DNA of 64,000 bases from contig CAMFLR010000001.1 of assembly GCA_945957605.1 (NCBI GenBank), positions 1,116,001 through 1,180,000 on the forward strand, read 5' to 3'. A model generated the notes under the pieces. The model was not told where the DNA came from and made no database searches. It worked only from the letters and a program-made list of their open reading frames with translations. The translations under genes and the position numbers were made by a program. This DNA is from an uncultured Isosphaeraceae bacterium. GTDB lineage: Bacteria; Planctomycetota; Planctomycetia; Isosphaerales; Isosphaeraceae. This document shows, piece after piece, positions 1 through 64,000 of this stretch; within the stretch, counting starts at the first letter, position 1; each line of letters begins with the position of its first letter.

Positions 1-497
1 GCACCGCCCACAGGGAGAGCAAAGTAATAGAGCCCCATCACTCGTCCGCGCGACTTTACCTTGAAAAGGTCGGCAAGCAACGCAGGCGCGATGCTTCCAT
101 AGCTCGCCTCGCCTATACCGAGCAAAGCACGCCAAAAGAACATATCATAATAACCGCGTGCGAATGCCGTGCCGACGGTGGCGATACTCCAGAGGCCGAC
201 GCCGAATGCCAGGAGACGCTTTCGGTTATAGCGATCGCCGACGTAGCCGACGAACGGCGAGACGATCGTATAAACGATCATGAACGAAACGCTGAGCTGA
301 CCAAACTGGGGATCCGAGAAGTGGAGTTCTTCGCAGATTTCTGGCCCTGCCGAGAAAAACACATAGCGGTCGACATAGTTCAGCAAGTTCATGCTGAACA
401 GGACCGCTAGAGCGAATATCGGGCTGGCAAATATCGACGGCCGTGCCGAAGGGGGAGCGACCCCGCCGGCTGCGGAGTGTGACGTGGATGACGACAT
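1..497 (-). CDS. MFS transporter, Spinster-like, incomplete at window edge
   Basis: The reverse strand reads as the first 165 residues of a major facilitator protein; the rest lies outside the window. After a short Ser/Ala/Pro-rich cytoplasmic tail, the first membrane helix leads into an NYVDRY motif (residues 41-46), typical of Spinster-type MFS carriers. A GDRYNRK loop motif between helices 2 and 3 is the classical MFS signature, and a GIGEASYG segment follows in helix 4. The start is the ATG at 495-497. The substrate cannot be inferred: relatives carry sugars, lipids or organic anions. It lies downstream of the secretin-domain gene on the same strand, separated by about 170 bases. Confidence 0.85.
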   Translation of the reverse strand, partial: MSSSTSHSAAGGVAPPSARPSIFASPIFALAVLFSMNLLNYVDRYVFFSAGPEICEELHFSDPQFGQLSVSFMIVYTIVSPFVGYVGDRYNRKRLLAFGVGLWSIATVGTAFARGYYDMFFWRALLGIGEASYGSIAPALLADLFKVKSRGRVMGLYYFALPVGG

Positions 498-670
498 GCG
501 TCGATTGGCCTTCGCGGACAATGAATGCGGAAAACGATTCTTTGTTATACCCCGCAAACCGCCGCGACGCGACCCCCGTCCCCGAATCCAGCCGCCACAA
601 ATGTACAGAAAGCCAGAGCCTTGCCGGCACTGGCTTTCGGAAAGTCATCAGTTTGTAATGCGGTTGCGTT

Positions 671-1852
671 TTATCGCGGGTCGCGCCGGGCCGACTTTTT
701 GACGGGCGCTTCGTCGTCCAGTTCCACATCCACGAATACGAGCAACTCGGTGCCCGTCGGAACGGTCCCGGGAATCTTCATGTTGAAGAGTCCGCCCTTC
801 GACTGGAGAATCCCCGGCTGAATGCCGCCGGAGATCAGCAGCGTTTGACCGATCGGCCAGCCCTTGACGGTCTGATTGAGGCGAGTCTCGGAGACCTCGG
901 GAACGTCGAGTCTCACTTCGCCCGGCCCTACCTCGCGCGGGGCGAGCACCTTGGTTTGGTGATAGTTCCGCACGGTGTTCGTCGTCAATTCGATGGCGGC
1001 ATCGAGCGTATCGCCGTCGTACGAAAGCAACGGACTGATGCGCAGGGTAACACCTTCTTCGAGTTGCTCGGTCTTTGGCTGGAACCCCTGGCCCACCGCG
1101 CTATCGCGCTGAATGCCGCCGGTAAACGGACGGGGCGCCGACGTCTTCACCAGCAAGGTCTGACCATTGACCATGCGGTGTGCCTGGTTGGCGATGTTCT
1201 GAAAGCCCTGCCAGACTTGCATCTGGGTCAGAACCATTGCAGAGTCATCGGTTTTGAGGCTCCAGATCTGCTGGCCCTGCGGGCCTGAGCCGATCGGATT
1301 GAGCCGCTTGTAAACCGCATAGCGCCAGCGAGTATCGGCCGCAGCCACGAATCGAACATGAATCTTCAGATAGTTCGATTGCGCGTCGGTGAATCGCTCG
1401 ACGACTTCGGCAACCTGATCCAGCACCTTGGCGTTGTGGTAGGCCCGGATCTTGCTTCGGCTGGCAGAAAGGACGGCGATCTTGTCGCCGTGCCAGGGGG
1501 CCGTCGTGGTGCGGCGGAAGATCCAGTCGACAATACTGTTTTGCGGGTTCGGATCGTCGTGCGTGAGACTTGTATACTTCGAGATATCAAAGGTTTGCCA
1601 CTTTTGTCCTGCCTCGGTCGGCAGGTTGGGCGGAACCTCATCGCGACTTGGCGCGTTTTCCGTCGGTTCGTCGAGCGATTCCTCATCGTCGTTGCGCGCA
1701 GTGCGCGGAACGTCTTCGGCGTTTCGACGTGAGCGCGACGATGAATTTGGAACCGCTTTACCACTGCGGCGCGACGGCTCTTGGGCAAGCAGCCGAAACG
1801 GCGCGAGACCTCCTAGCAGCGTCGAGATAAGCAAAAGCGAGCGTCGATTCAT
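671..1852 (-). CDS. Secretin-domain (type II/III secretion) protein
   Basis: This 393-residue exported protein has a short signal peptide (residues 1-23), then a low-complexity Ser/Arg/Glu/Pro-rich linker to about residue 80. The C-terminal half resembles the conserved core of bacterial type II/III secretins: a segment around LRISPLLSYDGDTLDAAIE, then a valine-rich strand region, then GQTLLISGGI near residue 340. Secretins form outer-membrane rings, but this one is shorter than GspD/PilQ (usually over 600 residues) and lacks recognisable N0-N1 domains, so it may be a secretin-like periplasmic protein rather than a pore. A GGGAGG ribosome site lies 9 bases before the ATG. No other secretion genes adjoin it. 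Confidence 0.72.
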   Translation of the reverse strand: MNRRSLLLISTLLGGLAPFRLLAQEPSRRSGKAVPNSSSRSRRNAEDVPRTARNDDEESLDEPTENAPSRDEVPPNLPTEAGQKWQTFDISKYTSLTHDDPNPQNSIVDWIFRRTTTAPWHGDKIAVLSASRSKIRAYHNAKVLDQVAEVVERFTDAQSNYLKIHVRFVAAADTRWRYAVYKRLNPIGSGPQGQQIWSLKTDDSAMVLTQMQVWQGFQNIANQAHRMVNGQTLLVKTSAPRPFTGGIQRDSAVGQGFQPKTEQLEEGVTLRISPLLSYDGDTLDAAIELTTNTVRNYHQTKVLAPREVGPGEVRLDVPEVSETRLNQTVKGWPIGQTLLISGGIQPGILQSKGGLFNMKIPGTVPTGTELLVFVDVELDDEAPVKKSARRDPR

Positions 1853-2031
1853 GCCAGTGGCCTCCCTGCCGGTCTGGCGTCGTGTCGATCAAGAATGGAG
1901 CAACTCTGGCGCGAGGGCGGCCGGTGCGTACGTGGATCATCCGTGATACACACCGACCGAGGCGCGAGTTTTCTATCAGGACTCGAAAAAAGACTCAAGC
2001 CCAATCAACTTGTTGCCGACAAGCCTCGAAT

Positions 2032-3216
2032 TCAAGCCTCAAGCCCGCGGCCGAGACGGCCAAGCGCGGGAACTACGCGGCGATCGAGAACGGTCCGATA
2101 AACATCGAGGTAGCGATCGATATTTCGCTTCATGCCGAAGAACTCTTCGGCGACCGCTTTCGTCGACGCAGCCAGCCGCGCGGCGAGAGCAGGATTCGCG
2201 AGCACATCGGAGATCCCGTCGGCGATCGACATCACATCAACCGACGTGAGCCGTCCTGCGCCCGTTGGGCCGAGCAATTGCTTGTAGTCAGCGAAGTCGG
2301 TCGCGACGATCGGTCGTCCGGCCGCCAGGTAAACCGCCAGCTTGCTTTGAACGGAGTAGTTCTCTCGACACGCCAGACGCGGGTGAACCAGCACATCGGC
2401 CCGGCGAGACAGCGCCACAACCTGGTCGGGCGTCTGGCCAGTCAGCACGATCAGTCGATCGCCAAACTTGCCGAGTTGGCGGCGATATTCCTCGCCTGCT
2501 TCGGCAGGTCCGCCAACGAGCACGCATTTCGCGTTCGCATGACGCTCGAAAACGCTGGGGAGCGATTCAACCATCATCGGCACACCCTGGTTCGGGTGGA
2601 CGATGCTGCCAATGTACATGACGACCTTGTCGTCCGGATTGACGCCAGGAATCGTAGCGGTTTCGGTAACGCGTTCGTATTCCGAGAGGTCGATTCCAGG
2701 GTAGATGATCGAAACTTTCTCGGGATTGACGCCCTTTTCCTCAACCATCACGCGCTTGACGCCATCGCCGAGGACGATGATCGAATCAGCTCGTCGGCAA
2801 ACTGACTTTTCAAGCTGCACGTTGATCCGGAAGCCAAGCCCACGTCCCAGCCGATCGCGCTCGTATTCCTCGCCGAGCAGCGAGTGAAGCTCGTAGACCA
2901 TGGGCCAGCCGTAACGGCGGCACGCCATGAGAGCACGATTCGCGCCCCCGTGATGCTGAGCATGCACGAGGTCGAACGGGTATTCGCGATGGATCTGCTT
3001 GAGACCCGAAACCCACTGATGCGGGTGAAACGTGAACGAAGGTGTGCCTTCGAAAGTCGTTCGCTCTGCACGCCCAAAGACGGGCCGGGCCTTGAGATGA
3101 GCGAGCACGACATCAACCCCACGCTGCTTGAGCGCCCGCAGGATTTTGATCGGCAACATTGCCGTGCCGTCATATTCGCCAGGAACAGGGAACGAGGTGA
3201 CCAACAAGATGCGCAT
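2032..3216 (-). CDS. Glycosyltransferase family 4 (GT-B fold)
   Basis: A 394-residue cytoplasmic glycosyltransferase. The N-terminal Rossmann-like half starts with MRILLVTSFPVPGEYDG and contains VHAQHHGG, the acceptor-side motif region. The C-terminal half has the donor-binding GT1/GT4 fold: YPGIDLSEY (about 190), MYIGSIVHPNQG, and a nucleotide-sugar region with SVQSKLAVYLAAGRPIVAT near residue 310, where family 4 enzymes carry the E-x7-E element (here RENYSVQSKLAVY). It probably transfers a sugar during cell-surface glycan or exopolysaccharide synthesis; donor and acceptor are unknown. GGAGG lies 7 bases before the ATG. The gene stands alone between the MoeB-rhodanese and secretin-domain genes. 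Confidence 0.85.
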   Translation of the reverse strand: MRILLVTSFPVPGEYDGTAMLPIKILRALKQRGVDVVLAHLKARPVFGRAERTTFEGTPSFTFHPHQWVSGLKQIHREYPFDLVHAQHHGGANRALMACRRYGWPMVYELHSLLGEEYERDRLGRGLGFRINVQLEKSVCRRADSIIVLGDGVKRVMVEEKGVNPEKVSIIYPGIDLSEYERVTETATIPGVNPDDKVVMYIGSIVHPNQGVPMMVESLPSVFERHANAKCVLVGGPAEAGEEYRRQLGKFGDRLIVLTGQTPDQVVALSRRADVLVHPRLACRENYSVQSKLAVYLAAGRPIVATDFADYKQLLGPTGAGRLTSVDVMSIADGISDVLANPALAARLAASTKAVAEEFFGMKRNIDRYLDVYRTVLDRRVVPALGRLGRGLEA

Positions 3217-3276
3217 GACCCGGCCTCCGATGCCTAGCCCAGATGTCCTTCCGCATCACCTTAATCGAGCACTCGC

Positions 3277-3313
3277 CCCGAGGAAACCCCAATTCAAAGC
3301 AGGCTTCCTCGGG
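3277..3313 (-). terminator. Possible hairpin between the MoeB-like and glycosyltransferase genes
   Basis: An inverted repeat CCCGAGGAA ... TTCCTCGGG brackets an 18-base loop in the short gap downstream of the MoeB-like gene. No run of T follows on either strand, so it is at best a weak or Rho-dependent terminator, or a transcript-stabilising stem. Confidence 0.3.
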
Positions 3314-3328
3314 CGATGCCCGCGACGA

Positions 3329-4522
3329 TCAATACGCCGGCAAGCTGGGATCAACATCCTTGATCCACGCCAAAATGCCGCCCGTCAGGTTGCTCAGTTG
3401 CGAGAACCCTTGCTCTTGCAAGAACGCGATTGCCTTCGCGCTGCGCATGCCGCTCTTGCAGTGGACCACCATCGGCGTCGCCTTGCTCAACTCGCCCAGA
3501 CGAGTCGCCAAAGTCGGCAGTGGGATAACCGTCGAGCCGGCGATCCGGCAGATTGCGATTTCCTCGGGATTACGCACGTCGAGAATGAACGGCGCTTTGC
3601 CTGAATCGAGAAGCGCCTTCAGTTCGAGCGCAGTGATCTCGGCACCCACCGACGCGGCGGCATGAGTCGCATCGTGGCCAGGGACGCCGCAGAATTGCTG
3701 GTAATCAATCAATTCGGTAATCGTGGGATTCGGTCCGCAAATCGGGCACTTGGGATTCTTGCGCACCTTCATTTCACGAACCGACATATCAAGGGCGTCA
3801 TAAATCATCAAACGCCCCATCAGCGGCTTGCCGCTGCCGAGCAGCAGCTTCACGGTCTCGGTCGCCTGTACCACGCCGATGAAGCCGGGAAGAATCCCCA
3901 GGACTCCACCCTCCGCGCAGTTGGGGACAAGGTCGGGCGGCGGCGGCTCGGGGTACAGGCAGCGGTAGCACGGGCCGTGTGGCGGGAAAAACACTGAAGC
4001 CTGGCCGTCGAATCGGAAGATCGACCCGTAAACATTCGGCTTGCCCAGCAGCACGCAGGCGTCGTTCACCAGGTAGCGCGTGGGGAAATTGTCGGTGCCG
4101 TCGACGATCACATCGTATCCAGCGAAGAGTTCGAGCGCGTTCGAGCTATCGACAGCGAACTCGTGACGATTGACGACCAGGTCGGGATTAAGCGCTTTCA
4201 ATTTCTCTTCAGCGCTATCGATTTTGGGACGGCCGATGTCGGGCGTCGTGTGAATGATCTGGCGCTGCAGGTTTGAGACGTCGACTACATCGAAATCGAC
4301 CAGGCCGATCGTGCCGATTCCGGCCGCGGCGAGATACAAGGTAAGGGGCGAGCCGAGTCCGCCGGTGCCGATGCAGAGCACGCGCGACGCCTTGAGCCGC
4401 TTTTGGCCGTCCATGGCGACCTCGGGCATGATGAGGTGCCGCGCGTAGCGCTGGATTTCGGCCGGCGTGAGGTTGATCGACTGAACACGATCGCCGAGGA
4501 GGTCGAACGGTAGATTCGCCAT
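3329..4522 (-). CDS. moeB: MoeB/ThiF-type adenylyltransferase with C-terminal rhodanese domain
   Basis: An E1-like enzyme (about 397 residues) that adenylates the C-terminal Gly-Gly of a small sulfur-carrier protein (MoaD, ThiS or similar), fused to a sulfurtransferase. The ThiF domain occupies roughly residues 15-265: nucleotide loop GTGGLGSPLT, DGTDNF, zinc-binding CYRC and CPIC pairs, and the conserved CAEGGVLG segment. The rhodanese domain (about 285-395) has the active-site loop VVHCKSGMRS with the persulfide cysteine. This domain order is that of MoeZ/MoeBR and eukaryotic Uba4/MOCS3. I chose the ATG at 4520-4522 because homology begins just after it; an in-frame ATG 57 bases upstream is possible. 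A moaC gene 16 kb away fits molybdopterin synthesis. Confidence 0.9.
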   Translation of the reverse strand: MANLPFDLLGDRVQSINLTPAEIQRYARHLIMPEVAMDGQKRLKASRVLCIGTGGLGSPLTLYLAAAGIGTIGLVDFDVVDVSNLQRQIIHTTPDIGRPKIDSAEEKLKALNPDLVVNRHEFAVDSSNALELFAGYDVIVDGTDNFPTRYLVNDACVLLGKPNVYGSIFRFDGQASVFFPPHGPCYRCLYPEPPPPDLVPNCAEGGVLGILPGFIGVVQATETVKLLLGSGKPLMGRLMIYDALDMSVREMKVRKNPKCPICGPNPTITELIDYQQFCGVPGHDATHAAASVGAEITALELKALLDSGKAPFILDVRNPEEIAICRIAGSTVIPLPTLATRLGELSKATPMVVHCKSGMRSAKAIAFLQEQGFSQLSNLTGGILAWIKDVDPSLPAY

Positions 4523-4618
4523 GGATGCGATTCCACAAGGTGTTTTTATGGAGAACCGGCCTGCGTGGCTATTCACCACACAGGCCGGAATGTTTCGAGA
4601 TCAGCGCAGTGCCTTCGA

Positions 4619-5860
4619 TCAGGGAACGTAGCGGCCGATCAGCAGGCTGGCGTTGTGACCGCCGAAACCGAAGCTGTTCGACATCACGTAATCGACCTTG
4701 GAATTGCGTGCGACGTTCGGAATGTAGTCAAGGTCGCAGCCTTCGCCGGGCGTTTCGAGATTGATCGTCGGCGGCAATACGCTCGTTTCGAGCGACTTCG
4801 CACACGCGACCAGTTCGACGCCACCCGAAGCCCCCAGCAAGTGGCCCAGCTGGCTCTTGGTGCTCGATACCTGCAATTTTTTCGCATGATCGCCAAACAC
4901 AGACTTCATCGCCTTGGTTTCGGCGAGGTCGCCCAGTTCGGTGCTCGTGCCATGCGCGTTGATGTAATCAACCGAAGAGGCATCGCGTTTTGCGTCGGCA
5001 AGACAGAGAGTCATCGCGCGAGCAGCGCCGCGGCCTTCTTCATCGGGCGCGGTGATGTGCGAGCCGTCGGCCGACATACCGTAGCCGAGCAGTTCGGCGT
5101 AGATTTTCGCGCCACGAGCCCGTGCAATCGACTCTTCTTCGAGGATGAGAACTCCCGCCCCCTCAGAGAGTACAAATCCGTCGCGATCGCGGTCGAACGG
5201 ACGGCTGGCACGCTGGGGATCGTCGTTGCGAGTCGACAGCGCGCGGAGCGCAGCGAATCCGCCGAGACCCATGTGTGTGATCGCCGCTTCGCTGCCGCCG
5301 GTGATCATGATATCGGCGAGGCCGTGTTGGATCAGGCGGAGTGAGTCGCCAATCGCATTCGCAGCCGACGCACAAGCCGTCGCGACCGCAGAACAAGGGC
5401 CGCGAAGGCTCCACTTGATCGACACGTGGCCGCTACCGGCGTTGACCATCAGTTTCGGGATCGTGAACGGGCTGATCCGCGAGGGACCGCGTTCCTTCAT
5501 GATCGAGTGCTGCGTCTCGAATTCATTCAGGCCGCCGATTCCCGAACCGATGAATACACCGCTTCTTTCGAGCGGGTACGCTGAAAAATCGATGCCCGAA
5601 TCCTTGACCGCCGCCTCAGCGGCGACCATGGAGAACTGGGCGAAGCGGTCGAGCCGGCGGGCTTCTTTGGTTCCGAAGAGCGCTTCGGGATCCCACCCGT
5701 GCACCTGACCGCCGAAATGCACCTTGAATTCAGTCGTATCAAAGAGCGTGAGCGGCGCGATGCCGCTCTTCCCTTCAATCAGGCCGTTCCAAAAGCTTTC
5801 GACCGTAGTGCCGAGCCCTGTAACCACGCCCAGACCGGTGATAACGACTCGTCGTCGCAT
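4619..5860 (-). CDS. fabF: 3-oxoacyl-ACP synthase II (KAS II)
   Basis: The condensing enzyme that extends acyl-ACP with malonyl-ACP in type II fatty-acid synthesis. The 413-residue length matches FabF. The Cys-His-His triad is visible: nucleophile Cys in TACASAANA (about residue 164), His in NAHGTSTELGD (about 303) and His in KSQLGHLLGASG (about 340). The C-terminal glycine loop SNSFGFGGHNASL is also present. The start codon overlaps the acpP stop as TAATG, so the two are probably translationally coupled and act together in the cytoplasm. Confidence 0.97.
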   Translation of the reverse strand: MRRRVVITGLGVVTGLGTTVESFWNGLIEGKSGIAPLTLFDTTEFKVHFGGQVHGWDPEALFGTKEARRLDRFAQFSMVAAEAAVKDSGIDFSAYPLERSGVFIGSGIGGLNEFETQHSIMKERGPSRISPFTIPKLMVNAGSGHVSIKWSLRGPCSAVATACASAANAIGDSLRLIQHGLADIMITGGSEAAITHMGLGGFAALRALSTRNDDPQRASRPFDRDRDGFVLSEGAGVLILEEESIARARGAKIYAELLGYGMSADGSHITAPDEEGRGAARAMTLCLADAKRDASSVDYINAHGTSTELGDLAETKAMKSVFGDHAKKLQVSSTKSQLGHLLGASGGVELVACAKSLETSVLPPTINLETPGEGCDLDYIPNVARNSKVDYVMSNSFGFGGHNASLLIGRYVP

Positions 5861-6093
5861 TACTTCTGGTGTTCCTCGATATAAGCGATCGCTTGTCCGA
5901 CCGTCTGGATCTTCTCGGCCTCTTCGTCAGGAATCGTGATGTCGAACTCTTCCTCGAACTCCATGACGAGTTCGACGGTATCGAGCGAGTCGGCACCGAG
6001 GTCGTTGACGAAGCTGGTCTCTTTGGACACCTGGTCCTTGGCAACGCCCATCTGTTCGCTGACGATCTCGATCACGCGTTCTTCCACGGACAC
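5860..6093 (-). CDS. acpP: Acyl carrier protein
   Basis: A 77-residue acidic carrier of growing acyl chains. The 4'-phosphopantetheine attachment serine is in [18 protein letters not shown] (Ser about 37), and the helical repeats [12 protein letters not shown] and [19 protein letters not shown] match AcpP. Translation begins at a GTG (6091-6093) with GGAGG 7 bases upstream. The stop codon overlaps the fabF start. A 284-base gap separates it from fabG upstream, so it may also have its own promoter. Confidence 0.97.
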
Positions 6094-6377
6094 GGGCCAA
6101 CCTCCTCACACAGCACCCGCCGCACCGTGCGGGAATGTGTCGACTGGTTTCGGACAAGTACCCCGCCCAACCAATTGTTACGTGGGCGGGATTGATAGAA
6201 CACTCAAAATACGTCGGTCAGATCGCAACGTCCCATGAACCGAAGTCCTAGCGGACGTTGCGTGAAGCTCCACAAATTAGCAATCCGTCCGTCAATTGTC
6301 TATAAGGACGGACACTATTTGTTCGCAGCCGCTCTCGCAGTTTTCCTATTTTCTCCAGACCTGCGAAACGAGGCCAA
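6094..6377. other. fabG-acpP gap with three inverted repeats
   Basis: This non-coding stretch breaks the otherwise compact fatty-acid cluster. It contains inverted repeats CCCGC..GCGGG (about 6117-6133), CCCGCCCA..TGGGCGGG (about 6163-6190) and TCCGTCC..GGACGGA (about 6287-6315). On the minus strand these could end the fabG transcript or act as operators or 5' structures for acpP. No T-run follows clearly, so the role is undecided. Confidence 0.4.
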
Positions 6378-7151
6378 TTAGCACGTCATCCCGCCGTCGA
6401 CCGCAATGATCTGACCGGTCAAGAAGCTCGCGCTCGGGCTGGCAAGATAGGTAACAAGATCCGCAATGTCTTCCGGAGCGCCGAGGCGACGGACGGGGAT
6501 CCGCTCCTTGACCTCGGCCTTCACCTTATCGGGAAGCACTTCGGTCATGTCGGTGGTAATGAACCCCGGCGCGACGGCGTTCACGGTCACTCCGCGGGAC
6601 GCCAGCTCGCGAGCGATCGTCTGCGTGAAGCCAATCACACCCGCCTTGCTTGCCGAGTAATTGGCCTGACCAGGGTTACCCATGATCGCCGAGACGCTGG
6701 TGATATTGATGATCCGGCCGTAACGCTGGCGCATCATCAAAGCACCAACCGCGCGGCAGAAGAGGAACGTGCCCTTGAGATTGGTGTCGATCACAGCGTC
6801 CCAGGCGTCGTCTTCCATTCGCAGGAAGAGGCCGTCCTTGGTGATGCCGGCGTTGTTCACCAACACCTGAATCTTGCCGCCAAACTTGGCCTCAACTTCC
6901 TCGACGACACGATTGACATCTTCGGTCGATGAAACGTCGGCCGCAAACCCTTCGGCAGTTCCCCCAGCTTCGCGAATCGCGGCCAGAGTTGCTTCGAGAC
7001 CTGCCGTGGTCCGGGCGACGCAAGCGACACTCGCACCGCTTCGGGCCAGTTGAAGTGCGATGGCTCGGCCGATGCCGCGCGATGCGCCGGTGACAAGGGC
7101 GACTTGTCCGTTGAGATCGACTTGCACGCCCGGCTTCGGAGCGTCGGCCAT
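6378..7151 (-). CDS. fabG: 3-oxoacyl-ACP reductase
   Basis: A short-chain dehydrogenase (257 residues) that reduces 3-oxoacyl-ACP with NADPH. Visible hallmarks are the cofactor loop TGASRGIGRAIA (residues 19-30), NNAGIT (about 107), the catalytic serine in INITSVSAIMG, and YSASK with the Tyr-x3-Lys pair (about 163-167). The C-terminus FLTGQIIAVDGGMTC is FabG-like, and the position between fabD and acpP supports FabG rather than another SDR. AAGGA lies about 10 bases before the ATG. Confidence 0.95.
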   Translation of the reverse strand: MADAPKPGVQVDLNGQVALVTGASRGIGRAIALQLARSGASVACVARTTAGLEATLAAIREAGGTAEGFAADVSSTEDVNRVVEEVEAKFGGKIQVLVNNAGITKDGLFLRMEDDAWDAVIDTNLKGTFLFCRAVGALMMRQRYGRIINITSVSAIMGNPGQANYSASKAGVIGFTQTIARELASRGVTVNAVAPGFITTDMTEVLPDKVKAEVKERIPVRRLGAPEDIADLVTYLASPSASFLTGQIIAVDGGMTC

Positions 7152-7184
7152 TTGAATGCGTCCTTTCTGGAATCCAGCGGAATC

Positions 7185-8096
7185 TTAGCGCGCGGGAATG
7201 CTTGTGCAAGGGGTCTTGCGGTCAATCCGCTTCAACAAACCGGTAAGCACACGCCCCGGTCCAATCTCGTAAAACGTATCAAAACCGTCGGCCATCATCC
7301 GACGCATCGAATCTTCCCAGCGCACGCTACCCACCACCTGCGCGACGAGCTTCGACCGAATGCTCGCCGCATCGTCGTGCGGGTTCGCATCGACATTGGA
7401 GTAGACCGGAATTCGTGTCGCGTGAAATTCCGTTTGCGCCAGCACTTCATCGAGGCTTTCCGCCCCGCTGTTCATGATTGGCGAGTGGAAAGCACCAGCG
7501 ACGGCCAGAGGAATCACGCGCGAGGCGCCCAGTTCGGTCGCGGCCTGTTCGACCGCACCAAGCGCCGCTCGGTCGCCGGAGACAACGATATTACCGGGCC
7601 CAAGTAGATTTGCTTTCCAGAGCTTTCCTACTGGAGAAACACTCTGGCAAAGTTCGTCAATCTTAGCCTCGTCGAGGCCAAGCACGCTCGTCATCCCGCT
7701 CGGCGTCGCGAGCGCGGCGGCTTGCATGGCCTGGCCACGGCGCCTGACAATTTTCAGGCCGGTTTCAAAGTCGATGGCGCCGGCGAAGACGAGCGCGGTG
7801 TATTCACCGAGGCTCAGACCCGCAGCGCCGACCGCCGACTGCACGACGTCGGGTTGGGTCGCCTTGAGCGACTCGAGCGCAGCCAGGCTGGCGACGTAAA
7901 TCGCCGGCTGGCTGACGTCCGTCGCCTCGAGTGCTTCGGCTGGTCCATCAAAGCAAATCGCCTTGAGGTCGAAGCCGAGCAGTTCGTTTGCGCGATCAAA
8001 TAGCGCACGGGCGGCGGGAAGTTCGTTATAGAGCTCTTTTCCCATTCCCACAGCCTGGGCACCCTGGCCGGGGAACAGAAACGCAACCTTGGGCAT
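7185..8096 (-). CDS. fabD: Malonyl-CoA:ACP transacylase
   Basis: Transfers malonyl from CoA to ACP to supply the extender unit. The 303-residue protein has FPGQGAQ (residues 8-14, oxyanion Gln), the nucleophile motif GLSLGEY (Ser about 94), and the catalytic His in GAFHSPIM (about 202). The end of the protein contains EIGPGRVLTGLLKRI, typical of FabD. It lies 33 bases upstream of fabG and downstream of plsX in one transcription direction. Confidence 0.96.
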   Translation of the reverse strand: MPKVAFLFPGQGAQAVGMGKELYNELPAARALFDRANELLGFDLKAICFDGPAEALEATDVSQPAIYVASLAALESLKATQPDVVQSAVGAAGLSLGEYTALVFAGAIDFETGLKIVRRRGQAMQAAALATPSGMTSVLGLDEAKIDELCQSVSPVGKLWKANLLGPGNIVVSGDRAALGAVEQAATELGASRVIPLAVAGAFHSPIMNSGAESLDEVLAQTEFHATRIPVYSNVDANPHDDAASIRSKLVAQVVGSVRWEDSMRRMMADGFDTFYEIGPGRVLTGLLKRIDRKTPCTSIPAR

Positions 8097-8156
8097 CGGA
8101 ACAATCCTGAAAACGAGCAGACCGAGGCGAACGAGAGGCCTGGGCGAATCGTACGT

Positions 8157-9188
8157 TTACGACGTGGCCGGACCGCCAAGAGCAGCCGTCAATTGAGAGA
8201 TGAACTCGGCACTAACACGCTCTTCGGCCATCGTTCCCGCGACACGCAACGCATTCTTGATCGCGCGTTCACGTGACGATCCGTGACAGATGATGCAGGC
8301 GCCGCGAAGCCCGAGCAGCGGGCCGCCGCCGAATTCCTGATACTCGAAGCGCGTCTTCAAATCCTTGAGACCCGCACCGATGACCAGTCCTGCCTCGGGC
8401 GGCAAGCTAGGCAGCAGCTTCGCCATCTCTTGCTTGAGTTGCGAGAAGAGGAACTCGACCGCACCCTCGCCTGCCTTGAGCAGGACGTTGCCGACGAACC
8501 CTTCGCAGACGACCACCCGCGCGTGGCCGTCGTAAATATCGCGGCCTTCGACGTTACCAATGAACCGATCGGCAAGAGGTCCGTTCTGGAAGAGCGCCCG
8601 AGTCGCCTTGGTAAGCTCGGTTCCCTTGTCGTCTTCGCTGCCGACGTTCAGCAGGCCAATCTTGGGTTCAGCCACGCCGAGAACGTGCTCGGCATAGATC
8701 GACCCCATGATTCCATATTGATAGAGGTCTTCGGCCTTGGCGGCCATGTTGGCGCCGACGTCGATGATCGCGACCGGGCCGCGGTGCGACGGGAAAATCG
8801 CCGCGATTCCAGGCCGGCGCACGCCAGGCAGGAACATCTTCGCGTTCATGAGAGCCGACGCCACCATCGCGCCGGTGTTGCCGGCCGAAACGACCGCGTT
8901 GGCCTCACCAGTCGCGAGCAGTTGCCACGACTTGGAGATCGAATTATCGCGCTTTCGACGCAACGCTTCGACCGGCTTGTCTTCCATGCCTATCACTTCG
9001 CTGGCGTGGATGATTGGCAGGCGGTCGATATGTGCGTCGGGGTGCTTCAGTAGCTCGGTTTCAACTCGTAGCTTGTCGCCGACGAGCAATACGGTCAGGT
9101 CTTCGCGGTCGCGCACCGCCTCGACCGCACCGGCCACGATCGGGCCGGGCGCGTGATCGCCGCCCATCGCGTCCAGGGCAATCCGCAT
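8157..9188 (-). CDS. plsX: Phosphate acyltransferase
   Basis: Makes acyl-phosphate from acyl-ACP for the PlsX-PlsY route into phosphatidic acid. The N-terminus MRIALDAMGGDHAPGPIV is diagnostic, and VSAGNTGAMVASALM, IDVGANMAAKAEDLYQYG and GLLNVGSEDDKGTE follow as expected. I start at the ATG 9186-9188, where family homology begins and an SD-like TGGAG lies upstream; the longer in-frame extension of 26 residues is unlikely. The usual neighbours rpmF and fabH are not seen beside it. Confidence 0.96.
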   Translation of the reverse strand: MRIALDAMGGDHAPGPIVAGAVEAVRDREDLTVLLVGDKLRVETELLKHPDAHIDRLPIIHASEVIGMEDKPVEALRRKRDNSISKSWQLLATGEANAVVSAGNTGAMVASALMNAKMFLPGVRRPGIAAIFPSHRGPVAIIDVGANMAAKAEDLYQYGIMGSIYAEHVLGVAEPKIGLLNVGSEDDKGTELTKATRALFQNGPLADRFIGNVEGRDIYDGHARVVVCEGFVGNVLLKAGEGAVEFLFSQLKQEMAKLLPSLPPEAGLVIGAGLKDLKTRFEYQEFGGGPLLGLRGACIICHGSSRERAIKNALRVAGTMAEERVSAEFISQLTAALGGPATS

Positions 9189-9348
9189 GAAACTAGACTC
9201 CAGAGAGGCTCGGCTGCGGGCACGATTTTCACGCCCAAAACCGAGTGCATGAATCGTTGGTGCCAAGGATTCTTAACGAAGGCACCGCGGGACGCATCCT
9301 AGGGGATTGCCGTAACATCTGTCAAGTTGCCAGACCAGCCGAACAACG

Positions 9349-12021
9349 CTACGCGGAGTCAATTTCGGACTCGCTCGAATCGTCGCGCAGTGGGCCGTAC
9401 TCCACACGAACCAAGGCGTTCGGGTCGATATGCGTCTGCGCCGCCCGCCGCACATCTTCGGGGGTAACTGCTGCGATACCCGAAGGCCACTTCAAAGGCG
9501 CATCGAGCCCCAAACCCCAGCGTTCCAACTCCAGCAATCGACCGGCTCGCTGAGCCACGGTCTGATAGTCGAACACCCAGTTTCCGGCAAGATAGTCTCG
9601 TGCGCGTTCGACTTCCGTATCCGAGAACTCGCCGGCGTGGATCGCCCGCACCTGCTCCTCAACAGCCGCAGCCGCTCGCGCTGCTTCATCGGGTCCCGTA
9701 CCGACATAGAGTTTGAACATGCCCGGCAACAGGTCGGCCGAGTCTGTCATTCCACCGCCAACCGAATACGCGAGGCCGAGTTCGTCGCGAATGATCCGGC
9801 TCAAACGGTCGGTGAAACCAGGGCCAGTGCCCAAAATATAGTCAAGCACTGCCAGTGGTTCGAAGTCGGGATGCGTGCGGGAGACGCCAAGATGGCCCAT
9901 CAGGATGTGAACTTGCTCACCTAGTCTGGGAACTCGCCGGATACGTGCCCGTTTACCGCGCACCAATTTCGGCCGCGGAGGCGGAACGGCCCCCTGTCCT
10001 GCCCACGTGCCAAAACGCTTTCTCACGAGACGGGTAAGGTGCCGCGAGTCGAAATCGCCAACCGCAACGAGGAACGTATTTCCTGGCACGAAGTAACGAC
10101 GGTGATGATTGACTACATCAGTTCGTTCGAGCCGGCCAATGTCCCGCAAGCTACCACGCGGGTCGCGGCTGAGTGGATGCGTGCCGTAAACGAGGCTGCG
10201 GAATAGCGAATCGGCCAGAAACGCGGGGTCGTCGCGCTCGGACTGATACTCGGCCGTGATCTTGCGACGAAGCCAATCAATGCGTGCCTCAGGAAACGTT
10301 GGCGAAATCGTGAGATCGGCCAGCCAGTCGATCGCGGCTTCCAGGTCTTCAGCACGGACTCGCAACGATGCGCCGGTTGATGCAACATCAAGCGCCGCAC
10401 CGGCATCTTCCACGGCGGCAGCGAGTTGCTCGGCCGATCGCGTGCGCGTTCCTTCTTCGAGCAAACGCCCGGTGAGGTATGCCAAACCTGGCTTCAACTC
10501 ACGCGTTTGCCCGGCGTCGACAAACAATTCGAGTGCAACAACTCCCTCACCGCGTCGCGACTCGCTGAGGAGTCGCATACCGTTATCGAGCATCACCCTG
10601 CGCGGCGAGTAGTCGGCAAGGTGTGTCGCCGCGGAAGGGATATTTAGTGCAAGCGGATGATCCGACGCGGAAATGGTAGGCGTCACCCGTTCGCGAGTGG
10701 TGATCTCGGGCAGTGCAAGCAACGACAACGACCGCTTCGAACGCGGCAAAGACCAGCCAACCGTCAGGCCGGTTTCGACGAGGTAGTTCGACGTGACGCG
10801 CTGAATGTCTTCGGCCGTAACCGTCAAAGCCGCTCGATGTTGCGCCTGCCAGTCGGTCCACTCGCCCCAAACGGCGAATTCTCCTAACCCGCTCGCCAAC
10901 CCGCCGACGTCCCCCTGCTCCCAGCGCCACGACGCTTCGAGCCGGTTACGTGAGCGCTTCAACTCTTCGACAGTCGGACCCTGTCGCGCGAACTGGTCGA
11001 TCACATCGTGGATAATCGCCTCGATGCGCCGCGTATCGGCACCCGGCGAGGCTTCGAGCTGAATCAGCATCTGCCCGCCGCGTTTGGACGTTTCCTGCGA
11101 CGCATCAATCCAGGTTGCCAATCCTTCGACCTCGACCAGTCGCGACCAGAGCCGGGACCGCCGGCCACACGTCAGAAGTTCGGCCAGCACATCAAGCGCG
11201 GCGACGTCGTTATGGCCAATTCCTGTTGTGCGCCAGCCTAGCAAGGCACGCGCAACCGACTCATTTTCCAGCAATTCAAAGCTGCGGCGGCCAACTTGAC
11301 GCGGTTCGTCGATTTCCGGCTCGACACATTTTGGCGACCCCGTTACGACGCGCGCGAAGTGGCGGTCGACACGGTCGAGGACTGTCTCGGGCTCGACATC
11401 CCCAACTACCACGAGCACGGCACCATCGGGCCGATAGTGTGCTTTGTAAAACGTGAAGAGATCGGCGACGGCAATCCGTTCGAGATCGTCAGGCCAGCCG
11501 ATGATCGGATTGCGATAGGGGTGGCGAACATAAGTGGCCGAGAGATGAGCCTGATCGAGCCGACTGAACGGCGATTCAAGGTCGCGCGCCCGCTCTTCGA
11601 GGATCACGCCACGTTCGGCTTCGACCTCGCTCGGGTCGAATCGTGCACCGGTCATCCGGTCGGCCTCGACTTCGAGCGCGAGCTCCCATCGATCGCGCGG
11701 AAACGCGAACCAGTAGTGCGTGAAATCCTCGCTCGTCTCGGCGTTCGCCTGCCCTGCCCCCGCGAATGCGATGCGGTCAATTTGCCCCTTGGGAAGACGC
11801 TCAGTTCCCTTGAACAACATATGCTCAAGAAAATGTGCGATCCCGGCGTATCCCGGCGGTTCATTGAACGAGCCGACCGGGTAATACAGATCGCACACGA
11901 CCACGGGCGCGCCAGGCCGCGGCAAGACGAGCGCTTTGAGACCGTTCGCCAGAACTCGCTGATAGACCGGCAGATCACCGGCCCAGGGAGACGAGGGGCG
12001 GGCAGTGAAACGTCGCGCCAT
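9349..12021 (-). CDS. M16 family zinc peptidase, two fused lobes
   Basis: An 890-residue protein with two M16 halves in one chain. The N-terminal half carries the inverted zinc motif HFLEHMLFKG (HxxEH, about residue 64) and a downstream EVEAERGVILEE helix supplying the distal Glu. The C-terminal half (from about 440) aligns in pattern, but the zinc motif position reads LAYLTGRLLEEGT, so that half is non-catalytic, as in pitrilysin-type clamshell enzymes. There is no clear signal peptide. GAGGGG sits 6 bases before the ATG. The substrate is unknown; many bacterial M16 proteins degrade peptides. It is the most upstream gene of the minus-strand cluster, 160 bases before plsX. Confidence 0.9.
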   Translation of the reverse strand: MARRFTARPSSPWAGDLPVYQRVLANGLKALVLPRPGAPVVVCDLYYPVGSFNEPPGYAGIAHFLEHMLFKGTERLPKGQIDRIAFAGAGQANAETSEDFTHYWFAFPRDRWELALEVEADRMTGARFDPSEVEAERGVILEERARDLESPFSRLDQAHLSATYVRHPYRNPIIGWPDDLERIAVADLFTFYKAHYRPDGAVLVVVGDVEPETVLDRVDRHFARVVTGSPKCVEPEIDEPRQVGRRSFELLENESVARALLGWRTTGIGHNDVAALDVLAELLTCGRRSRLWSRLVEVEGLATWIDASQETSKRGGQMLIQLEASPGADTRRIEAIIHDVIDQFARQGPTVEELKRSRNRLEASWRWEQGDVGGLASGLGEFAVWGEWTDWQAQHRAALTVTAEDIQRVTSNYLVETGLTVGWSLPRSKRSLSLLALPEITTRERVTPTISASDHPLALNIPSAATHLADYSPRRVMLDNGMRLLSESRRGEGVVALELFVDAGQTRELKPGLAYLTGRLLEEGTRTRSAEQLAAAVEDAGAALDVASTGASLRVRAEDLEAAIDWLADLTISPTFPEARIDWLRRKITAEYQSERDDPAFLADSLFRSLVYGTHPLSRDPRGSLRDIGRLERTDVVNHHRRYFVPGNTFLVAVGDFDSRHLTRLVRKRFGTWAGQGAVPPPRPKLVRGKRARIRRVPRLGEQVHILMGHLGVSRTHPDFEPLAVLDYILGTGPGFTDRLSRIIRDELGLAYSVGGGMTDSADLLPGMFKLYVGTGPDEAARAAAAVEEQVRAIHAGEFSDTEVERARDYLAGNWVFDYQTVAQRAGRLLELERWGLGLDAPLKWPSGIAAVTPEDVRRAAQTHIDPNALVRVEYGPLRDDSSESEIDSA

Positions 12022-12299
12022 GTTTGCCCCTCAGGAAATCCTTTCGACGTAACGAAGCTCGGCCGGAACCTGCCCCGAACGTTCATTCCCTATCCTCTAA
12101 TAAAACGACCCGAATTCGCAAGAACCCAGCGCCGTAGATACTTGAATCGTAGCCGTAAACCCCAGTAAAACAAGGGCTTGAATCCACCTCACAAGAAAAA
12201 GCGGCCTTCCGCAGAAATTCATTTGCCAGCCGAGCATTCGCATGATAGTGTACACCTGATTCCTGAACAGGCGTTTCGTTAATCTGGAAGGCGGACTCG

Positions 12300-12770
12300 A
12301 TGTCGGACCAGACTTCAATTAGCAGCTCGCAGAACTTGACGCCGTATCTGATTACAAAGGGAGCGGCCGACGCGATCGCCTTCTACAAGAAGGCGCTGAA
12401 CGCGACGCAAACGATGCGACTGGCCAGCCCAGACGGGCGAGTGATGCACGCCGAGCTTTCAATTGCCGGCTCACGGGTGATGCTGGCCGATGAGTTTCCC
12501 GAAATGGGAGCGATCAGTCCGACGACGCTCAAGGGCACAACCGTTGGCTTCTACGTCGCGGTACCGAACGTGGATGCCGCGTTCGCTCAGGCAATTGCTG
12601 CGGGCGGCACCGTTGTCAAGGAAGTGGCGGACCAGTTCTATGGCGAACGGATGGGCACTTTCCTCGACCCGTTCGGACATAAATGGTCGATCGCGACGCA
12701 CATCGAGGACGTCGCTCCTGAAGAGATGGAACGCCGCTTCAAGGAGATGATGGAGCGGATGTCGGGATAG
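12300..12770 (+). CDS. VOC superfamily protein, PhnB-like
   Basis: A 156-residue vicinal-oxygen-chelate fold protein of the PhnB/glyoxalase-like group. Visible features are LTPYLITKGAADAIAFYKKA (first repeat start), MHAELSIAGSRVMLAD, and the C-terminal DQFYGERMGTFLDPFGHKW, the usual end of this family. Some metal ligands of true glyoxalases are conserved (His in VMHAEL, Glu in FYGER), but the reaction is unknown. GGAAGG lies 8 bases before the ATG. It is transcribed divergently from the M16 peptidase gene. Confidence 0.88.
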   Translation: MSDQTSISSSQNLTPYLITKGAADAIAFYKKALNATQTMRLASPDGRVMHAELSIAGSRVMLADEFPEMGAISPTTLKGTTVGFYVAVPNVDAAFAQAIAAGGTVVKEVADQFYGERMGTFLDPFGHKWSIATHIEDVAPEEMERRFKEMMERMSG

Positions 12771-12875
12771 TTCGCGAGTTGCGGAGTAAGAGCGGGTGGT
12801 GGGACAAAAAGCGTGCAGGTTGGGCTTGCGAACGATGGGTCGAATGCCTGACAATGCTCGTTCACTCATCACCCC

Positions 12876-13014
12876 CGCGCGGGGGTCGGGGTGAGCCGGG
12901 GGGGACCCGGGCAATGGGGACATGCGAACCTGGTCAGGGCGGGAACGCAGCAGCCATAAGCACCGTCTCTTTGTGCCCGGGAGAACCTCCCCGGCTCTCC
13001 CCGGCCCCCGCGGG
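12876..13014 (+). ncRNA. ffs: Signal recognition particle RNA (4.5S-type)
   Basis: The conserved Ffh-binding core is recognisable at 12929-12959: CCTGGTCAGGGCGGGAA followed by CGCAGCAGCCATAAG, with a GGAA tetraloop closing a GCG/CGC stem. Flanking arms pair over a long distance: CGCGGGGGTCGGGGTGAGCC (about 12878-12897) with GGCTCTCCCCGGCCCCCGCG (about 12993-13012), and ACCCGGGCA with TGCCCGGG nearer the core. Location immediately before dnaX is a common position for this gene. Ends are estimated from the pairing; about 135-139 nt is rather longer than the E. coli 114-nt RNA. Confidence 0.93.
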
Positions 13015-13093
13015 CTGATCTCAGCAACTCCGAGATGCGTGCCGGGCGAACCGGTTCTTCCATTCACCTTCTCGGCAAGACGGAGCGTGCTTC

Positions 13094-14830
13094 GTGTCCC
13101 CGAGTGCTGGGACTTCCGCAGCCCTGCCCGCAAGCGAGCCTAGCGGCTACACCGTCGTCGCTCGCCGCTACCGTCCGCAACGCTTCGAAGACGTCGTCGG
13201 CCAGGACCATGTCGTCCAGTCGCTGCGCAATGCAATCCGTCTCAATCGAGTCACCCACGCCTACCTTTTTAGCGGTACGCGCGGAGTCGGCAAGACGTCG
13301 ATTGCCCGCATTTTCGCCAAGTGCCTGAATTGCGTGCACGGCCCGACTGAAGAACCTTGCAACACATGCGACATTTGCCAGGCGATCTCGCTCGGGCAGG
13401 ACGTCGATGTGATTGAAATCGACGGTGCCAGCAATAACGGTGTCGAAGCGGTTCGCGAGCTGCGCCAGAACGCCGGACTACGCCCCAGTCGGTCGCGATT
13501 CAAGATCTATTACATTGATGAAGTTCACATGCTTTCAACAAGCGCATTTAATGCGTTGTTGAAAACACTCGAGGAACCTCCCTCGCATGTGAAATTTTTC
13601 TTTGCGACGACCGAACCGGGCAAGATTCCCATTACGGTGCTCTCGCGTTGTCAGCGTTACGACTTCGCCGGCATCACGCCTGATCAAATCGCTGAAACGT
13701 TGGCGGGCATTTGCGAACGCGAAGGGATTCAAGCTGATGGCGAGGCGTTGCGCACGATTGCCCGCCGCGCAGGCGGTTCGATGCGCGATTCTCAGTCTCT
13801 CCTCGAACAACTTCTGTCGTTCGGCGGTGATCGACTGACGGCCGATCTCGTCCACCAGCAACTCGGCATTGCCAGCGACGAACGAACGCTCGACCTTCTT
13901 GACGCGCTCGCCGAGCGCGATGCGGCAAAAGTGCTCGATCACATCGACCGCGCGGTCGCTTCGGGCGTGCAGCCAGTCGACCTGCTTGACGGCGTGCTCG
14001 AATTCCTCCGCGACGCGATGATTCTCGCCGCCGGGGCGAATGCGGCATTACTCGCCGCAACTCCTCGCCAGCGCCCGCGAATTCAGACACTCACAGAGCG
14101 CTGGCCGCTCGACACGATTCTCGCGGCGCAGCAGATTCTCGCCGAATGCCGTGGCAAGCTCCGCGGTAGCCCATTCAGCCGGCTACTTGTTGAAGTCGCG
14201 CTCGCACGTGTCGCACGGCTGGAGTCGATGACCGAACTGAGCGAAGTCATCGCGCGGCTTACCGCGATCGAAAGCGATTCACCATCAACGATTGGTGGAA
14301 CCGCCGAAAAAAAAAAGGCCCTAGCGCCTGAGCCTCAGTCATCTCCGCCACCGCGACCAACACCAGCGCCGGTTCGGGCGGCGGATCCAGCGCCTGCTAT
14401 CGTTCCGCAACCGGTGGCATCGGACAGCAGTCCTGCCTGGGAAATTGCCTCAATTCAGGCTGCCTGGCCGGGATGGGTTGACGGGCTAGAGCCTGACTTA
14501 TCGACGAAGCTTGCTCGTTGCGCCCCGGCGGCAATTGCAGGGCCCGGCCAACTGGTCATCGCATTTGATCGGGCCTACAATTGGGTGGCCGACATGTGCG
14601 ACACGCTCGAGGCTCGCACGCGGATCGAATCGAAAGTGGGTATGTGGCTAGGTAAGCCAGTATCCATCCGCATCGATCGTCCCCCCGAGGAGCCGCTACC
14701 TCCATCGCGGACTGCGGTTGCGATCTCGCGGGACGAGGCGCTCAAGGACGACCCGATGATCAAACAGATCGTCGAGCTTTTCGAAGCGAAGGCGATACGC
14801 GTTGACGTTGAAGACGACTCGACGTCCTGA
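13094..14830 (+). CDS. dnaX: DNA polymerase III subunits gamma and tau
   Basis: Clamp-loader ATPase of 578 residues. The AAA+ domain has the P-loop GTRGVGKTS (about 56-64), four zinc cysteines in CLNC and CNTCDIC, Walker B YIDEVHML, a SRC sensor region and LLKTLEEPP. A Pro-rich linker follows near residue 410, then the tau-specific C-terminal part. Translation starts at GTG 13094-13096. A run of ten A (14307-14316) spans codons 405-408; one added A leads to TGA at 14328, one lost A to TAG at 14321, giving products of 412 or 409 residues resembling gamma. The gene follows the SRP RNA and precedes ybaB and recR, a common replication-repair arrangement. Confidence 0.97.
   Translation: MSPSAGTSAALPASEPSGYTVVARRYRPQRFEDVVGQDHVVQSLRNAIRLNRVTHAYLFSGTRGVGKTSIARIFAKCLNCVHGPTEEPCNTCDICQAISLGQDVDVIEIDGASNNGVEAVRELRQNAGLRPSRSRFKIYYIDEVHMLSTSAFNALLKTLEEPPSHVKFFFATTEPGKIPITVLSRCQRYDFAGITPDQIAETLAGICEREGIQADGEALRTIARRAGGSMRDSQSLLEQLLSFGGDRLTADLVHQQLGIASDERTLDLLDALAERDAAKVLDHIDRAVASGVQPVDLLDGVLEFLRDAMILAAGANAALLAATPRQRPRIQTLTERWPLDTILAAQQILAECRGKLRGSPFSRLLVEVALARVARLESMTELSEVIARLTAIESDSPSTIGGTAEKKKALAPEPQSSPPPRPTPAPVRAADPAPAIVPQPVASDSSPAWEIASIQAAWPGWVDGLEPDLSTKLARCAPAAIAGPGQLVIAFDRAYNWVADMCDTLEARTRIESKVGMWLGKPVSIRIDRPPEEPLPPSRTAVAISRDEALKDDPMIKQIVELFEAKAIRVDVEDDSTS
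14306..14330 (+). promoter_or_regulatory. Candidate dnaX slippage site (A10 run)
   Basis: Ten consecutive A (14307-14316) occur exactly at the junction between the clamp-loader core and the tau extension. Both alternative frames hit a stop within 5 codons (TAG 14321-14323; TGA 14328-14330). Thermus dnaX makes gamma by transcriptional slippage on an A9 run and E. coli by -1 ribosomal frameshifting on AAAAAAG; either mechanism is conceivable here. A short CTGAG/CTCAG stem lies just downstream, too weak to decide. Confidence 0.6.
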
Positions 14831-14893
14831 TCGCTGGCCCGCGCATCCGACATATTCTGGCAAGCCGCATTCTGCACACTGAGAGGAAGAAAC

Positions 14894-15247
14894 GTGTTCA
14901 ACAACCTCGGCGGCCTGACCGACATGATGCGGAACATGGGTAAAATCCGCGAAAATATTGAAAAAGCGACCGAGGCGCTCGGGCAACTCGTCGTCGAGGC
15001 CGAGTCGGGCGGTGGAAGCGTTCGGGTCAAGGCGAACGGAAAGCTCGAAATCCTGTCCATTCGCATCGACCCTAAACTGATGGGCGAAAACGACCTCGAT
15101 CTCGTCGAGGATCTTGTTACGGCTGCCGTTAATCAGGCGCTGAACAAGGCGAAAGAGGCTGCCGCGCAATCGATGTCGAGCATCGCCGGCGGTCTCCCGA
15201 TCCCCGGTCTCAACAGTCTGTTTGGCAGTCCTGGAGGAGGTAGCTGA
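14894..15247 (+). CDS. ybaB: YbaB/EbfC nucleoid-associated protein
   Basis: A small DNA-binding protein of 117 residues that forms dimers and is linked to recombination and replication genes. Hallmarks are the N-terminal helix LTDMMRNMGKIRENIEKATE and the central strand-rich VRVKANGKLEILSIRIDP, followed by LVEDLVTAAVNQALNKAKE. The C-terminus is a Gly/Pro/Ser-rich tail. Starts at GTG 14894 with GAGGAAG upstream. It lies between dnaX and recR; the recR start follows 2 bases after its stop, so co-translation is likely. Confidence 0.94.
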   Translation: MFNNLGGLTDMMRNMGKIRENIEKATEALGQLVVEAESGGGSVRVKANGKLEILSIRIDPKLMGENDLDLVEDLVTAAVNQALNKAKEAAAQSMSSIAGGLPIPGLNSLFGSPGGGS

Positions 15248-15249
15248 CG

Positions 15250-15858
15250 ATGGCGGCGAGCCGCTTGGATGCCCTTGACCGCTTGATCGAAGCGTTCGGC
15301 CGGTTACCAGGAGTCGGAGCCAAGAGCGCGGAACGCCTGGCCCATCACATCTTGAAGAGTCCACCGCAAGAGGCACTCGCCTTGGCGGAGGCGCTACGCG
15401 ACGTGAAAGAACGCGTCCGTCACTGCCAGATTTGCTACCACCTGACTGAATCCGCCGAAGACACTTGCACAATTTGCAGCGACGCATCGCGTGATGCAGG
15501 TTTGGTTTGCGTCGTCGAGCAGTCGCGCGATCTCCTCGCTCTCGAGCGTGCAGGCTCTTATCGGGGGGTGTATCACGTCCTCCTTGGCCGCCTCGCGCCC
15601 CTCCAAGGGACCGGTCCTGATCAACTGACGGTCGACGGCCTCGTCGAACGTGTGCGTCAGGGATCGGTCCGCGAGGTGATCATGGCAACGAACCCGAATC
15701 TCGAGGGCGACGGGACTGCGCTGCTCGTGGCAAACCGGCTCTCGGACACGGGCGTTCCCATTACCCGACTCGCGCGGGGACTTGCCTCAGGCAGTGTGCT
15801 CGAGTTCGCAAACAAGGAAATGCTTGCCGATGCATTCGCTGGCCGCCAACGATTTTGA
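15250..15858 (+). CDS. recR: Recombination mediator RecR
   Basis: RecFOR-pathway protein (202 residues) that helps load RecA at gaps. The helix-hairpin-helix RLPGVGAKSAERLAHHIL (about 16-33), a four-cysteine zinc finger with CQICYHLTES..DTCTIC (about 56-72), and the Toprim domain starting at LVCVVEQSRDLLALE are all in the expected order; LEGDGTALL supplies a Toprim acidic region. It is the third gene of dnaX-ybaB-recR. Confidence 0.97.
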   Translation: MAASRLDALDRLIEAFGRLPGVGAKSAERLAHHILKSPPQEALALAEALRDVKERVRHCQICYHLTESAEDTCTICSDASRDAGLVCVVEQSRDLLALERAGSYRGVYHVLLGRLAPLQGTGPDQLTVDGLVERVRQGSVREVIMATNPNLEGDGTALLVANRLSDTGVPITRLARGLASGSVLEFANKEMLADAFAGRQRF

Positions 15859-15876
15859 AGCTTCTTGAAAACACGC

Positions 15877-15907
15877 GTGACACAAACGGGAGTCGCGATG
15901 GTATAAT
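15877..15907 (+). promoter_or_regulatory. Candidate sigma-70-type promoter before rpoN
   Basis: GTGACA (15877-15882) and a perfect TATAAT (15902-15907) are separated by 19 bases, about 105 bases upstream of rpoN. The spacing is longer than the usual 17, so it is only a candidate. Confidence 0.4.
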
Positions 15908-16013
15908 ATTTGCAGTGGGGTGGTGGCATTCGAGATGCTGGCGGTTGACGGACGCGCCGGTCATCGTTCGGGAATGTCCTTGATCTCCTTCTTCTCCGGG
16001 CGGAACCAGGATC

Positions 16014-17432
16014 ATGCGCCTCGACACATCGCAGCAGATGCGGACCGACATGAAGCTCCGCATGGCGCCCCGGATGATTCAGTCGATGGAAATCTTGCAA
16101 CTCCCGCTCATGGCGTTGCAGGAGAGGATAGACCAGGAGCTGAGTGAGAACCCCATTCTGGTCGATCTGAGAGAATCGACGGCCCCGGAGCCCGAACCAG
16201 AACCGGTCGCTGCGAAAACCGAAGAAGCAGCGCCAACGCAGACCGACGAGTTTGACGATTGGGACTCTTTTGGCGAAGGTCACCGGCTCAGCCGCGCCGC
16301 ATTGAGTGAGGAAGCCGACCGCAAGCACGACGCCATGCAAAACATGGCATCACGCCCTGAGTCGCTGCACGACGATCTCGCTCATCAAGTTGGCTTCATG
16401 GACTGCGAACCCCATATTCGGGCATTCGCTGAGTTCATCGTCTTCAACCTCGACGACAACGGCTTCCTCAAGTCAGACCTTTCCGATCTCATTCGCGACT
16501 TCGCCGAAAATATCACCCTCGAAGATGCCGAAGAAGCCCTTCAATTAGTTCAACGGCTTGATCCGCCCGGAATTGGTGCACGCAACCTCAAGGAATGCCT
16601 GCTTTTACAGCTTACGCCCGAAACGCCACTCCGCGACGTGCTTCATCGCCTGATTTCGGATCACCTCGACGACATCGGCCAGAACCGGCTTCCCGCAATC
16701 GAGAAGCGGACCGGCTATTCGCTCGACCTCATCAAGGAAGCAATCGAAGGATTGAGCCATCTCAATCCCCGCCCTGGTGCGCGATTCACGCCGACAAACT
16801 CGCAGTACGTTCTGCCCGACCTGATTGTCGAGCCAACCGAGCGGGGCGATTACGAAGTCAGGCTAATCGACGAGCACACGCCGCAACTGGCAATTTCGCG
16901 CATCTACCAGCGCATGCTCAAGGACAAGCAGGCCGACCCGGTCACCCGCGAATTCATTCAGAAGAAGATTCAGTCGGCCAAGTGGCTCATCGAATCGATC
17001 GAGCAGCGTCGAAGCACTCTGCTAAAGGTCGCCAAGGCGATCATCGAGCACCAGAAGGACTTCCTCGACAAAGGTCCAGAGTCGATCGAACCGCTCAAGA
17101 TGCAGCAGATCGCTGACCGCGTCCACGTGCACGTGACGACTGTAAGTCGCGCAGTAGACGACAAATACGTCCAAACGCCGCGAGGAATCTTCTCGCTCAA
17201 GCGGTTCTTCGGCGGCGGTACAACCACCGCTGACGGCGAAGAAGTCGCGTGGGACACGATCAAGCAGAAGCTTCTTGAAGTGATTGGCAAGGAAGATAAG
17301 CAAAATCCGCTCTCCGACGAGGAAATCGTCGAAGCGCTGAGCAAGTCGGGCCTTCCCGTCGCACGGCGGACGGTAACGAAGTACCGCAAAGCTTTGCGTA
17401 TCCCGTCGAGCCGGCAACGCAAACAATTCTAA
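16014..17432 (+). CDS. rpoN: RNA polymerase sigma-54 factor
   Basis: A 472-residue alternative sigma factor recognising -24/-12 promoters and needing enhancer-binding ATPases. Region I starts at the N-terminus with Gln- and Leu-rich RMAPRMIQSMEILQLPLMAL and LSENPIL; an acidic linker (EPEPEPVAAKTEEA..) follows as region II. The core-binding domain (about 110-290) and the HTH with HVHVTTVSRAVDDKYVQTPRG precede the RpoN box ARRTVTKYRKALRIPSSRQR at the extreme C-terminus. It sits downstream of recR without the usual hpf/ptsN neighbours; no bacterial enhancer-binding protein is in this window. Confidence 0.97.
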   Translation: MRLDTSQQMRTDMKLRMAPRMIQSMEILQLPLMALQERIDQELSENPILVDLRESTAPEPEPEPVAAKTEEAAPTQTDEFDDWDSFGEGHRLSRAALSEEADRKHDAMQNMASRPESLHDDLAHQVGFMDCEPHIRAFAEFIVFNLDDNGFLKSDLSDLIRDFAENITLEDAEEALQLVQRLDPPGIGARNLKECLLLQLTPETPLRDVLHRLISDHLDDIGQNRLPAIEKRTGYSLDLIKEAIEGLSHLNPRPGARFTPTNSQYVLPDLIVEPTERGDYEVRLIDEHTPQLAISRIYQRMLKDKQADPVTREFIQKKIQSAKWLIESIEQRRSTLLKVAKAIIEHQKDFLDKGPESIEPLKMQQIADRVHVHVTTVSRAVDDKYVQTPRGIFSLKRFFGGGTTTADGEEVAWDTIKQKLLEVIGKEDKQNPLSDEEIVEALSKSGLPVARRTVTKYRKALRIPSSRQRKQF

Positions 17433-17448
17433 TGCGAACTTACGATAG

Positions 17449-17477
17449 AGCGGGACGCGCCGATCGTCCCGCTTTTT
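17449..17477 (+). terminator. Rho-independent terminator after rpoN
   Basis: The stem AGCGGGACG / CGTCCCGCT with a 7-base loop is followed by TTTTTC, just 17 bases beyond the rpoN stop. Confidence 0.85.
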
Positions 17478-18139
17478 CATGCGCATAAGCCTATTGTTTT
17501 CATGATGTTAGGCGACAAACGTCGATCGTTTGCGGGCACCATATTTCAGGCATTGAAGGATCGAATTTGGGCAATCACGCTAGCAATTGAGCTTATCCAG
17601 AAAAATCCGGCGCGGGCGGGGTGGCGACGGAGCATTTATGGATGAAGTCGTGATGGATACTTGGATGTAGAGGTCTTAAGTGTCTCGTCCGACTTCCGAC
17701 GGCGGCGGCATGTCCCCCCTTGCCGTCTCTGTTGCCATCGCCGGCGGCCAAGTTACACGACGTTGACGGTTGGGCGCCAGGAGTGCGCCGATTCCCCCCC
17801 CTCGCGTTGATCCTCGGGCCCTTGTCCGCGCAATGATCGAGCCTGGCCGCCGGCGGTTGGTGCATGCGATTTCCTCCCCCTCCCGGTCTGAGTCGTGGAG
17901 CTCGCAGTTTAAGTCGTTTAGGACCATAATCTTAAGAAAGCGCGAGGCTACCTGGCTCGAGTGAATTAACCGGGGTTGAGTCGCCTTGCGCCGCATGTAA
18001 GGTCGTGCGAGTAACCCAGTTTAGGAGCCCGACATTGCGAGATAAGAATCACCCTTCCTAAAATGGGCAACGGCGGGCTGGCTGGAACGGCAAGGTCTGG
18101 CCGCTCGTCGTTTCTCCGAACCGAGGAAGGAATTGCGTA
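17478..18139. other. Long gap between rpoN and the ECF sigma gene
   Basis: About 660 bases with no convincing gene. Short open frames here lack ribosome sites and the codon pattern of neighbours. The last 20 bases contain GAGGAAGGA, which serves the sigma-factor start. I see no tRNA, riboswitch or repeat that I can name; the stretch could hold promoter sites or an unrecognised small RNA. Confidence 0.5.
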
Positions 18140-18736
18140 ATGTCGGCGACGCCCGATGATCCCGAAGAGGTTGCGCGGATTCTCAATGCAGTCAGCCGTG
18201 GAGACCGTCGCGCGGCAAACGAACTACTTCCGCTGGTTTATGAGGAGATGAAACGCCTCGCGAAAATAAGAATCGCCAACGACGCCGATCCCTCGCTCCA
18301 GGCAACCGGCCTGGTGCACGAGGCTTATTTGCGCCTGGTGGTAGGGAAGAGCGAGCGTGCGTGGAACGACCAGCGCCATTTTCTGGCGGCGGCCGCAAAC
18401 ACGATGCGCCGGATCATGATCGACCGCGCCCGTAACCGCAAACGCCTTAAACGCGGAGGTGGTGCCAAGCGTGAAACACTTTCACTCGACGACCTGTTCA
18501 TGGATGAGACGCCCGCTGAAGATTTGCTGGCGCTCGACGAAGCAATCGAAAAACTCTCCCGAGAACACGCCGCTGCCGCTGACCTTGTAAAGCTCCGCGT
18601 TTTCGCAGGGTTGTCGCATACCGAGGCGGCTGAATCCCTGGGATTGCCCAAACGTTCCGCCGATCGAATCTGGGCATATGCCCGAGCCTGGCTGTTCGAT
18701 GCGCTAAACCCGCCGGACCCACCCGAGTCTCGATGA
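18140..18736 (+). CDS. ECF-family RNA polymerase sigma factor
   Basis: A 198-residue extracytoplasmic-function sigma factor of the type common in planctomycetes and Acidobacteria. Region 2 runs from about residue 25 (AANELLPLVYEEMKRLAKIRI, LVHEAYLRLV, RHFLAAAANTMRRIMIDRAR) and region 4 from about 135 (LVKLRVFAGLSHTEAAESLGLPKRSADRIWAYARAWL). No anti-sigma gene follows. Instead there is a short frame resembling the N-terminal stub of the serine/threonine kinases that usually accompany this group, but the kinase domain is missing. Confidence 0.9.
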   Translation: MSATPDDPEEVARILNAVSRGDRRAANELLPLVYEEMKRLAKIRIANDADPSLQATGLVHEAYLRLVVGKSERAWNDQRHFLAAAANTMRRIMIDRARNRKRLKRGGGAKRETLSLDDLFMDETPAEDLLALDEAIEKLSREHAAAADLVKLRVFAGLSHTEAAESLGLPKRSADRIWAYARAWLFDALNPPDPPESR

Positions 18737-18802
18737 CGAGCTCGCCGCGTCCAGATTGATTGGCGAACTTTGACACAAACATCAAAATGGCGAGACAAAA
18801 CA

Positions 18803-19012
18803 ATGAAACCCTCGGATGCCCGAGTTCAACCCATCTTCAATGATGCACTCGACTATCCCGCCGGCGACGAACGCGAAAACTACCTGCAAAAGGCGTGTGG
18901 CAGCGACGCCCCGCTACGTGCTCGAGTCGAGGCGCTCCTGCGCGCGCACGAAACAGCCGGCAGCTTTTTGACAGGCGGTCGCACCGATCGCGAATCGCCG
19001 GGCGATCATTGA
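18803..19012 (+). pseudogene. Truncated N-terminus of a sigma-associated Ser/Thr kinase
   Basis: This 69-residue frame starts 66 bases after the sigma factor stop and reads FNDALDYPAGDERENYLQKA, then DAPLRARVEALLRAHETAGSFL. From general knowledge of planctomycete genomes, this short helical module normally opens a large kinase encoded next to an ECF sigma gene. Here it stops after GSFLTGGRTDRESPGDH with no kinase domain downstream in any frame, so most of the partner has apparently been deleted. It could also be a stand-alone small protein. Confidence 0.6.
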
Positions 19013-19144
19013 AAGCGCGATTGCGCGAACCGCGCTGAAAGCGATTCACTCAATCGCGCAAGAAAACGACGCCCGCCTCGATGAGACGCGCGTCGTTGAT
19101 ATGCTAATGATACCGGATCCTAATTCTAACGAGGCACAGACGTG

Positions 19145-19576
19145 TCAGGCGGTACCTGCACGAGCTGTAGCGTGCGGAGCGCCCTGTCGGGCGGCGTCGT
19201 TCGCCGGTTCAATGGGGGCGGCACCAAGCAGGCGACGCATCGCGGCGTCGTACCCCATAAATCGTGCCATTTCGAGCAGTTGAGCCGCTTCACGCGATCC
19301 AATGTCGCGCGCCACGCGCAGAAGGGCGCGTTCCGGCTCGGTCGTTACGTCCGCGGTCGATTTCGCCGGGTCAGACTCAAGCGAGTCGTCCGCAAGGTAA
19401 TCGAGCGAAACACCAACCGCCCGCGCAAGGCGGAATGCGTTTTCGAGGCCGGGAAGCGACTTGCCCGCCAGGATGCGGGAGATCTCAGAATCGCTTACCT
19501 GCGAGAGGCGGGCTAACCTCTGGCCGTTTAAGCCCTTTAATAGCATCTGCTTGTGGAGTTTTTCGTCAAGTTTCAT
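19145..19576 (-). CDS. XRE-type helix-turn-helix regulator
   Basis: A 143-residue DNA-binding protein. The HTH_3 domain fills residues 1-60: LHKQMLLKGLNGQRLARLSQ, VSDSEISRILAGKSLPGLEN, then AFRLARAVGVSLDYLADDSL, the classic Cro/cI layout. The remaining half (PERALLRVARDIGSREAAQLLEMARFMG) has no domain I recognise and could be a dimerisation or ligand part. I start at the ATG 19574-19576 because GGAG lies 8 bases upstream; a 20-residue longer reading lacks homology. Dyad-rich DNA just upstream may be its operator region. Confidence 0.85.
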   Translation of the reverse strand: MKLDEKLHKQMLLKGLNGQRLARLSQVSDSEISRILAGKSLPGLENAFRLARAVGVSLDYLADDSLESDPAKSTADVTTEPERALLRVARDIGSREAAQLLEMARFMGYDAAMRRLLGAAPIEPANDAARQGAPHATARAGTA

Positions 19577-19907
19577 CGCCACTCTCCGCCGCCGGTACCA
19601 GCCCCCTGCTCCTAATAATGCAATCAGTTTCCCCAATAATCAATCGCATTTCGCGATTTTCTGGGGAAATACACCGTTTTTTCTCCCGAATACTGGACTA
19701 CACCTGTCAAACACCCGGGAAAACGATGCTCTTCTTCTCCCACATACGGGATTCATCGCAAAAACGAACCAAATCCTCCCTGTTTTGGGGAGGATGGTTC
19801 ACTTTCGAGAGTTTTCGAGCAACGACATCCCTGACCGAAAGCTGCGAAATCACGAAGTATCGGGTTGAGCGCGGATTTCTCTCCATCCGCGTGATTGAGC
19901 CAGCCGT
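19577..19907. promoter_or_regulatory. Dyad-rich upstream region of the XRE gene
   Basis: No gene. The stretch has several inverted elements: TTTCCCCA..TGGGGAAA (about 19628-19670), TCCCGAATACTGGA (19684-19697), TCCCACATACGGGA (19738-19751) and ATCCTCCC..GGGGAGGAT (19773-19795). The two 14-base dyads share TCCC-N2-ATAC and an NGGA end. Such clusters just ahead of an XRE gene suggest autoregulatory operators. A CGCGGAT/ATCCGCG stem at about 19870-19893 could end the polyprenyl synthase transcript. Confidence 0.5.
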
Positions 19908-20981
19908 TTATGCGGAACGCCTGACGACGTAATGCGTGAGGTTGCGGAGCAAGCCTTTAGCGGCCGATTCGGGTAGGATTTCGAGAGCGGAACCGGCCTG
20001 AGCCGCGTAGACCTTGGCCTGATTCCAAGCATAATCAAGCGCGCCCGAAGATTCCAGATGCGGACGCAATTCTTCTCGCGTTTCCGCAGTCGGCTCGGCC
20101 ACCATATGCCTGATACGGTCTGCAAGCGCAGGAGGAGACATCGCGATCAACCGGATCAACGGAAGTGTCAACTTCTGTTTATCGAGGTCAGTTCCCAGGC
20201 TTTTTCCCGTGGTTTTTTCATCGCCCCAGATATCGAGCACGTCGTCGGCAATCTGAAATGCCACGCCAAGATCGCGTCCAAAATTGTCCATTGCTTCGAC
20301 GGTCGCAGCATCGGCGCCGGCATAATGCGCGCCCAGCCGCGCCGAGACTGCAGTTAGCTCGGCGGTTTTGCCGCGAATAATCTCGAAGTACGCAGCCTCG
20401 TCGAGATCGATGTTGCCGCGATTGTGCACTTGCTGCATCTCGCCTTCACAGACGAGGTTGGTTGCATGGCCAATCCAGCGGCAGGCCAGGGTCGAATCGA
20501 GCGAAGCGGCAAGATGGAAGGCGTGCGTGAAGAGGTAATCCCCCATCAGCACTGCGGTTTCGTTGCCCCATTCCGCATTCACGGTGGCAGCGTGGCGGCG
20601 AATGAAGGCCTCGTCCAGAATGTCGTCGTGAACTAGCGTCGCAGTGTGAATCATTTCGACCACGGCCGCCAGCACGGGGTGATCCGACGTGAGAGCGCCG
20701 CACGCTTGACCTGTCAACAATACGAGCGCGGGGCGCAGCCGCTTGCCGCGGAAATCGGCGCAGTGGTGCACCAGGTTCTGCACGAAGGGGAAGCGGCTGG
20801 CGAGCTCGGCTGCGAAAATGCGCTCGGCCTCGACCAACTCCGCGGCGATCGGCGCGTAGACAGTCGCAAGCTTGCGGCCAATGTCTTCCTTGGTGAGAAC
20901 AGAGGGGGAAGAGGACGACATTTCACGCACTCCTCGATCTGCGTCGCGGTCCAGTGACGCTGATGGTCTGGGTTCACTCAT
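19908..20981 (-). CDS. Polyprenyl diphosphate synthase
   Basis: A trans-isoprenyl synthase (357 residues) that builds a long prenyl chain by adding isopentenyl diphosphate. The first aspartate motif is HDDILDE (about 118-124), preceded by GKRLRPALVLL, and the second is QIADDVLDIWGDEK (about 246). The residues before the first motif are small or aliphatic (TATLV), more like medium- or long-chain enzymes. Its start overlaps the moaC stop as ATGA. Likely product is a quinone side chain or bactoprenol precursor; the exact chain length cannot be told. Confidence 0.92.
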   Translation of the reverse strand: MSEPRPSASLDRDADRGVREMSSSSPSVLTKEDIGRKLATVYAPIAAELVEAERIFAAELASRFPFVQNLVHHCADFRGKRLRPALVLLTGQACGALTSDHPVLAAVVEMIHTATLVHDDILDEAFIRRHAATVNAEWGNETAVLMGDYLFTHAFHLAASLDSTLACRWIGHATNLVCEGEMQQVHNRGNIDLDEAAYFEIIRGKTAELTAVSARLGAHYAGADAATVEAMDNFGRDLGVAFQIADDVLDIWGDEKTTGKSLGTDLDKQKLTLPLIRLIAMSPPALADRIRHMVAEPTAETREELRPHLESSGALDYAWNQAKVYAAQAGSALEILPESAAKGLLRNLTHYVVRRSA

Positions 20982-21457
20982 GACTCGCCTCGCCGAAAGG
21001 GACCGCTCTTTCCCCCCGACTTCGACTCCAGCCGCACTTCATCAATCTCAATCGTCCGATCGACCGACTTGCACATGTCGTAAACCGTCAAACCAGCGAC
21101 CGACACGGCCGTCATCGCTTCCATCTCAACACCAGTGCGTCCCACAACCTTCGCGGTCGCCACAATCTTGATCGTCGCGTTATCAATAGGCTCGAGCGTC
21201 AGCTCGACTGAATCCAAACCGATCGGATGGCAAAGCGGAATCAACTCGCCCGTTCGCTTCGCCGCCATGATTCCCGCCAGCCGGGCCACTCCCAAAACAT
21301 CCCCCTTCACCACCTTGCGGTCGAGGATCAACGCGAGCGTCTCCTCCCGCATCCGCACCAGACCGCTGGCGATTGCTGTCCGCAACGAAGCTTCCTTCGT
21401 TGAGACATCCACCATCCGGCTCGAGCCGTGCTCGTCAAAGTGCGTCAGTTCCGCCAT
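20978..21457 (-). CDS. moaC: Cyclic pyranopterin monophosphate synthase
   Basis: Second step of molybdenum cofactor synthesis, forming cPMP from 3',8-cH2GTP. At 159 residues it is full length, with ARLAGIMAAKRTGELIPLCHPI (central motif), GVEMEAMTAVSVAGLTVYDMCK (catalytic region) and DRTIEIDEVRLESKSGGKSG at the end. GAGG lies 7 bases before the ATG. The gene overlaps the downstream polyprenyl synthase gene by 4 bases, and a MoeB-type protein elsewhere in the window belongs to the same pathway. Confidence 0.96.
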   Translation of the reverse strand: MAELTHFDEHGSSRMVDVSTKEASLRTAIASGLVRMREETLALILDRKVVKGDVLGVARLAGIMAAKRTGELIPLCHPIGLDSVELTLEPIDNATIKIVATAKVVGRTGVEMEAMTAVSVAGLTVYDMCKSVDRTIEIDEVRLESKSGGKSGPFRRGES

Positions 21458-21526
21458 GTTCCGCCTCTGCGTTCAATTTGTTCTGAACGTATTTTACGAA
21501 TTGTCGAGCCGGTGAACAGGGGGAGT

Positions 21527-23104
21527 TCATTCTTTTGCAAGACGAATCACGCGCGAGAGCCATACGCCGAACCTCGATCGCTCCGAAATAAGGGTCCCAT
21601 TGTCGAACATTTCGGCCCATCCTGGCTTCCAGTACGCGGTGCGGCGATACACCACAACATATTGCGAATTCGTAACTTCCGACTCATCCCCCAGGACGAT
21701 CCGCTTGCGAATAAGATCACGTCCAGTCGTGATTGCCCCTTGAGACGGAGCAAGAGTCGGAGCCAGGCAAGCCTTAGCTTCTGTCGGCGCGGAGGCGGCG
21801 AGTTTCCGGAGCAGACGCGGATCAACCGAGTCGCTCCAGTAAGTTAGTTCAAGTCCCAGCCGCTCAGCCCCCGGCAACCCGCCGACGCAAATGTTGTAAT
21901 AACTGAGGCCGAACGGATGCATCACGATCAAGGGGGCGCCTTGCAACAATAGGATGACACACCAAGTCCACTTAGCAGATCTCTTGCCGTTAGATTTCTC
22001 CCAAATTTCCGAGAATCCGCGACCCGCAAGAATCGCCCAAAGCGGAAAGGTCAACAAATACAGTCGCTCTCCGTCGTAAACGGGAACATTCGTGCTGAAG
22101 AATGCGAGAATTGCAAAAACGGCTCCGAGGAGCACAAGCCCTGCTCCATCCCGCTGCCGGATTGCACGCACGCTCCCCACAACTCCGAAGTAATGCAGGC
22201 CCACTGGCACGGTCGCGATGAAATGGAGCCAGGGGAAATGCCAGGGGACATCCCGGTCGCGGTAAACCTGGCCAAAGTACTGGACGTAAATTGCCGTCCG
22301 CTCGACTCCCGTTCCCAGGTATGTCGCCAATCGGCCGATCGGATCAAACCAAAGCCAAGGCCATCCTATAAAGAAGAGCGTGAGACCAACGATTGTCCAA
22401 GCGAGCATCGGCAGGAACGCTCGCTTCGGGCCGAGGACCGAGATCGCACGAACCAAAACGATCGGCGGCAAAAGCCAGGCGTGGATCTTAGTCAGGAGCG
22501 CGAAACTCCAGAATACCGCCGCGATAGCCATGCCGCGCGTTGGGTGAGCCGACGTCAACGCGCGCTCGGCCTTGATCAGCGCGACGCTCCAGAACGCCGC
22601 AATAAAGAGGTCGAGCGCTCCCAAATGCGCATGCGTAAAGACGCGGGGCATCACGATCAAAGAAAAACCGGCCGCCCACGCGGCAGCGACTCCCCGCTTT
22701 CGACCTGCCTCGCTCGCCACCACGCCGACCAACCAGGCAAACACGAGCGCCGGTGCGATTCGACCCGACACAACATAAATGCCAACCGGATCCGCCCCTC
22801 CCAGAAACAGAACCTCGAACGGCTCCCCCAGCGTGGAAGCGATCCCCAAAAGCCAGCGCCCGAGCGGAGGATGTTCCTTATTGTCGAGATAAACCCGGTC
22901 GCTCACCTGCTGGGTAAAAAACTTCAGACCGTTTGTTCGAAGCGCGGCGACGTAGTTCCGCCCCGGTCGAACGTCGAGCGGTTCGTCGACCGTGATCCCA
23001 GGATCGGCCAGTGTCACCAGCACTAGCAACGCTGCAGTTAAGGAGAGCAGTCGGGCGACCTGCGGAACAGTTCGCGCCTTGAACCAGTCGATCAATCGCG
23101 TCAT
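21527..23104 (-). CDS. Integral membrane glycosyltransferase (GT39/GT83-like)
   Basis: A 525-residue polytopic protein of the PMT/ArnT type, which moves sugars from lipid-linked donors. The first hydrophobic segment (about 18-36) leads into ITVDEPLDV, where this family carries the catalytic acidic residue in the first external loop, followed by LDNKEHPPLGRWLLG, a typical second motif. At least 8 further hydrophobic segments are visible, then a soluble C-terminal part from about 380. Acceptor and donor are unknown. There is no strong ribosome site before the ATG, and it stands apart from the small genes that follow. Confidence 0.85.
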   Translation of the reverse strand: MTRLIDWFKARTVPQVARLLSLTAALLVLVTLADPGITVDEPLDVRPGRNYVAALRTNGLKFFTQQVSDRVYLDNKEHPPLGRWLLGIASTLGEPFEVLFLGGADPVGIYVVSGRIAPALVFAWLVGVVASEAGRKRGVAAAWAAGFSLIVMPRVFTHAHLGALDLFIAAFWSVALIKAERALTSAHPTRGMAIAAVFWSFALLTKIHAWLLPPIVLVRAISVLGPKRAFLPMLAWTIVGLTLFFIGWPWLWFDPIGRLATYLGTGVERTAIYVQYFGQVYRDRDVPWHFPWLHFIATVPVGLHYFGVVGSVRAIRQRDGAGLVLLGAVFAILAFFSTNVPVYDGERLYLLTFPLWAILAGRGFSEIWEKSNGKRSAKWTWCVILLLQGAPLIVMHPFGLSYYNICVGGLPGAERLGLELTYWSDSVDPRLLRKLAASAPTEAKACLAPTLAPSQGAITTGRDLIRKRIVLGDESEVTNSQYVVVYRRTAYWKPGWAEMFDNGTLISERSRFGVWLSRVIRLAKE

Positions 23105-23718
23105 GGAGGACTCGGGCTGATTAACAAATGGAATGCACCATTATGCCCTCAGCCCCCTTCCCTCGCGAGTTGCCAAGCCGGTCGGCCTCGGTCGCCCCCT
23201 GCCCTCCGCGAGCTTTTCTTGCCAACTTAGGCTTACTACCATCCGACCGACGAATACAGGCTAACTCATTACATCAATCATCCATTCACACATCTTTTGT
23301 GTAATGGCGAGCTCCGACAAAGGTCATCGCGTTTTATAAATCGTAAACCTTGATCTATTGCCCTTTTCTGAGACGGTTTTGGCTTCAAATCTGTCTAAGT
23401 CTGAGCGAGATTCACACGAGCATCATGGTTACCATTGTTCCTACGCTTAGATACAACAGCTTTATTGCCTTTTATTTCTTGACCACGTTGTTTTTTGTGA
23501 ACATCCAGGTCATCCAGATGGCCCGTTTGTCAGGGTCTACCGACTTTGACCATTATAAAACTGAACTCTTCCTTATAACGATTGACAAAACAAACATCGC
23601 GTTCTAAGTTCGGATAGCGTGACGGAAGCCGCCATACAAACGACATGGATGTATAGGGATCGATACACGGGGCTCGGCGACCAGGTCTGGTCGCCCTATA
23701 TAAGGAGATTCGTCATTC
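23105..23718. other. Lower-GC intergenic region before the small gene
   Basis: About 610 bases with AT content above its neighbours from roughly 23260 to 23610. An 85-residue frame (23350-23607) has one hydrophobic stretch but no ribosome site or family resemblance, so I do not call it. Features near the end are a TTGACA at 23582, an imperfect dyad TGTAT..ATACA (23650-23667) and a near-perfect palindrome (23676-23695), listed separately. Confidence 0.5.
23676..23695 (+). promoter_or_regulatory. 20-base palindrome ahead of the small gene
   Basis: GGCGACCAG-GT-CTGGTCGCC is a perfect 9-base inverted repeat around 2 central bases, ending 3 bases before TATAAGGAG, the ribosome site region of the 76-residue gene. 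It could be an operator or a 5'UTR hairpin that hides the ribosome site. A second dyad lies just upstream (23650-23667). Confidence 0.5.
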
Positions 23719-23949
23719 ATGAATGACAGCGAATTCCCCGCGGTCGGCCGCAGTCCAGGTGTAGACGGGGCTACCGACACGAACGCAGGACCTGAACAGG
23801 TCTGGACTGAATGCGACACCAACCTGGATTGCAGCCCCGAAGCACAGGAAGTCTTTCGCACGCTCGACGAGTACCGTGCCGACACTGGGAAGACCGTTTT
23901 GACGTGGAACGAAGTCGTATCCGTTCTCCGCACGCTTGGGTTTGAATGA
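23719..23949 (+). CDS. Small conserved planctomycete-type protein, function unknown
   Basis: A 76-residue acidic protein. The C-terminal half, EVFRTLDEYRADTGKTVLTW followed by NEVVSVLRTLGFE, resembles a small family I associate with planctomycetes that ends in TWSEVL-type sequence; the N-terminal half is variable. AAGGAG lies 11 bases before the ATG. A palindrome sits directly upstream. No signal peptide or membrane segment is visible. I do not know a function and list it because of the ribosome site, upstream dyads and family resemblance. Confidence 0.6.
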   Translation: MNDSEFPAVGRSPGVDGATDTNAGPEQVWTECDTNLDCSPEAQEVFRTLDEYRADTGKTVLTWNEVVSVLRTLGFE

Positions 23950-24136
23950 GTGTTTGCGTTTCGAAGATTGACGCATCTCACGCTCCTAACCAATTCGATT
24001 ACGCAAAAATTTGACATCGTCTCGGTCTCGTTCTAAGGAAGAATTGGCTGGAATCGGTATGTGCCGAGCCTCTACCCAGCCGAGCCCGTCTACCGACTTA
24101 AGGGCAGACGTCTGCTCTGCTTTAAGGACGAAGGCC

Positions 24137-24358
24137 ATGCGTTCTACTCTCAGCCATGCCTTTTTAGATTTGCCGAGCGAACAGGCCCCGCGAGAGCACA
24201 AGCTGGTTGAAGTCACTCACAAGTCGATGCTTTGCAAAATTCGCTTCTTTAACGAGAACGAGTGGAGCGCCTTGCCAATCAGCAAACGCCCAGTCGATTG
24301 CGTGCACAAGCCGGGCACTGGATGGGTTTGTCTCCAGCCAGTCGCCGGACTCAATTGA
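24137..24358 (+). CDS. Small hypothetical protein, 73 residues
   Basis: A short soluble protein. The central part HKSMLCKIRFFNENEWSALP and the end RPVDCVHKPGTGWVCLQPV resemble small planctomycete proteins with an EW-ALP and PG-GWV pattern; the function is unknown. I start at the ATG 24137 because GGACGAAGG lies just upstream; the open frame extends 126 bases further. A terminator-type hairpin follows 45 bases after the stop, supporting a real, separate transcription unit. Confidence 0.6.
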   Translation: MRSTLSHAFLDLPSEQAPREHKLVEVTHKSMLCKIRFFNENEWSALPISKRPVDCVHKPGTGWVCLQPVAGLN

Positions 24359-24402
24359 TCCTGGCACTTCGATAAAACAACGACGCCTGCGGATTCTCAT
24401 GT

Positions 24403-24437
24403 AAGGGTCGCACCCAACTCCGGGTCGCGACCCTTTG
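24403..24437 (+). terminator. Terminator after the 73-residue gene
   Basis: The stem AAGGGTCGC / GCGACCCTT encloses a 15-base loop and ends in TTTG. The T-run is short, so termination strength is uncertain. Confidence 0.6.
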
Positions 24438-24849
24438 TTCGTTATCTGCAAGATCTTGGTATCGAACGACTTTCTCACAGCCACTCTCAAACTGTCTGGC
24501 GGCAAGGAAAAAAGGAGAGCGACAACATCGTCGCGCGTACCCGCCTCCGTGCCCGTGCTGGGTACGTCTCCTGGGCATGATTGGTTTCGCGCCCGATGGG
24601 ATGGCGACATCATCGTCGCTTACTGCGGGACACCCCGGTTTGATTCGCATTTGTCCAGTCTTCGCAGGTGTAAATCATCCCAACACAAGTTTCATAGAAC
24701 TACTGTTTCCCAACGTCAACCAATCGTTAACTGAACGTTGTCCAGGAACAACATTCTCGCCAAATCGCCGATTTCGCCTCGTCTCTGCTTTTTCCCGGGC
24801 CAGTCCAACGTCTGATAATGCGGAACGCCTGTTGCCATGCGACTTTCGG
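24438..24849. other. Gap with no recognisable gene
   Basis: Open frames on both strands here lack ribosome sites and do not look like proteins I recognise. Nothing else stands out. Confidence 0.4.
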
Positions 24850-24914
24850 AAAAAGAGCGAGGCCCGGTCGACGTCCCGAAGGTGACGCCGGCCGGGCCTG
24901 CTGGGCCCTCGCTT
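24850..24914 (-). terminator. Terminator of the receiver-like regulator gene
   Basis: On the minus strand, GCGAGGGCCC pairs with GGGCCTCGC around a GC-rich inner stem and is followed by CTCTTTTT, 23-80 bases past the stop of the regulator gene. Confidence 0.75.
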
Positions 24915-24936
24915 TGATCCGCGGAGGAGCGATGGA

Positions 24937-25512
24937 TCAAGGCTCGTCGGACTTCTTCTGGGAAATCAGGCGACGCAACCGTTCGGCGAGGAGAACGCCG
25001 TCGAACGGCTTTTTGAACGCGTCGTTGAAACCCAGGTTGTAAAGCTCTTCACCAGGCTCGTCGCTCGTGAGAGCCACGAGGATCGTGTTGATGTGGTCCT
25101 GGCTCTTGCGGAGGTTCTGAGCAATCTGACCCGCCTCGATGCGGCCGACCGCGAGGTCGATCACGATGCAGTCGGGGTGGAAGCTCTCCGCACGAATGCC
25201 AGCTTCGAAGCCCGAAGCGGCGGTTTCGATGCGGAAGTCGTTATCTTCACGGAGCTGCTCACGCAGGCTGCCGAGGAGCACCGACTCAGCACCGACGACC
25301 AGAACCTTATGGTAGACCTCAGCTTCGAGGTCGCCCAGCGGCATGCCGTGCTCCTTGAGGAAGCGCAGCAGGTGCTCGCGGGGGATGCGGCGATCTTGCG
25401 AACCGGGGATGCGATATCCACGCAAGCGGCCCGAGTCGAACCACTTGCTAACCGTGCGGGGCGCGACTTTGCAAATCTTCGCGACCTGTCCGGTGGTAAA
25501 GACTTTTTTCAT
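24937..25512 (-). CDS. HTH (excisionase-type) plus degenerate receiver-domain protein
   Basis: A 191-residue protein with a MerR/excisionase-like HTH at residues 1-55 (FTTGQVAKICKVAPRTVSKW, RLRGYRIPGSQDRRIPREHL) and a receiver-fold part at 67-190. The phosphoacceptor Asp119 (CIVIDLA), switch Thr149 (LVALTSDE) and Lys168 (FKKPF) are present, but the acidic pair that holds Mg2+ is replaced by Gly74-Ala75 in KVLVVGAES. Phosphorylation may therefore be absent or inefficient. HTH-first order is the reverse of most response regulators. No histidine kinase adjoins. Start chosen at 25510-25512, where homology begins and GGAG lies upstream. Confidence 0.87.
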   Translation of the reverse strand: MKKVFTTGQVAKICKVAPRTVSKWFDSGRLRGYRIPGSQDRRIPREHLLRFLKEHGMPLGDLEAEVYHKVLVVGAESVLLGSLREQLREDNDFRIETAASGFEAGIRAESFHPDCIVIDLAVGRIEAGQIAQNLRKSQDHINTILVALTSDEPGEELYNLGFNDAFKKPFDGVLLAERLRRLISQKKSDEP

Positions 25513-25995
25513 AATTCGAGGACTCCACTCCATGGATTGGTGCGAGGCCTCGGAGGTTTCCTCACCCCTCCGGGTTGACCCAAGTCGGCGCGGCGTTGGG
25601 GCTCTCCCTATATTCGACTACGGCCAGGCGGCCGCAATCGCCTTCGGAAAAACTCCAAAAACAGCCCCACGCCACCATCTCCCGACCACGCCAAGCCGCC
25701 GCGTTGCCTTTCAGCCCCACGACGCCTCACGCGGTTCAGACAGAGCAGCGGACGAATCCGCCACCCCGCCTCAGAGGCGGGAGATGACCCCGTTTGTTAA
25801 GACGGGTTGACCGGCCTGGTGCCATGCTAGAGGTCATTCCATGACTCCCCAACATAACGAGCCTGACCGTCAAGACTAATTTTCGTGTTTCGCCGCCCGA
25901 TTCTTGAGGACGGGTCGCACGGAGTCGTCCTAAAATGCGACTTCCGCGTCCGGCGAACACCTGGGTCAACCATTCCGGTAAGGAAGATTAAACAG
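25513..25995. other. Gap upstream of the regulator gene
   Basis: About 480 bases without a supported gene. A CCGCCTC/GAGGCGG inverted repeat is present near 25770-25785, followed by an ACCCCGT..ACGGGTT repeat (25788-25809). The regulator promoter must lie here, but I cannot place it. Confidence 0.4.
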
Positions 25996-26035
25996 AAAAT
26001 CCCGGCCGGCACCTCTGGGCGGTACCGGCCGATTT
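25996..26035 (-). terminator. Terminator of the FlgI-like gene
   Basis: On the minus strand CGGCCGGTACC and GGTGCCGGCCGGG pair over 7 loop bases and are followed by ATTTTC. It lies 10 bases past the stop codon of the FlgI-like gene. Confidence 0.8.
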
Positions 26036-26045
26036 TGACATAACT

Positions 26046-27863
26046 TTAATCGCGGAAACGATCTAGAAGCCGGTTCATCAGTCGGGGTCGCTTTTCGCTG
26101 GAAGAATCGTCCGTCCCCGAGGTCTTTTTCACGGCGTCGTCTTTTTTCGACACGACTCCGGTGAGCTGGGCCTCAGTGTACGCCTTGTTCGGGAGCGGGA
26201 TGGCGTCGGCCACCATCGGACCAGGCAAGTTCTTCTGGTTGAACGCCCCGGTGAGGATGTCCACCACCTCGGGATACGTCGCCCCAATCCGGGCCGCACT
26301 CCGAATAACGTCCAGAAGCTCGAGCGAGCACGTCACGCGGCTGTCGGGGCCGTCCAGGCCGTCGCTGGTGATCCGGCTCACCTGAGCACGGTTGTCCCCT
26401 TCCGACGCATTCACCAGCACTGCACCGCCGTTACCAAGCACAACCGGCGTCAACAGCTTGAGCCCCCGACCAAAGACAACCACCTCGGCTCGAAGGTTCC
26501 GGGCAATGTGCACCAGCGGTGGGCCGCCGCAATCAACGACATAAAGCTTGAACGGTTCCTCGATCCTCGGCGGCGGACGGCGGCGAACCCCGCCAAGTTG
26601 CAGTGCCGTCGGGTCGCGATCTTCTTCCGACAGCTTCGGTTGCTCGATCACCGAGACCTGTCCCAGAAACGGATCACTCGGGTCGAAGGTGCGAAGGGCA
26701 TCGAACGCACCATACCGCAACTCGACGTCAGACTGCCCCATCAACTCGCGAAGCTGCATAATCCCGGCCGACTGGTCCATCGCCGCAAGCGCCTTGAGGG
26801 CGTACGAACGAAACTCGGGACGCTTCGTGGCAGTTTCGGCAAGATAGGCAGCACCATCGACGTTACCGAGATAAGCGAGTGCTTCCGCGGCGAAGAATTT
26901 GACCTGCGGATCAGACGACGCCAGCCCTTCCTTGAGGGTTGGGATCGCATTAGACCCGAGGCCTTCGAGCTTGAGTGCCGACTGACCTGCGGTCTTGGGG
27001 TCAAGAAGTTGCTTGCCCCAGGTCTGCGTGCGCTGGGCGCGAAGGTTTGGATTGTCGACCACACACAGGTTCTGGATCACCTGAAAATAGCGCACCTGAT
27101 TGTGGTGATAGACTTTAGGAACTTTCAGGACGATCAGATTGTCGGTCTTGGCCGAGGCCATCCCTTTCTGTTCGATGCCGTCGTTCTGGTGGAACCGAAC
27201 GGCAATCGTGTCCTGAATGAGCTTCGTCGTCCGGGCACTTCGGCGATCTTCCTTCGCGATGATGTTGTAAGGAATGTCGCTTTTGACCCGGCCACCGCCC
27301 AGCACGGTTCCTACCGTCGTCTTGCGGGGATTCTTGACATCGCCGGTCATGATCGGGCCGCCGGCAACCGCGAGCACTTTGCCTTCCTTCAAACCTTTGT
27401 CTGTTGAGACGACCGGTTGAAGGTCGGTCATCAAGAGACGACCGTTCGCAAGGCTGGTCGTCCCGCTACCCGGCGGAACCTCGACATCGACGTCGATCGG
27501 GTCAGATGTGCTCACGCCGTGCGGAAGGATCGCCTTGACGATCACCATCGCGACGTTCGGCCGCTCGAGAATGCGTTCCGGGTGTTCGACTCCCGCCTTA
27601 CGCATTTCGTTGAGAAGTTTTGCCCGCTGCGCAGAGGGCGGCGGGTTTGATCCTGTGTTATTGAGACCGACGACTAACCCGACGCCTTCAACGTGAACTT
27701 CGCCCGTGATCACGTGCGCAAGTGAGCCGACCGTTTCGTCGACCTTGGGCGGCGGCGGTTCGACCGGTTTCTTTTTGCCCGCCGCCCCCGCAACGCTGGC
27801 AGCCAGCATCAACAGGAGCGCAGGAACAACCGCGCTTCGAACGGTGGGAAGAGTTCGCCGCAT
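26046..27863 (-). CDS. Exported FlgI-like/HEAT-repeat protein
   Basis: A 605-residue protein with a signal peptide (residues 1-28, VVPALLLMLAASVAGA). Residues about 45-310 resemble the flagellar P-ring protein FlgI: VEGVGLVVGLNNTGSNPPPS, NVAMVIVKAILP, and GTTSLANGRLLMTDLQPV, corresponding to the P-ring region with its LxGG-type loops. An inserted HEAT-like repeat section (about 315-420: SDPQVKFFAAEALAYLGN, RPEFRSYALKALAAMDQ) follows, then a C-terminal domain of unknown type. There are no flagellar genes around, so a P-ring role is unlikely; it may form a peptidoglycan- or envelope-associated ring. GGAGG lies 6 bases before the chosen ATG. Confidence 0.75.
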   Translation of the reverse strand: MRRTLPTVRSAVVPALLLMLAASVAGAAGKKKPVEPPPPKVDETVGSLAHVITGEVHVEGVGLVVGLNNTGSNPPPSAQRAKLLNEMRKAGVEHPERILERPNVAMVIVKAILPHGVSTSDPIDVDVEVPPGSGTTSLANGRLLMTDLQPVVSTDKGLKEGKVLAVAGGPIMTGDVKNPRKTTVGTVLGGGRVKSDIPYNIIAKEDRRSARTTKLIQDTIAVRFHQNDGIEQKGMASAKTDNLIVLKVPKVYHHNQVRYFQVIQNLCVVDNPNLRAQRTQTWGKQLLDPKTAGQSALKLEGLGSNAIPTLKEGLASSDPQVKFFAAEALAYLGNVDGAAYLAETATKRPEFRSYALKALAAMDQSAGIMQLRELMGQSDVELRYGAFDALRTFDPSDPFLGQVSVIEQPKLSEEDRDPTALQLGGVRRRPPPRIEEPFKLYVVDCGGPPLVHIARNLRAEVVVFGRGLKLLTPVVLGNGGAVLVNASEGDNRAQVSRITSDGLDGPDSRVTCSLELLDVIRSAARIGATYPEVVDILTGAFNQKNLPGPMVADAIPLPNKAYTEAQLTGVVSKKDDAVKKTSGTDDSSSEKRPRLMNRLLDRFRD

Positions 27864-28113
27864 CGCCATCCTCCATGACACGATCGGATCGACCCCACGC
27901 GCGAGGCGAACCTCGGCCGTGAGCATCGTCCCTAGCGAGCCGCGCCTGCATCCATGCCTGCGCGACGTCTTGTAACTTCTAAGTGGAGTATTTCTAGGCG
28001 CGGATTCTTGAGAGCGCCGGGAATTTATTTTGAGTGAACTTTTTGGTCAAGCCGGGTTTGATCAAATTCGACAGGACAATTTCGCGAAACCTCGACGCCA
28101 GGATTCAGATCGT

Positions 28114-28614
28114 TCAGACTTTTGCCGACGGAAGCGCCGACGCAATCAGATCGTGATCGTTCTGAATGAACTGCACGATTCCGACGGCCATCTCTTTGCG
28201 CACGTTGGGACCAAAATTGATATTCGGATGGCTCACGACCACCTTAACATCCTTCACCTTGGGCGCATCAAGCGGCGTGATGAACGCGATATCCACCTTG
28301 AGCTTCTGGCGGTTGGTGTAAGTCGTGAAGAAGCCGGGCACCGTCTTGGCGCGATAGAGCAAAGTAAGCCCACCATAAACCAGGCGCGTCGACGGATCGA
28401 CCTGCAAAAGCCGCAAAGACCAACCCTGCCGGCCATCGTGCGGCGTGGTTCGGACGAGCGAATTCTTCAGGTCATTGATGAGTTCAGTCGGCTTGAGGTC
28501 AACAGACCCGCTCGGCGGAAGATGACTCGCAGCCTTGGCGACACCGGTCAGCAGGAAGCGCCGCTCCGCACCTTCAAGTTCCGGCTGAAACGCCCGCGAT
28601 TTACGCCCGTCCAT
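28114..28614 (-). CDS. Hypothetical protein, 166 residues
   Basis: No recognised family. A basic N-terminal part with FLLTGVAKAASHLPPSG is followed by VDLKPTELINDLKNSLV, a strand-rich middle (LLQVDPSTRLVYGGLTLLYR) and KEMAVGIVQFIQNDHDLIAS at the end. No clear signal peptide. GGAG is 8 bases before the ATG. It is on the same strand as, and 250 bases upstream of, the FlgI-like gene, so an accessory role to that exported protein is possible but unproven. Confidence 0.6.
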   Translation of the reverse strand: MDGRKSRAFQPELEGAERRFLLTGVAKAASHLPPSGSVDLKPTELINDLKNSLVRTTPHDGRQGWSLRLLQVDPSTRLVYGGLTLLYRAKTVPGFFTTYTNRQKLKVDIAFITPLDAPKVKDVKVVVSHPNINFGPNVRKEMAVGIVQFIQNDHDLIASALPSAKV

Positions 28615-28968
28615 GGCTCTCGCTCCGTCCCTTGAATGATTTCGCCAACCCTTGAACCAACTTCATCTACGATCGCAAAGCTTCGAGAGTTCTTGCCGAC
28701 TTACCAGGACAACGTGAGCGAGCCACGACGGCATGCCATCTCTTTCGATCGACCGCGGAGGGACCTGTCGATCAGTTCGCGAAACTTTTTGCGCCCATTG
28801 GTGGTTAAATTCCGGAACAATCCCCTGGACGCCGGTCGCCAACCATTGTCCAATAACTGTTCAGCACGAACCGGTTTGCTTCTCCCTACGCGAGCCGCTC
28901 TCCCCACTCGTGCCCAGCCTGCCAACGTCCTTCCTCCACAAAACTGGCCTCAACCCTCGGCGATGATC
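28615..28968. other. Divergent promoter region
   Basis: About 350 bases between the hypothetical gene (minus) and the PPC-domain gene (plus). The PPC reading frame stays open through here, but the implied 111 residues are low in homology and precede a clear signal peptide, so I treat it as non-coding. No defined motifs seen. Confidence 0.5.
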
Positions 28969-31461
28969 ATGAAATCGATCGTACTCGCCTCGTTAGGATT
29001 GCTGATCCTGGCGGCGCCCGCATGGGCAATCGCTCCGGTTCTCCGCGTGATGAAACCGGTCGGCGGCCAGCGTGGAACCGAGGTCAGCGTGGTCCTCACC
29101 GGCCAGCGTCTGACGGATATCCAGGAAATCCTCTTCTATCAACCTGGAATCACGGTCACGAAGATCGTTGGCGGCAACGATGCCACCGCAACAGTTACGC
29201 TGAAGATCGCCGAGAACGCTACGCTCGGCCTGCACGACTTCCGCATCCGCACCGCAACCGGCATCAGCCCGCTCAAAACATTCAGCGTCGGGTCCCTCAA
29301 CGAAGTCACCGAGCGCGAGCCGAACAACGACTTCACCAAACCGCAACCCATCGGCATGAACGTCACCGTCAACGGCGTCGCCGACAATGAAGACATCGAC
29401 TACTACTCGGTCAAGGCAAAGAAGGGCGAACGGATCACCGTCGAAATCGAAGGAATCCGCCTCGGTCTCTTCCTCTTTGATCCTTACGTGTCGATCCTCA
29501 ATGCCAAGCGCTTCGAGCTCGCGTCAAGCGACGACAACGCCCTCATCTGGCAGGACGGCTTCGTCTCGCTCGTCGCCCCCGAAGACGGCACCTACATCAT
29601 CGCCGCGCGTGAAGCGGCCTACGCGGGCAACGCCCAGTGCCTCTATCGTCTCCACGTCGGCAACTTCCCTCGCCCGACCGCCACGCTCCCCGCAGGCGGC
29701 AAGATCGGCGAACACGTCAAGGTCCGCTGGATCGGCGACGTCATGGGCGAAACAACCACCGACGTTGATCTGCCCGACCACGCCGACCGCGGCTTCGGAC
29801 TCGTCGCACACGATGCGCGCGGGTTCGCCCCCTACCCCAACGCCTTCCGCCTCAGCCCGTTCGGCAACACGCTCGAAAAAGAGCCAAACGACGCGCACAA
29901 CAACGCGACAGCCTTCACTCCCCCGGTCGCCCTCAACGGCGTGATCGAAAAGGCCGGCGACGCCGACCTCTACACTTTCAAGGGCAAGAAGGGCCAGACC
30001 TTCGACATCCGCGTCTTCGCCCGCCAGATCCGCTCGCCGCTCGACCCCGTGCTCGGCATCTTCGCCAAAGGCGGCGGCCGCGTTGCAGGTAACGACGATA
30101 GCGGCGGTCCCGATAGCTACGTTCGTTTCACAGCCCCTCGCGACGGCGATTTCGTTCTCTCTGTAACCGACCACCTCAAAAAGGGCGGACCGGATTACAC
30201 CTATCGCATCGAGATCAGCCCCGTCACTCCCAAGTTGGCTCTGAGCACTCCCGCCGAATCGCTTCGCCGCGGCACGCCGGTTCAAGCTCTTGCCGTTCCT
30301 CGTGGCAATCGTCAGGTGGTACTCATCAACGCCCGTCGCGACGACTTCAGCGGCGCAATCACACTCAACGCCAGCGACCTCCCACCTGGCGTAACATTTG
30401 AAGCAGACGAAATCGTCGCCAACAACACGGTTGTCCCTGTTCTGCTTCGAGCCGACGTCAAGGCCCCCATCGGCGCGAAACTCGCACACATCGGCGGCAA
30501 GCCAAGCGACCCGACGAAAGACGTCCCCTGCGAATTCACCTCGACCGCCGAACTCGTGCTCGGCCAGAACAACGTGCCGTTCTGGACCCGCACGGTCGAC
30601 TCTCTCGCCGTCGCGGTGACCGAAGAAGCGCCGTTCACAATCGAGGTGATCGAGCCCAAAGTTCCCATCGTTCGCGGCGGTTCGATGGACCTGAAAGTTC
30701 GCGTTCACCGCAAACCGGGCTTCACCGCGCCGATCGGCATCGCCCTGCCCTGGAATCCGCCTGGCCTTTCCTCAAAGGCCGAGTCCGTCATTCCTGAAAA
30801 GGAAAACGAGGGGACGATTCTCATCAATGCTGGGGGTGGTGCTGAATTGAAGACATGGCGATTCGTCGTCAACGGCACCTACACCGAACCTCCGCCCGCC
30901 CTGCCCGCCAACGCCAATGGCAACCAGCGCCGGGGTAATCGTGGCGGCCGCCTGGTCGTGTCGTCCGAGTTCTCGAAGATCACAATTGCTCCGCAGTTCC
31001 TCACCCTGAAGTTCGCGGCAGCGAGCGTCGAACAAGGCAAGCCGGTCGACCTGCACGTTGCGATCAACAAGGCCGTCGACTTCCCGGGTCAGGCGACAAT
31101 GACACTCGTTGGCCTGCCCAACAAGGTCACCGCCGAACCGGTGAAGATCACCAAGGACGCCACCGAGGCGACCTTCCACCTGAAGACCGACGCCGCGACG
31201 CCCGCTGGCGACTCGAAAAACATCCTTTGCCAGGTCGTGATCACAAAAGACGGCGAGCCGATCATGCATAACCTGGGAACAGGCCGTCTGCGTGTCGACA
31301 CACCGCTCGTCAAGAAAAAGCCCGCCGCTGCTCCGGGTGCAAAACCAGGCGCAACCGCCGCGGTGCCCGCTGCCGATCCGAACAAACCCCTGAGCCGGCT
31401 CGAAAAGCTGCGTCAGGAAAGCAAGGAAAAAGCCGCCGCCACTGGCGACGCGCCGAAGTAA
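28969..31461 (+). CDS. Exported PPC-domain protein
   Basis: An 830-residue protein with a signal peptide (MKSIVLASLGLLILAAPAWA). An IPT/TIG-like strand domain (about 25-105: VMKPVGGQRGTEVSVVLTGQ) comes first, then two pre-peptidase C-terminal (PPC) domains marked by EREPNNDFTKPQPI (about 112) and EKEPNDAHNNATAF (about 305), each leading to a DYYSVKAKKGERI / DLYTFKGKKGQTF strand. A third half of Ig-like sections and a Pro/Ala/Lys-rich tail follow. Such proteins are surface or periplasmic in planctomycetes, role unknown. I start at ATG 28969 (MKSIV..), which fits the signal peptide; an ATG 6 bases earlier is equally possible. Confidence 0.85.
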   Translation: MKSIVLASLGLLILAAPAWAIAPVLRVMKPVGGQRGTEVSVVLTGQRLTDIQEILFYQPGITVTKIVGGNDATATVTLKIAENATLGLHDFRIRTATGISPLKTFSVGSLNEVTEREPNNDFTKPQPIGMNVTVNGVADNEDIDYYSVKAKKGERITVEIEGIRLGLFLFDPYVSILNAKRFELASSDDNALIWQDGFVSLVAPEDGTYIIAAREAAYAGNAQCLYRLHVGNFPRPTATLPAGGKIGEHVKVRWIGDVMGETTTDVDLPDHADRGFGLVAHDARGFAPYPNAFRLSPFGNTLEKEPNDAHNNATAFTPPVALNGVIEKAGDADLYTFKGKKGQTFDIRVFARQIRSPLDPVLGIFAKGGGRVAGNDDSGGPDSYVRFTAPRDGDFVLSVTDHLKKGGPDYTYRIEISPVTPKLALSTPAESLRRGTPVQALAVPRGNRQVVLINARRDDFSGAITLNASDLPPGVTFEADEIVANNTVVPVLLRADVKAPIGAKLAHIGGKPSDPTKDVPCEFTSTAELVLGQNNVPFWTRTVDSLAVAVTEEAPFTIEVIEPKVPIVRGGSMDLKVRVHRKPGFTAPIGIALPWNPPGLSSKAESVIPEKENEGTILINAGGGAELKTWRFVVNGTYTEPPPALPANANGNQRRGNRGGRLVVSSEFSKITIAPQFLTLKFAAASVEQGKPVDLHVAINKAVDFPGQATMTLVGLPNKVTAEPVKITKDATEATFHLKTDAATPAGDSKNILCQVVITKDGEPIMHNLGTGRLRVDTPLVKKKPAAAPGAKPGATAAVPAADPNKPLSRLEKLRQESKEKAAATGDAPK

Positions 31462-31676
31462 TTGCGAAACTCTCGGAGGCGCGGTGGTTGTGCGAAATCA
31501 ACCGCCGCGCCACCGTTCGCTTGAGTCGTTCCCGCAAACTGTTAAGATTGAATAAGGTTCACAACGGCCAGGGTCAGGGAAACTGCGTTTCCTTTAGGCT
31601 GTGTGCCACTCGCCTTGCACGTGCCGCTCCACGGCAATCTCTCCCTCGCAACTCCCTCCCTGTAGGACAGACCATC

Positions 31677-33047
31677 ATGACGGAACCACAAAACGGCGCG
31701 ACGCGCCGTGACTTCATGAAGACGGGCGCCACTGTCGCCGGTGTTTCCGCGCTCGCGGGGGTTGCGATTCCCTCGGTGCACGCTGCCGAATCGAACACCA
31801 TCCAGGTGGCCCTCGTCGGTTGCGGTGGTCGCGGCACAGGCGCGGCCGGCAACGCCCTCGCCACCAAGAGCGGCCCGATCAAACTCGTCGCCATGGCCGA
31901 CGCGTTCAAGGACCGCCTCGACGACAGCTACAGTAACCTGCACGCGGAAAACGAGAAGCAGGTCGAAGTTCCCAAGGAACGCCAGTTCGTTGGCTTCGAC
32001 GCCTACCAGAAAGCAATGGACGTCCTCAAGCCGGGCGATGTCGTCATTCTCGCCACCCCGCCCGCATTCCGCTGGGTGCACTTCAACTACGCAATCCAGA
32101 AGGGCCTGAACGTCTTCATGGAAAAGCCCGTCACTGTTGACGGCCCGACCTCGAAGCGCATGCTCGCTCTCAACGAAGAAGCCAAGAAGAAGAGCCTCAA
32201 GGTCGGCGTCGGCCTGATGTGCCGCCACTGCGAAGCGCGCGAAGAACTCTACAAGCGCGTGAAAGATGGCGAACTTGGCGACATCCTCATGCTTCGCGCC
32301 TATCGCCAGACGAGCCCCGTCGGCAGCGCGATCGTCCCGCCCAAGCCGGCGAACGTGAACGAGCTCGAATATCAGATCCGCAAGTTCCACGGCTTCCTCT
32401 GGGCTTCGGGCGGTTCCTTCAGCGACTTCCTCATCCACAACATCGACGAATCCTGCTGGATGAAGGACGCGTGGCCGGTTAAGGCAACCGGTTCGGGCGG
32501 ACGCCACTACCGCGGCGACGCCATCGACCAGAACTTCGACACCTACTCGGTCGAGTACACCTTCGACGACGGTGCGAAGATGTTCCTCGAAGGCCGCAAC
32601 GAACCCGGCTGCCACCAGGAATTCGCCAGCTACATCCACGGCACCAAGGGCTCGGCGATCATCTCGTCGAACTCGCACACGCCGGCCCGCTGCAAGATCT
32701 ACAAGGGTCAGAAGTTCTCGAAGGCCAACCTCGTTTGGCAGTTCCCCCAGCCCGAGCAGAACCCCTACCAGCTCGAGTGGGATCACCTCATCAACGCCAT
32801 CCGCAAAGACAAGCTCTTCAACGAAGTCCAGCGCGGCGTTGAAGCGAGCCTCGTCACGTCGATGGGTCGCATGGCCTGCCACACCGGCCAGATGGTCACA
32901 TTTGACGACATGCTCAACTGTGCCCACGAATTCAGCCCCGGCCTCGACAAGTTGACCGGCGCCAGCCCCGCCCCGCTGCAAATCAGCAAGACCACGGGCA
33001 AGTACCCCGTTCCGCAGCCGGGCCTGGTGACCAACCGCGAATATTGA
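31677..33047 (+). CDS. Gfo/Idh/MocA-family oxidoreductase, Tat-exported
   Basis: A 456-residue NAD(P)-dependent sugar oxidoreductase fold. The N-terminus RRDFMKTGATVAGVSALAGV is a twin-arginine signal, and the Rossmann motif VALVGCGGRGTGAAGN follows at about residue 45. The MEKPVTVD segment (about 145) supplies the conserved EKP lysine, and the C-terminal domain has GVGLMCRHCEAREELYKRV. The Gfo/Idh/MocA C-terminal beta-sheet is complete (HLINAIRKDKLFNE near 370). The substrate is unknown, but these proteins commonly act on sugars or their derivatives. It is followed by a strong terminator, so it is transcribed singly. Confidence 0.92.
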   Translation: MTEPQNGATRRDFMKTGATVAGVSALAGVAIPSVHAAESNTIQVALVGCGGRGTGAAGNALATKSGPIKLVAMADAFKDRLDDSYSNLHAENEKQVEVPKERQFVGFDAYQKAMDVLKPGDVVILATPPAFRWVHFNYAIQKGLNVFMEKPVTVDGPTSKRMLALNEEAKKKSLKVGVGLMCRHCEAREELYKRVKDGELGDILMLRAYRQTSPVGSAIVPPKPANVNELEYQIRKFHGFLWASGGSFSDFLIHNIDESCWMKDAWPVKATGSGGRHYRGDAIDQNFDTYSVEYTFDDGAKMFLEGRNEPGCHQEFASYIHGTKGSAIISSNSHTPARCKIYKGQKFSKANLVWQFPQPEQNPYQLEWDHLINAIRKDKLFNEVQRGVEASLVTSMGRMACHTGQMVTFDDMLNCAHEFSPGLDKLTGASPAPLQISKTTGKYPVPQPGLVTNREY

Positions 33048-33085
33048 TCCAACCGCGCCGCTCTGCGGCGCCTTGGGATTTCAAA

Positions 33086-33130
33086 TGGCCGTGTCTCCAC
33101 GTTTCAACGACGTGAGGCACGGCCTTTTTT
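33086..33130 (+). terminator. Terminator after the Gfo/Idh/MocA gene
   Basis: GGCCGTG..CTC-CACG pairs with CGTGAGGCACGGCC and is followed by TTTTTT at 33125-33130. Confidence 0.9.
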
Positions 33131-33381
33131 ATTGCGCTCGAAATTCTCGACCGATCCACGTAACCACTCCACACACATTCACACAACCATATTCGACTTG
33201 TCTAAGTCTTGTCGCGATTCGAGCAATGCGATCGTGAATTTCGATCCGATCCCGCGCGCCGCGGGTTAGATAAGAATGTCGGCGTCGTCGATTCCTGACG
33301 CGAACATCTCAACTCTCGCGCAATTTCTGCAATTCAAGTCCATCGGGCTCGGGCACTCTCGTTGTCAAAGGATTTCACGCG

Positions 33382-36150
33382 ATGAAGCGACTTCCACGCC
33401 GACTTCTGGTGACATCCCTCTCCTTCACGGGGCTGCTGGCACTCGCCCTCCTGTCCCACCCGCTCAACGGCCAGCAGTTCGCCCCCGATCCCGAGCGTGC
33501 CTTCTCATTTGGTGATACCGATTTAAACGGCAAGCTCACCCTCGCCGAATTTCGCGAGCTCGTTCAAAACGGCGCCCGCCAAAAACAAGCAATCAAAAAA
33601 GCCCCGCCCAACATCGAATCCCTCTTCCGCCGCCTCGACACCAACGCCGACGGCGAGCTCACCGTCGCCGAATACCGCGCAATCGTCCAAATTCGCCAGG
33701 GAATGATGGGTCCCGTGGGACCAATTGCCAAACAAAAGGTCGCCGCTCGCAAACCAGAAACTCCCAAGCCCGCCGAAATCGCCGCGTTTCCTGATAAGCC
33801 AATCACCGCCGAACAATTGACGTTTTTCGAATCAAAAATCCGCCCGGTGCTCGCAACCAAATGCGCTCAGTGTCATTCCTCTTCGGCGAAGGATCTCAAA
33901 GGCGGCTTACTGGTCGACACGAAAGAAAGCCTGCGCAAGGGTGGCGAAAATGGTCCGGCGATCGTCCCGGGTGATGTCGACGGCAGCTTGCTCATCAAAG
34001 CAATTCGCTACCACGACGACTCGCTGCAAATGCCACCCAAGAAGAAGCTCGACGACAACATCGTCGCCGACTTTGAATCGTGGATCAAAATGGGTGCCCC
34101 CGACCCGCGTGTCGCCCAACCTCTACCTTCGACATCCGCGTCGTCGCAGACATCGAACGAAAAACGCCGTCGCGAATTCTGGGCCTTCCAACCGCTCAAA
34201 TCGACTCCCGCTCCCAAAGTTAAGAACACATCCTGGCCCCGAAGCGACATCGACCGATTCATCCTCGCCGGCCTCGAAGCAAAGAAGTTGAAACCGGTCG
34301 CCGACGCCGATCGCCACGCGTTGATCCGCCGCGTCACATTCGACCTCATCGGCCTGCCGCCAACTCCTGAACAAGTCACCAACTTCATCAACGATCAATC
34401 ACCTGACGCATTCGTCAAGGTCGTCGATCGCCTGCTCGCTTCGCCCCGATTCGGCGAGCGTTGGGGACGCCACTGGCTCGACGTCGCTCGCTACGCTGAG
34501 TCGAGCGGCAAGGCGAACATGCTCTACTCGAACGCCTGGCGGTATCGCGACTGGGTTATCGCCGCATTCAACTCCGATAAACCTTTTGGTTCGTTTATCA
34601 AAGAACAAATCGCCGGCGATCTTTTGCCTGCGAAGAACGATCAGGACCGCGCCGAGAAGCTGATCGCCACCGGCTTTCTCGCGCTCGGCAGCAAGATTCA
34701 CAACACACAAAATCGCAAGCAATTCGTGCTCGACCTCGTCGACGAACAGATCGAAGTCACGAGCCACGCATTTCTCGGCCTCACGATCGCCTGCGCCCGC
34801 TGCCACGACCACAAGTTCGATCCCATTTCTCAGCGCGACTACTACGCCCTCGCCGGCGTCTTCCAAAGTACGCAAACCTGCTACGGAACGTTGCCCGGCC
34901 TGATCCAAAACATCAACCCATCACCGCTCATTGAACTTCCCACCACTGCCAAGCTCCCAACGGCGATGCCCCCTCTACCCGCGCCACGTCGCCAGGCGCT
35001 CGAGAAGCAAGTCGCCGACCTCATTGCCGAACGAAACGCCCTTACGCCCGACGAGAATATGACGCCCAAGGGCTTTCAAACAAGAGCCCGCCTCGCGATC
35101 ACCCGCTTCCGCCTCGCCTCCTACCGCCCTGACGGCACCCCGCGCCACTACGCAATGGGCGTACAAGAACGCTTTGAACCTATCAACAGCCCGCTCTACC
35201 AACGCGGCGAACTCGAACATCCATCCGACATCGTGCCCCGCGGCATCGTCCCCGTCACCGCTCCGACTGCTCCTTCGGTAAGCCACGGCAGCGGCCGTCT
35301 CGAACTCGCGGAATGGCTCGCCTCTTCCGAAAATCCCCTGCCCGCCCGCGTGATGGTCAACCGCGTCTGGCTCCATCTCTTCGGCCGCGGACTCGTCGCC
35401 TCGCCCGACAACTTCGGCGCAGCCGGCCAGTCACCATCACATCCCGAATTATTAGATACTCTCGCGCTATCACTTCGCGATCACAACGGTTCGATTAAAT
35501 CATTGATCCGCCAGATCGTCCTTTCACGCACATATCAACTGGCATCGACCCACGACGATCGCAACCAAGAAATCGATCCCGACAATACGCTCGTCTGGCG
35601 GATGAGCCCTAAGCGTCTCGAAGCCGAAGCCCTGCGCGACGCCGTGCTCGCCGTCAGCGGCCGGCTCATCATCGAACCACGAATTGGTTCGGCCGTCGCC
35701 ACAGCTGGAGAAGGTCTCGCCGGCCCCTTCCGCAACTTTGGCGATGATAACGGCGACCAGCACCGCGCCGTCTATCTCACTCTCGTCCGCGACCAACTCC
35801 CCGAATCGCTCACCCTCTTCGACTTCGGCGACCCAAGCGTCGTCACCGACGAACGCGCGACAACGAACGGCCCATCACAGTCGCTTTATCTCATGAACAA
35901 CACGTTCATCATTCGGCTCTCCGAGGTCGCCGCCAGACAACTCCTCAAAATCGACGACGATCAGGCCCGCATCAAAGCCGCCTACCTCCGCTTCCTCGCC
36001 CGCGAGCCAACACCAGCCGAGCGAACCCGCGCCGCCGAATTCCTCAACACCTTCCACGACGGCGGCGATACCAGCGACCGCCTGAAATCCGCCTGGACCG
36101 CATTCTGCCAGGCACTCTTCGGCAGCGCAGAATTCCGATACCTCGACTGA
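33382..36150 (+). CDS. EF-hand, planctomycete cytochrome C and DUF1549/DUF1553 protein
   Basis: A 922-residue exported protein (signal residues 1-30). Two EF-hand loops, DTDLNGKLTLAEF (about 47-59) and DTNADGELTVAEY (about 85-97), precede a PSCyt1 heme domain with CAQCH (about 159-163). DUF1549 (PSD1) begins at SWPRSDIDRFIL (about 283) with RHWLDVARYAESSG and CARCHDHKFDPIS; DUF1553 begins at GRLELAEWLASSENPLPARV (about 637). The family is abundant in planctomycetes and is paired with DUF1501 genes. The joint role is not known, but a cytochrome suggests electron transfer coupled to substrate oxidation. The N-terminal EF-hands imply calcium binding. Confidence 0.93.
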   Translation: MKRLPRRLLVTSLSFTGLLALALLSHPLNGQQFAPDPERAFSFGDTDLNGKLTLAEFRELVQNGARQKQAIKKAPPNIESLFRRLDTNADGELTVAEYRAIVQIRQGMMGPVGPIAKQKVAARKPETPKPAEIAAFPDKPITAEQLTFFESKIRPVLATKCAQCHSSSAKDLKGGLLVDTKESLRKGGENGPAIVPGDVDGSLLIKAIRYHDDSLQMPPKKKLDDNIVADFESWIKMGAPDPRVAQPLPSTSASSQTSNEKRRREFWAFQPLKSTPAPKVKNTSWPRSDIDRFILAGLEAKKLKPVADADRHALIRRVTFDLIGLPPTPEQVTNFINDQSPDAFVKVVDRLLASPRFGERWGRHWLDVARYAESSGKANMLYSNAWRYRDWVIAAFNSDKPFGSFIKEQIAGDLLPAKNDQDRAEKLIATGFLALGSKIHNTQNRKQFVLDLVDEQIEVTSHAFLGLTIACARCHDHKFDPISQRDYYALAGVFQSTQTCYGTLPGLIQNINPSPLIELPTTAKLPTAMPPLPAPRRQALEKQVADLIAERNALTPDENMTPKGFQTRARLAITRFRLASYRPDGTPRHYAMGVQERFEPINSPLYQRGELEHPSDIVPRGIVPVTAPTAPSVSHGSGRLELAEWLASSENPLPARVMVNRVWLHLFGRGLVASPDNFGAAGQSPSHPELLDTLALSLRDHNGSIKSLIRQIVLSRTYQLASTHDDRNQEIDPDNTLVWRMSPKRLEAEALRDAVLAVSGRLIIEPRIGSAVATAGEGLAGPFRNFGDDNGDQHRAVYLTLVRDQLPESLTLFDFGDPSVVTDERATTNGPSQSLYLMNNTFIIRLSEVAARQLLKIDDDQARIKAAYLRFLAREPTPAERTRAAEFLNTFHDGGDTSDRLKSAWTAFCQALFGSAEFRYLD

Positions 36151-36175
36151 TATCCTCCTTCAAGAGCATCAAACC

Positions 36176-37561
36176 ATGAACAAGCCAGCACTTCCGTCCG
36201 TCTCACGGCGGACGATGCTCAAGAGCGTATCATCGGGCTTCGGATACGTCGCCTTCGCCGGCCTTTCGACGATGGCGGCCGATGCAAAATCCTCGCCGCT
36301 CGCTCCAAAGCCGCCCCACTACCCCGCGCGAGCCAAGCGCGTCATTTTCCTCTCAATGCATGGCGCGCCGTCGCACGTCGACACGTTCGACTACAAACCC
36401 AAACTCTCAACCGACGATGGCAAACCTTCCCCCATCGGCCGACTCGCCGGTGCAAAACTGCTTGGTTCGCCCTGGAAATTCAAACAGCACGGCCAGAGCG
36501 GTCTGTGGATCTCCTCGCTCTTCCCCGAAGTCGCCAAGCACGCCGACGACCTTTGCCTCATCCGCAGCATGCAAACCGACCTCCCCGCACACCCGCAAGC
36601 CTACCTGGCGATGCACACGGGAAACTCGCAGTTCATCCGCCCGTCACTCGGCGCCTGGACACTCTACGGCCTCGGCACCGAAAACCAAAACCTCCCCGGC
36701 TTCGTCTCGGTCAAACCTCTCTCGCGCAACGGCGGCCCGCAAAACTACGGCAGCGCATTTCTCCCCGCAATCTACCAGGGTACACGCATCGGCAACGAGA
36801 TCACCCCCGTCAACGAAGCCCGGCTGGGCAATATCAAAAACCCGCGCCTTGATATCGACTCGCAGCGCAAACAGCTCGACCTCGTGCAATCAATGAATCG
36901 GGAAATGCTCGAACGCGAAAAAGTCCACCCCGGCGTTGAGGGCATCATCGAGTCCTATGAACTCGCATTCCGCATGCAAGGATCGCTTCCCGAAGTGATG
37001 AACCTCACATCCGAATCCGCCGCCACCCAATCGCTCTACGGCATCGACGACGATACCACCGCCGACTGCGGCCGCCAGTGCCTCCTTGCCCGACGTCTCG
37101 TTGAATCAGGCGTGCGTTTTGTCGAACTGAGTTACGGCGATTGGGACCAGCACCGCAACCTCAAGGCCGACCTCTCGCGTCATTGTCTCGCCGTCGACCG
37201 CCCCATTTCCGGTCTGCTCACCGACCTCCGCACGCGTGGATTGCTCAACGACACTCTCGTGATCTGGGGCGGAGAATTCGGCCGCACCCCGCACGCACAA
37301 AACGGCGACGGCCGCGATCACAACAACAAGGGCTACACCCTGTGGATGGCCGGAGGCGGCATGAAACCCGGCCTTTCGTACGGCGCTACCGATGACTACG
37401 GCTACGAAGCCGTTATCAACCCAGTCCACACACACGACTGGCACGCAACAATCCTCGCGCTGCTCGGTCTCGACCACGAGCGTCTCACTTACCGCTATGC
37501 CGGCCGCGACATGCGACTGACCGACGTCAAAGGACGCGTTGTCAAAGATGTAATGATTTGA
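36176..37561 (+). CDS. DUF1501 protein, Tat-exported
   Basis: A 461-residue protein of the DUF1501 family, related to alkaline-phosphatase/sulfatase-fold enzymes. The N-terminus VSRRTMLKSVSSGFGYVAF is a twin-arginine signal. Family segments include [58 protein letters not shown], and HDWHATILALLGLDHERLTY. It lies 26 bases after the DUF1549/DUF1553 gene and presumably forms an operon with it. The reaction is unknown. Confidence 0.93.
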   Translation: MNKPALPSVSRRTMLKSVSSGFGYVAFAGLSTMAADAKSSPLAPKPPHYPARAKRVIFLSMHGAPSHVDTFDYKPKLSTDDGKPSPIGRLAGAKLLGSPWKFKQHGQSGLWISSLFPEVAKHADDLCLIRSMQTDLPAHPQAYLAMHTGNSQFIRPSLGAWTLYGLGTENQNLPGFVSVKPLSRNGGPQNYGSAFLPAIYQGTRIGNEITPVNEARLGNIKNPRLDIDSQRKQLDLVQSMNREMLEREKVHPGVEGIIESYELAFRMQGSLPEVMNLTSESAATQSLYGIDDDTTADCGRQCLLARRLVESGVRFVELSYGDWDQHRNLKADLSRHCLAVDRPISGLLTDLRTRGLLNDTLVIWGGEFGRTPHAQNGDGRDHNNKGYTLWMAGGGMKPGLSYGATDDYGYEAVINPVHTHDWHATILALLGLDHERLTYRYAGRDMRLTDVKGRVVKDVMI

Positions 37562-37637
37562 TCAAACAAGCAAATCACTTGTATTATTGATCGAGATTAA
37601 TCCTAAGCAAAACGTTCCAGATGTGCCGCCAAAAACT

Positions 37638-39671
37638 CTACGGAACGGAAAAATCAGCGCTGTATCCTGGCCGTTGCAGAGCATTCCAATCAACCGGCAA
37701 TTGATTGCGTTTGCGCGACGCATCGCCACCAATCCGCGCGACCGGAGTTGCTTGCGGCTCGATAACGCAGAGATTGTCATCGAGATAACGGACCTCCCAA
37801 TCAGAGCGGTCGTCCATTTCGCTGAAACCGAATCCAAAAAGTGAGCCACCACGATCCAAGTCTTTCGCTGAGCGAAATTGCTGTGCCCCGATAATACAAA
37901 CCTCACCCATTTCCCATCCATTCAAGCCAAACCCGCGTTTGCGCAGCGTCTCAGCGTTCCACTCATCGAAATAGAACTCCCACGGCACCTCTGCACTTCC
38001 GAACAAGCGTTCTCCCTTTCGCCACCAACTATTGGATCGTTCCCGAACTCGAGCGAAGTCGAAGTGATCATTTTTCGGGGGCGTCAGTCTCAAGTTGCGA
38101 AAGGCTGGGCGATACAAAATGCGCACAGGATCAATCTGGTTCACAATCGCTGCCGCGCGAAGCGCGAGCTTCGCATTGCTTTGTGGCCAAGTTTGTCGAA
38201 GTTCCATAATCCTATTGGTCATGTGACGATTCATGTCGCCGTTGTAATCAGTCGCGTTGTGGCTCATCGCATAAAACACGACCGACGGATGATTCCCCGC
38301 CACACCCGCATAGAACTCCGCATGACGTGCATAGCCATTTGCTACGTCGGCGTCTCTTTCCGTCCAGTCGTAGTGGCCGAAGTGCGGCTGCGTCAGAGCG
38401 ACGAGCATCCCCACATCGTCAGCCGCGCGAAGGATTTCGTTGAAGCTCAGGTGCGATCCCGGCTCGCAATCATAGTTGTGGGCATAAACAAAGTTGACGC
38501 CAAATCCCTTGAGTCGTTCAAGCGTTTCTCGAGCCCTCGCGTAGGTCGCATGCTCGGCATCGATCTGTGCATTATCGATTGTAGTGCCTGAAAGATAAAT
38601 CCTCGAACCATTCAGGTAAAAATCACGTCCGTCGATCCAAAACTCTCGAAAAGCGAACGCGCGATCGTGCCCGATGTCGACTTCTGCTCCATCCCCATCC
38701 ACCAACGCCAGCCTCAAACCAAATTGATTCCCTGGCGTCTGCAAATTCCACAATCGTTCCGGCTTCCACACGGTTTTGAAATTGATTCGACCATCGGCAT
38801 GTGATTCCCGAGTAAACCGATCGCTCACAAACTCCTTCACAACTCGATTGTTCTGTAACACCCTCGCTTTGACTGAGTAACTCTGCTTTGGCGCAAGATT
38901 CTCCGCCGACGTCGAGCAAACAATCTCGCCGCGCCTAACCGAAGTCTCGACGCGTGCATCATCCCTCAACCGCGGCCCAACCGGTTCGCTGAAAAGAAAA
39001 ACATCCCCCACCAAGCCTCGCCGCGCAACCTTCCCGCACCCCCTGTGGGAGTTCGCCGCATCAACATACGAAACCATCACATCTTTGAGCGGCAATGCAA
39101 GAACATAAATGCTCAAAATATACTTGTTGTTCGGCTTGCAAACCGTCGTCAGATCAAGCGTGCCGCCAGGAAACCTCAACTCGCCCGCCTTCTTCCCGTC
39201 GACAAACACAACCGCAAGCGAGTTCAGGTATTCCGCCTTGAACAGTACGCGCTGACCCACCCAATCTGTCGGCACCGTGATTTCACGTTGATACCACGCC
39301 GCCGTAACATCACCAAACGAAGTCTCCTTCCAACTCGGATGTCGAAAAACCGTCTGACAATCCTTCTGCATATGATCCGTAATGCCCGGCCACGGCCCAG
39401 GGACCTTGAAATATCCCCAACCGCCCGCGGGAACCTGCGTGGCGTTCTCATCGCGGGCCGGCTGCCAGCGCCAGAGACCGTTGATGCACAACCGCTCGCG
39501 CGTCGGCGTGTTTTCGCTCATCGATTCCGAAACAAGCCACACCGGTTTCACACCGGCGGGAAGTTCCGCAACAAACTCGTCGGCTCGGGTAATCGAAAAC
39601 CCGACGCAGATCGTGAGCGCGACGGCAATTCGCGTTAAGGTAATCGTCCGCATTGGAACAGGCCCAAACAT
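37638..39671 (-). CDS. Glycoside hydrolase family 2-like protein, probably truncated
   Basis: A 677-residue exported protein (signal residues 7-30) with the sugar-binding domain (about 45-200: GYFKVPGPWPGI, SFGDVTAAWYQREITVPTDW), an immunoglobulin-like domain, and the GH2 barrel from about 340 (RDFYLNGSRIYLSGTTID, GNHPSVVFYAMSHNA). Compared with relatives I recall from planctomycetes, usually near 1,000 residues, the barrel lacks the stretch carrying the catalytic CEYG motif: RERSNS joins directly to WWRKGERLFGSAEVPWEF. The C-terminus after GWEMGEV looks scrambled and ends early. It may be a decaying gene. GAGGGG lies 7 bases before the ATG. Confidence 0.7.
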   Translation of the reverse strand: MFGPVPMRTITLTRIAVALTICVGFSITRADEFVAELPAGVKPVWLVSESMSENTPTRERLCINGLWRWQPARDENATQVPAGGWGYFKVPGPWPGITDHMQKDCQTVFRHPSWKETSFGDVTAAWYQREITVPTDWVGQRVLFKAEYLNSLAVVFVDGKKAGELRFPGGTLDLTTVCKPNNKYILSIYVLALPLKDVMVSYVDAANSHRGCGKVARRGLVGDVFLFSEPVGPRLRDDARVETSVRRGEIVCSTSAENLAPKQSYSVKARVLQNNRVVKEFVSDRFTRESHADGRINFKTVWKPERLWNLQTPGNQFGLRLALVDGDGAEVDIGHDRAFAFREFWIDGRDFYLNGSRIYLSGTTIDNAQIDAEHATYARARETLERLKGFGVNFVYAHNYDCEPGSHLSFNEILRAADDVGMLVALTQPHFGHYDWTERDADVANGYARHAEFYAGVAGNHPSVVFYAMSHNATDYNGDMNRHMTNRIMELRQTWPQSNAKLALRAAAIVNQIDPVRILYRPAFRNLRLTPPKNDHFDFARVRERSNSWWRKGERLFGSAEVPWEFYFDEWNAETLRKRGFGLNGWEMGEVCIIGAQQFRSAKDLDRGGSLFGFGFSEMDDRSDWEVRYLDDNLCVIEPQATPVARIGGDASRKRNQLPVDWNALQRPGYSADFSVP

Positions 39672-39701
39672 GCCGTCGCCCCTCGATCTGAATCCGAAGT
39701 C

Positions 39702-41021
39702 TCAAACGCGAATACCAAACCCCGGGCGATAAGTCTTGCGAACCAGTGGCTCGGCGTCAGGCGCATTGGGTGATTTCATGTTCACCGCATCCCATTCAAC
39801 CCGCTTCTGCAGGCGAAGCGCGAGATTCCCCACCAGCAACGCCTCGGTGAAAGGTCCCGAGTAAGCAAATCCCGCCTTGGCGTCCCCCGGCTTGCGATCC
39901 TTGCACGCCTGAATGAACTCAGCGCGATGCCCAACCGAACGCGGAATTGTCGGCTTCGGCACCGCGAATTCCTCGCGTCGTTTCTCGGGATAGAGGGTCG
40001 GCGGTCCCGACCAGCCGCCGCAAACCAGCGTCCCCTTGTCGCCCACAAAATAGATGCCGTTATCCGCCAGCTTGAACGGTTCGGGCAAATCCTTGGGCCG
40101 AGGCGGCATCTTGCCGCCGTCGTACCACGTGAGCGTCAGCGCCGGCCGGTCGCCCTGCGCTGCAAACTCGTATCTCAAGATCGTCCAGAGCGGATAAGAC
40201 TCCGCCTTCAACGGACTGGTCGACGCCTCAACCGCATTGGGCGGCGGCAAATCCAGCGCATAAAATGCCGGATCCATGTTGTGGATCGCCATGTCGCCGA
40301 GTGCACCGGTGCCGAAGTCAAACCAGCCGCGCCAGTCGTGGGGATGATACATCCGCGAATACGGCCGCATCTGGGCCGCACCAATCCACAAGTCCCAGTC
40401 AAGTTCGGGCGGTACCGGCGGCATATCAGTAGGACGATCGTGATTCTGCGTCCAGAACTTCCCCGGCCGGTCCGACCAGCAGTGAATCTCGCGCACCGGC
40501 CCAACCGCACCGGCCTGTAACCACTCGCGCGTCAGCCGCAGCCCTTCGCCCGCGTGACCGTTGTTGCCCATCTGCGTCACCAGGCCCGTCTCCTTGGCGA
40601 CGGCCGTCATCACGCGTGCCTCTTCAATCGAGTGCGCCATCGGCTTCTCGACGTACACATGCTTCCCCGCCCGAAGCGCCGCGATCGTAATCGGCGCGTG
40701 CATGTGGTCGGGCGTGGCGATCATCACGGCGTCGATATCACGCTGCTTCTCAAACAGTTTGCGGTAATCCTTGTATTTTTCTGAGTTGGGATACTTCGCA
40801 AAAGTCCCGCCGGCCTTCTTCGAGTCCACATCACAAAGCGCGACGATATTTTCAGTTATCATCTCGCGGAGCACGCCGGCCCCCTGCCCACCCACGCCAA
40901 TTCCCGCGATATTCAGCTTCTCACTCGGTGGCAAGTAGCCACGCCCGAGCACATGGCGCGGAACAACATGGAAGGCGAAACCCGCGCAAGCGGCCGTTTG
41001 GAGAAAATGTCTACGCTTCAT
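39702..41021 (-). CDS. Gfo/Idh/MocA-family oxidoreductase, Tat-type
   Basis: A 439-residue protein with the short twin-arginine-like start MKRRHFLQTAACAGFAFHVV. The Rossmann loop GIGVGGQGAGVLRE (about 40), IATPDHMHAPITIAALRAGK with the conserved EKPMAHS (about 130), and the C-terminal HDWRGWFDFGTGALGDMAIH are typical of the family. I use the ATG 41019-41021, with GGAGG 9 bases upstream; the open frame extends 167 codons further without homology. It follows the GH2-like gene in the same direction, and the two may share a sugar-degrading role. Confidence 0.9.
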   Translation of the reverse strand: MKRRHFLQTAACAGFAFHVVPRHVLGRGYLPPSEKLNIAGIGVGGQGAGVLREMITENIVALCDVDSKKAGGTFAKYPNSEKYKDYRKLFEKQRDIDAVMIATPDHMHAPITIAALRAGKHVYVEKPMAHSIEEARVMTAVAKETGLVTQMGNNGHAGEGLRLTREWLQAGAVGPVREIHCWSDRPGKFWTQNHDRPTDMPPVPPELDWDLWIGAAQMRPYSRMYHPHDWRGWFDFGTGALGDMAIHNMDPAFYALDLPPPNAVEASTSPLKAESYPLWTILRYEFAAQGDRPALTLTWYDGGKMPPRPKDLPEPFKLADNGIYFVGDKGTLVCGGWSGPPTLYPEKRREEFAVPKPTIPRSVGHRAEFIQACKDRKPGDAKAGFAYSGPFTEALLVGNLALRLQKRVEWDAVNMKSPNAPDAEPLVRKTYRPGFGIRV

Positions 41022-41217
41022 AACGCGTCGCCTCCAGGTTTGGCTTGGAGCCCCCTCGACTGCCGTCGAGAATAAGCCCGCAACCGTGCGGCGGCAAGAA
41101 CGCACATTCATCGATCCAAAAGGCTCGTCAAACGCGAGCGAATCGCGACGAATTTGTGTAACATGAATCAAATCGTCCGCCGACGGGCTGGGGTCGCAAT
41201 CGCGGGAGACGTGCATC

Positions 41218-44200
41218 ATGGGTCGTTTGGGGCTGGTTCTTCTCGGCTGTCTGAGCGCGACGGGCCTGGCAAAAGCTGTGCAACCGGTCGACTTCAATCG
41301 CGACGTCCGTCCAATCCTCGCCGACCATTGCTTCACCTGCCACGGCTTCGACGAAGCGACCCGCAAGGCCGGTCTCCGCCTCGATAGCAAAACCGAAGCC
41401 TTCAAACCCGCGAAATCCGGCGAAACACCAATCGTCCCCGGGTCACTCGACGACAGCGAAATCATCCAGCGCATCCTCGCCACCGAAGCCGACCGCGTCA
41501 TGCCTCCCACAAAAGGCGGCAAATCCCTCTCTGCGGCTCAAAAAGAAACACTCAAACGCTGGGTGAACGAAGGCGCCACCTATCGCGTACACTGGGCGTT
41601 CGAACCGCCAACCCGCGCCGCCGTTCCCAAGATAAAAGATACGAACTGGCCACGAAATCCGATCGATACTTTCGTGCTCGCTCGACTTGAAGCCGATGGA
41701 CTCCATCCCACCGCCGAGGCAAATCGCACTACACTCATTAGACGCCTCAGCCTCGATATAATCGGCCTGCCTCCAACGCTCGCCGAAATTGACGCTTTCG
41801 TCGCCGACAAATCACCCAACGCTTACGAAAAAGTGGTGGACCGGCTGCTCGCCTCCGAACATTACGGCGAACGAATGGCGATGCCCTGGCTCGACTTCGC
41901 CCGCTACGCCGACAGCAACGGCTACCAGAGCGACAGCAGCCGCGATATGTCCCCCTGGCGCGACTGGGTGATCCGCGCGTTCAATCGCAACGAGCCGTTC
42001 GACCAGTTCACGATCGAGCAACTTGCGGGCGACCTATTGCCGAATCCAACGCGTGACCAGATCGTCGCCACTGGTTTCAATCGCAACCACCGGCTTACGA
42101 GCGAAGGCGGCTCGATCCAGGAAGAATGGCGTGTCGAAACCGTCATCGACCGCGTCGAAACCACCAGCCTCACCTGGCTCGGTCTCACGCTCGGCTGCGC
42201 ACGCTGTCACGATCATAAATATGATCCCATTTCGCAAAAAGAGTTCTATCAATTCTTCTCGTTCTTCAACAACGTGCCCGAAAGCGGCATGGTTGGCAAC
42301 GAAACGCGCAATACCGATCCCGTCGTCGTCGTTCCAACTTCTGCACAGGAAGCCGATCTGATCAAGCGCGAGGCCGAGGTTGCCCAAGCCACGAAACGCG
42401 TTCAAGAAGCCGAGAAGGATCTGCCGAAACTCGTCGCGGCTTGGGAGTCCGGGTTCCTCAAGCAAGTGCGCGGCACCAAGCCCGCTTGGACGCTGATCAC
42501 GCCAACCTCCGTCGTTTCATCCGGCGGAGCGACGTTCAAGCGGCTCGAAGATTCCTCCTGGCTCGCCAGCGGCAAGAACGCGACTCACGATATTTACACA
42601 ATCTCAGCGGCAATTGCGCCCGGGCCTCTCACCGGCATCATGCTCGAAACTTTCCCCGATGGCAGCCTTCCAAACCAAAGTCTGGGGCGCTACCCAAACG
42701 GTAATTACGTGCTCACCGGCGTCGAAGCCGAAGTATCCGCGCCGGAGTTGAAATCACCACTTCGAGCCCATTTCGTCACCGCTGAAGCCGACTTCTCCCA
42801 GCCTGGCTACGAGGCGAAACTCCTCATCGACGCGAACCCAGCAAACGGCTGGGCGATCGCCGGCAACGATCCCGAAAATCGCAAGAATCGCCGGCTCGTT
42901 CTAGGAGTCGATGCAACCATCGCGGTCCCCGAAAATGCAACGCTCACCGTCCGACTCAAGCACGAAGCGATCGACCGCCACAATATCGGCCGGTTCCGCG
43001 TTTCGACAACTTCACGCCCGCGTGAAACGGTGAAGCTCGACGCATCGCAAACTGCGGTCGCGATCGTCCCGCTTCTCGAAACGCCACAAGATAAACGCAC
43101 GCCCAGCCAACACAACGAAATCGCCGCCTACTTCCGCAAGGAAGCCGATTCACCCGTGCGCCGCGCCGATCAGTCTCTCGCCGCTGCACAAAAGGCAGTT
43201 CAAGACCTCCGCGAATCATTCGCCAATACGATGGTGATGTCCGAACTCCCCAAGCCGCGCGAAGCCTTCTTGCTCATTCGCGGACAGTACGATCGTCGTG
43301 GCGAAGCAGTCACTGCCGCAATGCCGGCAGCGCTCACAACATCGACTTCAAAGAAGCCGCTCAATCGTCTCGACCTCGCGCGCTGGATCGCCAGCCCGAA
43401 CAATCCCCTCACAGCGCGAGTCTGGGTCAATCGCGCCTGGGAGAAATTCTTCGGCACCGGCCTTTCGAAGACAACCGAGAACCTGGGAACTCAGGCCGAG
43501 TTCCCCTCTCATCCCGAACTTCTCGACTGGCTCGCGACCGAATTCATCCGCACCGGTTGGGATATGAAAGCGATGCAAAAGCTCATCGTCATGAGCGCGA
43601 CATATCGCCAGTCGTCGCACGCCACTAAGACGCTCATCGATCGCGATCCTGAAAACCGTCTATTCGCACACGGCCCACGTTTCCGGCTCTCGGGTGAAGT
43701 CGTCCGGGATCAAGCGCTCGCTCTCAGTGGACTCCTCGTTGACAAAGTCGGAGGCCCAGCCGTGCGTCCCTATATGCCCGATGGTGTCTGGGACGAAACC
43801 AGCAAATACGGCAACCTGCGAAACTACCAGGCCGACAAGGGCGACGGCCTCTATCGCCGCACGCTTTACACCATCTGGAAGCGAACCGCCGCCCCGCCGA
43901 CGCTACTCCTATTCGACGCCCCCAACCGCGAAACCTGCACCATTAAACGGTCGCGCACAAACACGCCGTTGCAGGCGCTGGCGCTCCTCAACGAGGTCAC
44001 CTACGTCGAAGCCGCCCGCAAGCTTGCTGAACGAATGATGATCGAAGGCGGCCCGACTCCCGAAACTCGCATCGAATACGGCTTCCGCCTCGTCACCGGC
44101 CGCGCAATCACGCCTGCCGAACGTAAGGTGCTGCTCGAAGGCTTCAACGGCGATCTTGCCCATTATCGTAAAGACAAAGATGCGGCGCGGAAGCTCATTG

Positions 44201-44310
44201 TTAGCGGTAACACCAAGCCAAATGCCAAGCTCTCCGCCGAAGAACTCGCAGCCTTCAGCCTCACTGCCAACGTGCTGCTCAACCTCGATGAAGTCGTCAC
44301 AAAGGAATAG
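41218..44310 (+). CDS. Planctomycete cytochrome C and DUF1549/DUF1553 protein
   Basis: A 1030-residue exported protein (signal residues 1-20). The PSCyt1 heme motif is CFTCH (38-42) within NRDVRPILADHCFTCHGFDE; DUF1549 starts at NWPRNPIDTFVLARLEADG (about 143) and includes PWLDFARYADSNGYQ and CARCHDHKYDPIS; DUF1553 starts near 716 (RLDLARWIASPNNPLTARVW) with SRTNTPLQALALLNEVTYVE. A central insert of about 200 residues (480-690) is unlike the first copy. There are no EF-hands, unlike the other copy in this window. GGGAG lies 9 bases before the ATG, and it heads a three-gene operon. Confidence 0.93.
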   Translation: MGRLGLVLLGCLSATGLAKAVQPVDFNRDVRPILADHCFTCHGFDEATRKAGLRLDSKTEAFKPAKSGETPIVPGSLDDSEIIQRILATEADRVMPPTKGGKSLSAAQKETLKRWVNEGATYRVHWAFEPPTRAAVPKIKDTNWPRNPIDTFVLARLEADGLHPTAEANRTTLIRRLSLDIIGLPPTLAEIDAFVADKSPNAYEKVVDRLLASEHYGERMAMPWLDFARYADSNGYQSDSSRDMSPWRDWVIRAFNRNEPFDQFTIEQLAGDLLPNPTRDQIVATGFNRNHRLTSEGGSIQEEWRVETVIDRVETTSLTWLGLTLGCARCHDHKYDPISQKEFYQFFSFFNNVPESGMVGNETRNTDPVVVVPTSAQEADLIKREAEVAQATKRVQEAEKDLPKLVAAWESGFLKQVRGTKPAWTLITPTSVVSSGGATFKRLEDSSWLASGKNATHDIYTISAAIAPGPLTGIMLETFPDGSLPNQSLGRYPNGNYVLTGVEAEVSAPELKSPLRAHFVTAEADFSQPGYEAKLLIDANPANGWAIAGNDPENRKNRRLVLGVDATIAVPENATLTVRLKHEAIDRHNIGRFRVSTTSRPRETVKLDASQTAVAIVPLLETPQDKRTPSQHNEIAAYFRKEADSPVRRADQSLAAAQKAVQDLRESFANTMVMSELPKPREAFLLIRGQYDRRGEAVTAAMPAALTTSTSKKPLNRLDLARWIASPNNPLTARVWVNRAWEKFFGTGLSKTTENLGTQAEFPSHPELLDWLATEFIRTGWDMKAMQKLIVMSATYRQSSHATKTLIDRDPENRLFAHGPRFRLSGEVVRDQALALSGLLVDKVGGPAVRPYMPDGVWDETSKYGNLRNYQADKGDGLYRRTLYTIWKRTAAPPTLLLFDAPNRETCTIKRSRTNTPLQALALLNEVTYVEAARKLAERMMIEGGPTPETRIEYGFRLVTGRAITPAERKVLLEGFNGDLAHYRKDKDAARKLIVSGNTKPNAKLSAEELAAFSLTANVLLNLDEVVTKE

Positions 44311-44375
44311 TTCGCCCATTTACATAGCAATTAGCTTCTAGATTTGACCGCATAAGGATAATCCAGATCCAACTT

Positions 44376-44924
44376 ATGACTGATCCCGCTCTCGAGCCAA
44401 CTCCGAAGCCACCCGAAGAAACGGTCGTCCGCTGGGTGCGGCGTTCGGGTACGCTTCGATTGATGTTGCTCGTGCTCTCCGCGGCAATATTCTTAGGAAC
44501 CTGGGTGGCGATCATCAACGGCATAGAGCGGTGGGAAGGAACCCGAACGGCGATGTACCATCGCGGCGAAGTCACGCGCGACCTGCTCATCAATGCGCGC
44601 CGGTTGATGTCGAGCGATAATGCAAACTCACTCCTGCTCTCGGCGACACTCGATCAATCGAACACGCGACGATGGACTCTTGAACTGCGGCAAGCCGAAT
44701 CAGGCGGATCACAGCCCGGCCGCGTTTGCGCAATCATCTCCGGCGCACTCATCGATAAGTGGACCGCCATGGGCCCCGTTGAACTATCACCGATTACGAT
44801 CGAGCTAAAAGACCCCGCACGCGACAGCCCCTGGCTCGCGCCGCTTCTCGACACATACAACGACAACGGCTGGTCGTACGAAATCGTCAAACCATCCGCC
44901 AGCGACGCGAAGGATCAACCATGA
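44376..44924 (+). CDS. Single-pass membrane protein of unknown function
   Basis: A 182-residue protein with a cytoplasmic N-terminal stretch (about 1-25), one membrane helix ([20 protein letters not shown], about 28-47) and a periplasmic domain from about 60 ([33 protein letters not shown]). No family recognised. Its stop overlaps the next DUF1501 start as ATGA, so it is co-translated with that gene. It lies between the cytochrome-type gene and DUF1501, suggesting a membrane anchor or accessory to the pair. Confidence 0.75.
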
Positions 44925-46387
44925 ACGATCGCCAGATCAACGCAGTTCAAGATCGTCTCAATCGCCGCGTCTTCTTGCGTGACGCCGGCGCTTCAGTCGG
45001 CCTGACCGCGCTCGGCAACCTGCTCGCATCGAACGCCGCAGCATCGGATTCGACCAGGCCCAAGCCCGAAACGCTGCCCGGCCTGCCACATTTTGCGCCC
45101 AAAGCCAAGCGGGTGATCTACCTGTTTCAGTCCGGCGCGCCGTCGCAAATGGATTTGTTCGACCCCAAGCCGGTCATGGACAAACATCGCGGCGAAGACC
45201 TGCCCGCATCGATCCGCATGGGTCAGCGCCTCACCACAATGACGTCGGGCCAATCAAAATTCCCCGTCGCCCCCTCGCTCTTCAAATTCGTCCAGCACGG
45301 CAAGAGCGGGATGTGGTTCAGCGAACTCACGCCTCACATGGCCAAGCTCGCCGACGACTGGTGCATGATCCGCTCGATGAACACCGAGGCGATCAATCAC
45401 GATCCTGCCATCACCTTCATCCAAACCGGCGCCCAGCTCGCCGGCCGCCCCAGTATTGGTTCTTGGGTCAGCTACGGCCTGGGCAGCGAAAATCGCGACT
45501 TCCCCTCGTACATCGTTCTTACCTCCTTCGGCACAGGCAGGCGCGACGATCAGCCGCTCTACGATCGTCTCTGGGGCTCGGGCTTTCTTCCGTCGCGCTA
45601 TCAAGGGGTCAAGTTCCGCAACAAAGGCGACGCCGTTCTCTACCTCTCGAATCCGCCAGGCGTCGACCGCACAACCCGTCGCGGCACGCTCGATCGTCTC
45701 GCCGCGCTCAATTCACGCCACTTTGAAGATGTGGGCGATCCCGAAATCCAAACCCGCATCAGTCAGTACGAAATGGCCTTCCGCATGCAGGCGAGCGTCC
45801 CCGATCTCCTCAAAACCAGCAGCGAGCCCAAACACGTACTCGACGCCTACGGGCCCGAAGTTAACACGCCCGGAACCTACGCCGCCAACTGCCTACTCGC
45901 CCGTCGTCTAGCCGAGCGCGACGTACGATTCATCCAGCTTTTCCACATGGGCTGGGATCACCACGGTGGCCTCCCCGCAGCAATCAAAGGACAGTGCCAC
46001 GACACCGACCAGCCCACCGCCGCCCTCATCAACGACCTGAAACGCCTCGGTCTGCTCGATGACACGCTCGTCATCTGGGGCGGCGAGTTTGGGCGCACGA
46101 TCTATTCGCAAGGCGGACTGACGTCGACAGATTACGGTCGCGATCACCACCCGCGATGCTTCACCGTCCTCCTGACCGGCGGCGGCGTGAAGCGAGGTCT
46201 CACACTCGGCGAAACTGACGACTACTGCTACAACATCACCAAGGATCCAGTGCACGTCCACGACCTGAACGCCACAATTCTCCACCTGCTCGGTATCGAC
46301 CACACGCGCCTGACCTACCGCTTCCAAGGACGCGACTTCCGTCTCACCGACGTCCACGGCAACATCGTCAAACAGATTCTCGCCTGA
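44921..46387 (+). CDS. DUF1501 protein
   Basis: A 488-residue protein with a likely Tat signal ([20 protein letters not shown]). The family segments [79 protein letters not shown], and [19 protein letters not shown] are visible. Translation overlaps the upstream membrane-protein gene. It is the third gene of the second cytochrome/DUF1501 operon; the enzymatic role is unknown. Confidence 0.93.
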
Positions 46388-46419
46388 TTGTTTCATTCGC
46401 GACGATATTCTCTCATGGA

Positions 46420-48309
46420 ATGAGCAGTTCTATGCGATTCTCCTTCTCGTTGCTCGCTCCCTGTCTGCTGTGTGCAACCTTCGCAAACGCCGAATCGCCA
46501 AACACCGATTGGCGCGTCGTGGGCAACGATCCCGGCGGCATGCGCTACTCACCGCTCGACCAAATCAATCGCAGCAACGTCGCTCGCCTCAAGCCCGCCT
46601 GGACCTATCACACCGGCGAACTCAAAGGACGACCCGGCAAAACAATTGAATGCACGCCGATTGTGGTTGATGGCGTGATGTACATCACAACCGCATATCT
46701 CCGTGTGATTGCGCTCGACGCCGCGACCGGTACCGAACTCTGGAACTTCGACCCGCTCAGAGATCATCCGTTTCCGCACACGCCGGCGTCAGGCGGAGTG
46801 AACCGCGGCTGCACTTACTGGTCCGACGGCAAGCCAAACGGTGCGCGACGCATCATCCACGGCACGTCGGATGGCCGGCTGTTTTCACTTAACGCAGCCG
46901 ACGGCAAGCTCGATCCAACTTTCGGCAAGGGTGGCGTTCGCAACCTGCGCGACGAACTTGCGCCGCAGTTCGCCAAGCTGCCCTATGGCCCCACATCGGC
47001 GCCGGCGATCTACAATGACACGATTATCGTCGGTGTCTCATGCGGCGAAGGGCCCGGAGTCACTGCACCCGGAGACATTCGCGCGTTCGACGTCCGCACC
47101 GGCGCGCAGCTGTGGCAATTCCACTCCGTGCCGCGCCCGGGCGAGTTCGGCAACGACACCTGGCTCGGCAATTCCTGGAAAGACCGCGGCGCCACAAATG
47201 CGTGGGGCGGACTTACCGTCGACGTCAAGCGCGGCCTCCTCTTCGCCGGACTCGGCTCAGCCGCATTCGACTTCTTCGGCGGCGATCGCCCGGGCGACAA
47301 CCTCTTCGCCAATTGTACAATCGCCCTCAACGCCCGAACCGGCAAGCGCGTCTGGCATTTCCAAACGCTTCGTCACGATATCTGGGATCACGACCTGCCC
47401 ACCTATCCCAATCTCGTCACGGTTAAGCATGATGGCAAGTCGATCGACGCCGTCGCACAGGTCACGAAGACCGGATATGTCTTCCTCTTCGACCGCACCA
47501 CAGGCAAGCCGCTGTTCGACGTGAAAGATCAGCCCGTTCCGGCCTCAACCGTTCCCGGCGAAAAGGCCGCAGCCACGCAGCCCGTCCCCATCAAGCCACC
47601 ACCCTTCGCCGTGCAAACGATGGATGAATCAAACGTCACCAACATCGGTGCGGCGAACACTGCGTTTGTTTTGGCGAAGCTACGCACCATCAAGTTCGGC
47701 CCCGCGTTCAATCCACCGAGTGTCGAAGGGACGGTCGTAATCCCAGGTTTTCACGGTGGAGCAAACTGGTCGGGCGCGTCGTTCGATCCGACGTCGGGCC
47801 TGCTCTACATCAACTCGAACAATGTCCCGAACATTCTGACCGTAGCGGAAACGAAGCCCGCCGATCGTGAAAAACATGGCCCATACATTCACACCGGCTA
47901 CATTCAATTCGTTGATAATGAAGGTTATCCCGCGATCAAGCCGCCCTGGGGTGTGTTGAGTGCGATCGACCTGAACAAGGGAGAAATCGCCTGGCAAGTG
48001 CCGCTCGGCGAGCATCCCGAGCTCACTGCCCGCGGCATACCGCGCACCGGTACCGAGACGTTCGGAGGTACGATTGTCACCGCAGGTGGACTCGTCTTCA
48101 TCGCAGGAACGAAAGACGAGCGGTTTCACGCGTTTGACAAGCAAACGGGAAAGATGCTCTGGGAGTACCAACTTCCCGCCGGCGGATACGCCACGCCGTC
48201 GACCTATCAGGTCAACGGCCGGCAGTATGTGGTCATCGCGGCAGGAGGCGCGGGCAAGCTTCGCACAAAGGCCGGCGATTCATTCCACGTCTTCGCACTC
48301 TCGGACTGA
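46420..48309 (+). CDS. PQQ-dependent dehydrogenase (quinoprotein propeller)
   Basis: A 629-residue exported protein (signal to about 24). It has the eight-bladed quinoprotein propeller layout of PQQ glucose dehydrogenase-like enzymes: W-motif repeats such as VIALDAATGTELWNFD and TIALNARTGKRVWHFQ (about 290), GTSDGRLFSLNA, and the late segment LPAGGYATPSTYQVNGRQYV. It lacks a C-terminal cytochrome domain and an N-terminal membrane region, so it is a soluble periplasmic form. The natural sugar or alcohol is unknown. It follows the DUF1501 gene by 32 bases; an in-frame ATG 12 bases downstream is an alternative start. Confidence 0.87.
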   Translation: MSSSMRFSFSLLAPCLLCATFANAESPNTDWRVVGNDPGGMRYSPLDQINRSNVARLKPAWTYHTGELKGRPGKTIECTPIVVDGVMYITTAYLRVIALDAATGTELWNFDPLRDHPFPHTPASGGVNRGCTYWSDGKPNGARRIIHGTSDGRLFSLNAADGKLDPTFGKGGVRNLRDELAPQFAKLPYGPTSAPAIYNDTIIVGVSCGEGPGVTAPGDIRAFDVRTGAQLWQFHSVPRPGEFGNDTWLGNSWKDRGATNAWGGLTVDVKRGLLFAGLGSAAFDFFGGDRPGDNLFANCTIALNARTGKRVWHFQTLRHDIWDHDLPTYPNLVTVKHDGKSIDAVAQVTKTGYVFLFDRTTGKPLFDVKDQPVPASTVPGEKAAATQPVPIKPPPFAVQTMDESNVTNIGAANTAFVLAKLRTIKFGPAFNPPSVEGTVVIPGFHGGANWSGASFDPTSGLLYINSNNVPNILTVAETKPADREKHGPYIHTGYIQFVDNEGYPAIKPPWGVLSAIDLNKGEIAWQVPLGEHPELTARGIPRTGTETFGGTIVTAGGLVFIAGTKDERFHAFDKQTGKMLWEYQLPAGGYATPSTYQVNGRQYVVIAAGGAGKLRTKAGDSFHVFALSD

Positions 48310-50454
48310 TCATTGCCCACGCGGCGAGGTGTGCGCCAGGCGACCGATCTCCCCTGCGTCGAGCAAGCGATCGTGGACCGCGATTTCTGCAAGCTTCCCT
48401 TCGAAGGGCGGATCATCACTTCCGCCTCCAGCGAATGAAAGCACAACATCGCCATCCGCATTCGCACTGGCGACTGTGCCAACGAGTTCCTTCTCGCCAT
48501 CGAGATAAACTGCAACTTGCTCGCCAGATCGCATGAGCGCTAAATGGTGCCACGCTTTGGGCGTGACGCGACTCTTGCCGATTTCTCCACCAGGCGAGAG
48601 AGCAATTCTCGCAACATTCTTCGCAGGATTGCGCAGGGCGATCGAAACGACCGTCTTGCCCTTCGAATCGCTCACCGAAAGAAGCTGTCCGTTGCGTTCG
48701 CGAATCCCATCCGGAAAGCCGTTCCAGAACCAAAACGAAATTGCGCTGTCATTTCCTAATCGTAACGGCGCTGCCTTTAAACCTCCCGACACAAATTGAA
48801 CCGCGCGGTTGCTCGGTGGAGCCTCGCGCTCCGGTCCTGTCTCGGGACCGTCGAGGTAGAACGCGTACATCCCCTGGTAGAGTGCCGGCGCGACATTCCC
48901 CGTTGCGTCTGCCGCACGATCGCCGGCGATATCGCCAAGCCGCCAAAACGCGCGAGGTTTGGACGCTAGTATCGCGCTTGAATACGGTGTTTGAACGGCT
49001 GGCATCGCCTTTCGTGGCTTTCCCGCAACCGTTTCGAGAAGCTTAAGGGTTGCTTCGAGAATCGCCGGCTCGGCCCCAACTTCCAACCCCGCTGTGCGCG
49101 CGGGCCAAGTCGTATAACCACCAAGGCGATGCTGTTCCGGAGGTGGAATATACCCTTCCGCCCCGTTAGCAAGCTCCATCGTGAATGTTGCAGGCAACGG
49201 GCTCATCGCCTTGATTTTCAGCCCAGTGATTGCGTAAACCTCGTTGGGAATTGCCACAATTGCCAGGTTTCCCAGCCGAATCGCCTGGAGCTTCAACTCT
49301 CGAACCGGCTCATTCTCGAGATACATCACCTCCTTGGCGTACACTTCCTGCTGAGTCTTGGGAATCTCACCCGACATCTTCGCAATGACATCCTTCGCCC
49401 ACGCAATCCGTTGCGGATTCGCCGTCCGGCGCTTTAGCTGAATCTTCGTCTCGGCCATCGCAATTGTTAGGTCATTTTCATAAGGAATCTTTCGGGGATT
49501 AGCTTCAAATGGCAATTTCACACAATTGTCACCTGCAATTCGCGCCAATTGGTCAGCATATTTTGACATCGAAATTTCGCGTTTCGACTTGCTATAATCC
49601 ATCCAATGCTGGTCGCCGCTAGTCCCTTGCGACATCACTGCTACGAACGGCACACCTTTTTTTCCATCGAGCAGGAAGTCGCTCACACCATCGGCGAACA
49701 TGCCGAAGTAGTCGGCTGAAACGGGACTGGTCCCGAAGTAGTGCATCGAATAATTCGCAAGCAGCGCGAGCGGCTTGTAGTCACGCGTCCGAAAGCTCAA
49801 GATCGACAACTCTGGGTCAACCGGCCCCGATGGCCCAATCGTATTTGGATTCTGATAACCCGGGTGCATATTGGCTCGAACCGATTTTTCGCCAAACGGG
49901 TCGGTCAACATTGCGTCCGACCGATAAATCCAGCTTCGATTGTGCGTATGCTCAAAGTCTTGAACCGCGATCCAGCCAACTCGCGCCGGCTCAAGTCGTT
50001 CCGAGGCAGCAATAATTGCCTCGGCAATTCTGCTCGGCAAGAATGCTGCATAGGCTTCATCCACGGGCGTGCCAAGCGCTCCCATGCAAGCGGGAGCCGT
50101 GTGAGTATGCGTCGCGGAAACGAGCATACGGTCGACACGTATCCCCGTCTTCGCGCTCGCGGCTTCCTTCGCGCGATCGATCAACTCACGCGGCATCATG
50201 CACGAATCGACCACAACGATCGCAATCCTGGTCGCGCCATCATCAACAACAATCGCTCGCGCGAACAAGCGATCATGAACCGTGGACGTTCGCGCTTCGA
50301 GAAATCCACCGTTCACGATCACCGGCAGTTTCAACGGCGAAACATCAACGGCTGCCGCTCCCGCCTTGATCGGCCCTGCCTGAACGGTGCTCGAAAATAC
50401 CCCAACAATCGCAACCAAGGCCAACAACACAGCTGAGAGCAGTCTGCGCGACAC
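48310..50454 (-). CDS. Ceramidase-like protein fused to a LamG/concanavalin domain
   Basis: A 714-residue exported protein (signal residues 1-26) with GTG start at 50452-50454 and GGAGGGG just upstream. The N-terminal part resembles the N-terminal domain of neutral/alkaline ceramidases: AAAVDVSPLKLPVIVNGG, the metal-binding SATHTHTAPA (about 115), LALLANYSMHYFGTSPVSAD, and RLGNLAIVAIPNEVYAITGL. The C-terminal part (about 530-710) has SAISFWFWNGFP, WHHLALMRSGEQVAVYLDGE and GKLAEIAVHDRLL, characteristic of LamG-type sugar-binding modules. The substrate may be an amidated lipid or glycoside, but this is inference. Confidence 0.85.
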   Translation of the reverse strand: MSRRLLSAVLLALVAIVGVFSSTVQAGPIKAGAAAVDVSPLKLPVIVNGGFLEARTSTVHDRLFARAIVVDDGATRIAIVVVDSCMMPRELIDRAKEAASAKTGIRVDRMLVSATHTHTAPACMGALGTPVDEAYAAFLPSRIAEAIIAASERLEPARVGWIAVQDFEHTHNRSWIYRSDAMLTDPFGEKSVRANMHPGYQNPNTIGPSGPVDPELSILSFRTRDYKPLALLANYSMHYFGTSPVSADYFGMFADGVSDFLLDGKKGVPFVAVMSQGTSGDQHWMDYSKSKREISMSKYADQLARIAGDNCVKLPFEANPRKIPYENDLTIAMAETKIQLKRRTANPQRIAWAKDVIAKMSGEIPKTQQEVYAKEVMYLENEPVRELKLQAIRLGNLAIVAIPNEVYAITGLKIKAMSPLPATFTMELANGAEGYIPPPEQHRLGGYTTWPARTAGLEVGAEPAILEATLKLLETVAGKPRKAMPAVQTPYSSAILASKPRAFWRLGDIAGDRAADATGNVAPALYQGMYAFYLDGPETGPEREAPPSNRAVQFVSGGLKAAPLRLGNDSAISFWFWNGFPDGIRERNGQLLSVSDSKGKTVVSIALRNPAKNVARIALSPGGEIGKSRVTPKAWHHLALMRSGEQVAVYLDGEKELVGTVASANADGDVVLSFAGGGSDDPPFEGKLAEIAVHDRLLDAGEIGRLAHTSPRGQ

Positions 50455-50639
50455 ATTCCCCTCCTGGTCAAAACCTGCAGATGCGTGAGACGCAGATCAG
50501 CCGAACAAACCGGCAACGATTTTCACTGAATGACCTGTTGCCTTCGTTATACAAGCGCCGGCCGAGCGATGCCACGCCCGATTCCGTCATCCGCATTTCC
50601 AACCAATTCGAGAGGCTGTGTGATCGCGATTTAGCGCGC

Positions 50640-50682
50640 AAATACGGCCGAGCCACACCAACGTGCAGCCCGGCCGTGTTTG
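50640..50682. terminator. Bidirectional-looking hairpin between two genes
   Basis: ATACGGCCGAGC pairs with GCCCGGCCGTGT across a 13-base loop. On the minus strand it lies 36 bases after the lipoprotein stop and ends in ATTTG; on the plus strand it ends in TTTGATTATGTTTTTC. It could end the lipoprotein transcript. Confidence 0.5.
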
Positions 50683-50718
50683 ATTATGTTTTTCTCGATC
50701 CGCAATAAGTCTGGCCGC

Positions 50719-51168
50719 CTATCGCGGTGCACGCTTCGCAGGCGCGCTCTTGAGAGCGTACGACAGAGGCTCCTTCGGGCCGCCGGCAGGAATATCCGCC
50801 TTCAGTTCCGACTGAGCGTTGTACTGCTTCGGAACGAGATTTTTTGTCTCGTCGATCATCGTCGTCGGATCCTCCGCACTCGGGACTTTCTTCCCGGTCG
50901 GCTGGATGCTGTAAATCTCAACTCGATACGGTCCCGGGCTTAGCCCATCCGCACCACGCAGTTGAAACGCGCCCTCGTTGACGTCGGCCGAAGCCGAGCC
51001 GCCCTTATCCTGCGCGATAAAACTCACCCGGCCTGACTTGAGCGGCGTACCGTCGAGCGTGATCGTCCCATCAATCGGCAAGTGCTCGAAATTATCGGCG
51101 CTGCCGCCACATCCCACGATCGTCATCAACGCTAGTGCGAACACCGCCGCCATCACGCGCGGAATCAT
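50719..51168 (-). CDS. Small lipoprotein, carboxypeptidase-regulatory-like
   Basis: A secreted lipoprotein of 149 residues. The signal MIPRVMAAVFALALM leads to a lipobox at VGC with Cys as first mature residue (about 20). The mature part has a transthyretin/CarboxypepD_reg-like strand pattern: DGTITLDGTPLKSGRVSF, GAFQLRGADGLSPGPYRVEI. This type is common beside DUF1559 genes in planctomycetes. I use the ATG at 51166-51168; a GTG 21 bases upstream overlaps the previous gene's end and is possible. Confidence 0.78.
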   Translation of the reverse strand: MIPRVMAAVFALALMTIVGCGGSADNFEHLPIDGTITLDGTPLKSGRVSFIAQDKGGSASADVNEGAFQLRGADGLSPGPYRVEIYSIQPTGKKVPSAEDPTTMIDETKNLVPKQYNAQSELKADIPAGGPKEPLSYALKSAPAKRAPR

Positions 51169-51175
51169 GGACAAA

Positions 51176-52144
51176 TTAGTACTGATCACTAGAGATCACC
51201 TCGCCACGGTTCATGGTGCTAAGCGCCTGCCAGACCGACAAAGCGATGCTGTTTTTGATGAACCGAACCGATCCATCGCAGAAGCTCGTATTCACGCCAC
51301 CAGGATGCCGGCCGCGAGCCCCCATGTAAAACGTGAGCGCGTTCGCCGAATTGGTATCCGTCAAGCACGGCAAGGCTTGGCCGGGATCGTTCACGCAAAC
51401 ACCATAGTCAGGCGCACCGCTGTTCGGTGCCATGCGCGTCGACACCTGGTAATTAATGCTATCGTCGTTCCAAAGTCGAGCGCGACGATCGATGGCTTGC
51501 GGTGTACCGTTGGGCGAGGGTGCCTGCCGCATCTCGATCATCGCCAGCGTGTTGCTCGTGCCGTCGGTGATCGCTGAGAACCTGGCACCATACCCCATAT
51601 AGAATGGAGCCGCAGCCGACCCATTTCCAAGCCCCTGATCCCAGTAGTTATTCGCACCCCAATTCAGGCCGTAGCTCCCCTTCACATCCATCGGCACGAA
51701 CGTACCGCCGCTCGCTTGATTGAAAATCTGTGAGATATCAGAAGGGCAAGCATAAACCGCAATCGGTGTAAGACGAGTCGTCGCGTTGTCGGGCGTGTTA
51801 AAAAGCAGATTCATATTATAGCTTGTGAACAGATTCCCCTGCTCGATGAACGACAGGAGGCCGACGACGAAAACGGCCTTGTAACCGTTCGGCAGATTCA
51901 AGCCCGTCGCAGGAACGCGGTAAACACCAATCGGAAATTGCTCGTGCGTGCTCGAGTAGTTGTGCAGGGCAATGCCCAACTGCTTCATATTGTTGATGCA
52001 TTGGGCGCGCCTGGCGGCCTCGCGCGCAGCCTGAACGGCCGGCAACAGCAGCGCAATCAACACGGCAATAATGGCGATCACCACCAGCAGCTCGATCAGC
52101 GTGAAGCCGCGAACTCGCCGCGAATCCGTTTGAGCAGAGACCAT
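51176..52144 (-). CDS. DUF1559 prepilin-like protein
   Basis: A 322-residue protein with a type IV pilin-like N-terminus: RGFTLIELLVVIAIIAVLI, where cleavage after Gly and methylation of Phe would be expected. The DUF1559 part follows with QAAREAARRAQCINNMKQL (about 40-60), and the C-terminal end has GGVNTSFCDGSVRFIKNSI, the characteristic H-x9-DG region. It is probably a surface or pseudopilin-type structural protein. AAGGAG lies 10 bases before the ATG. It is 7 bases upstream of the small lipoprotein gene, so they form an operon. Confidence 0.93.
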   Translation of the reverse strand: MVSAQTDSRRVRGFTLIELLVVIAIIAVLIALLLPAVQAAREAARRAQCINNMKQLGIALHNYSSTHEQFPIGVYRVPATGLNLPNGYKAVFVVGLLSFIEQGNLFTSYNMNLLFNTPDNATTRLTPIAVYACPSDISQIFNQASGGTFVPMDVKGSYGLNWGANNYWDQGLGNGSAAAPFYMGYGARFSAITDGTSNTLAMIEMRQAPSPNGTPQAIDRRARLWNDDSINYQVSTRMAPNSGAPDYGVCVNDPGQALPCLTDTNSANALTFYMGARGRHPGGVNTSFCDGSVRFIKNSIALSVWQALSTMNRGEVISSDQY

Positions 52145-52674
52145 GAGGGACGTTCTCCTTCGGTGTGAGCCGGTCGCGACTTCGTCGTCTCGCGGCGGGA
52201 CTAGGGGGGCAGGATGAATCGGCAATCGTTGGAATGAATCAACGGACGTAGAACGGGCGGGAACGAGCGGAGGGCACTCACAACCCAGCGGCAACAGAAG
52301 GTCGCCCAGCGCTACCTCGTCATAACCCAATCACGAGGGAGGCTGCGCACTGGCAGGAACCGCAAGCAAACCGGAATGGATCGGGCCGCATCGCCGACAC
52401 ATCAATACGATCACGGACCAGCAAACATTCACGAAGGAAACCTGACATTTCCCCCTATGCTTGCAATCACGTGCACTTTATCAAAAAATGCTCCACATGT
52501 CCAAGGCTGAGAATCGCCAGGATTTCGATGTGGCGTGAATGAGACGTCAAGACGTCCGAGTGCCAATTTAGACGTGAGTTTGCCGCCTGGCGACAGCATG
52601 CCGCGCCGACTATGATCCATGTTCTTGCGCAAATACAAGCGGGACTTGAAGAACACTTGAAGGGCCGGGACATC
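52145..52674. other. Divergent gap between DUF1559 and sulfatase genes
   Basis: About 530 bases with no gene I can support. It presumably contains promoters for both flanking genes. No dyads or named motifs were seen. Confidence 0.4.
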
Positions 52675-54045
52675 ATGAGTCGGTCGACGAAGCACGCGCT
52701 GGTCTTGCTGGGGATTGTTTTGGCGACTGCGCGTTTTGGTCAAACATCATTCGCCGACGTTCGACCTCGCCCCAACATCGTGTTCCTGGTTGCAGACGAC
52801 ATGGGATACGGCGATGTCGGATTCACCGGCTGCACCGACATCCCCACTCCAAACATCGACGCACTCGCTAAAAGTGGTGTGCGATTCACAAATGGTTACG
52901 TTTCCGGAACGAACTGCAGCCCCACGCGAGCGGGACTCTTGACTGGCCGCTATCAACAGCGGTTCGGACACGAAAACAATCCCCCTGGCGAAGGGCCGCT
53001 CATCGGCTTGCCCCGAACTGAAACGACCATCGCCGACCATCTCAAATCCGCCGGATATGCAACCGGACTCATTGGCAAGTGGCATCAAGGCGCCGCGCCC
53101 AATTTTCATCCCATGCGTCGCGGATTCAGCGAATTCTTCGGCTTCCTCAGCGGCGCCCACCCTTATTTTCCCGGTCCCGACGCGCGTATCATGCGCGGTA
53201 CGGAGGTCATCAAAGAGCAAGCGTACCTGACCGACGCCATCGCTCGCGAATCAGTCTCGTTCATACGCCGCCACAAAACTCATCCCTTCTTCCTGTTCGT
53301 TTCGTTCAATGCTGTGCACACGCCAATGCAAGCGCCCGATGATCGCCTGAAGAAGTTTGCATCAATCGCCGATAAGGAACGTCGCGCCTATGCGGCAATT
53401 CTTGACGGCATGGACGAAGCGATTGGCAAGGTCGTTGCAGAGCTACGGGCAAACCGCCTCGAAGAAAACACGATGATCGTATTTCTCAGCGATAATGGCG
53501 GTCCCACGCTGCTAGGAACCACAACCAACGGCGCGAAAAACAATCCGTTTCGAGGTTCAAAACGCACCACACTCGAAGGCGGAATTCACGTCCCATTCGT
53601 GATGCAGTGGAAGGGAAAGCTACCGGCGAACACTGAGTTCAAACCACCTGTCATCCAACTCGACTTGCTTCCCACCGCACTTGCAGCCGCAGGAGTGCCG
53701 ACCCACGCGGATTGGAAAGTCGACGGCGTCGATTTGCTTCCCCACGTTCTGGGAAAATCAACCAAACCACCGCATGAATCGCTCTACTGGCGGCAAGGCC
53801 CACAAATGGCGATCCGTCGTGGTTCGTGGAAGCTGGTACGCTACGATCGAGCCGTCGATGAACCTGGCGTCATATCAAACGCGCGGGCGACGAACGTGAC
53901 ATCGCTCAAGCTCTACAATCTCGACACCGATCCTGCCGAACAAAAAGATCAAGCCACCAGCAATCCCACCAAATTCGCCGAATTGCTCAAGGATTGGGAA
54001 TCGTGGAATGCCCAACTCGTCGCCCCTTTGTGGGGACCAGGTTGA
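52675..54045 (+). CDS. Type I (formylglycine) sulfatase
   Basis: A 456-residue exported sulfatase (signal residues 1-27). The active-site motif C-S-P-T-R is in GTNCSPTRAGLLTGRYQQR (about 80), where the Cys is converted to formylglycine by a separate maturase; the Ca2+-binding VADDMGYGDVGFTGC precedes it, and the second metal region IVFLSDNGG lies near 270. It hydrolyses a sulfate ester of unknown substrate, commonly a sulfated polysaccharide in planctomycetes. Start at ATG 52675 matches the signal peptide. It lies 150 bases before the three-domain protein gene on the same strand. Confidence 0.95.
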   Translation: MSRSTKHALVLLGIVLATARFGQTSFADVRPRPNIVFLVADDMGYGDVGFTGCTDIPTPNIDALAKSGVRFTNGYVSGTNCSPTRAGLLTGRYQQRFGHENNPPGEGPLIGLPRTETTIADHLKSAGYATGLIGKWHQGAAPNFHPMRRGFSEFFGFLSGAHPYFPGPDARIMRGTEVIKEQAYLTDAIARESVSFIRRHKTHPFFLFVSFNAVHTPMQAPDDRLKKFASIADKERRAYAAILDGMDEAIGKVVAELRANRLEENTMIVFLSDNGGPTLLGTTTNGAKNNPFRGSKRTTLEGGIHVPFVMQWKGKLPANTEFKPPVIQLDLLPTALAAAGVPTHADWKVDGVDLLPHVLGKSTKPPHESLYWRQGPQMAIRRGSWKLVRYDRAVDEPGVISNARATNVTSLKLYNLDTDPAEQKDQATSNPTKFAELLKDWESWNAQLVAPLWGPG

Positions 54046-54195
54046 GCCAAAAGATTCGCCGTCAAATCCATGATCGTCGACTCGCCGATTATTCGATGGC
54101 TGAACTTGGGGCTATCTTTTCCCACGAAGTCGGGCGATAACCTCATCCACGTGCAGGCAATCAAACGGAGCCGACCGCTGCTCAGGAATCGACCC

Positions 54196-57100
54196 ATGCG
54201 CCGTTCCATGTTCATCTCTGGCCTGTGCGGCCTTGTGCTTGCGAGCATCTCCCACACAACTTATGGTCAACAAATCGACGCGCAAGCGCTCGAGCCCTTT
54301 CGACGAGCAGCCCTCGCGGGTGGAGATGCAACGCGCGGTAAGACAGTGTTTGAAACCGAGGCAGTCGGCTGCAAGAAATGCCACGCGATCAAGGGAGACG
54401 AGCGGCAAACCGGTCCAGACCTGGGGACGATCGGCGACAAGTACGGTCGCGAGCAATTGATCCAAGCCGTGCTCGAACCAAGCGCCACAATTCATCCCGA
54501 CTACGGCACGATCATCGCAACGACAAAAGATGGCAAGGTTCATACCGGCGTTTTGCGTAAGCGCAACAACGATGCGCTCGAGTTGTTCGACGCTGAAGGC
54601 AAGCTTGTACGCCTACCGCTGAGTGAGATCGATCAAGAGAAGCGCACCGGCGATTCGCTGATGCCCGTCGGCCTGCAAAAGACATTGAAGACCGGGCAAT
54701 TCGCCGATCTGATCGCCTATCTCGCATCGTTGAAGCAACCCGAAAGCGAGTCGCCGTTTCCGGGCATGCCCAACGAAATTCCCGCAATCGAAAAGCCAAT
54801 CCGTCTCGCCCCCATTCACAGCGAGGCGCAGCGGTTCGATCATCCTGTTTGGTGCATCGCAGTGCCGGGCACCAAGAACGTGTTTCTCGTCGTCGAGCAA
54901 ATGACTCGCAAGATCTGGCGGCTTGAAGAATCAAGTGATGGCTCGAAAAAGGAACTCTTCGCCGACTTCAGCAACGAAGCCACGACCGGCGAATTCGAAG
55001 GTGTCGTCTGCCTCGCGTTCCACCCCAAGTTCACCGAAAACCGCAAGTATTACGTGAACTATCACGTACGCAACCAGGGAAGTTTTTTCTCGCCCGTGAT
55101 CGTTGAACGGCAAGCCACCGCCGACCTCAAACGTGACGCCGGCGTTCCGTCTCGGCGCCTTTTGCAAATCCCCCAAGATACGGACATTCACTGGGGCGGC
55201 ATGCTCGCGTTCGGACCCGACGGATTCTTGTATATTGGCGCAGGCGATGCTGGACCGCAGGAAGATCCCGAAGGTCACGGCCAGGATTTGAAGGTACTCA
55301 CCGGCAAGATCCTGCGGATTGATGTCGACCACGAAACCGACGGCAAGCCATACGCGATTCCCGACACGAATCCCTATCGCTCAGCCGCCCCGCCAGTTCG
55401 CCGCGAAATCTGGGCATCTGGTTTCCGCATGCCCTGGCGATTCAGCTTCGACCCTTCGACGAACGAACTCTGGATCGGCGACGTCGGCCAAAATCTGTTT
55501 GAGAGAGTGACGATTGCGCGCACCGGCGAGAATCATGGATGGAACGTATTCGAAGCGTTCATGCCCTTCTCCGACCGCTACCGCCAGCCGGGCGTCCAGT
55601 ACACACCGCCCATCTTCGCCTACCGCCGCAAGTATGGTCCATCGGTCACGGGCGGGTACGTTTATCGCGGGAACCACAGCCCGTCTTATCGGGGTGCATA
55701 TGTTTTCGGAGATTTTGAATCGAAAAATATCTGGGCTTTGACACAAGCAAATCGTCAACTCGTCAGGGTTCGACAGATCGGCGATTCGCCCGAGCGCATT
55801 TCGTCGTTCGGTGTCGATGCCAATGGCGAATTGTTGCTCGTCGGCTACGCAGGAACAATTTTCCGAATCGTCCTCGATGATTCCGACTTCACTCGCGACG
55901 CTCAAACAAAACTCCGCGTTAACTTGCGACGCGACGAGAAGGCAGTCGCTGCTCGCGTGAGTGTTGTCGGCAGCGACGGCAAACCAGTGGCTCCCGCAGG
56001 TGCAGCGACGCGCAAAACAAGTCGCGGTGAGACTTATTTCTACGCGAGCGATTCATTCGAGGTGAACCTACCGCCAGGCGTCGCAAAGTTAACGTTCAGT
56101 GGCGGAATCGAAACCGTTCCACAGACGATCACTGTTGATCCTGCAAAGACGACGGAAATCACCGTACCGATGAAGCGGTGGATCGACATGGCCGCGCGCG
56201 GCTGGTACTCCGGAGATTCACACGTTCATTTACACACCGGCGGACCGATCAACGTCAACGTGGCAGACGCTCTGATCGCCGCTCGTGCCGAAGATATTAA
56301 TTATGTAAATCTGTGCGTTTCTAATAATGTCGGCGACGATATTCGCGACGCTGAGTTGATCACTGGCAAGCCGCACGCCAGTTCGACCGATCGGCATCTC
56401 CTCGTCTTCGGCGAAGAGATGCGCAGCACGATTTATGGCCACATGCAGTTTTTTGGAATCAACAAGCTCGTCGAGCCGCAATACACCGGGTTCGACAATA
56501 CGCCCAACCGGCTCGATTTTCCGGCCAATTACGTGATGGCTAAGGAAGCGACCCGTCAAGGCGGCGTGGTGACCTATGGCCATCCCCTGTTCAAAAACGA
56601 GCCAATTCCCTTCGACAAGGATACCGCCAAGCCGAGCGGTGCTGCCCGAGAACTGCCGATCGATGCGATCCTCGGCATGGTACACGCGGTCGACTTGATG
56701 TCGTACAACAGCGACGAAACGAGGTCGACCGAACTCTGGTATCGTCTTCTCAATTGCGGATTGAAGCTCTCTGCCTGCGTCGGCACCGATGCCCTGCTCG
56801 ATCGTTCGACCGACCCACTCGGCGGCGATCGCGTCTATGTGAAGGCATCGGAACCGTTCTCCATGCAGAGTTGGCTCGCCGGTCTAAAGAACGGCCGATC
56901 CTTCGTCACCAACGGGCCTATTCTCTCTCTTGAAGTAAATAGCAAAGGGCCAGGCGAAACATGCGAGCTGAAGTCCGCGGATAAAGTGCACATCATCGCA
57001 AATGTTGAGAGTTATGTTCCTTTCAGCAAAATCGAAGTGATCGCCAACGGCAAGGTCGTGGCGACTGAAAACGTGGTGATCAACGAGAATGACGACATCA

Positions 57101-57411
57101 AGAGGAAGTCGTTGGCGCTCGATTTCGCGATGGAAAACAGCGGCTGGGTTGCGTTGCGAGTCACTGGTCCCGACCATCCTTTCATTTTCGATGGCCCAGC
57201 CTGGGCGCATACGAGTCCTGTCTATGTGAACGTCGCAGGGCAAAAGATCAGCAGCCGGGACGACGCTCGCTTCTTTGTCGACTGGATCGATCAGATGTTG
57301 CAAGCGGTCGCGGCCCGCAACCGTTACGCAACCCCTGATGACCGCAAGGCGGTTGAGTCATTGTTTAAGGGTGCCCAGGCCGAGTTCCGAAAGATGGCCG
57401 AGGCGAAGTGA
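54196..57411 (+). CDS. Cytochrome-like, sugar-dehydrogenase and CehA-like three-domain protein
   Basis: A 1071-residue exported protein (signal 1-25) with three parts. A heme-binding CKKCH (59-63) sits in an N-terminal domain with GDERQTGPDLGTIG. Residues about 200-555 resemble the glucose/sorbosone dehydrogenase propeller (WGGMLAFGPDGFLYIGAGDA, SGFRMPWRFSFDP, NHGWNVFEAF, YAGTIFRIVLDD). From about 660 a CehA/McbA-type metal hydrolase domain follows, with GWYSGDSHVHLHTGG (metal His cluster), VVTYGHPLF and VGTDALLDRST. A strand linker precedes it. AGGA lies 9 bases before the ATG. This combination is unusual; it suggests oxidation and hydrolysis of one substrate in the periplasm, which is inference. 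Confidence 0.83.
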   Translation: MRRSMFISGLCGLVLASISHTTYGQQIDAQALEPFRRAALAGGDATRGKTVFETEAVGCKKCHAIKGDERQTGPDLGTIGDKYGREQLIQAVLEPSATIHPDYGTIIATTKDGKVHTGVLRKRNNDALELFDAEGKLVRLPLSEIDQEKRTGDSLMPVGLQKTLKTGQFADLIAYLASLKQPESESPFPGMPNEIPAIEKPIRLAPIHSEAQRFDHPVWCIAVPGTKNVFLVVEQMTRKIWRLEESSDGSKKELFADFSNEATTGEFEGVVCLAFHPKFTENRKYYVNYHVRNQGSFFSPVIVERQATADLKRDAGVPSRRLLQIPQDTDIHWGGMLAFGPDGFLYIGAGDAGPQEDPEGHGQDLKVLTGKILRIDVDHETDGKPYAIPDTNPYRSAAPPVRREIWASGFRMPWRFSFDPSTNELWIGDVGQNLFERVTIARTGENHGWNVFEAFMPFSDRYRQPGVQYTPPIFAYRRKYGPSVTGGYVYRGNHSPSYRGAYVFGDFESKNIWALTQANRQLVRVRQIGDSPERISSFGVDANGELLLVGYAGTIFRIVLDDSDFTRDAQTKLRVNLRRDEKAVAARVSVVGSDGKPVAPAGAATRKTSRGETYFYASDSFEVNLPPGVAKLTFSGGIETVPQTITVDPAKTTEITVPMKRWIDMAARGWYSGDSHVHLHTGGPINVNVADALIAARAEDINYVNLCVSNNVGDDIRDAELITGKPHASSTDRHLLVFGEEMRSTIYGHMQFFGINKLVEPQYTGFDNTPNRLDFPANYVMAKEATRQGGVVTYGHPLFKNEPIPFDKDTAKPSGAARELPIDAILGMVHAVDLMSYNSDETRSTELWYRLLNCGLKLSACVGTDALLDRSTDPLGGDRVYVKASEPFSMQSWLAGLKNGRSFVTNGPILSLEVNSKGPGETCELKSADKVHIIANVESYVPFSKIEVIANGKVVATENVVINENDDIKRKSLALDFAMENSGWVALRVTGPDHPFIFDGPAWAHTSPVYVNVAGQKISSRDDARFFVDWIDQMLQAVAARNRYATPDDRKAVESLFKGAQAEFRKMAEAK

Positions 57412-57442
57412 ACGTTTGAAGATCGCCCCAACTCAATCGCCT

Positions 57443-57895
57443 TCACGGATTCTCGCTTGCAAGCAGCGCTTCGAGCCGGTCGAGGTTTTGCTCGTTCGCC
57501 GGCTCGCAAATCGAACGCAGTCGCGTGGCCATCTCCGCGTTTTCGAATTCCTGATCCCAAGTGAGAAGAGTTTTGTCGCCGCGAGCCGTCAAAACGACCG
57601 TAAGCGTGAACCACGGTTGCACAACATGCTCGATCACGATCTTGCCGTTGGGCTCAATCTCGCGAAAGACACTCTCGTTGGGATAATCGTGCCCATTCGG
57701 GCCGTGCATGATGAAAAGCCACCTGCCATCCGGCACAAATTCAAATTGCTGAAAAGTGTTGGTAAAGCCATCGGGTCCCCACCACTGAGCAAGCTGCCCA
57801 GGACGCTCAAACGCCGCAAAAACCGTGTGAGTGCTAAACGCCAACAAACGCTCGGTGCTCAGTACCGCTCCGGAATCTCGGCTCGCCTGCGACAT
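57443..57895 (-). CDS. SRPBCC/AHSA1-type protein
   Basis: A 150-residue protein of the START/Bet v1-like fold, grouped with activator of Hsp90 ATPase homologs. LLAFSTHTVFAAFERPGQLAQ, WWGPDGFT, GRWLFIMHGPNGHDYPNESV and WFTLTVVLTARGDKTLLTWD follow the family order. These proteins bind hydrophobic ligands; no function is assigned. I choose the ATG 57893-57895 because GGGAG lies 6 bases upstream; an ATG 6 bases and a GTG 15 bases earlier are possible. Confidence 0.87.
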   Translation of the reverse strand: MSQASRDSGAVLSTERLLAFSTHTVFAAFERPGQLAQWWGPDGFTNTFQQFEFVPDGRWLFIMHGPNGHDYPNESVFREIEPNGKIVIEHVVQPWFTLTVVLTARGDKTLLTWDQEFENAEMATRLRSICEPANEQNLDRLEALLASENP

Positions 57896-58318
57896 CGACA
57901 TCTCCCTCACCTAACTTCAACGTGCGAATGCTGAACAGCGCGGTTGTGATCGATCAAATTGATCTCTAGACGATATCGTTCAAAAGACAGTCGCACCATC
58001 TCACGGATCAATCTGAACCATTAAAACATTCCGCCGATCCGTGATATTCGCGCGACACAATCATCTAAATTCATTCAATCAGTCGAACAAGAATTCAAGC
58101 CTGCGATTCCCTCAAATCGACCACAGATCGAGTTTTCGTAAGAAGATCGCCTCCAATCGACGGCATAAGGTTTGCCTATTATTTAATCTAACCAACTCTC
58201 GCAGTCCGCATGCTGTGAACGATCAACGGCAGCCGTCATCGAGCGACCTTTGAGTTCGTTTCGTCGCCATGCGTCCCTTTATGACCGCGGTTAATCGACC
58301 TCGAAATTGAGCAAGGCG
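57896..58318. other. Gap with no recognisable gene
   Basis: About 420 bases between the SRPBCC gene (minus) and the iron permease-like gene (plus). A somewhat AT-rich part (about 58020-58200) has no clear frame, repeat or promoter that I can name. Confidence 0.4.
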
Positions 58319-58861
58319 ATGGACAATCGCGACCCACATCTCTCGCAACATGACGCAAGTGCCGAGTTGCCAACGCACAGGCGGGCCTGGCGAACGGTGC
58401 ATCGTTTCGAGTCTCTTTCCAAGCGGACGTCAGACTTCGTCAGCAGTCCTTGGGGCACGCACGCGGCGTTCTCACTCCTTGCGTTCTGGCTCGGCGCGAG
58501 CGTGGTTGTAGGTTGGTCAAGCGCTTATGACCTGGTCGAAGAAATCGTAACGATGGTCTCTTTCCTTTTGCTCTTCCTGCTCCAGCGGTCGCAAGCGAAG
58601 GACACGCTCGCCATGCAAGTGAAGTTGAACGAACTTCTAGCAGCGGTGTCAAAAGCGAGCCCGCAATTGATCAATTTGGAAGATCGAAGCGAAAGCGAAG
58701 TGAAAGAAATCCACGACCTTTTCCAGGTTCTCCAAGCTGGCGAAGCCTCGTCGCGATCCATCGCAGAAGTAAAAGCCGAGTTGGAAGAAAAAGTTGGCAA
58801 ACCGCGAGAAGACGACCCGCCGATTGTCGGCTTGCAAGTGAACGGAAAGAACGAGACCTGA
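58319..58861 (+). CDS. Low-affinity iron permease-like membrane protein
   Basis: A 180-residue protein similar to the bacterial low-affinity iron permease family. FESLSKRTSDFVSSPWG, then a hydrophobic helix AAFSLLAFWLGASVVVGW (about 50-67), then a second helix (VEEIVTMVSFLLLFLLQRSQ, about 73-92), and AKDTLAMQVKLNELLAAV match the family pattern. The C-terminal part is a charged helix ending in NGKNET. The protein has only two membrane segments, and transport has not been well shown for this family. The ATG at 58319 is chosen; a TTG 12 bases upstream is less likely. Confidence 0.82.
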   Translation: MDNRDPHLSQHDASAELPTHRRAWRTVHRFESLSKRTSDFVSSPWGTHAAFSLLAFWLGASVVVGWSSAYDLVEEIVTMVSFLLLFLLQRSQAKDTLAMQVKLNELLAAVSKASPQLINLEDRSESEVKEIHDLFQVLQAGEASSRSIAEVKAELEEKVGKPREDDPPIVGLQVNGKNET

Positions 58862-58991
58862 TACCCGCATCTGTCTTTTGGGTCATAAACAAACAGTGCG
58901 GCAATTTACTGTCCGGCACTCGCATTGAGCATTCCGAAGCCACCGCTCGTTGTCGATTCGTGCCTCGTCGGTTGTGGGCCCTGGAATTTCT

Positions 58992-59026
58992 GTACACAAG
59001 TGGACACTCGTCTGGTAAAGTACACA
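58992..59026 (+). promoter_or_regulatory. Repeated GTACAC elements before dinB
   Basis: GTACAC, GGACAC and GTACAC occur with 4- and 12-base gaps about 55-85 bases upstream of the dinB start. I cannot match them to a known LexA box, so they are candidate damage-response sites only. Confidence 0.35.
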
Positions 59027-59076
59027 CCAGACTGAGTCGCGAGTGCCTGAAGCCAGCGAGTCAACGAGGGGGGCGT

Positions 59077-60237
59077 GTGGCCTCGACCTACATGCCAGGG
59101 TCGGAGATCGAGCAGTCAGTCTCGTTGATGACCAATTCTGGACCTCCGGGCGCGGGACAGCTTGCCCGTCATCGCAAGATCATTCATATCGACATGGATG
59201 CGTTCTATGCGTCGGTCGAGCAGCGGGATGATCCGTCGCTTCGCGGTAAGCCGGTCGCCGTGGGCGGCGGGAGTAATCGAGGCGTCGTGGCAGCTGCGAG
59301 CTATGAAGCTCGCAAATTTGGCGTGCGATCGGCCATGCCCTCCGTCACTGCGCGACGGAAATGCGCAGAACTGATCTTTGTGAAACCACGGTTTGAAGTC
59401 TATAAGGCCGTCTCGCAACAGATCCGCGCGATTTTTGCGGAATTCACGCCGCTCATCGAGCCACTCTCGCTCGATGAAGCCTATCTCGACGTGACCGAAA
59501 ACCTGAAGTCGATCCCCTCCGCGACCGAGATCGCCAAAGAGATTCGTGCAAGAATTCGCGCCGAAACGAGCCTGACTGCATCTGCCGGGGTCTCTTACAA
59601 CAAATTTCTCGCCAAGATGTCGTCCGACGAGCGCAAGCCCGACGGACTTTTCGTGATCACACCCAAAAACGGTCCCGCGTTTGTCGAAGCGCTCCCCATT
59701 GGCAAATTTCACGGGATTGGTCCCGTGACACGAGCCAAAATGGAACGACTCGGCATCAATAACGGCGGAGACTTGAAGGCACAGACGCTGACGTTTCTGC
59801 AACAACACTTTGGCAAGTCGGGCTCGTATTATTATGGGCTCGCGCGTGGATTGGACGATCGCCCAGTCTGCCCCGACCGCGCTCGCAAGTCGATTGGTGC
59901 CGAACGAACCTTCGGCACCGACCTCTTCACCTTTGACGAAGCTCGCACCGCCCTCGAACCGCTTATTACCAAAGTTTGGTCATACTACGAGCAGTCGAAC
60001 CTTCGAGGCCGCACAGTCACTCTTAAGGCGAAGTACACCGATTTTCAGATAGTCACCCGAAGCCGGACGATTGACGGGACCTTAGCGGCATCTGTTGAAG
60101 TCGAAGCCATCACATTTGAACTCCTCGAACCACTTTTCCCTGTAAGTAAAGGGATTCGGCTGCTCGGAGTGACACTGTCGTCGCTCGCGAACGGTTCCGA
60201 ACCCAAAGGCGAACATCAGCTCGAACTGCCGATCTGA
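59077..60237 (+). CDS. dinB: DNA polymerase IV
   Basis: A Y-family translesion polymerase (386 residues from the start chosen). The palm motif HIDMDAFYASVEQRDDPSLR (metal Asp), then PVAVGGG, SLDEAYLDVTE (catalytic SLDE), ASAGVSYNKFLAKMSSDERK and the little-finger part near the end are typical; the C-terminus ends QLELPI rather than a clear beta-clamp motif, though QLELPI resembles one (Q-x-x-L-x). I select GTG 59077 since GAGGGGGG lies just upstream; ATG 59092 or 59128 are alternatives. Upstream GTACAC-like repeats (58992-59024) could be an SOS operator, which would fit DinB. Confidence 0.93.
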   Translation: MASTYMPGSEIEQSVSLMTNSGPPGAGQLARHRKIIHIDMDAFYASVEQRDDPSLRGKPVAVGGGSNRGVVAAASYEARKFGVRSAMPSVTARRKCAELIFVKPRFEVYKAVSQQIRAIFAEFTPLIEPLSLDEAYLDVTENLKSIPSATEIAKEIRARIRAETSLTASAGVSYNKFLAKMSSDERKPDGLFVITPKNGPAFVEALPIGKFHGIGPVTRAKMERLGINNGGDLKAQTLTFLQQHFGKSGSYYYGLARGLDDRPVCPDRARKSIGAERTFGTDLFTFDEARTALEPLITKVWSYYEQSNLRGRTVTLKAKYTDFQIVTRSRTIDGTLAASVEVEAITFELLEPLFPVSKGIRLLGVTLSSLANGSEPKGEHQLELPI

Positions 60238-60275
60238 ATGAATTTAATTTAATTAAATGGATTTCATTTTCATTC
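60236..60275 (+). terminator. AT-rich hairpin after dinB
   Basis: GAATGAA pairs with TTCATTC around an inner A/T-rich inverted repeat TTTAATTTAATTAAAT. It overlaps the end of dinB and could end its transcript, though the stem is weak. Confidence 0.4.
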
Positions 60276-60441
60276 ACTCATATTGAATGGCATCATCCAT
60301 GACCAACGAAAGAAAGGCGGTCGGCGGAATCCAACCGATCTGCCCCCATGCTTGGAAAAACTTGACAAACCGGCGCACGGGTCGAATACAATCGACCGTT
60401 CCTCTCGCTCGGCTGGTCGACGTTTCCGAACGGAAGGTCCC

Positions 60442-63051
60442 ATGCTCGCGTCCGCCGCGGTCCGACACTCTCAACAACACGCTGGCCCGGGACTGCCCCT
60501 CCTCTCCCTCCCTTGCTGGCTTGCCGTTACCTTTGTTGGCCTGATCTTCGCAACCAGCATCCCCGCGCGCGCTGCCGACCTCGAAGAGACCCAGAACCTC
60601 TTCCGCACCGGCAAGTACGACGAGTGCGCCAAGGCCGTCGCCGAAGAAACCGCGATGGTCTTTTCCTCCGAGCCCTGGCATCGGCTGAAACTTCAAACTG
60701 AGCTCGCGCAAGGCAAGTACGTCGATGCTCTGGTCACGCTCGATGAAGCGCGAAGGCGATTCCCCGCAAGCATTCCCATTCATCTCCTCGGTCGCGAAGT
60801 CTACCGCCTCAGTAACAAGGACGACGAGGCCGACGAAGAGATGGGCGTGATCGAAACCCTCGCCCGAACCGCTCCTTATCGATATAGCAACGCCGAAGGC
60901 CGAGTCGCTCTCGGCCGTTTCTTTCTGCTTCGAGGCGCCGACGCCCGCAAGGTGCTCGACCAGTTCTTCGACATCGCCGTTAAACAGCAACCCGACCTTG
61001 TCGACGCACACCTCGCCACGGCAGAGTTGGCGTTAGAAAAGGACGATAACGCTCTCGCCGCCGCAACTTTGGCCAAAGCCCCCAAGACCGCGAGCACCGA
61101 GCCGAGGTTTCACTATCTAACCGCCCTCGCTTTTTCCAGCGACGACCGCGCAAAGTCGGAGAAGGCAATTTCCGAAGCTCTGGCGATTAACCCAAAACAC
61201 ACCGACAGCCTCCTGCTACGAGCCGATCATCTCATCGATGGCGAGCAGTACACCGAAGCTGAAGCTGTGCTCAAAACGGTGCTCGAAATCAATCCGCGTG
61301 AGTCGCGAGCGTTGGCCTATCGCGCAGTGCTCGCTCACCTTCGTGCTGATACAGTCGGTGAAACTGCGGCACGAAATTCCGCACTTGGTTCGTGGGCGAA
61401 AAATCCCGAGGTCGATCACCTCATCGGCCGCAAGCTTTCGCAAAAATACCGCTTCGCTGAAGGGTCGGAATACCAGCGCAAGGCATTAACGTTTGACCCC
61501 GAACATCTCGGCGTCAAACTCCAACTCTGTCAGGATCTGTTGCGACTTGGCGATGAAGACGGCGGCTGGACACTCGCCGAGGCGGTGTTTGCCAAGGACT
61601 CGTACAACATCGTCGCTTTCAACCTGATGAACCTGCGCGACAAGCTTAAAGGCTTCGCCACGATCAAGGCCGACGGCTTCATCATCCGAATGGATCCGCG
61701 CGAGGCAGAGCTCTATGGAACTCGCGTGGTTGCATTGCTCTCGCGTGCCAAGCAGAAACTGAGCGCGACTTACGGCGTAACGCCTCCGCCGTCGGTGATC
61801 GTTGAAATCTTCCCGCAGAAGAAGGAATTCGCGGTTCGAACGTTTGGCCTTCCAGGCGCAGACGGCTTTCTCGGCGTTTGCTTTGGCAACGTCGTCACCG
61901 CCAATAGCCCGGCGTCACAAGGCGAGCACCCCTCGAACTGGGAAGGCGTGCTCTGGCACGAGTTCTGTCACGTCATCACATTGACGAAAACGAAGAACAA
62001 AATGCCGCGTTGGCTGAGCGAAGGGATTTCCGTTTACGAAGAAGAACGGGAAAATCCTGCCTGGGCGTCAACGATGCGGCCCGAGTATCGGGCGATGATT
62101 CTGGGCGAGGGCTTCACGCCACTTAGCAAGCTCAGCTCGGCGTTTCTCTCGCCGGGTTCGGCGCTAAAGCTTCAATTCGCATATTACGAATCCGCCCTGG
62201 CGATCGAATTTCTCGTCAAGAAATTCGGCCCTGAAGTACTCAATGGAGTGCTTGATGACCTCGGTCGCGGAGTTGCTTTGAACGAGGCGCTGCCAACTCG
62301 GACGAAATTGACGCTTTCTCAATTAGACGACGCGTTCACCGCGTTCGCGAAAGCGCGCGCCTCGGCCGTCGCCCCCGAACTGACGTGGGAAAAGTCGGAA
62401 CTCTCGCCCAACGCGGATTCTAAGGCGATCCTGGCCTATCTTCAGACCCATCCCAAGAACTTCGACGGCCTCCGACGTCTCGGCGCCAAGCTCGTCGCCG
62501 AAAAGAAAGTCACGGAAGCCCGCGAAGCTCTGGAACGATTCAAGACGATGTACCCCGAATACCTCGGCCCCGATAACGCGTACGCCCTGCTCGCGACACT
62601 CGCCCACGGCGGCGATGCCAAAAGCGAACGCGCCGCGCTGGCCGAGTGGGCATCGAAAGACGGCAACGCATTTCCCGCGCTACTGCGAATGTCCGAGCTC
62701 GACGAATCCGCGAGCAACTGGCCGGCCGTGGCCGACGACTCCCAGCGTCTTCTGGCGATCAACCCGCTCCGAGCCGAACCACATCGGCGTCTCGCTCTCG
62801 CCTCAGAAAAACTCGGCAAGCCTGCCGATGCCGTAATCGCGTATCGCGCGGCGGCGGTGCTCGACGAATCCGACCCCGCCGGCACTCACTATCGACTTGC
62901 CAGGTTGCTGCAGCAGGTCGGCAATACAAACGAGGCCCGCCGCGAAGTACTCAAGAGTCTGGAAAACGCTCCGCGCTTTCTCGACGCTCATAAACTGCTG
63001 CTCGAACTGACCGCGACGAAGCCCAAGTCCGATGGAGCGCGATCCCGATGA
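60442..63051 (+). CDS. TPR protein with gluzincin metallopeptidase domain
   Basis: An 869-residue protein with an N-terminal signal peptide (hydrophobic WLAVTFVGLIFATSIPARA). TPR repeats fill the N-terminal half (about 50-360: DADEEMGVIETLARTAPYRY, ALALEKDDNALAAATLAKAP and similar) and the C-terminus (about 670-860). In between is a zinc-peptidase domain of the M1/MA type: HEFCH (506-510), with GLU527 in WLSEGISVYEEE. Its start at 60442 has GGAAGG 5 bases upstream. The stop overlaps the next gene as ATGA. Role unknown; a cell-envelope protease is plausible. Confidence 0.88.
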   Translation: MLASAAVRHSQQHAGPGLPLLSLPCWLAVTFVGLIFATSIPARAADLEETQNLFRTGKYDECAKAVAEETAMVFSSEPWHRLKLQTELAQGKYVDALVTLDEARRRFPASIPIHLLGREVYRLSNKDDEADEEMGVIETLARTAPYRYSNAEGRVALGRFFLLRGADARKVLDQFFDIAVKQQPDLVDAHLATAELALEKDDNALAAATLAKAPKTASTEPRFHYLTALAFSSDDRAKSEKAISEALAINPKHTDSLLLRADHLIDGEQYTEAEAVLKTVLEINPRESRALAYRAVLAHLRADTVGETAARNSALGSWAKNPEVDHLIGRKLSQKYRFAEGSEYQRKALTFDPEHLGVKLQLCQDLLRLGDEDGGWTLAEAVFAKDSYNIVAFNLMNLRDKLKGFATIKADGFIIRMDPREAELYGTRVVALLSRAKQKLSATYGVTPPPSVIVEIFPQKKEFAVRTFGLPGADGFLGVCFGNVVTANSPASQGEHPSNWEGVLWHEFCHVITLTKTKNKMPRWLSEGISVYEEERENPAWASTMRPEYRAMILGEGFTPLSKLSSAFLSPGSALKLQFAYYESALAIEFLVKKFGPEVLNGVLDDLGRGVALNEALPTRTKLTLSQLDDAFTAFAKARASAVAPELTWEKSELSPNADSKAILAYLQTHPKNFDGLRRLGAKLVAEKKVTEAREALERFKTMYPEYLGPDNAYALLATLAHGGDAKSERAALAEWASKDGNAFPALLRMSELDESASNWPAVADDSQRLLAINPLRAEPHRRLALASEKLGKPADAVIAYRAAAVLDESDPAGTHYRLARLLQQVGNTNEARREVLKSLENAPRFLDAHKLLLELTATKPKSDGARSR

Positions 63052-63935
63052 ACCAACGCCGTCGGCTGATTCTCTTCGTCTTGCCACTTGCGCTCCTCGT
63101 TGCTTCCGGGGTCGCCATCGCTCAGCGATTCGGCGGCCGCTACGGCGGAGGCGGCATTCCCAGCCTCCCAGACGACCGCGCCGGTGTGCCCGACTGGAAA
63201 AATGACAGTCGCTTCAAGAGCGATGTGTTCACATTCGTCCGCGTCAAATACACGTCGGTCTGGGGCGGTGGCGGAGGTGGATTTGGACGTCGAGGTGGTG
63301 GCGGAGGCGGCTGGGCGACCGACTTCCCCGATAGTGATCTCAATTTCTCCTATCGGCTCCAGCAACTTACGTCGCTCAAGGTCGAGCCCAATCCGATCAT
63401 TCTCGAACTGACTGATGAAAAGTTGTTCGACTACCCATTCATTTACATGATCGAGCCGGGAAGCCTTTATTTCTCCGACGAAGAGGTCGTGGCCCTGCGT
63501 CGCTACCTGCTTAACGGCGGCTTCCTGATGGTTGACGACTTCTGGGGTGATAACCAGTACGAAAATCTCCGCGATCAACTCAAGCGTGTGTTTCCGGATC
63601 GCGAGCCGCAAGAGCTTCCGCTCGACCACGACATTTTCCGTTGCGTCTACAAGCTCAAAGAAAAGCCGCAGGTTCCCAGCATCAACGCCGCCCAGTGGGG
63701 CCGGAGCCAGGGGATCACCTACGAATATTCCCGCGACGGCAGCGATACCAGCAAGGTTCACTATCGCGGGTTGACGGATGATAAGGGCCGCTTGATGGCG
63801 ATCATCTGTCACAACACCGACCTCGGCGATGGCTGGGAGCGCGAAGGGGAAGATCCCTGGTACTTCCACGAGTTTTCCGAAAAGAAGGCGTACCCGATGG
63901 GCATCAACATCGTCACCTACGCCATGACCCACTGA
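63048..63935 (+). CDS. DUF4159 protein
   Basis: A 295-residue exported protein (signal 1-25). The family-type DUF4159 part has FTFVRVKYTSV, a glycine-rich loop GGGGGGFGRRGGGGGG (about 75-90), then WATDFPDSDLNFSYRLQQLT, YPFIYMIEPGSLYFSDEEV, LRRYLLNGGFLMVDDFWGD and FPDREPQELPLDHDIFRCVY. DUF4159 genes often sit near MoxR-type ATPase and DUF58 genes, which might follow beyond the window. It overlaps the upstream peptidase gene by 4 bases, so they form an operon. Confidence 0.9.
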   Translation: MNQRRRLILFVLPLALLVASGVAIAQRFGGRYGGGGIPSLPDDRAGVPDWKNDSRFKSDVFTFVRVKYTSVWGGGGGGFGRRGGGGGGWATDFPDSDLNFSYRLQQLTSLKVEPNPIILELTDEKLFDYPFIYMIEPGSLYFSDEEVVALRRYLLNGGFLMVDDFWGDNQYENLRDQLKRVFPDREPQELPLDHDIFRCVYKLKEKPQVPSINAAQWGRSQGITYEYSRDGSDTSKVHYRGLTDDKGRLMAIICHNTDLGDGWEREGEDPWYFHEFSEKKAYPMGINIVTYAMTH

Positions 63936-64000
63936 CCCGGCCGCGCGGCAAATGACCCATGCCGAGCCAGTCCCGACCCAGACCGAGCGAGAGGAGCGAG

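Follow-up and report, generated by a model that had tools for sequence, protein, structure and literature searches.

Ten consecutive adenines in the dnaX gene of an Isosphaeraceae bacterium as a putative Thermus-type transcriptional slippage site, kept in many Planctomycetota

Why should the clamp-loader gene dnaX of an uncultured Isosphaeraceae bacterium carry ten consecutive adenines (A10) close behind the sequence for the clamp-loader core, and could a second, gamma-like product arise there from the gene encoding tau? The production of gamma by bacteria, and their need for it, are known from few model species. In Escherichia coli, gamma results from programmed −1 ribosomal frameshifting on the dnaX message. 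Another precedent is transcriptional slippage at the dnaX gene of Thermus thermophilus (Larsen et al., 2000; described in PMC1088944 and PMC5009743). Judging from the gene itself and from its relatives among Planctomycetota, we regard the A10 as probably a programmed slippage site of the Thermus type (a probability of roughly 0.84), at which a gamma of approximately 44.5 kDa would be made beside tau.

The window, i.e., the whole 64-kb stretch of DNA analysed, contains dnaX at positions 13094–14830 of the forward strand as a single zero-frame open reading frame of 578 residues, corresponding to tau (62.5 kDa). The GTG start at 13094 is an assumption that affects lengths only. The product matches NCBIfam TIGR02397 (E = 4e-134) and contains the Pfam domains DNA_pol3_delta2 (residues 36–192), DNAX_ATPase_lid (198–245) and DNA_pol3_gamma3 (249–388). 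The host genome has one full-length copy of dnaX, and the usual dnaX-ybaB-recR cluster continues on the same strand with ybaB/ebfC (14894–15247; Pfam PF02575, E = 9e-27) and recR (15250–15858; Pfam RecR_HhH and Toprim_4).

A preliminary description had placed ten adenines at codons 405–408 of dnaX, where the clamp-loader core ends, with stops in both other frames within five codons. The run indeed lies at 14307–14316, within codons 405–408 (GAA AAA AAA AAG). Because the Pfam match to domain III ends at residue 388, the run lies 16 residues past this domain, in a proline/alanine-rich linker ahead of the tau-specific C-terminus. Both shifted frames do close within five codons, although the coordinates first given for the stops, TAG at 14321 and TGA at 14328, were one base early. 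The TAG (14322–14324) follows one codon beyond the run codons and would be reached after the loss of one A or the gain of two, giving computed products of 409 and 410 residues, respectively. The TGA (14329–14331) follows four codons beyond them and would be reached after the gain of one A, giving 412 residues (44.6 kDa). With ten A's, the zero frame stays open for 170 codons beyond the run and yields the 578-residue protein. The translation places the remaining linker and the tau-specific C-terminal region at 14332–14827, and both would be absent from the slippage product.

In the proposed scheme, RNA polymerase would realign on the homopolymer, and the resulting dnaX mRNAs would hold ten A's or a smaller or larger number. 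Messages with 10 or 10 + 3n A's would encode tau of 578 residues or slightly more, while the others would end at the TAG at 14322 or the TGA at 14329, yielding a gamma-like protein of 409–412 residues (about 44.5 kDa). By its computed length, such a protein would keep the ATPase core and domain III and lack the tau C-terminus. The gene has every feature of Thermus-type slippage that can be sought in a sequence, namely a sense-strand run of at least nine A's beyond domain III, nearby stops in both non-zero frames and full-length tau in the zero frame, and it lacks the stimulators of the E. coli type.

The A10 is the sole run of nine or more A or T in the window. In dinucleotide shuffles, an A10 turns up on average 0.11 times per window, so the run by itself is only mildly unusual. 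Pattern searches of the 8.84-Mb host genome found three A10 sites including the one in dnaX, and no convincing gene around the other two. By the same kind of search, the A10 of dnaX is the only A10 on either strand in 10 of the 37 family genomes of 5–10 Mb (G001, G002, G008, G018, G020, G021, G024, G025, G031 and G033). A possible nascent-RNA hairpin (TTCACCA...TGGTGGA, 14278–14299) ends 7 bases 5′ of the run, and the 60 bases upstream of the run have a folding z of −2.2. Hairpins directly upstream of a run could influence polymerase slippage, but this one is probably incidental, since the family shows no such signal.

The case for slippage comes mainly from relatives. We scanned distinct dnaX loci of Isosphaeraceae and other Planctomycetota for runs around the point where domain III ends. 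Runs of at least nine A's occur at this place in 26 of the 33 Isosphaeraceae genes sampled, in 30 of 36 from other families of the same class and, over the phylum at large, in 18 of 91 sampled from other classes; these genes are related, and the counts are therefore not independent samples. The Verrucomicrobiota dnaX genes retrieved by the same search showed no A-run. In a tree computed from the DnaX sequence ahead of the run, presence and absence change at least 21 times, indicating that the run was repeatedly lost or regained. As alternative homopolymers, the run-less relatives contain just two G9 and one C8 (L179, L262 and L210). Since some relatives do without the run, gamma made by slippage is not universally needed. 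Seven members of one family (f27; L213, L215, L220, L221, L225, L229 and L232) have DnaX frames of only about 420–490 residues without an A-run, and tau may be truncated there or produced in some other way. Two further loci (L048 and L049) carry two successive A9 runs in the linker (CAA AAA AAA ATT GAA AAA AAA AGT).

The nucleotides of the run, and not the residues encoded by them, are what is conserved. All three codon phases occur, with at least 21 phase changes on the tree of run-bearing genes, and the peptide at the run differs accordingly among relatives (EKKK, VKKN, QKKT, SKKK, etc.) with varying flanking residues, while the A-run persists. The lengths are narrowly distributed: the 103 runs of at least eight A's comprise 60 A10, 39 A9 and four A8, and no run exceeds ten. 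This is about the length, nine A or T, at which slipping by bacterial RNA polymerase is highly efficient (review PMC5009743).

The shifted frames close just as consistently. Stops within eight codons close both of them in 64 of 85 run genes (75%), at a median distance of 4 codons in the −1 frame and 2 codons in the +1 frame. Random positions in the same linkers are closed in this way in 6% of cases, with a maximum of 14 of 85 genes in 20,000 draws, and the corresponding figure for linker positions of run-less planctomycete dnaX genes is 4%. Counted across these genes, the effect far exceeds what the non-independence of related genes could explain. Messages that have gained or lost A's enter both frames, and transcriptional slippage consequently needs both closed, whereas a −1 ribosomal shift enters one frame and needs just one closed. 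Both shifted frames are likewise closed in Thermus (PMC5009743).

A single genus (g15) illustrates the joint loss of these features. One of its members (L024) has TTA AAA AAA AAG with nearby stops. Paludisphaera soli (L016) encodes nearly the same peptide by GCC AAA AAG AAG; both nearby stops are gone together with the run, and the shifted frames go on for 210 and 78 codons before a stop. Comparison at the level of the genes shows selection on the run, on its two flanking stops and on its length. The preliminary description had suggested selection for slippage and, as a check, aligning the dnaX genes of planctomycetes. In our comparison, most relatives belonging to the class have the run in the corresponding position, and the pure-A codons, the variable phase and the closure of both shifted frames support the suggestion.

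Eleven planctomycete dnaX genes have the reversed layout (L109, L111, L118, L123, L128, L181, L228, L242, L244, L250 and L263), with a zero-frame stop 0–10 codons past the run. Using a tau C-terminal profile built from the C-termini of the normal run genes, we found matches only in the frame to which an additional A leads (E = 1e-6 to 2e-31), and none in the other two frames of these genes. As their reading frames stand, these 11 species can only reach tau by slipping at the run. The dnaX gene in the window has no zero-frame stop right after its run and belongs to the normal layout. On the run-gene tree, the two layouts interchange at least six times, and three of these changes are forced by well-supported branches. 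It is conceivable, though we hold it only tentatively, that constitutive slippage in the run-bearing Planctomycetota leaves the templated frame past the run almost free to drift, so that single-base changes would swap tau-templated and gamma-templated layouts with neither protein being lost. If true, an essential replisome gene would be without a fixed reading frame over evolutionary time.

The most serious competitor to polymerase slippage is the E. coli dnaX mechanism, a programmed −1 shift of the ribosome at A_AAA_AAG that would make gamma, with the long run being no more than a rich slippery site. The heptamer is in frame in the gene studied here, where the −1 stop follows 4 codons later, and all 11 reversed genes need the very −1 shift that ribosomes would also give. 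Yet the heptamer is in frame in 36 of 99 run genes and missing from the other 63, and nine to ten A's are conserved though six or seven would suffice. Nor would a −1 shift need closure of the +1 frame, whose stops follow as closely as those of the −1 frame. We also found no sign of the customary stimulators: Shine-Dalgarno-like motifs precede the run in 6 of 88 run genes against a background of 9.4%, and folding around the run in 88 genes has a mean z of −0.23 upstream and −0.04 downstream compared with a background of −0.24 (mononucleotide shuffles). The downstream folding z of the gene in the window is +0.8 by the same shuffling, which does not indicate a stem-loop stimulator. The host, moreover, has a tRNA-Lys(CUU), and 35 of 38 genomes in the family match the Lys tRNA pattern, with CUU in nearly every case. 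For Thermus, the review PMC5009743 proposes that possession of a distinct tRNA-Lys for AAG may tip the balance from ribosomal shifting towards polymerase slippage. Here this is permissive evidence, as tRNA-Lys(CUU) is also present in run-less family members. We consider ribosomal frameshifting unlikely as the explanation of the run, although the in-frame A_AAA_AAG means that it could contribute in this gene.

Three other readings appear far less probable still. If the run merely encoded a Lys-rich linker peptide and had no role in decoding, one could point to the basic residues retained in some run-less relatives (KKK in P. soli, RRK in L033). However, the peptide changes with the phase while the A-run stays, lysine is preferentially encoded by AAG elsewhere in the run-bearing genes (862 of 1257 Lys codons), and KKK is never encoded by pure A in the run-less linkers. 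Such a reading also leaves the flanking stops in both frames unexplained, as well as the shift required by the reversed genes, and the sequences compared already contradict it. It is similarly improbable that the run is a phase-variable contingency tract switching the gene at the DNA level through replication slippage. Homopolymers are mutable, and the coexistence of tau-in-frame and gamma-in-frame layouts among relatives implies that single-base insertions or deletions became fixed within the run or directly beside it. On the other hand, switching off tau would kill the cell if, as expected, the protein is essential, and the lengths are confined to 9–10 across deep branches. The shifted frame of the reversed genes, furthermore, has stayed open and tau-like over long evolutionary time, so that tau must come from the sequence as templated. 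An assembly or sequencing error can hardly be credited either. Long reads are error-prone at homopolymers, but A9 or A10 recurs in independently sequenced genomes, among them those of finished isolates, e.g., Singulisphaera acidiphila DSM 18658, and the open reading frame studied here is intact at A10; for the class as a whole, an error is already contradicted.

Transcriptional slippage remains the reading that we prefer, and of the two parallels drawn in the preliminary description, the one with Thermus fits better and the one with E. coli less well. As in Thermus, a run of 9–10 A's lies past the clamp-loader core, tau is in the zero frame, stops are near in both other frames and a dedicated tRNA-Lys for AAG accompanies a truncated gamma-like product, which is predicted in our case. 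The two differ in phylum and in the run, A9 in Thermus and A10 here; in Thermus, the RNA heterogeneity and the gamma:tau ratio are measured quantities, whereas gamma in the planctomycete is predicted from sequence. With E. coli, our gene shares the same end result, i.e., gamma from the tau gene, and the in-frame A_AAA_AAG. It differs in the lack of a conserved Shine-Dalgarno motif or stem-loop, in the closure of both shifted frames, in the presence of tRNA-Lys(CUU) and in that the heptamer is missing in most relatives. A reversed two-ORF dnaX layout is known from other bacteria, in a set with nine A10 genes (Antonov et al., 2013; PMC3711429). Those genes resemble the 11 planctomycete ones, which reach tau only by a −1 shift, in having a run of ten A's in the same kind of place, and differ from the gene in the window, where tau is in the zero frame; Planctomycetota have both layouts in neighbouring lineages.

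The mechanism is already known. Its conservation on the scale of a phylum is what we did not find in the literature searched, which included few subscription papers and not the supplement of Antonov et al. (2013), and we found no description there of dnaX slippage in Planctomycetota. In this phylum, lineages with the run, without it and with the reversed layout can be followed next to one another. Where the layout is reversed, tau cannot be made except by slippage, and sisters that lack the run, P. soli among them, serve as natural controls, making slippage in a replisome gene directly testable in culturable species.

Two other sites in the host genome may be mentioned. An A9 (L279:1501–1509; G000:C13:232944) was considered as a second slippage gene, as one extra A would fuse two overlapping open reading frames. 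We rejected this candidate and read the A9 as an ordinary gene boundary because in relatives the downstream protein has a gene of its own, whose frame is open over about 450–600 residues. Elsewhere (L337; G000:C2:265130–268296), a dense array of 25 tRNA genes with divergent sequences, which score low with the tRNA model and include Lys ctt and ttt, exists beside the scattered ordinary tRNA genes and resembles the tRNA arrays of mobile elements.
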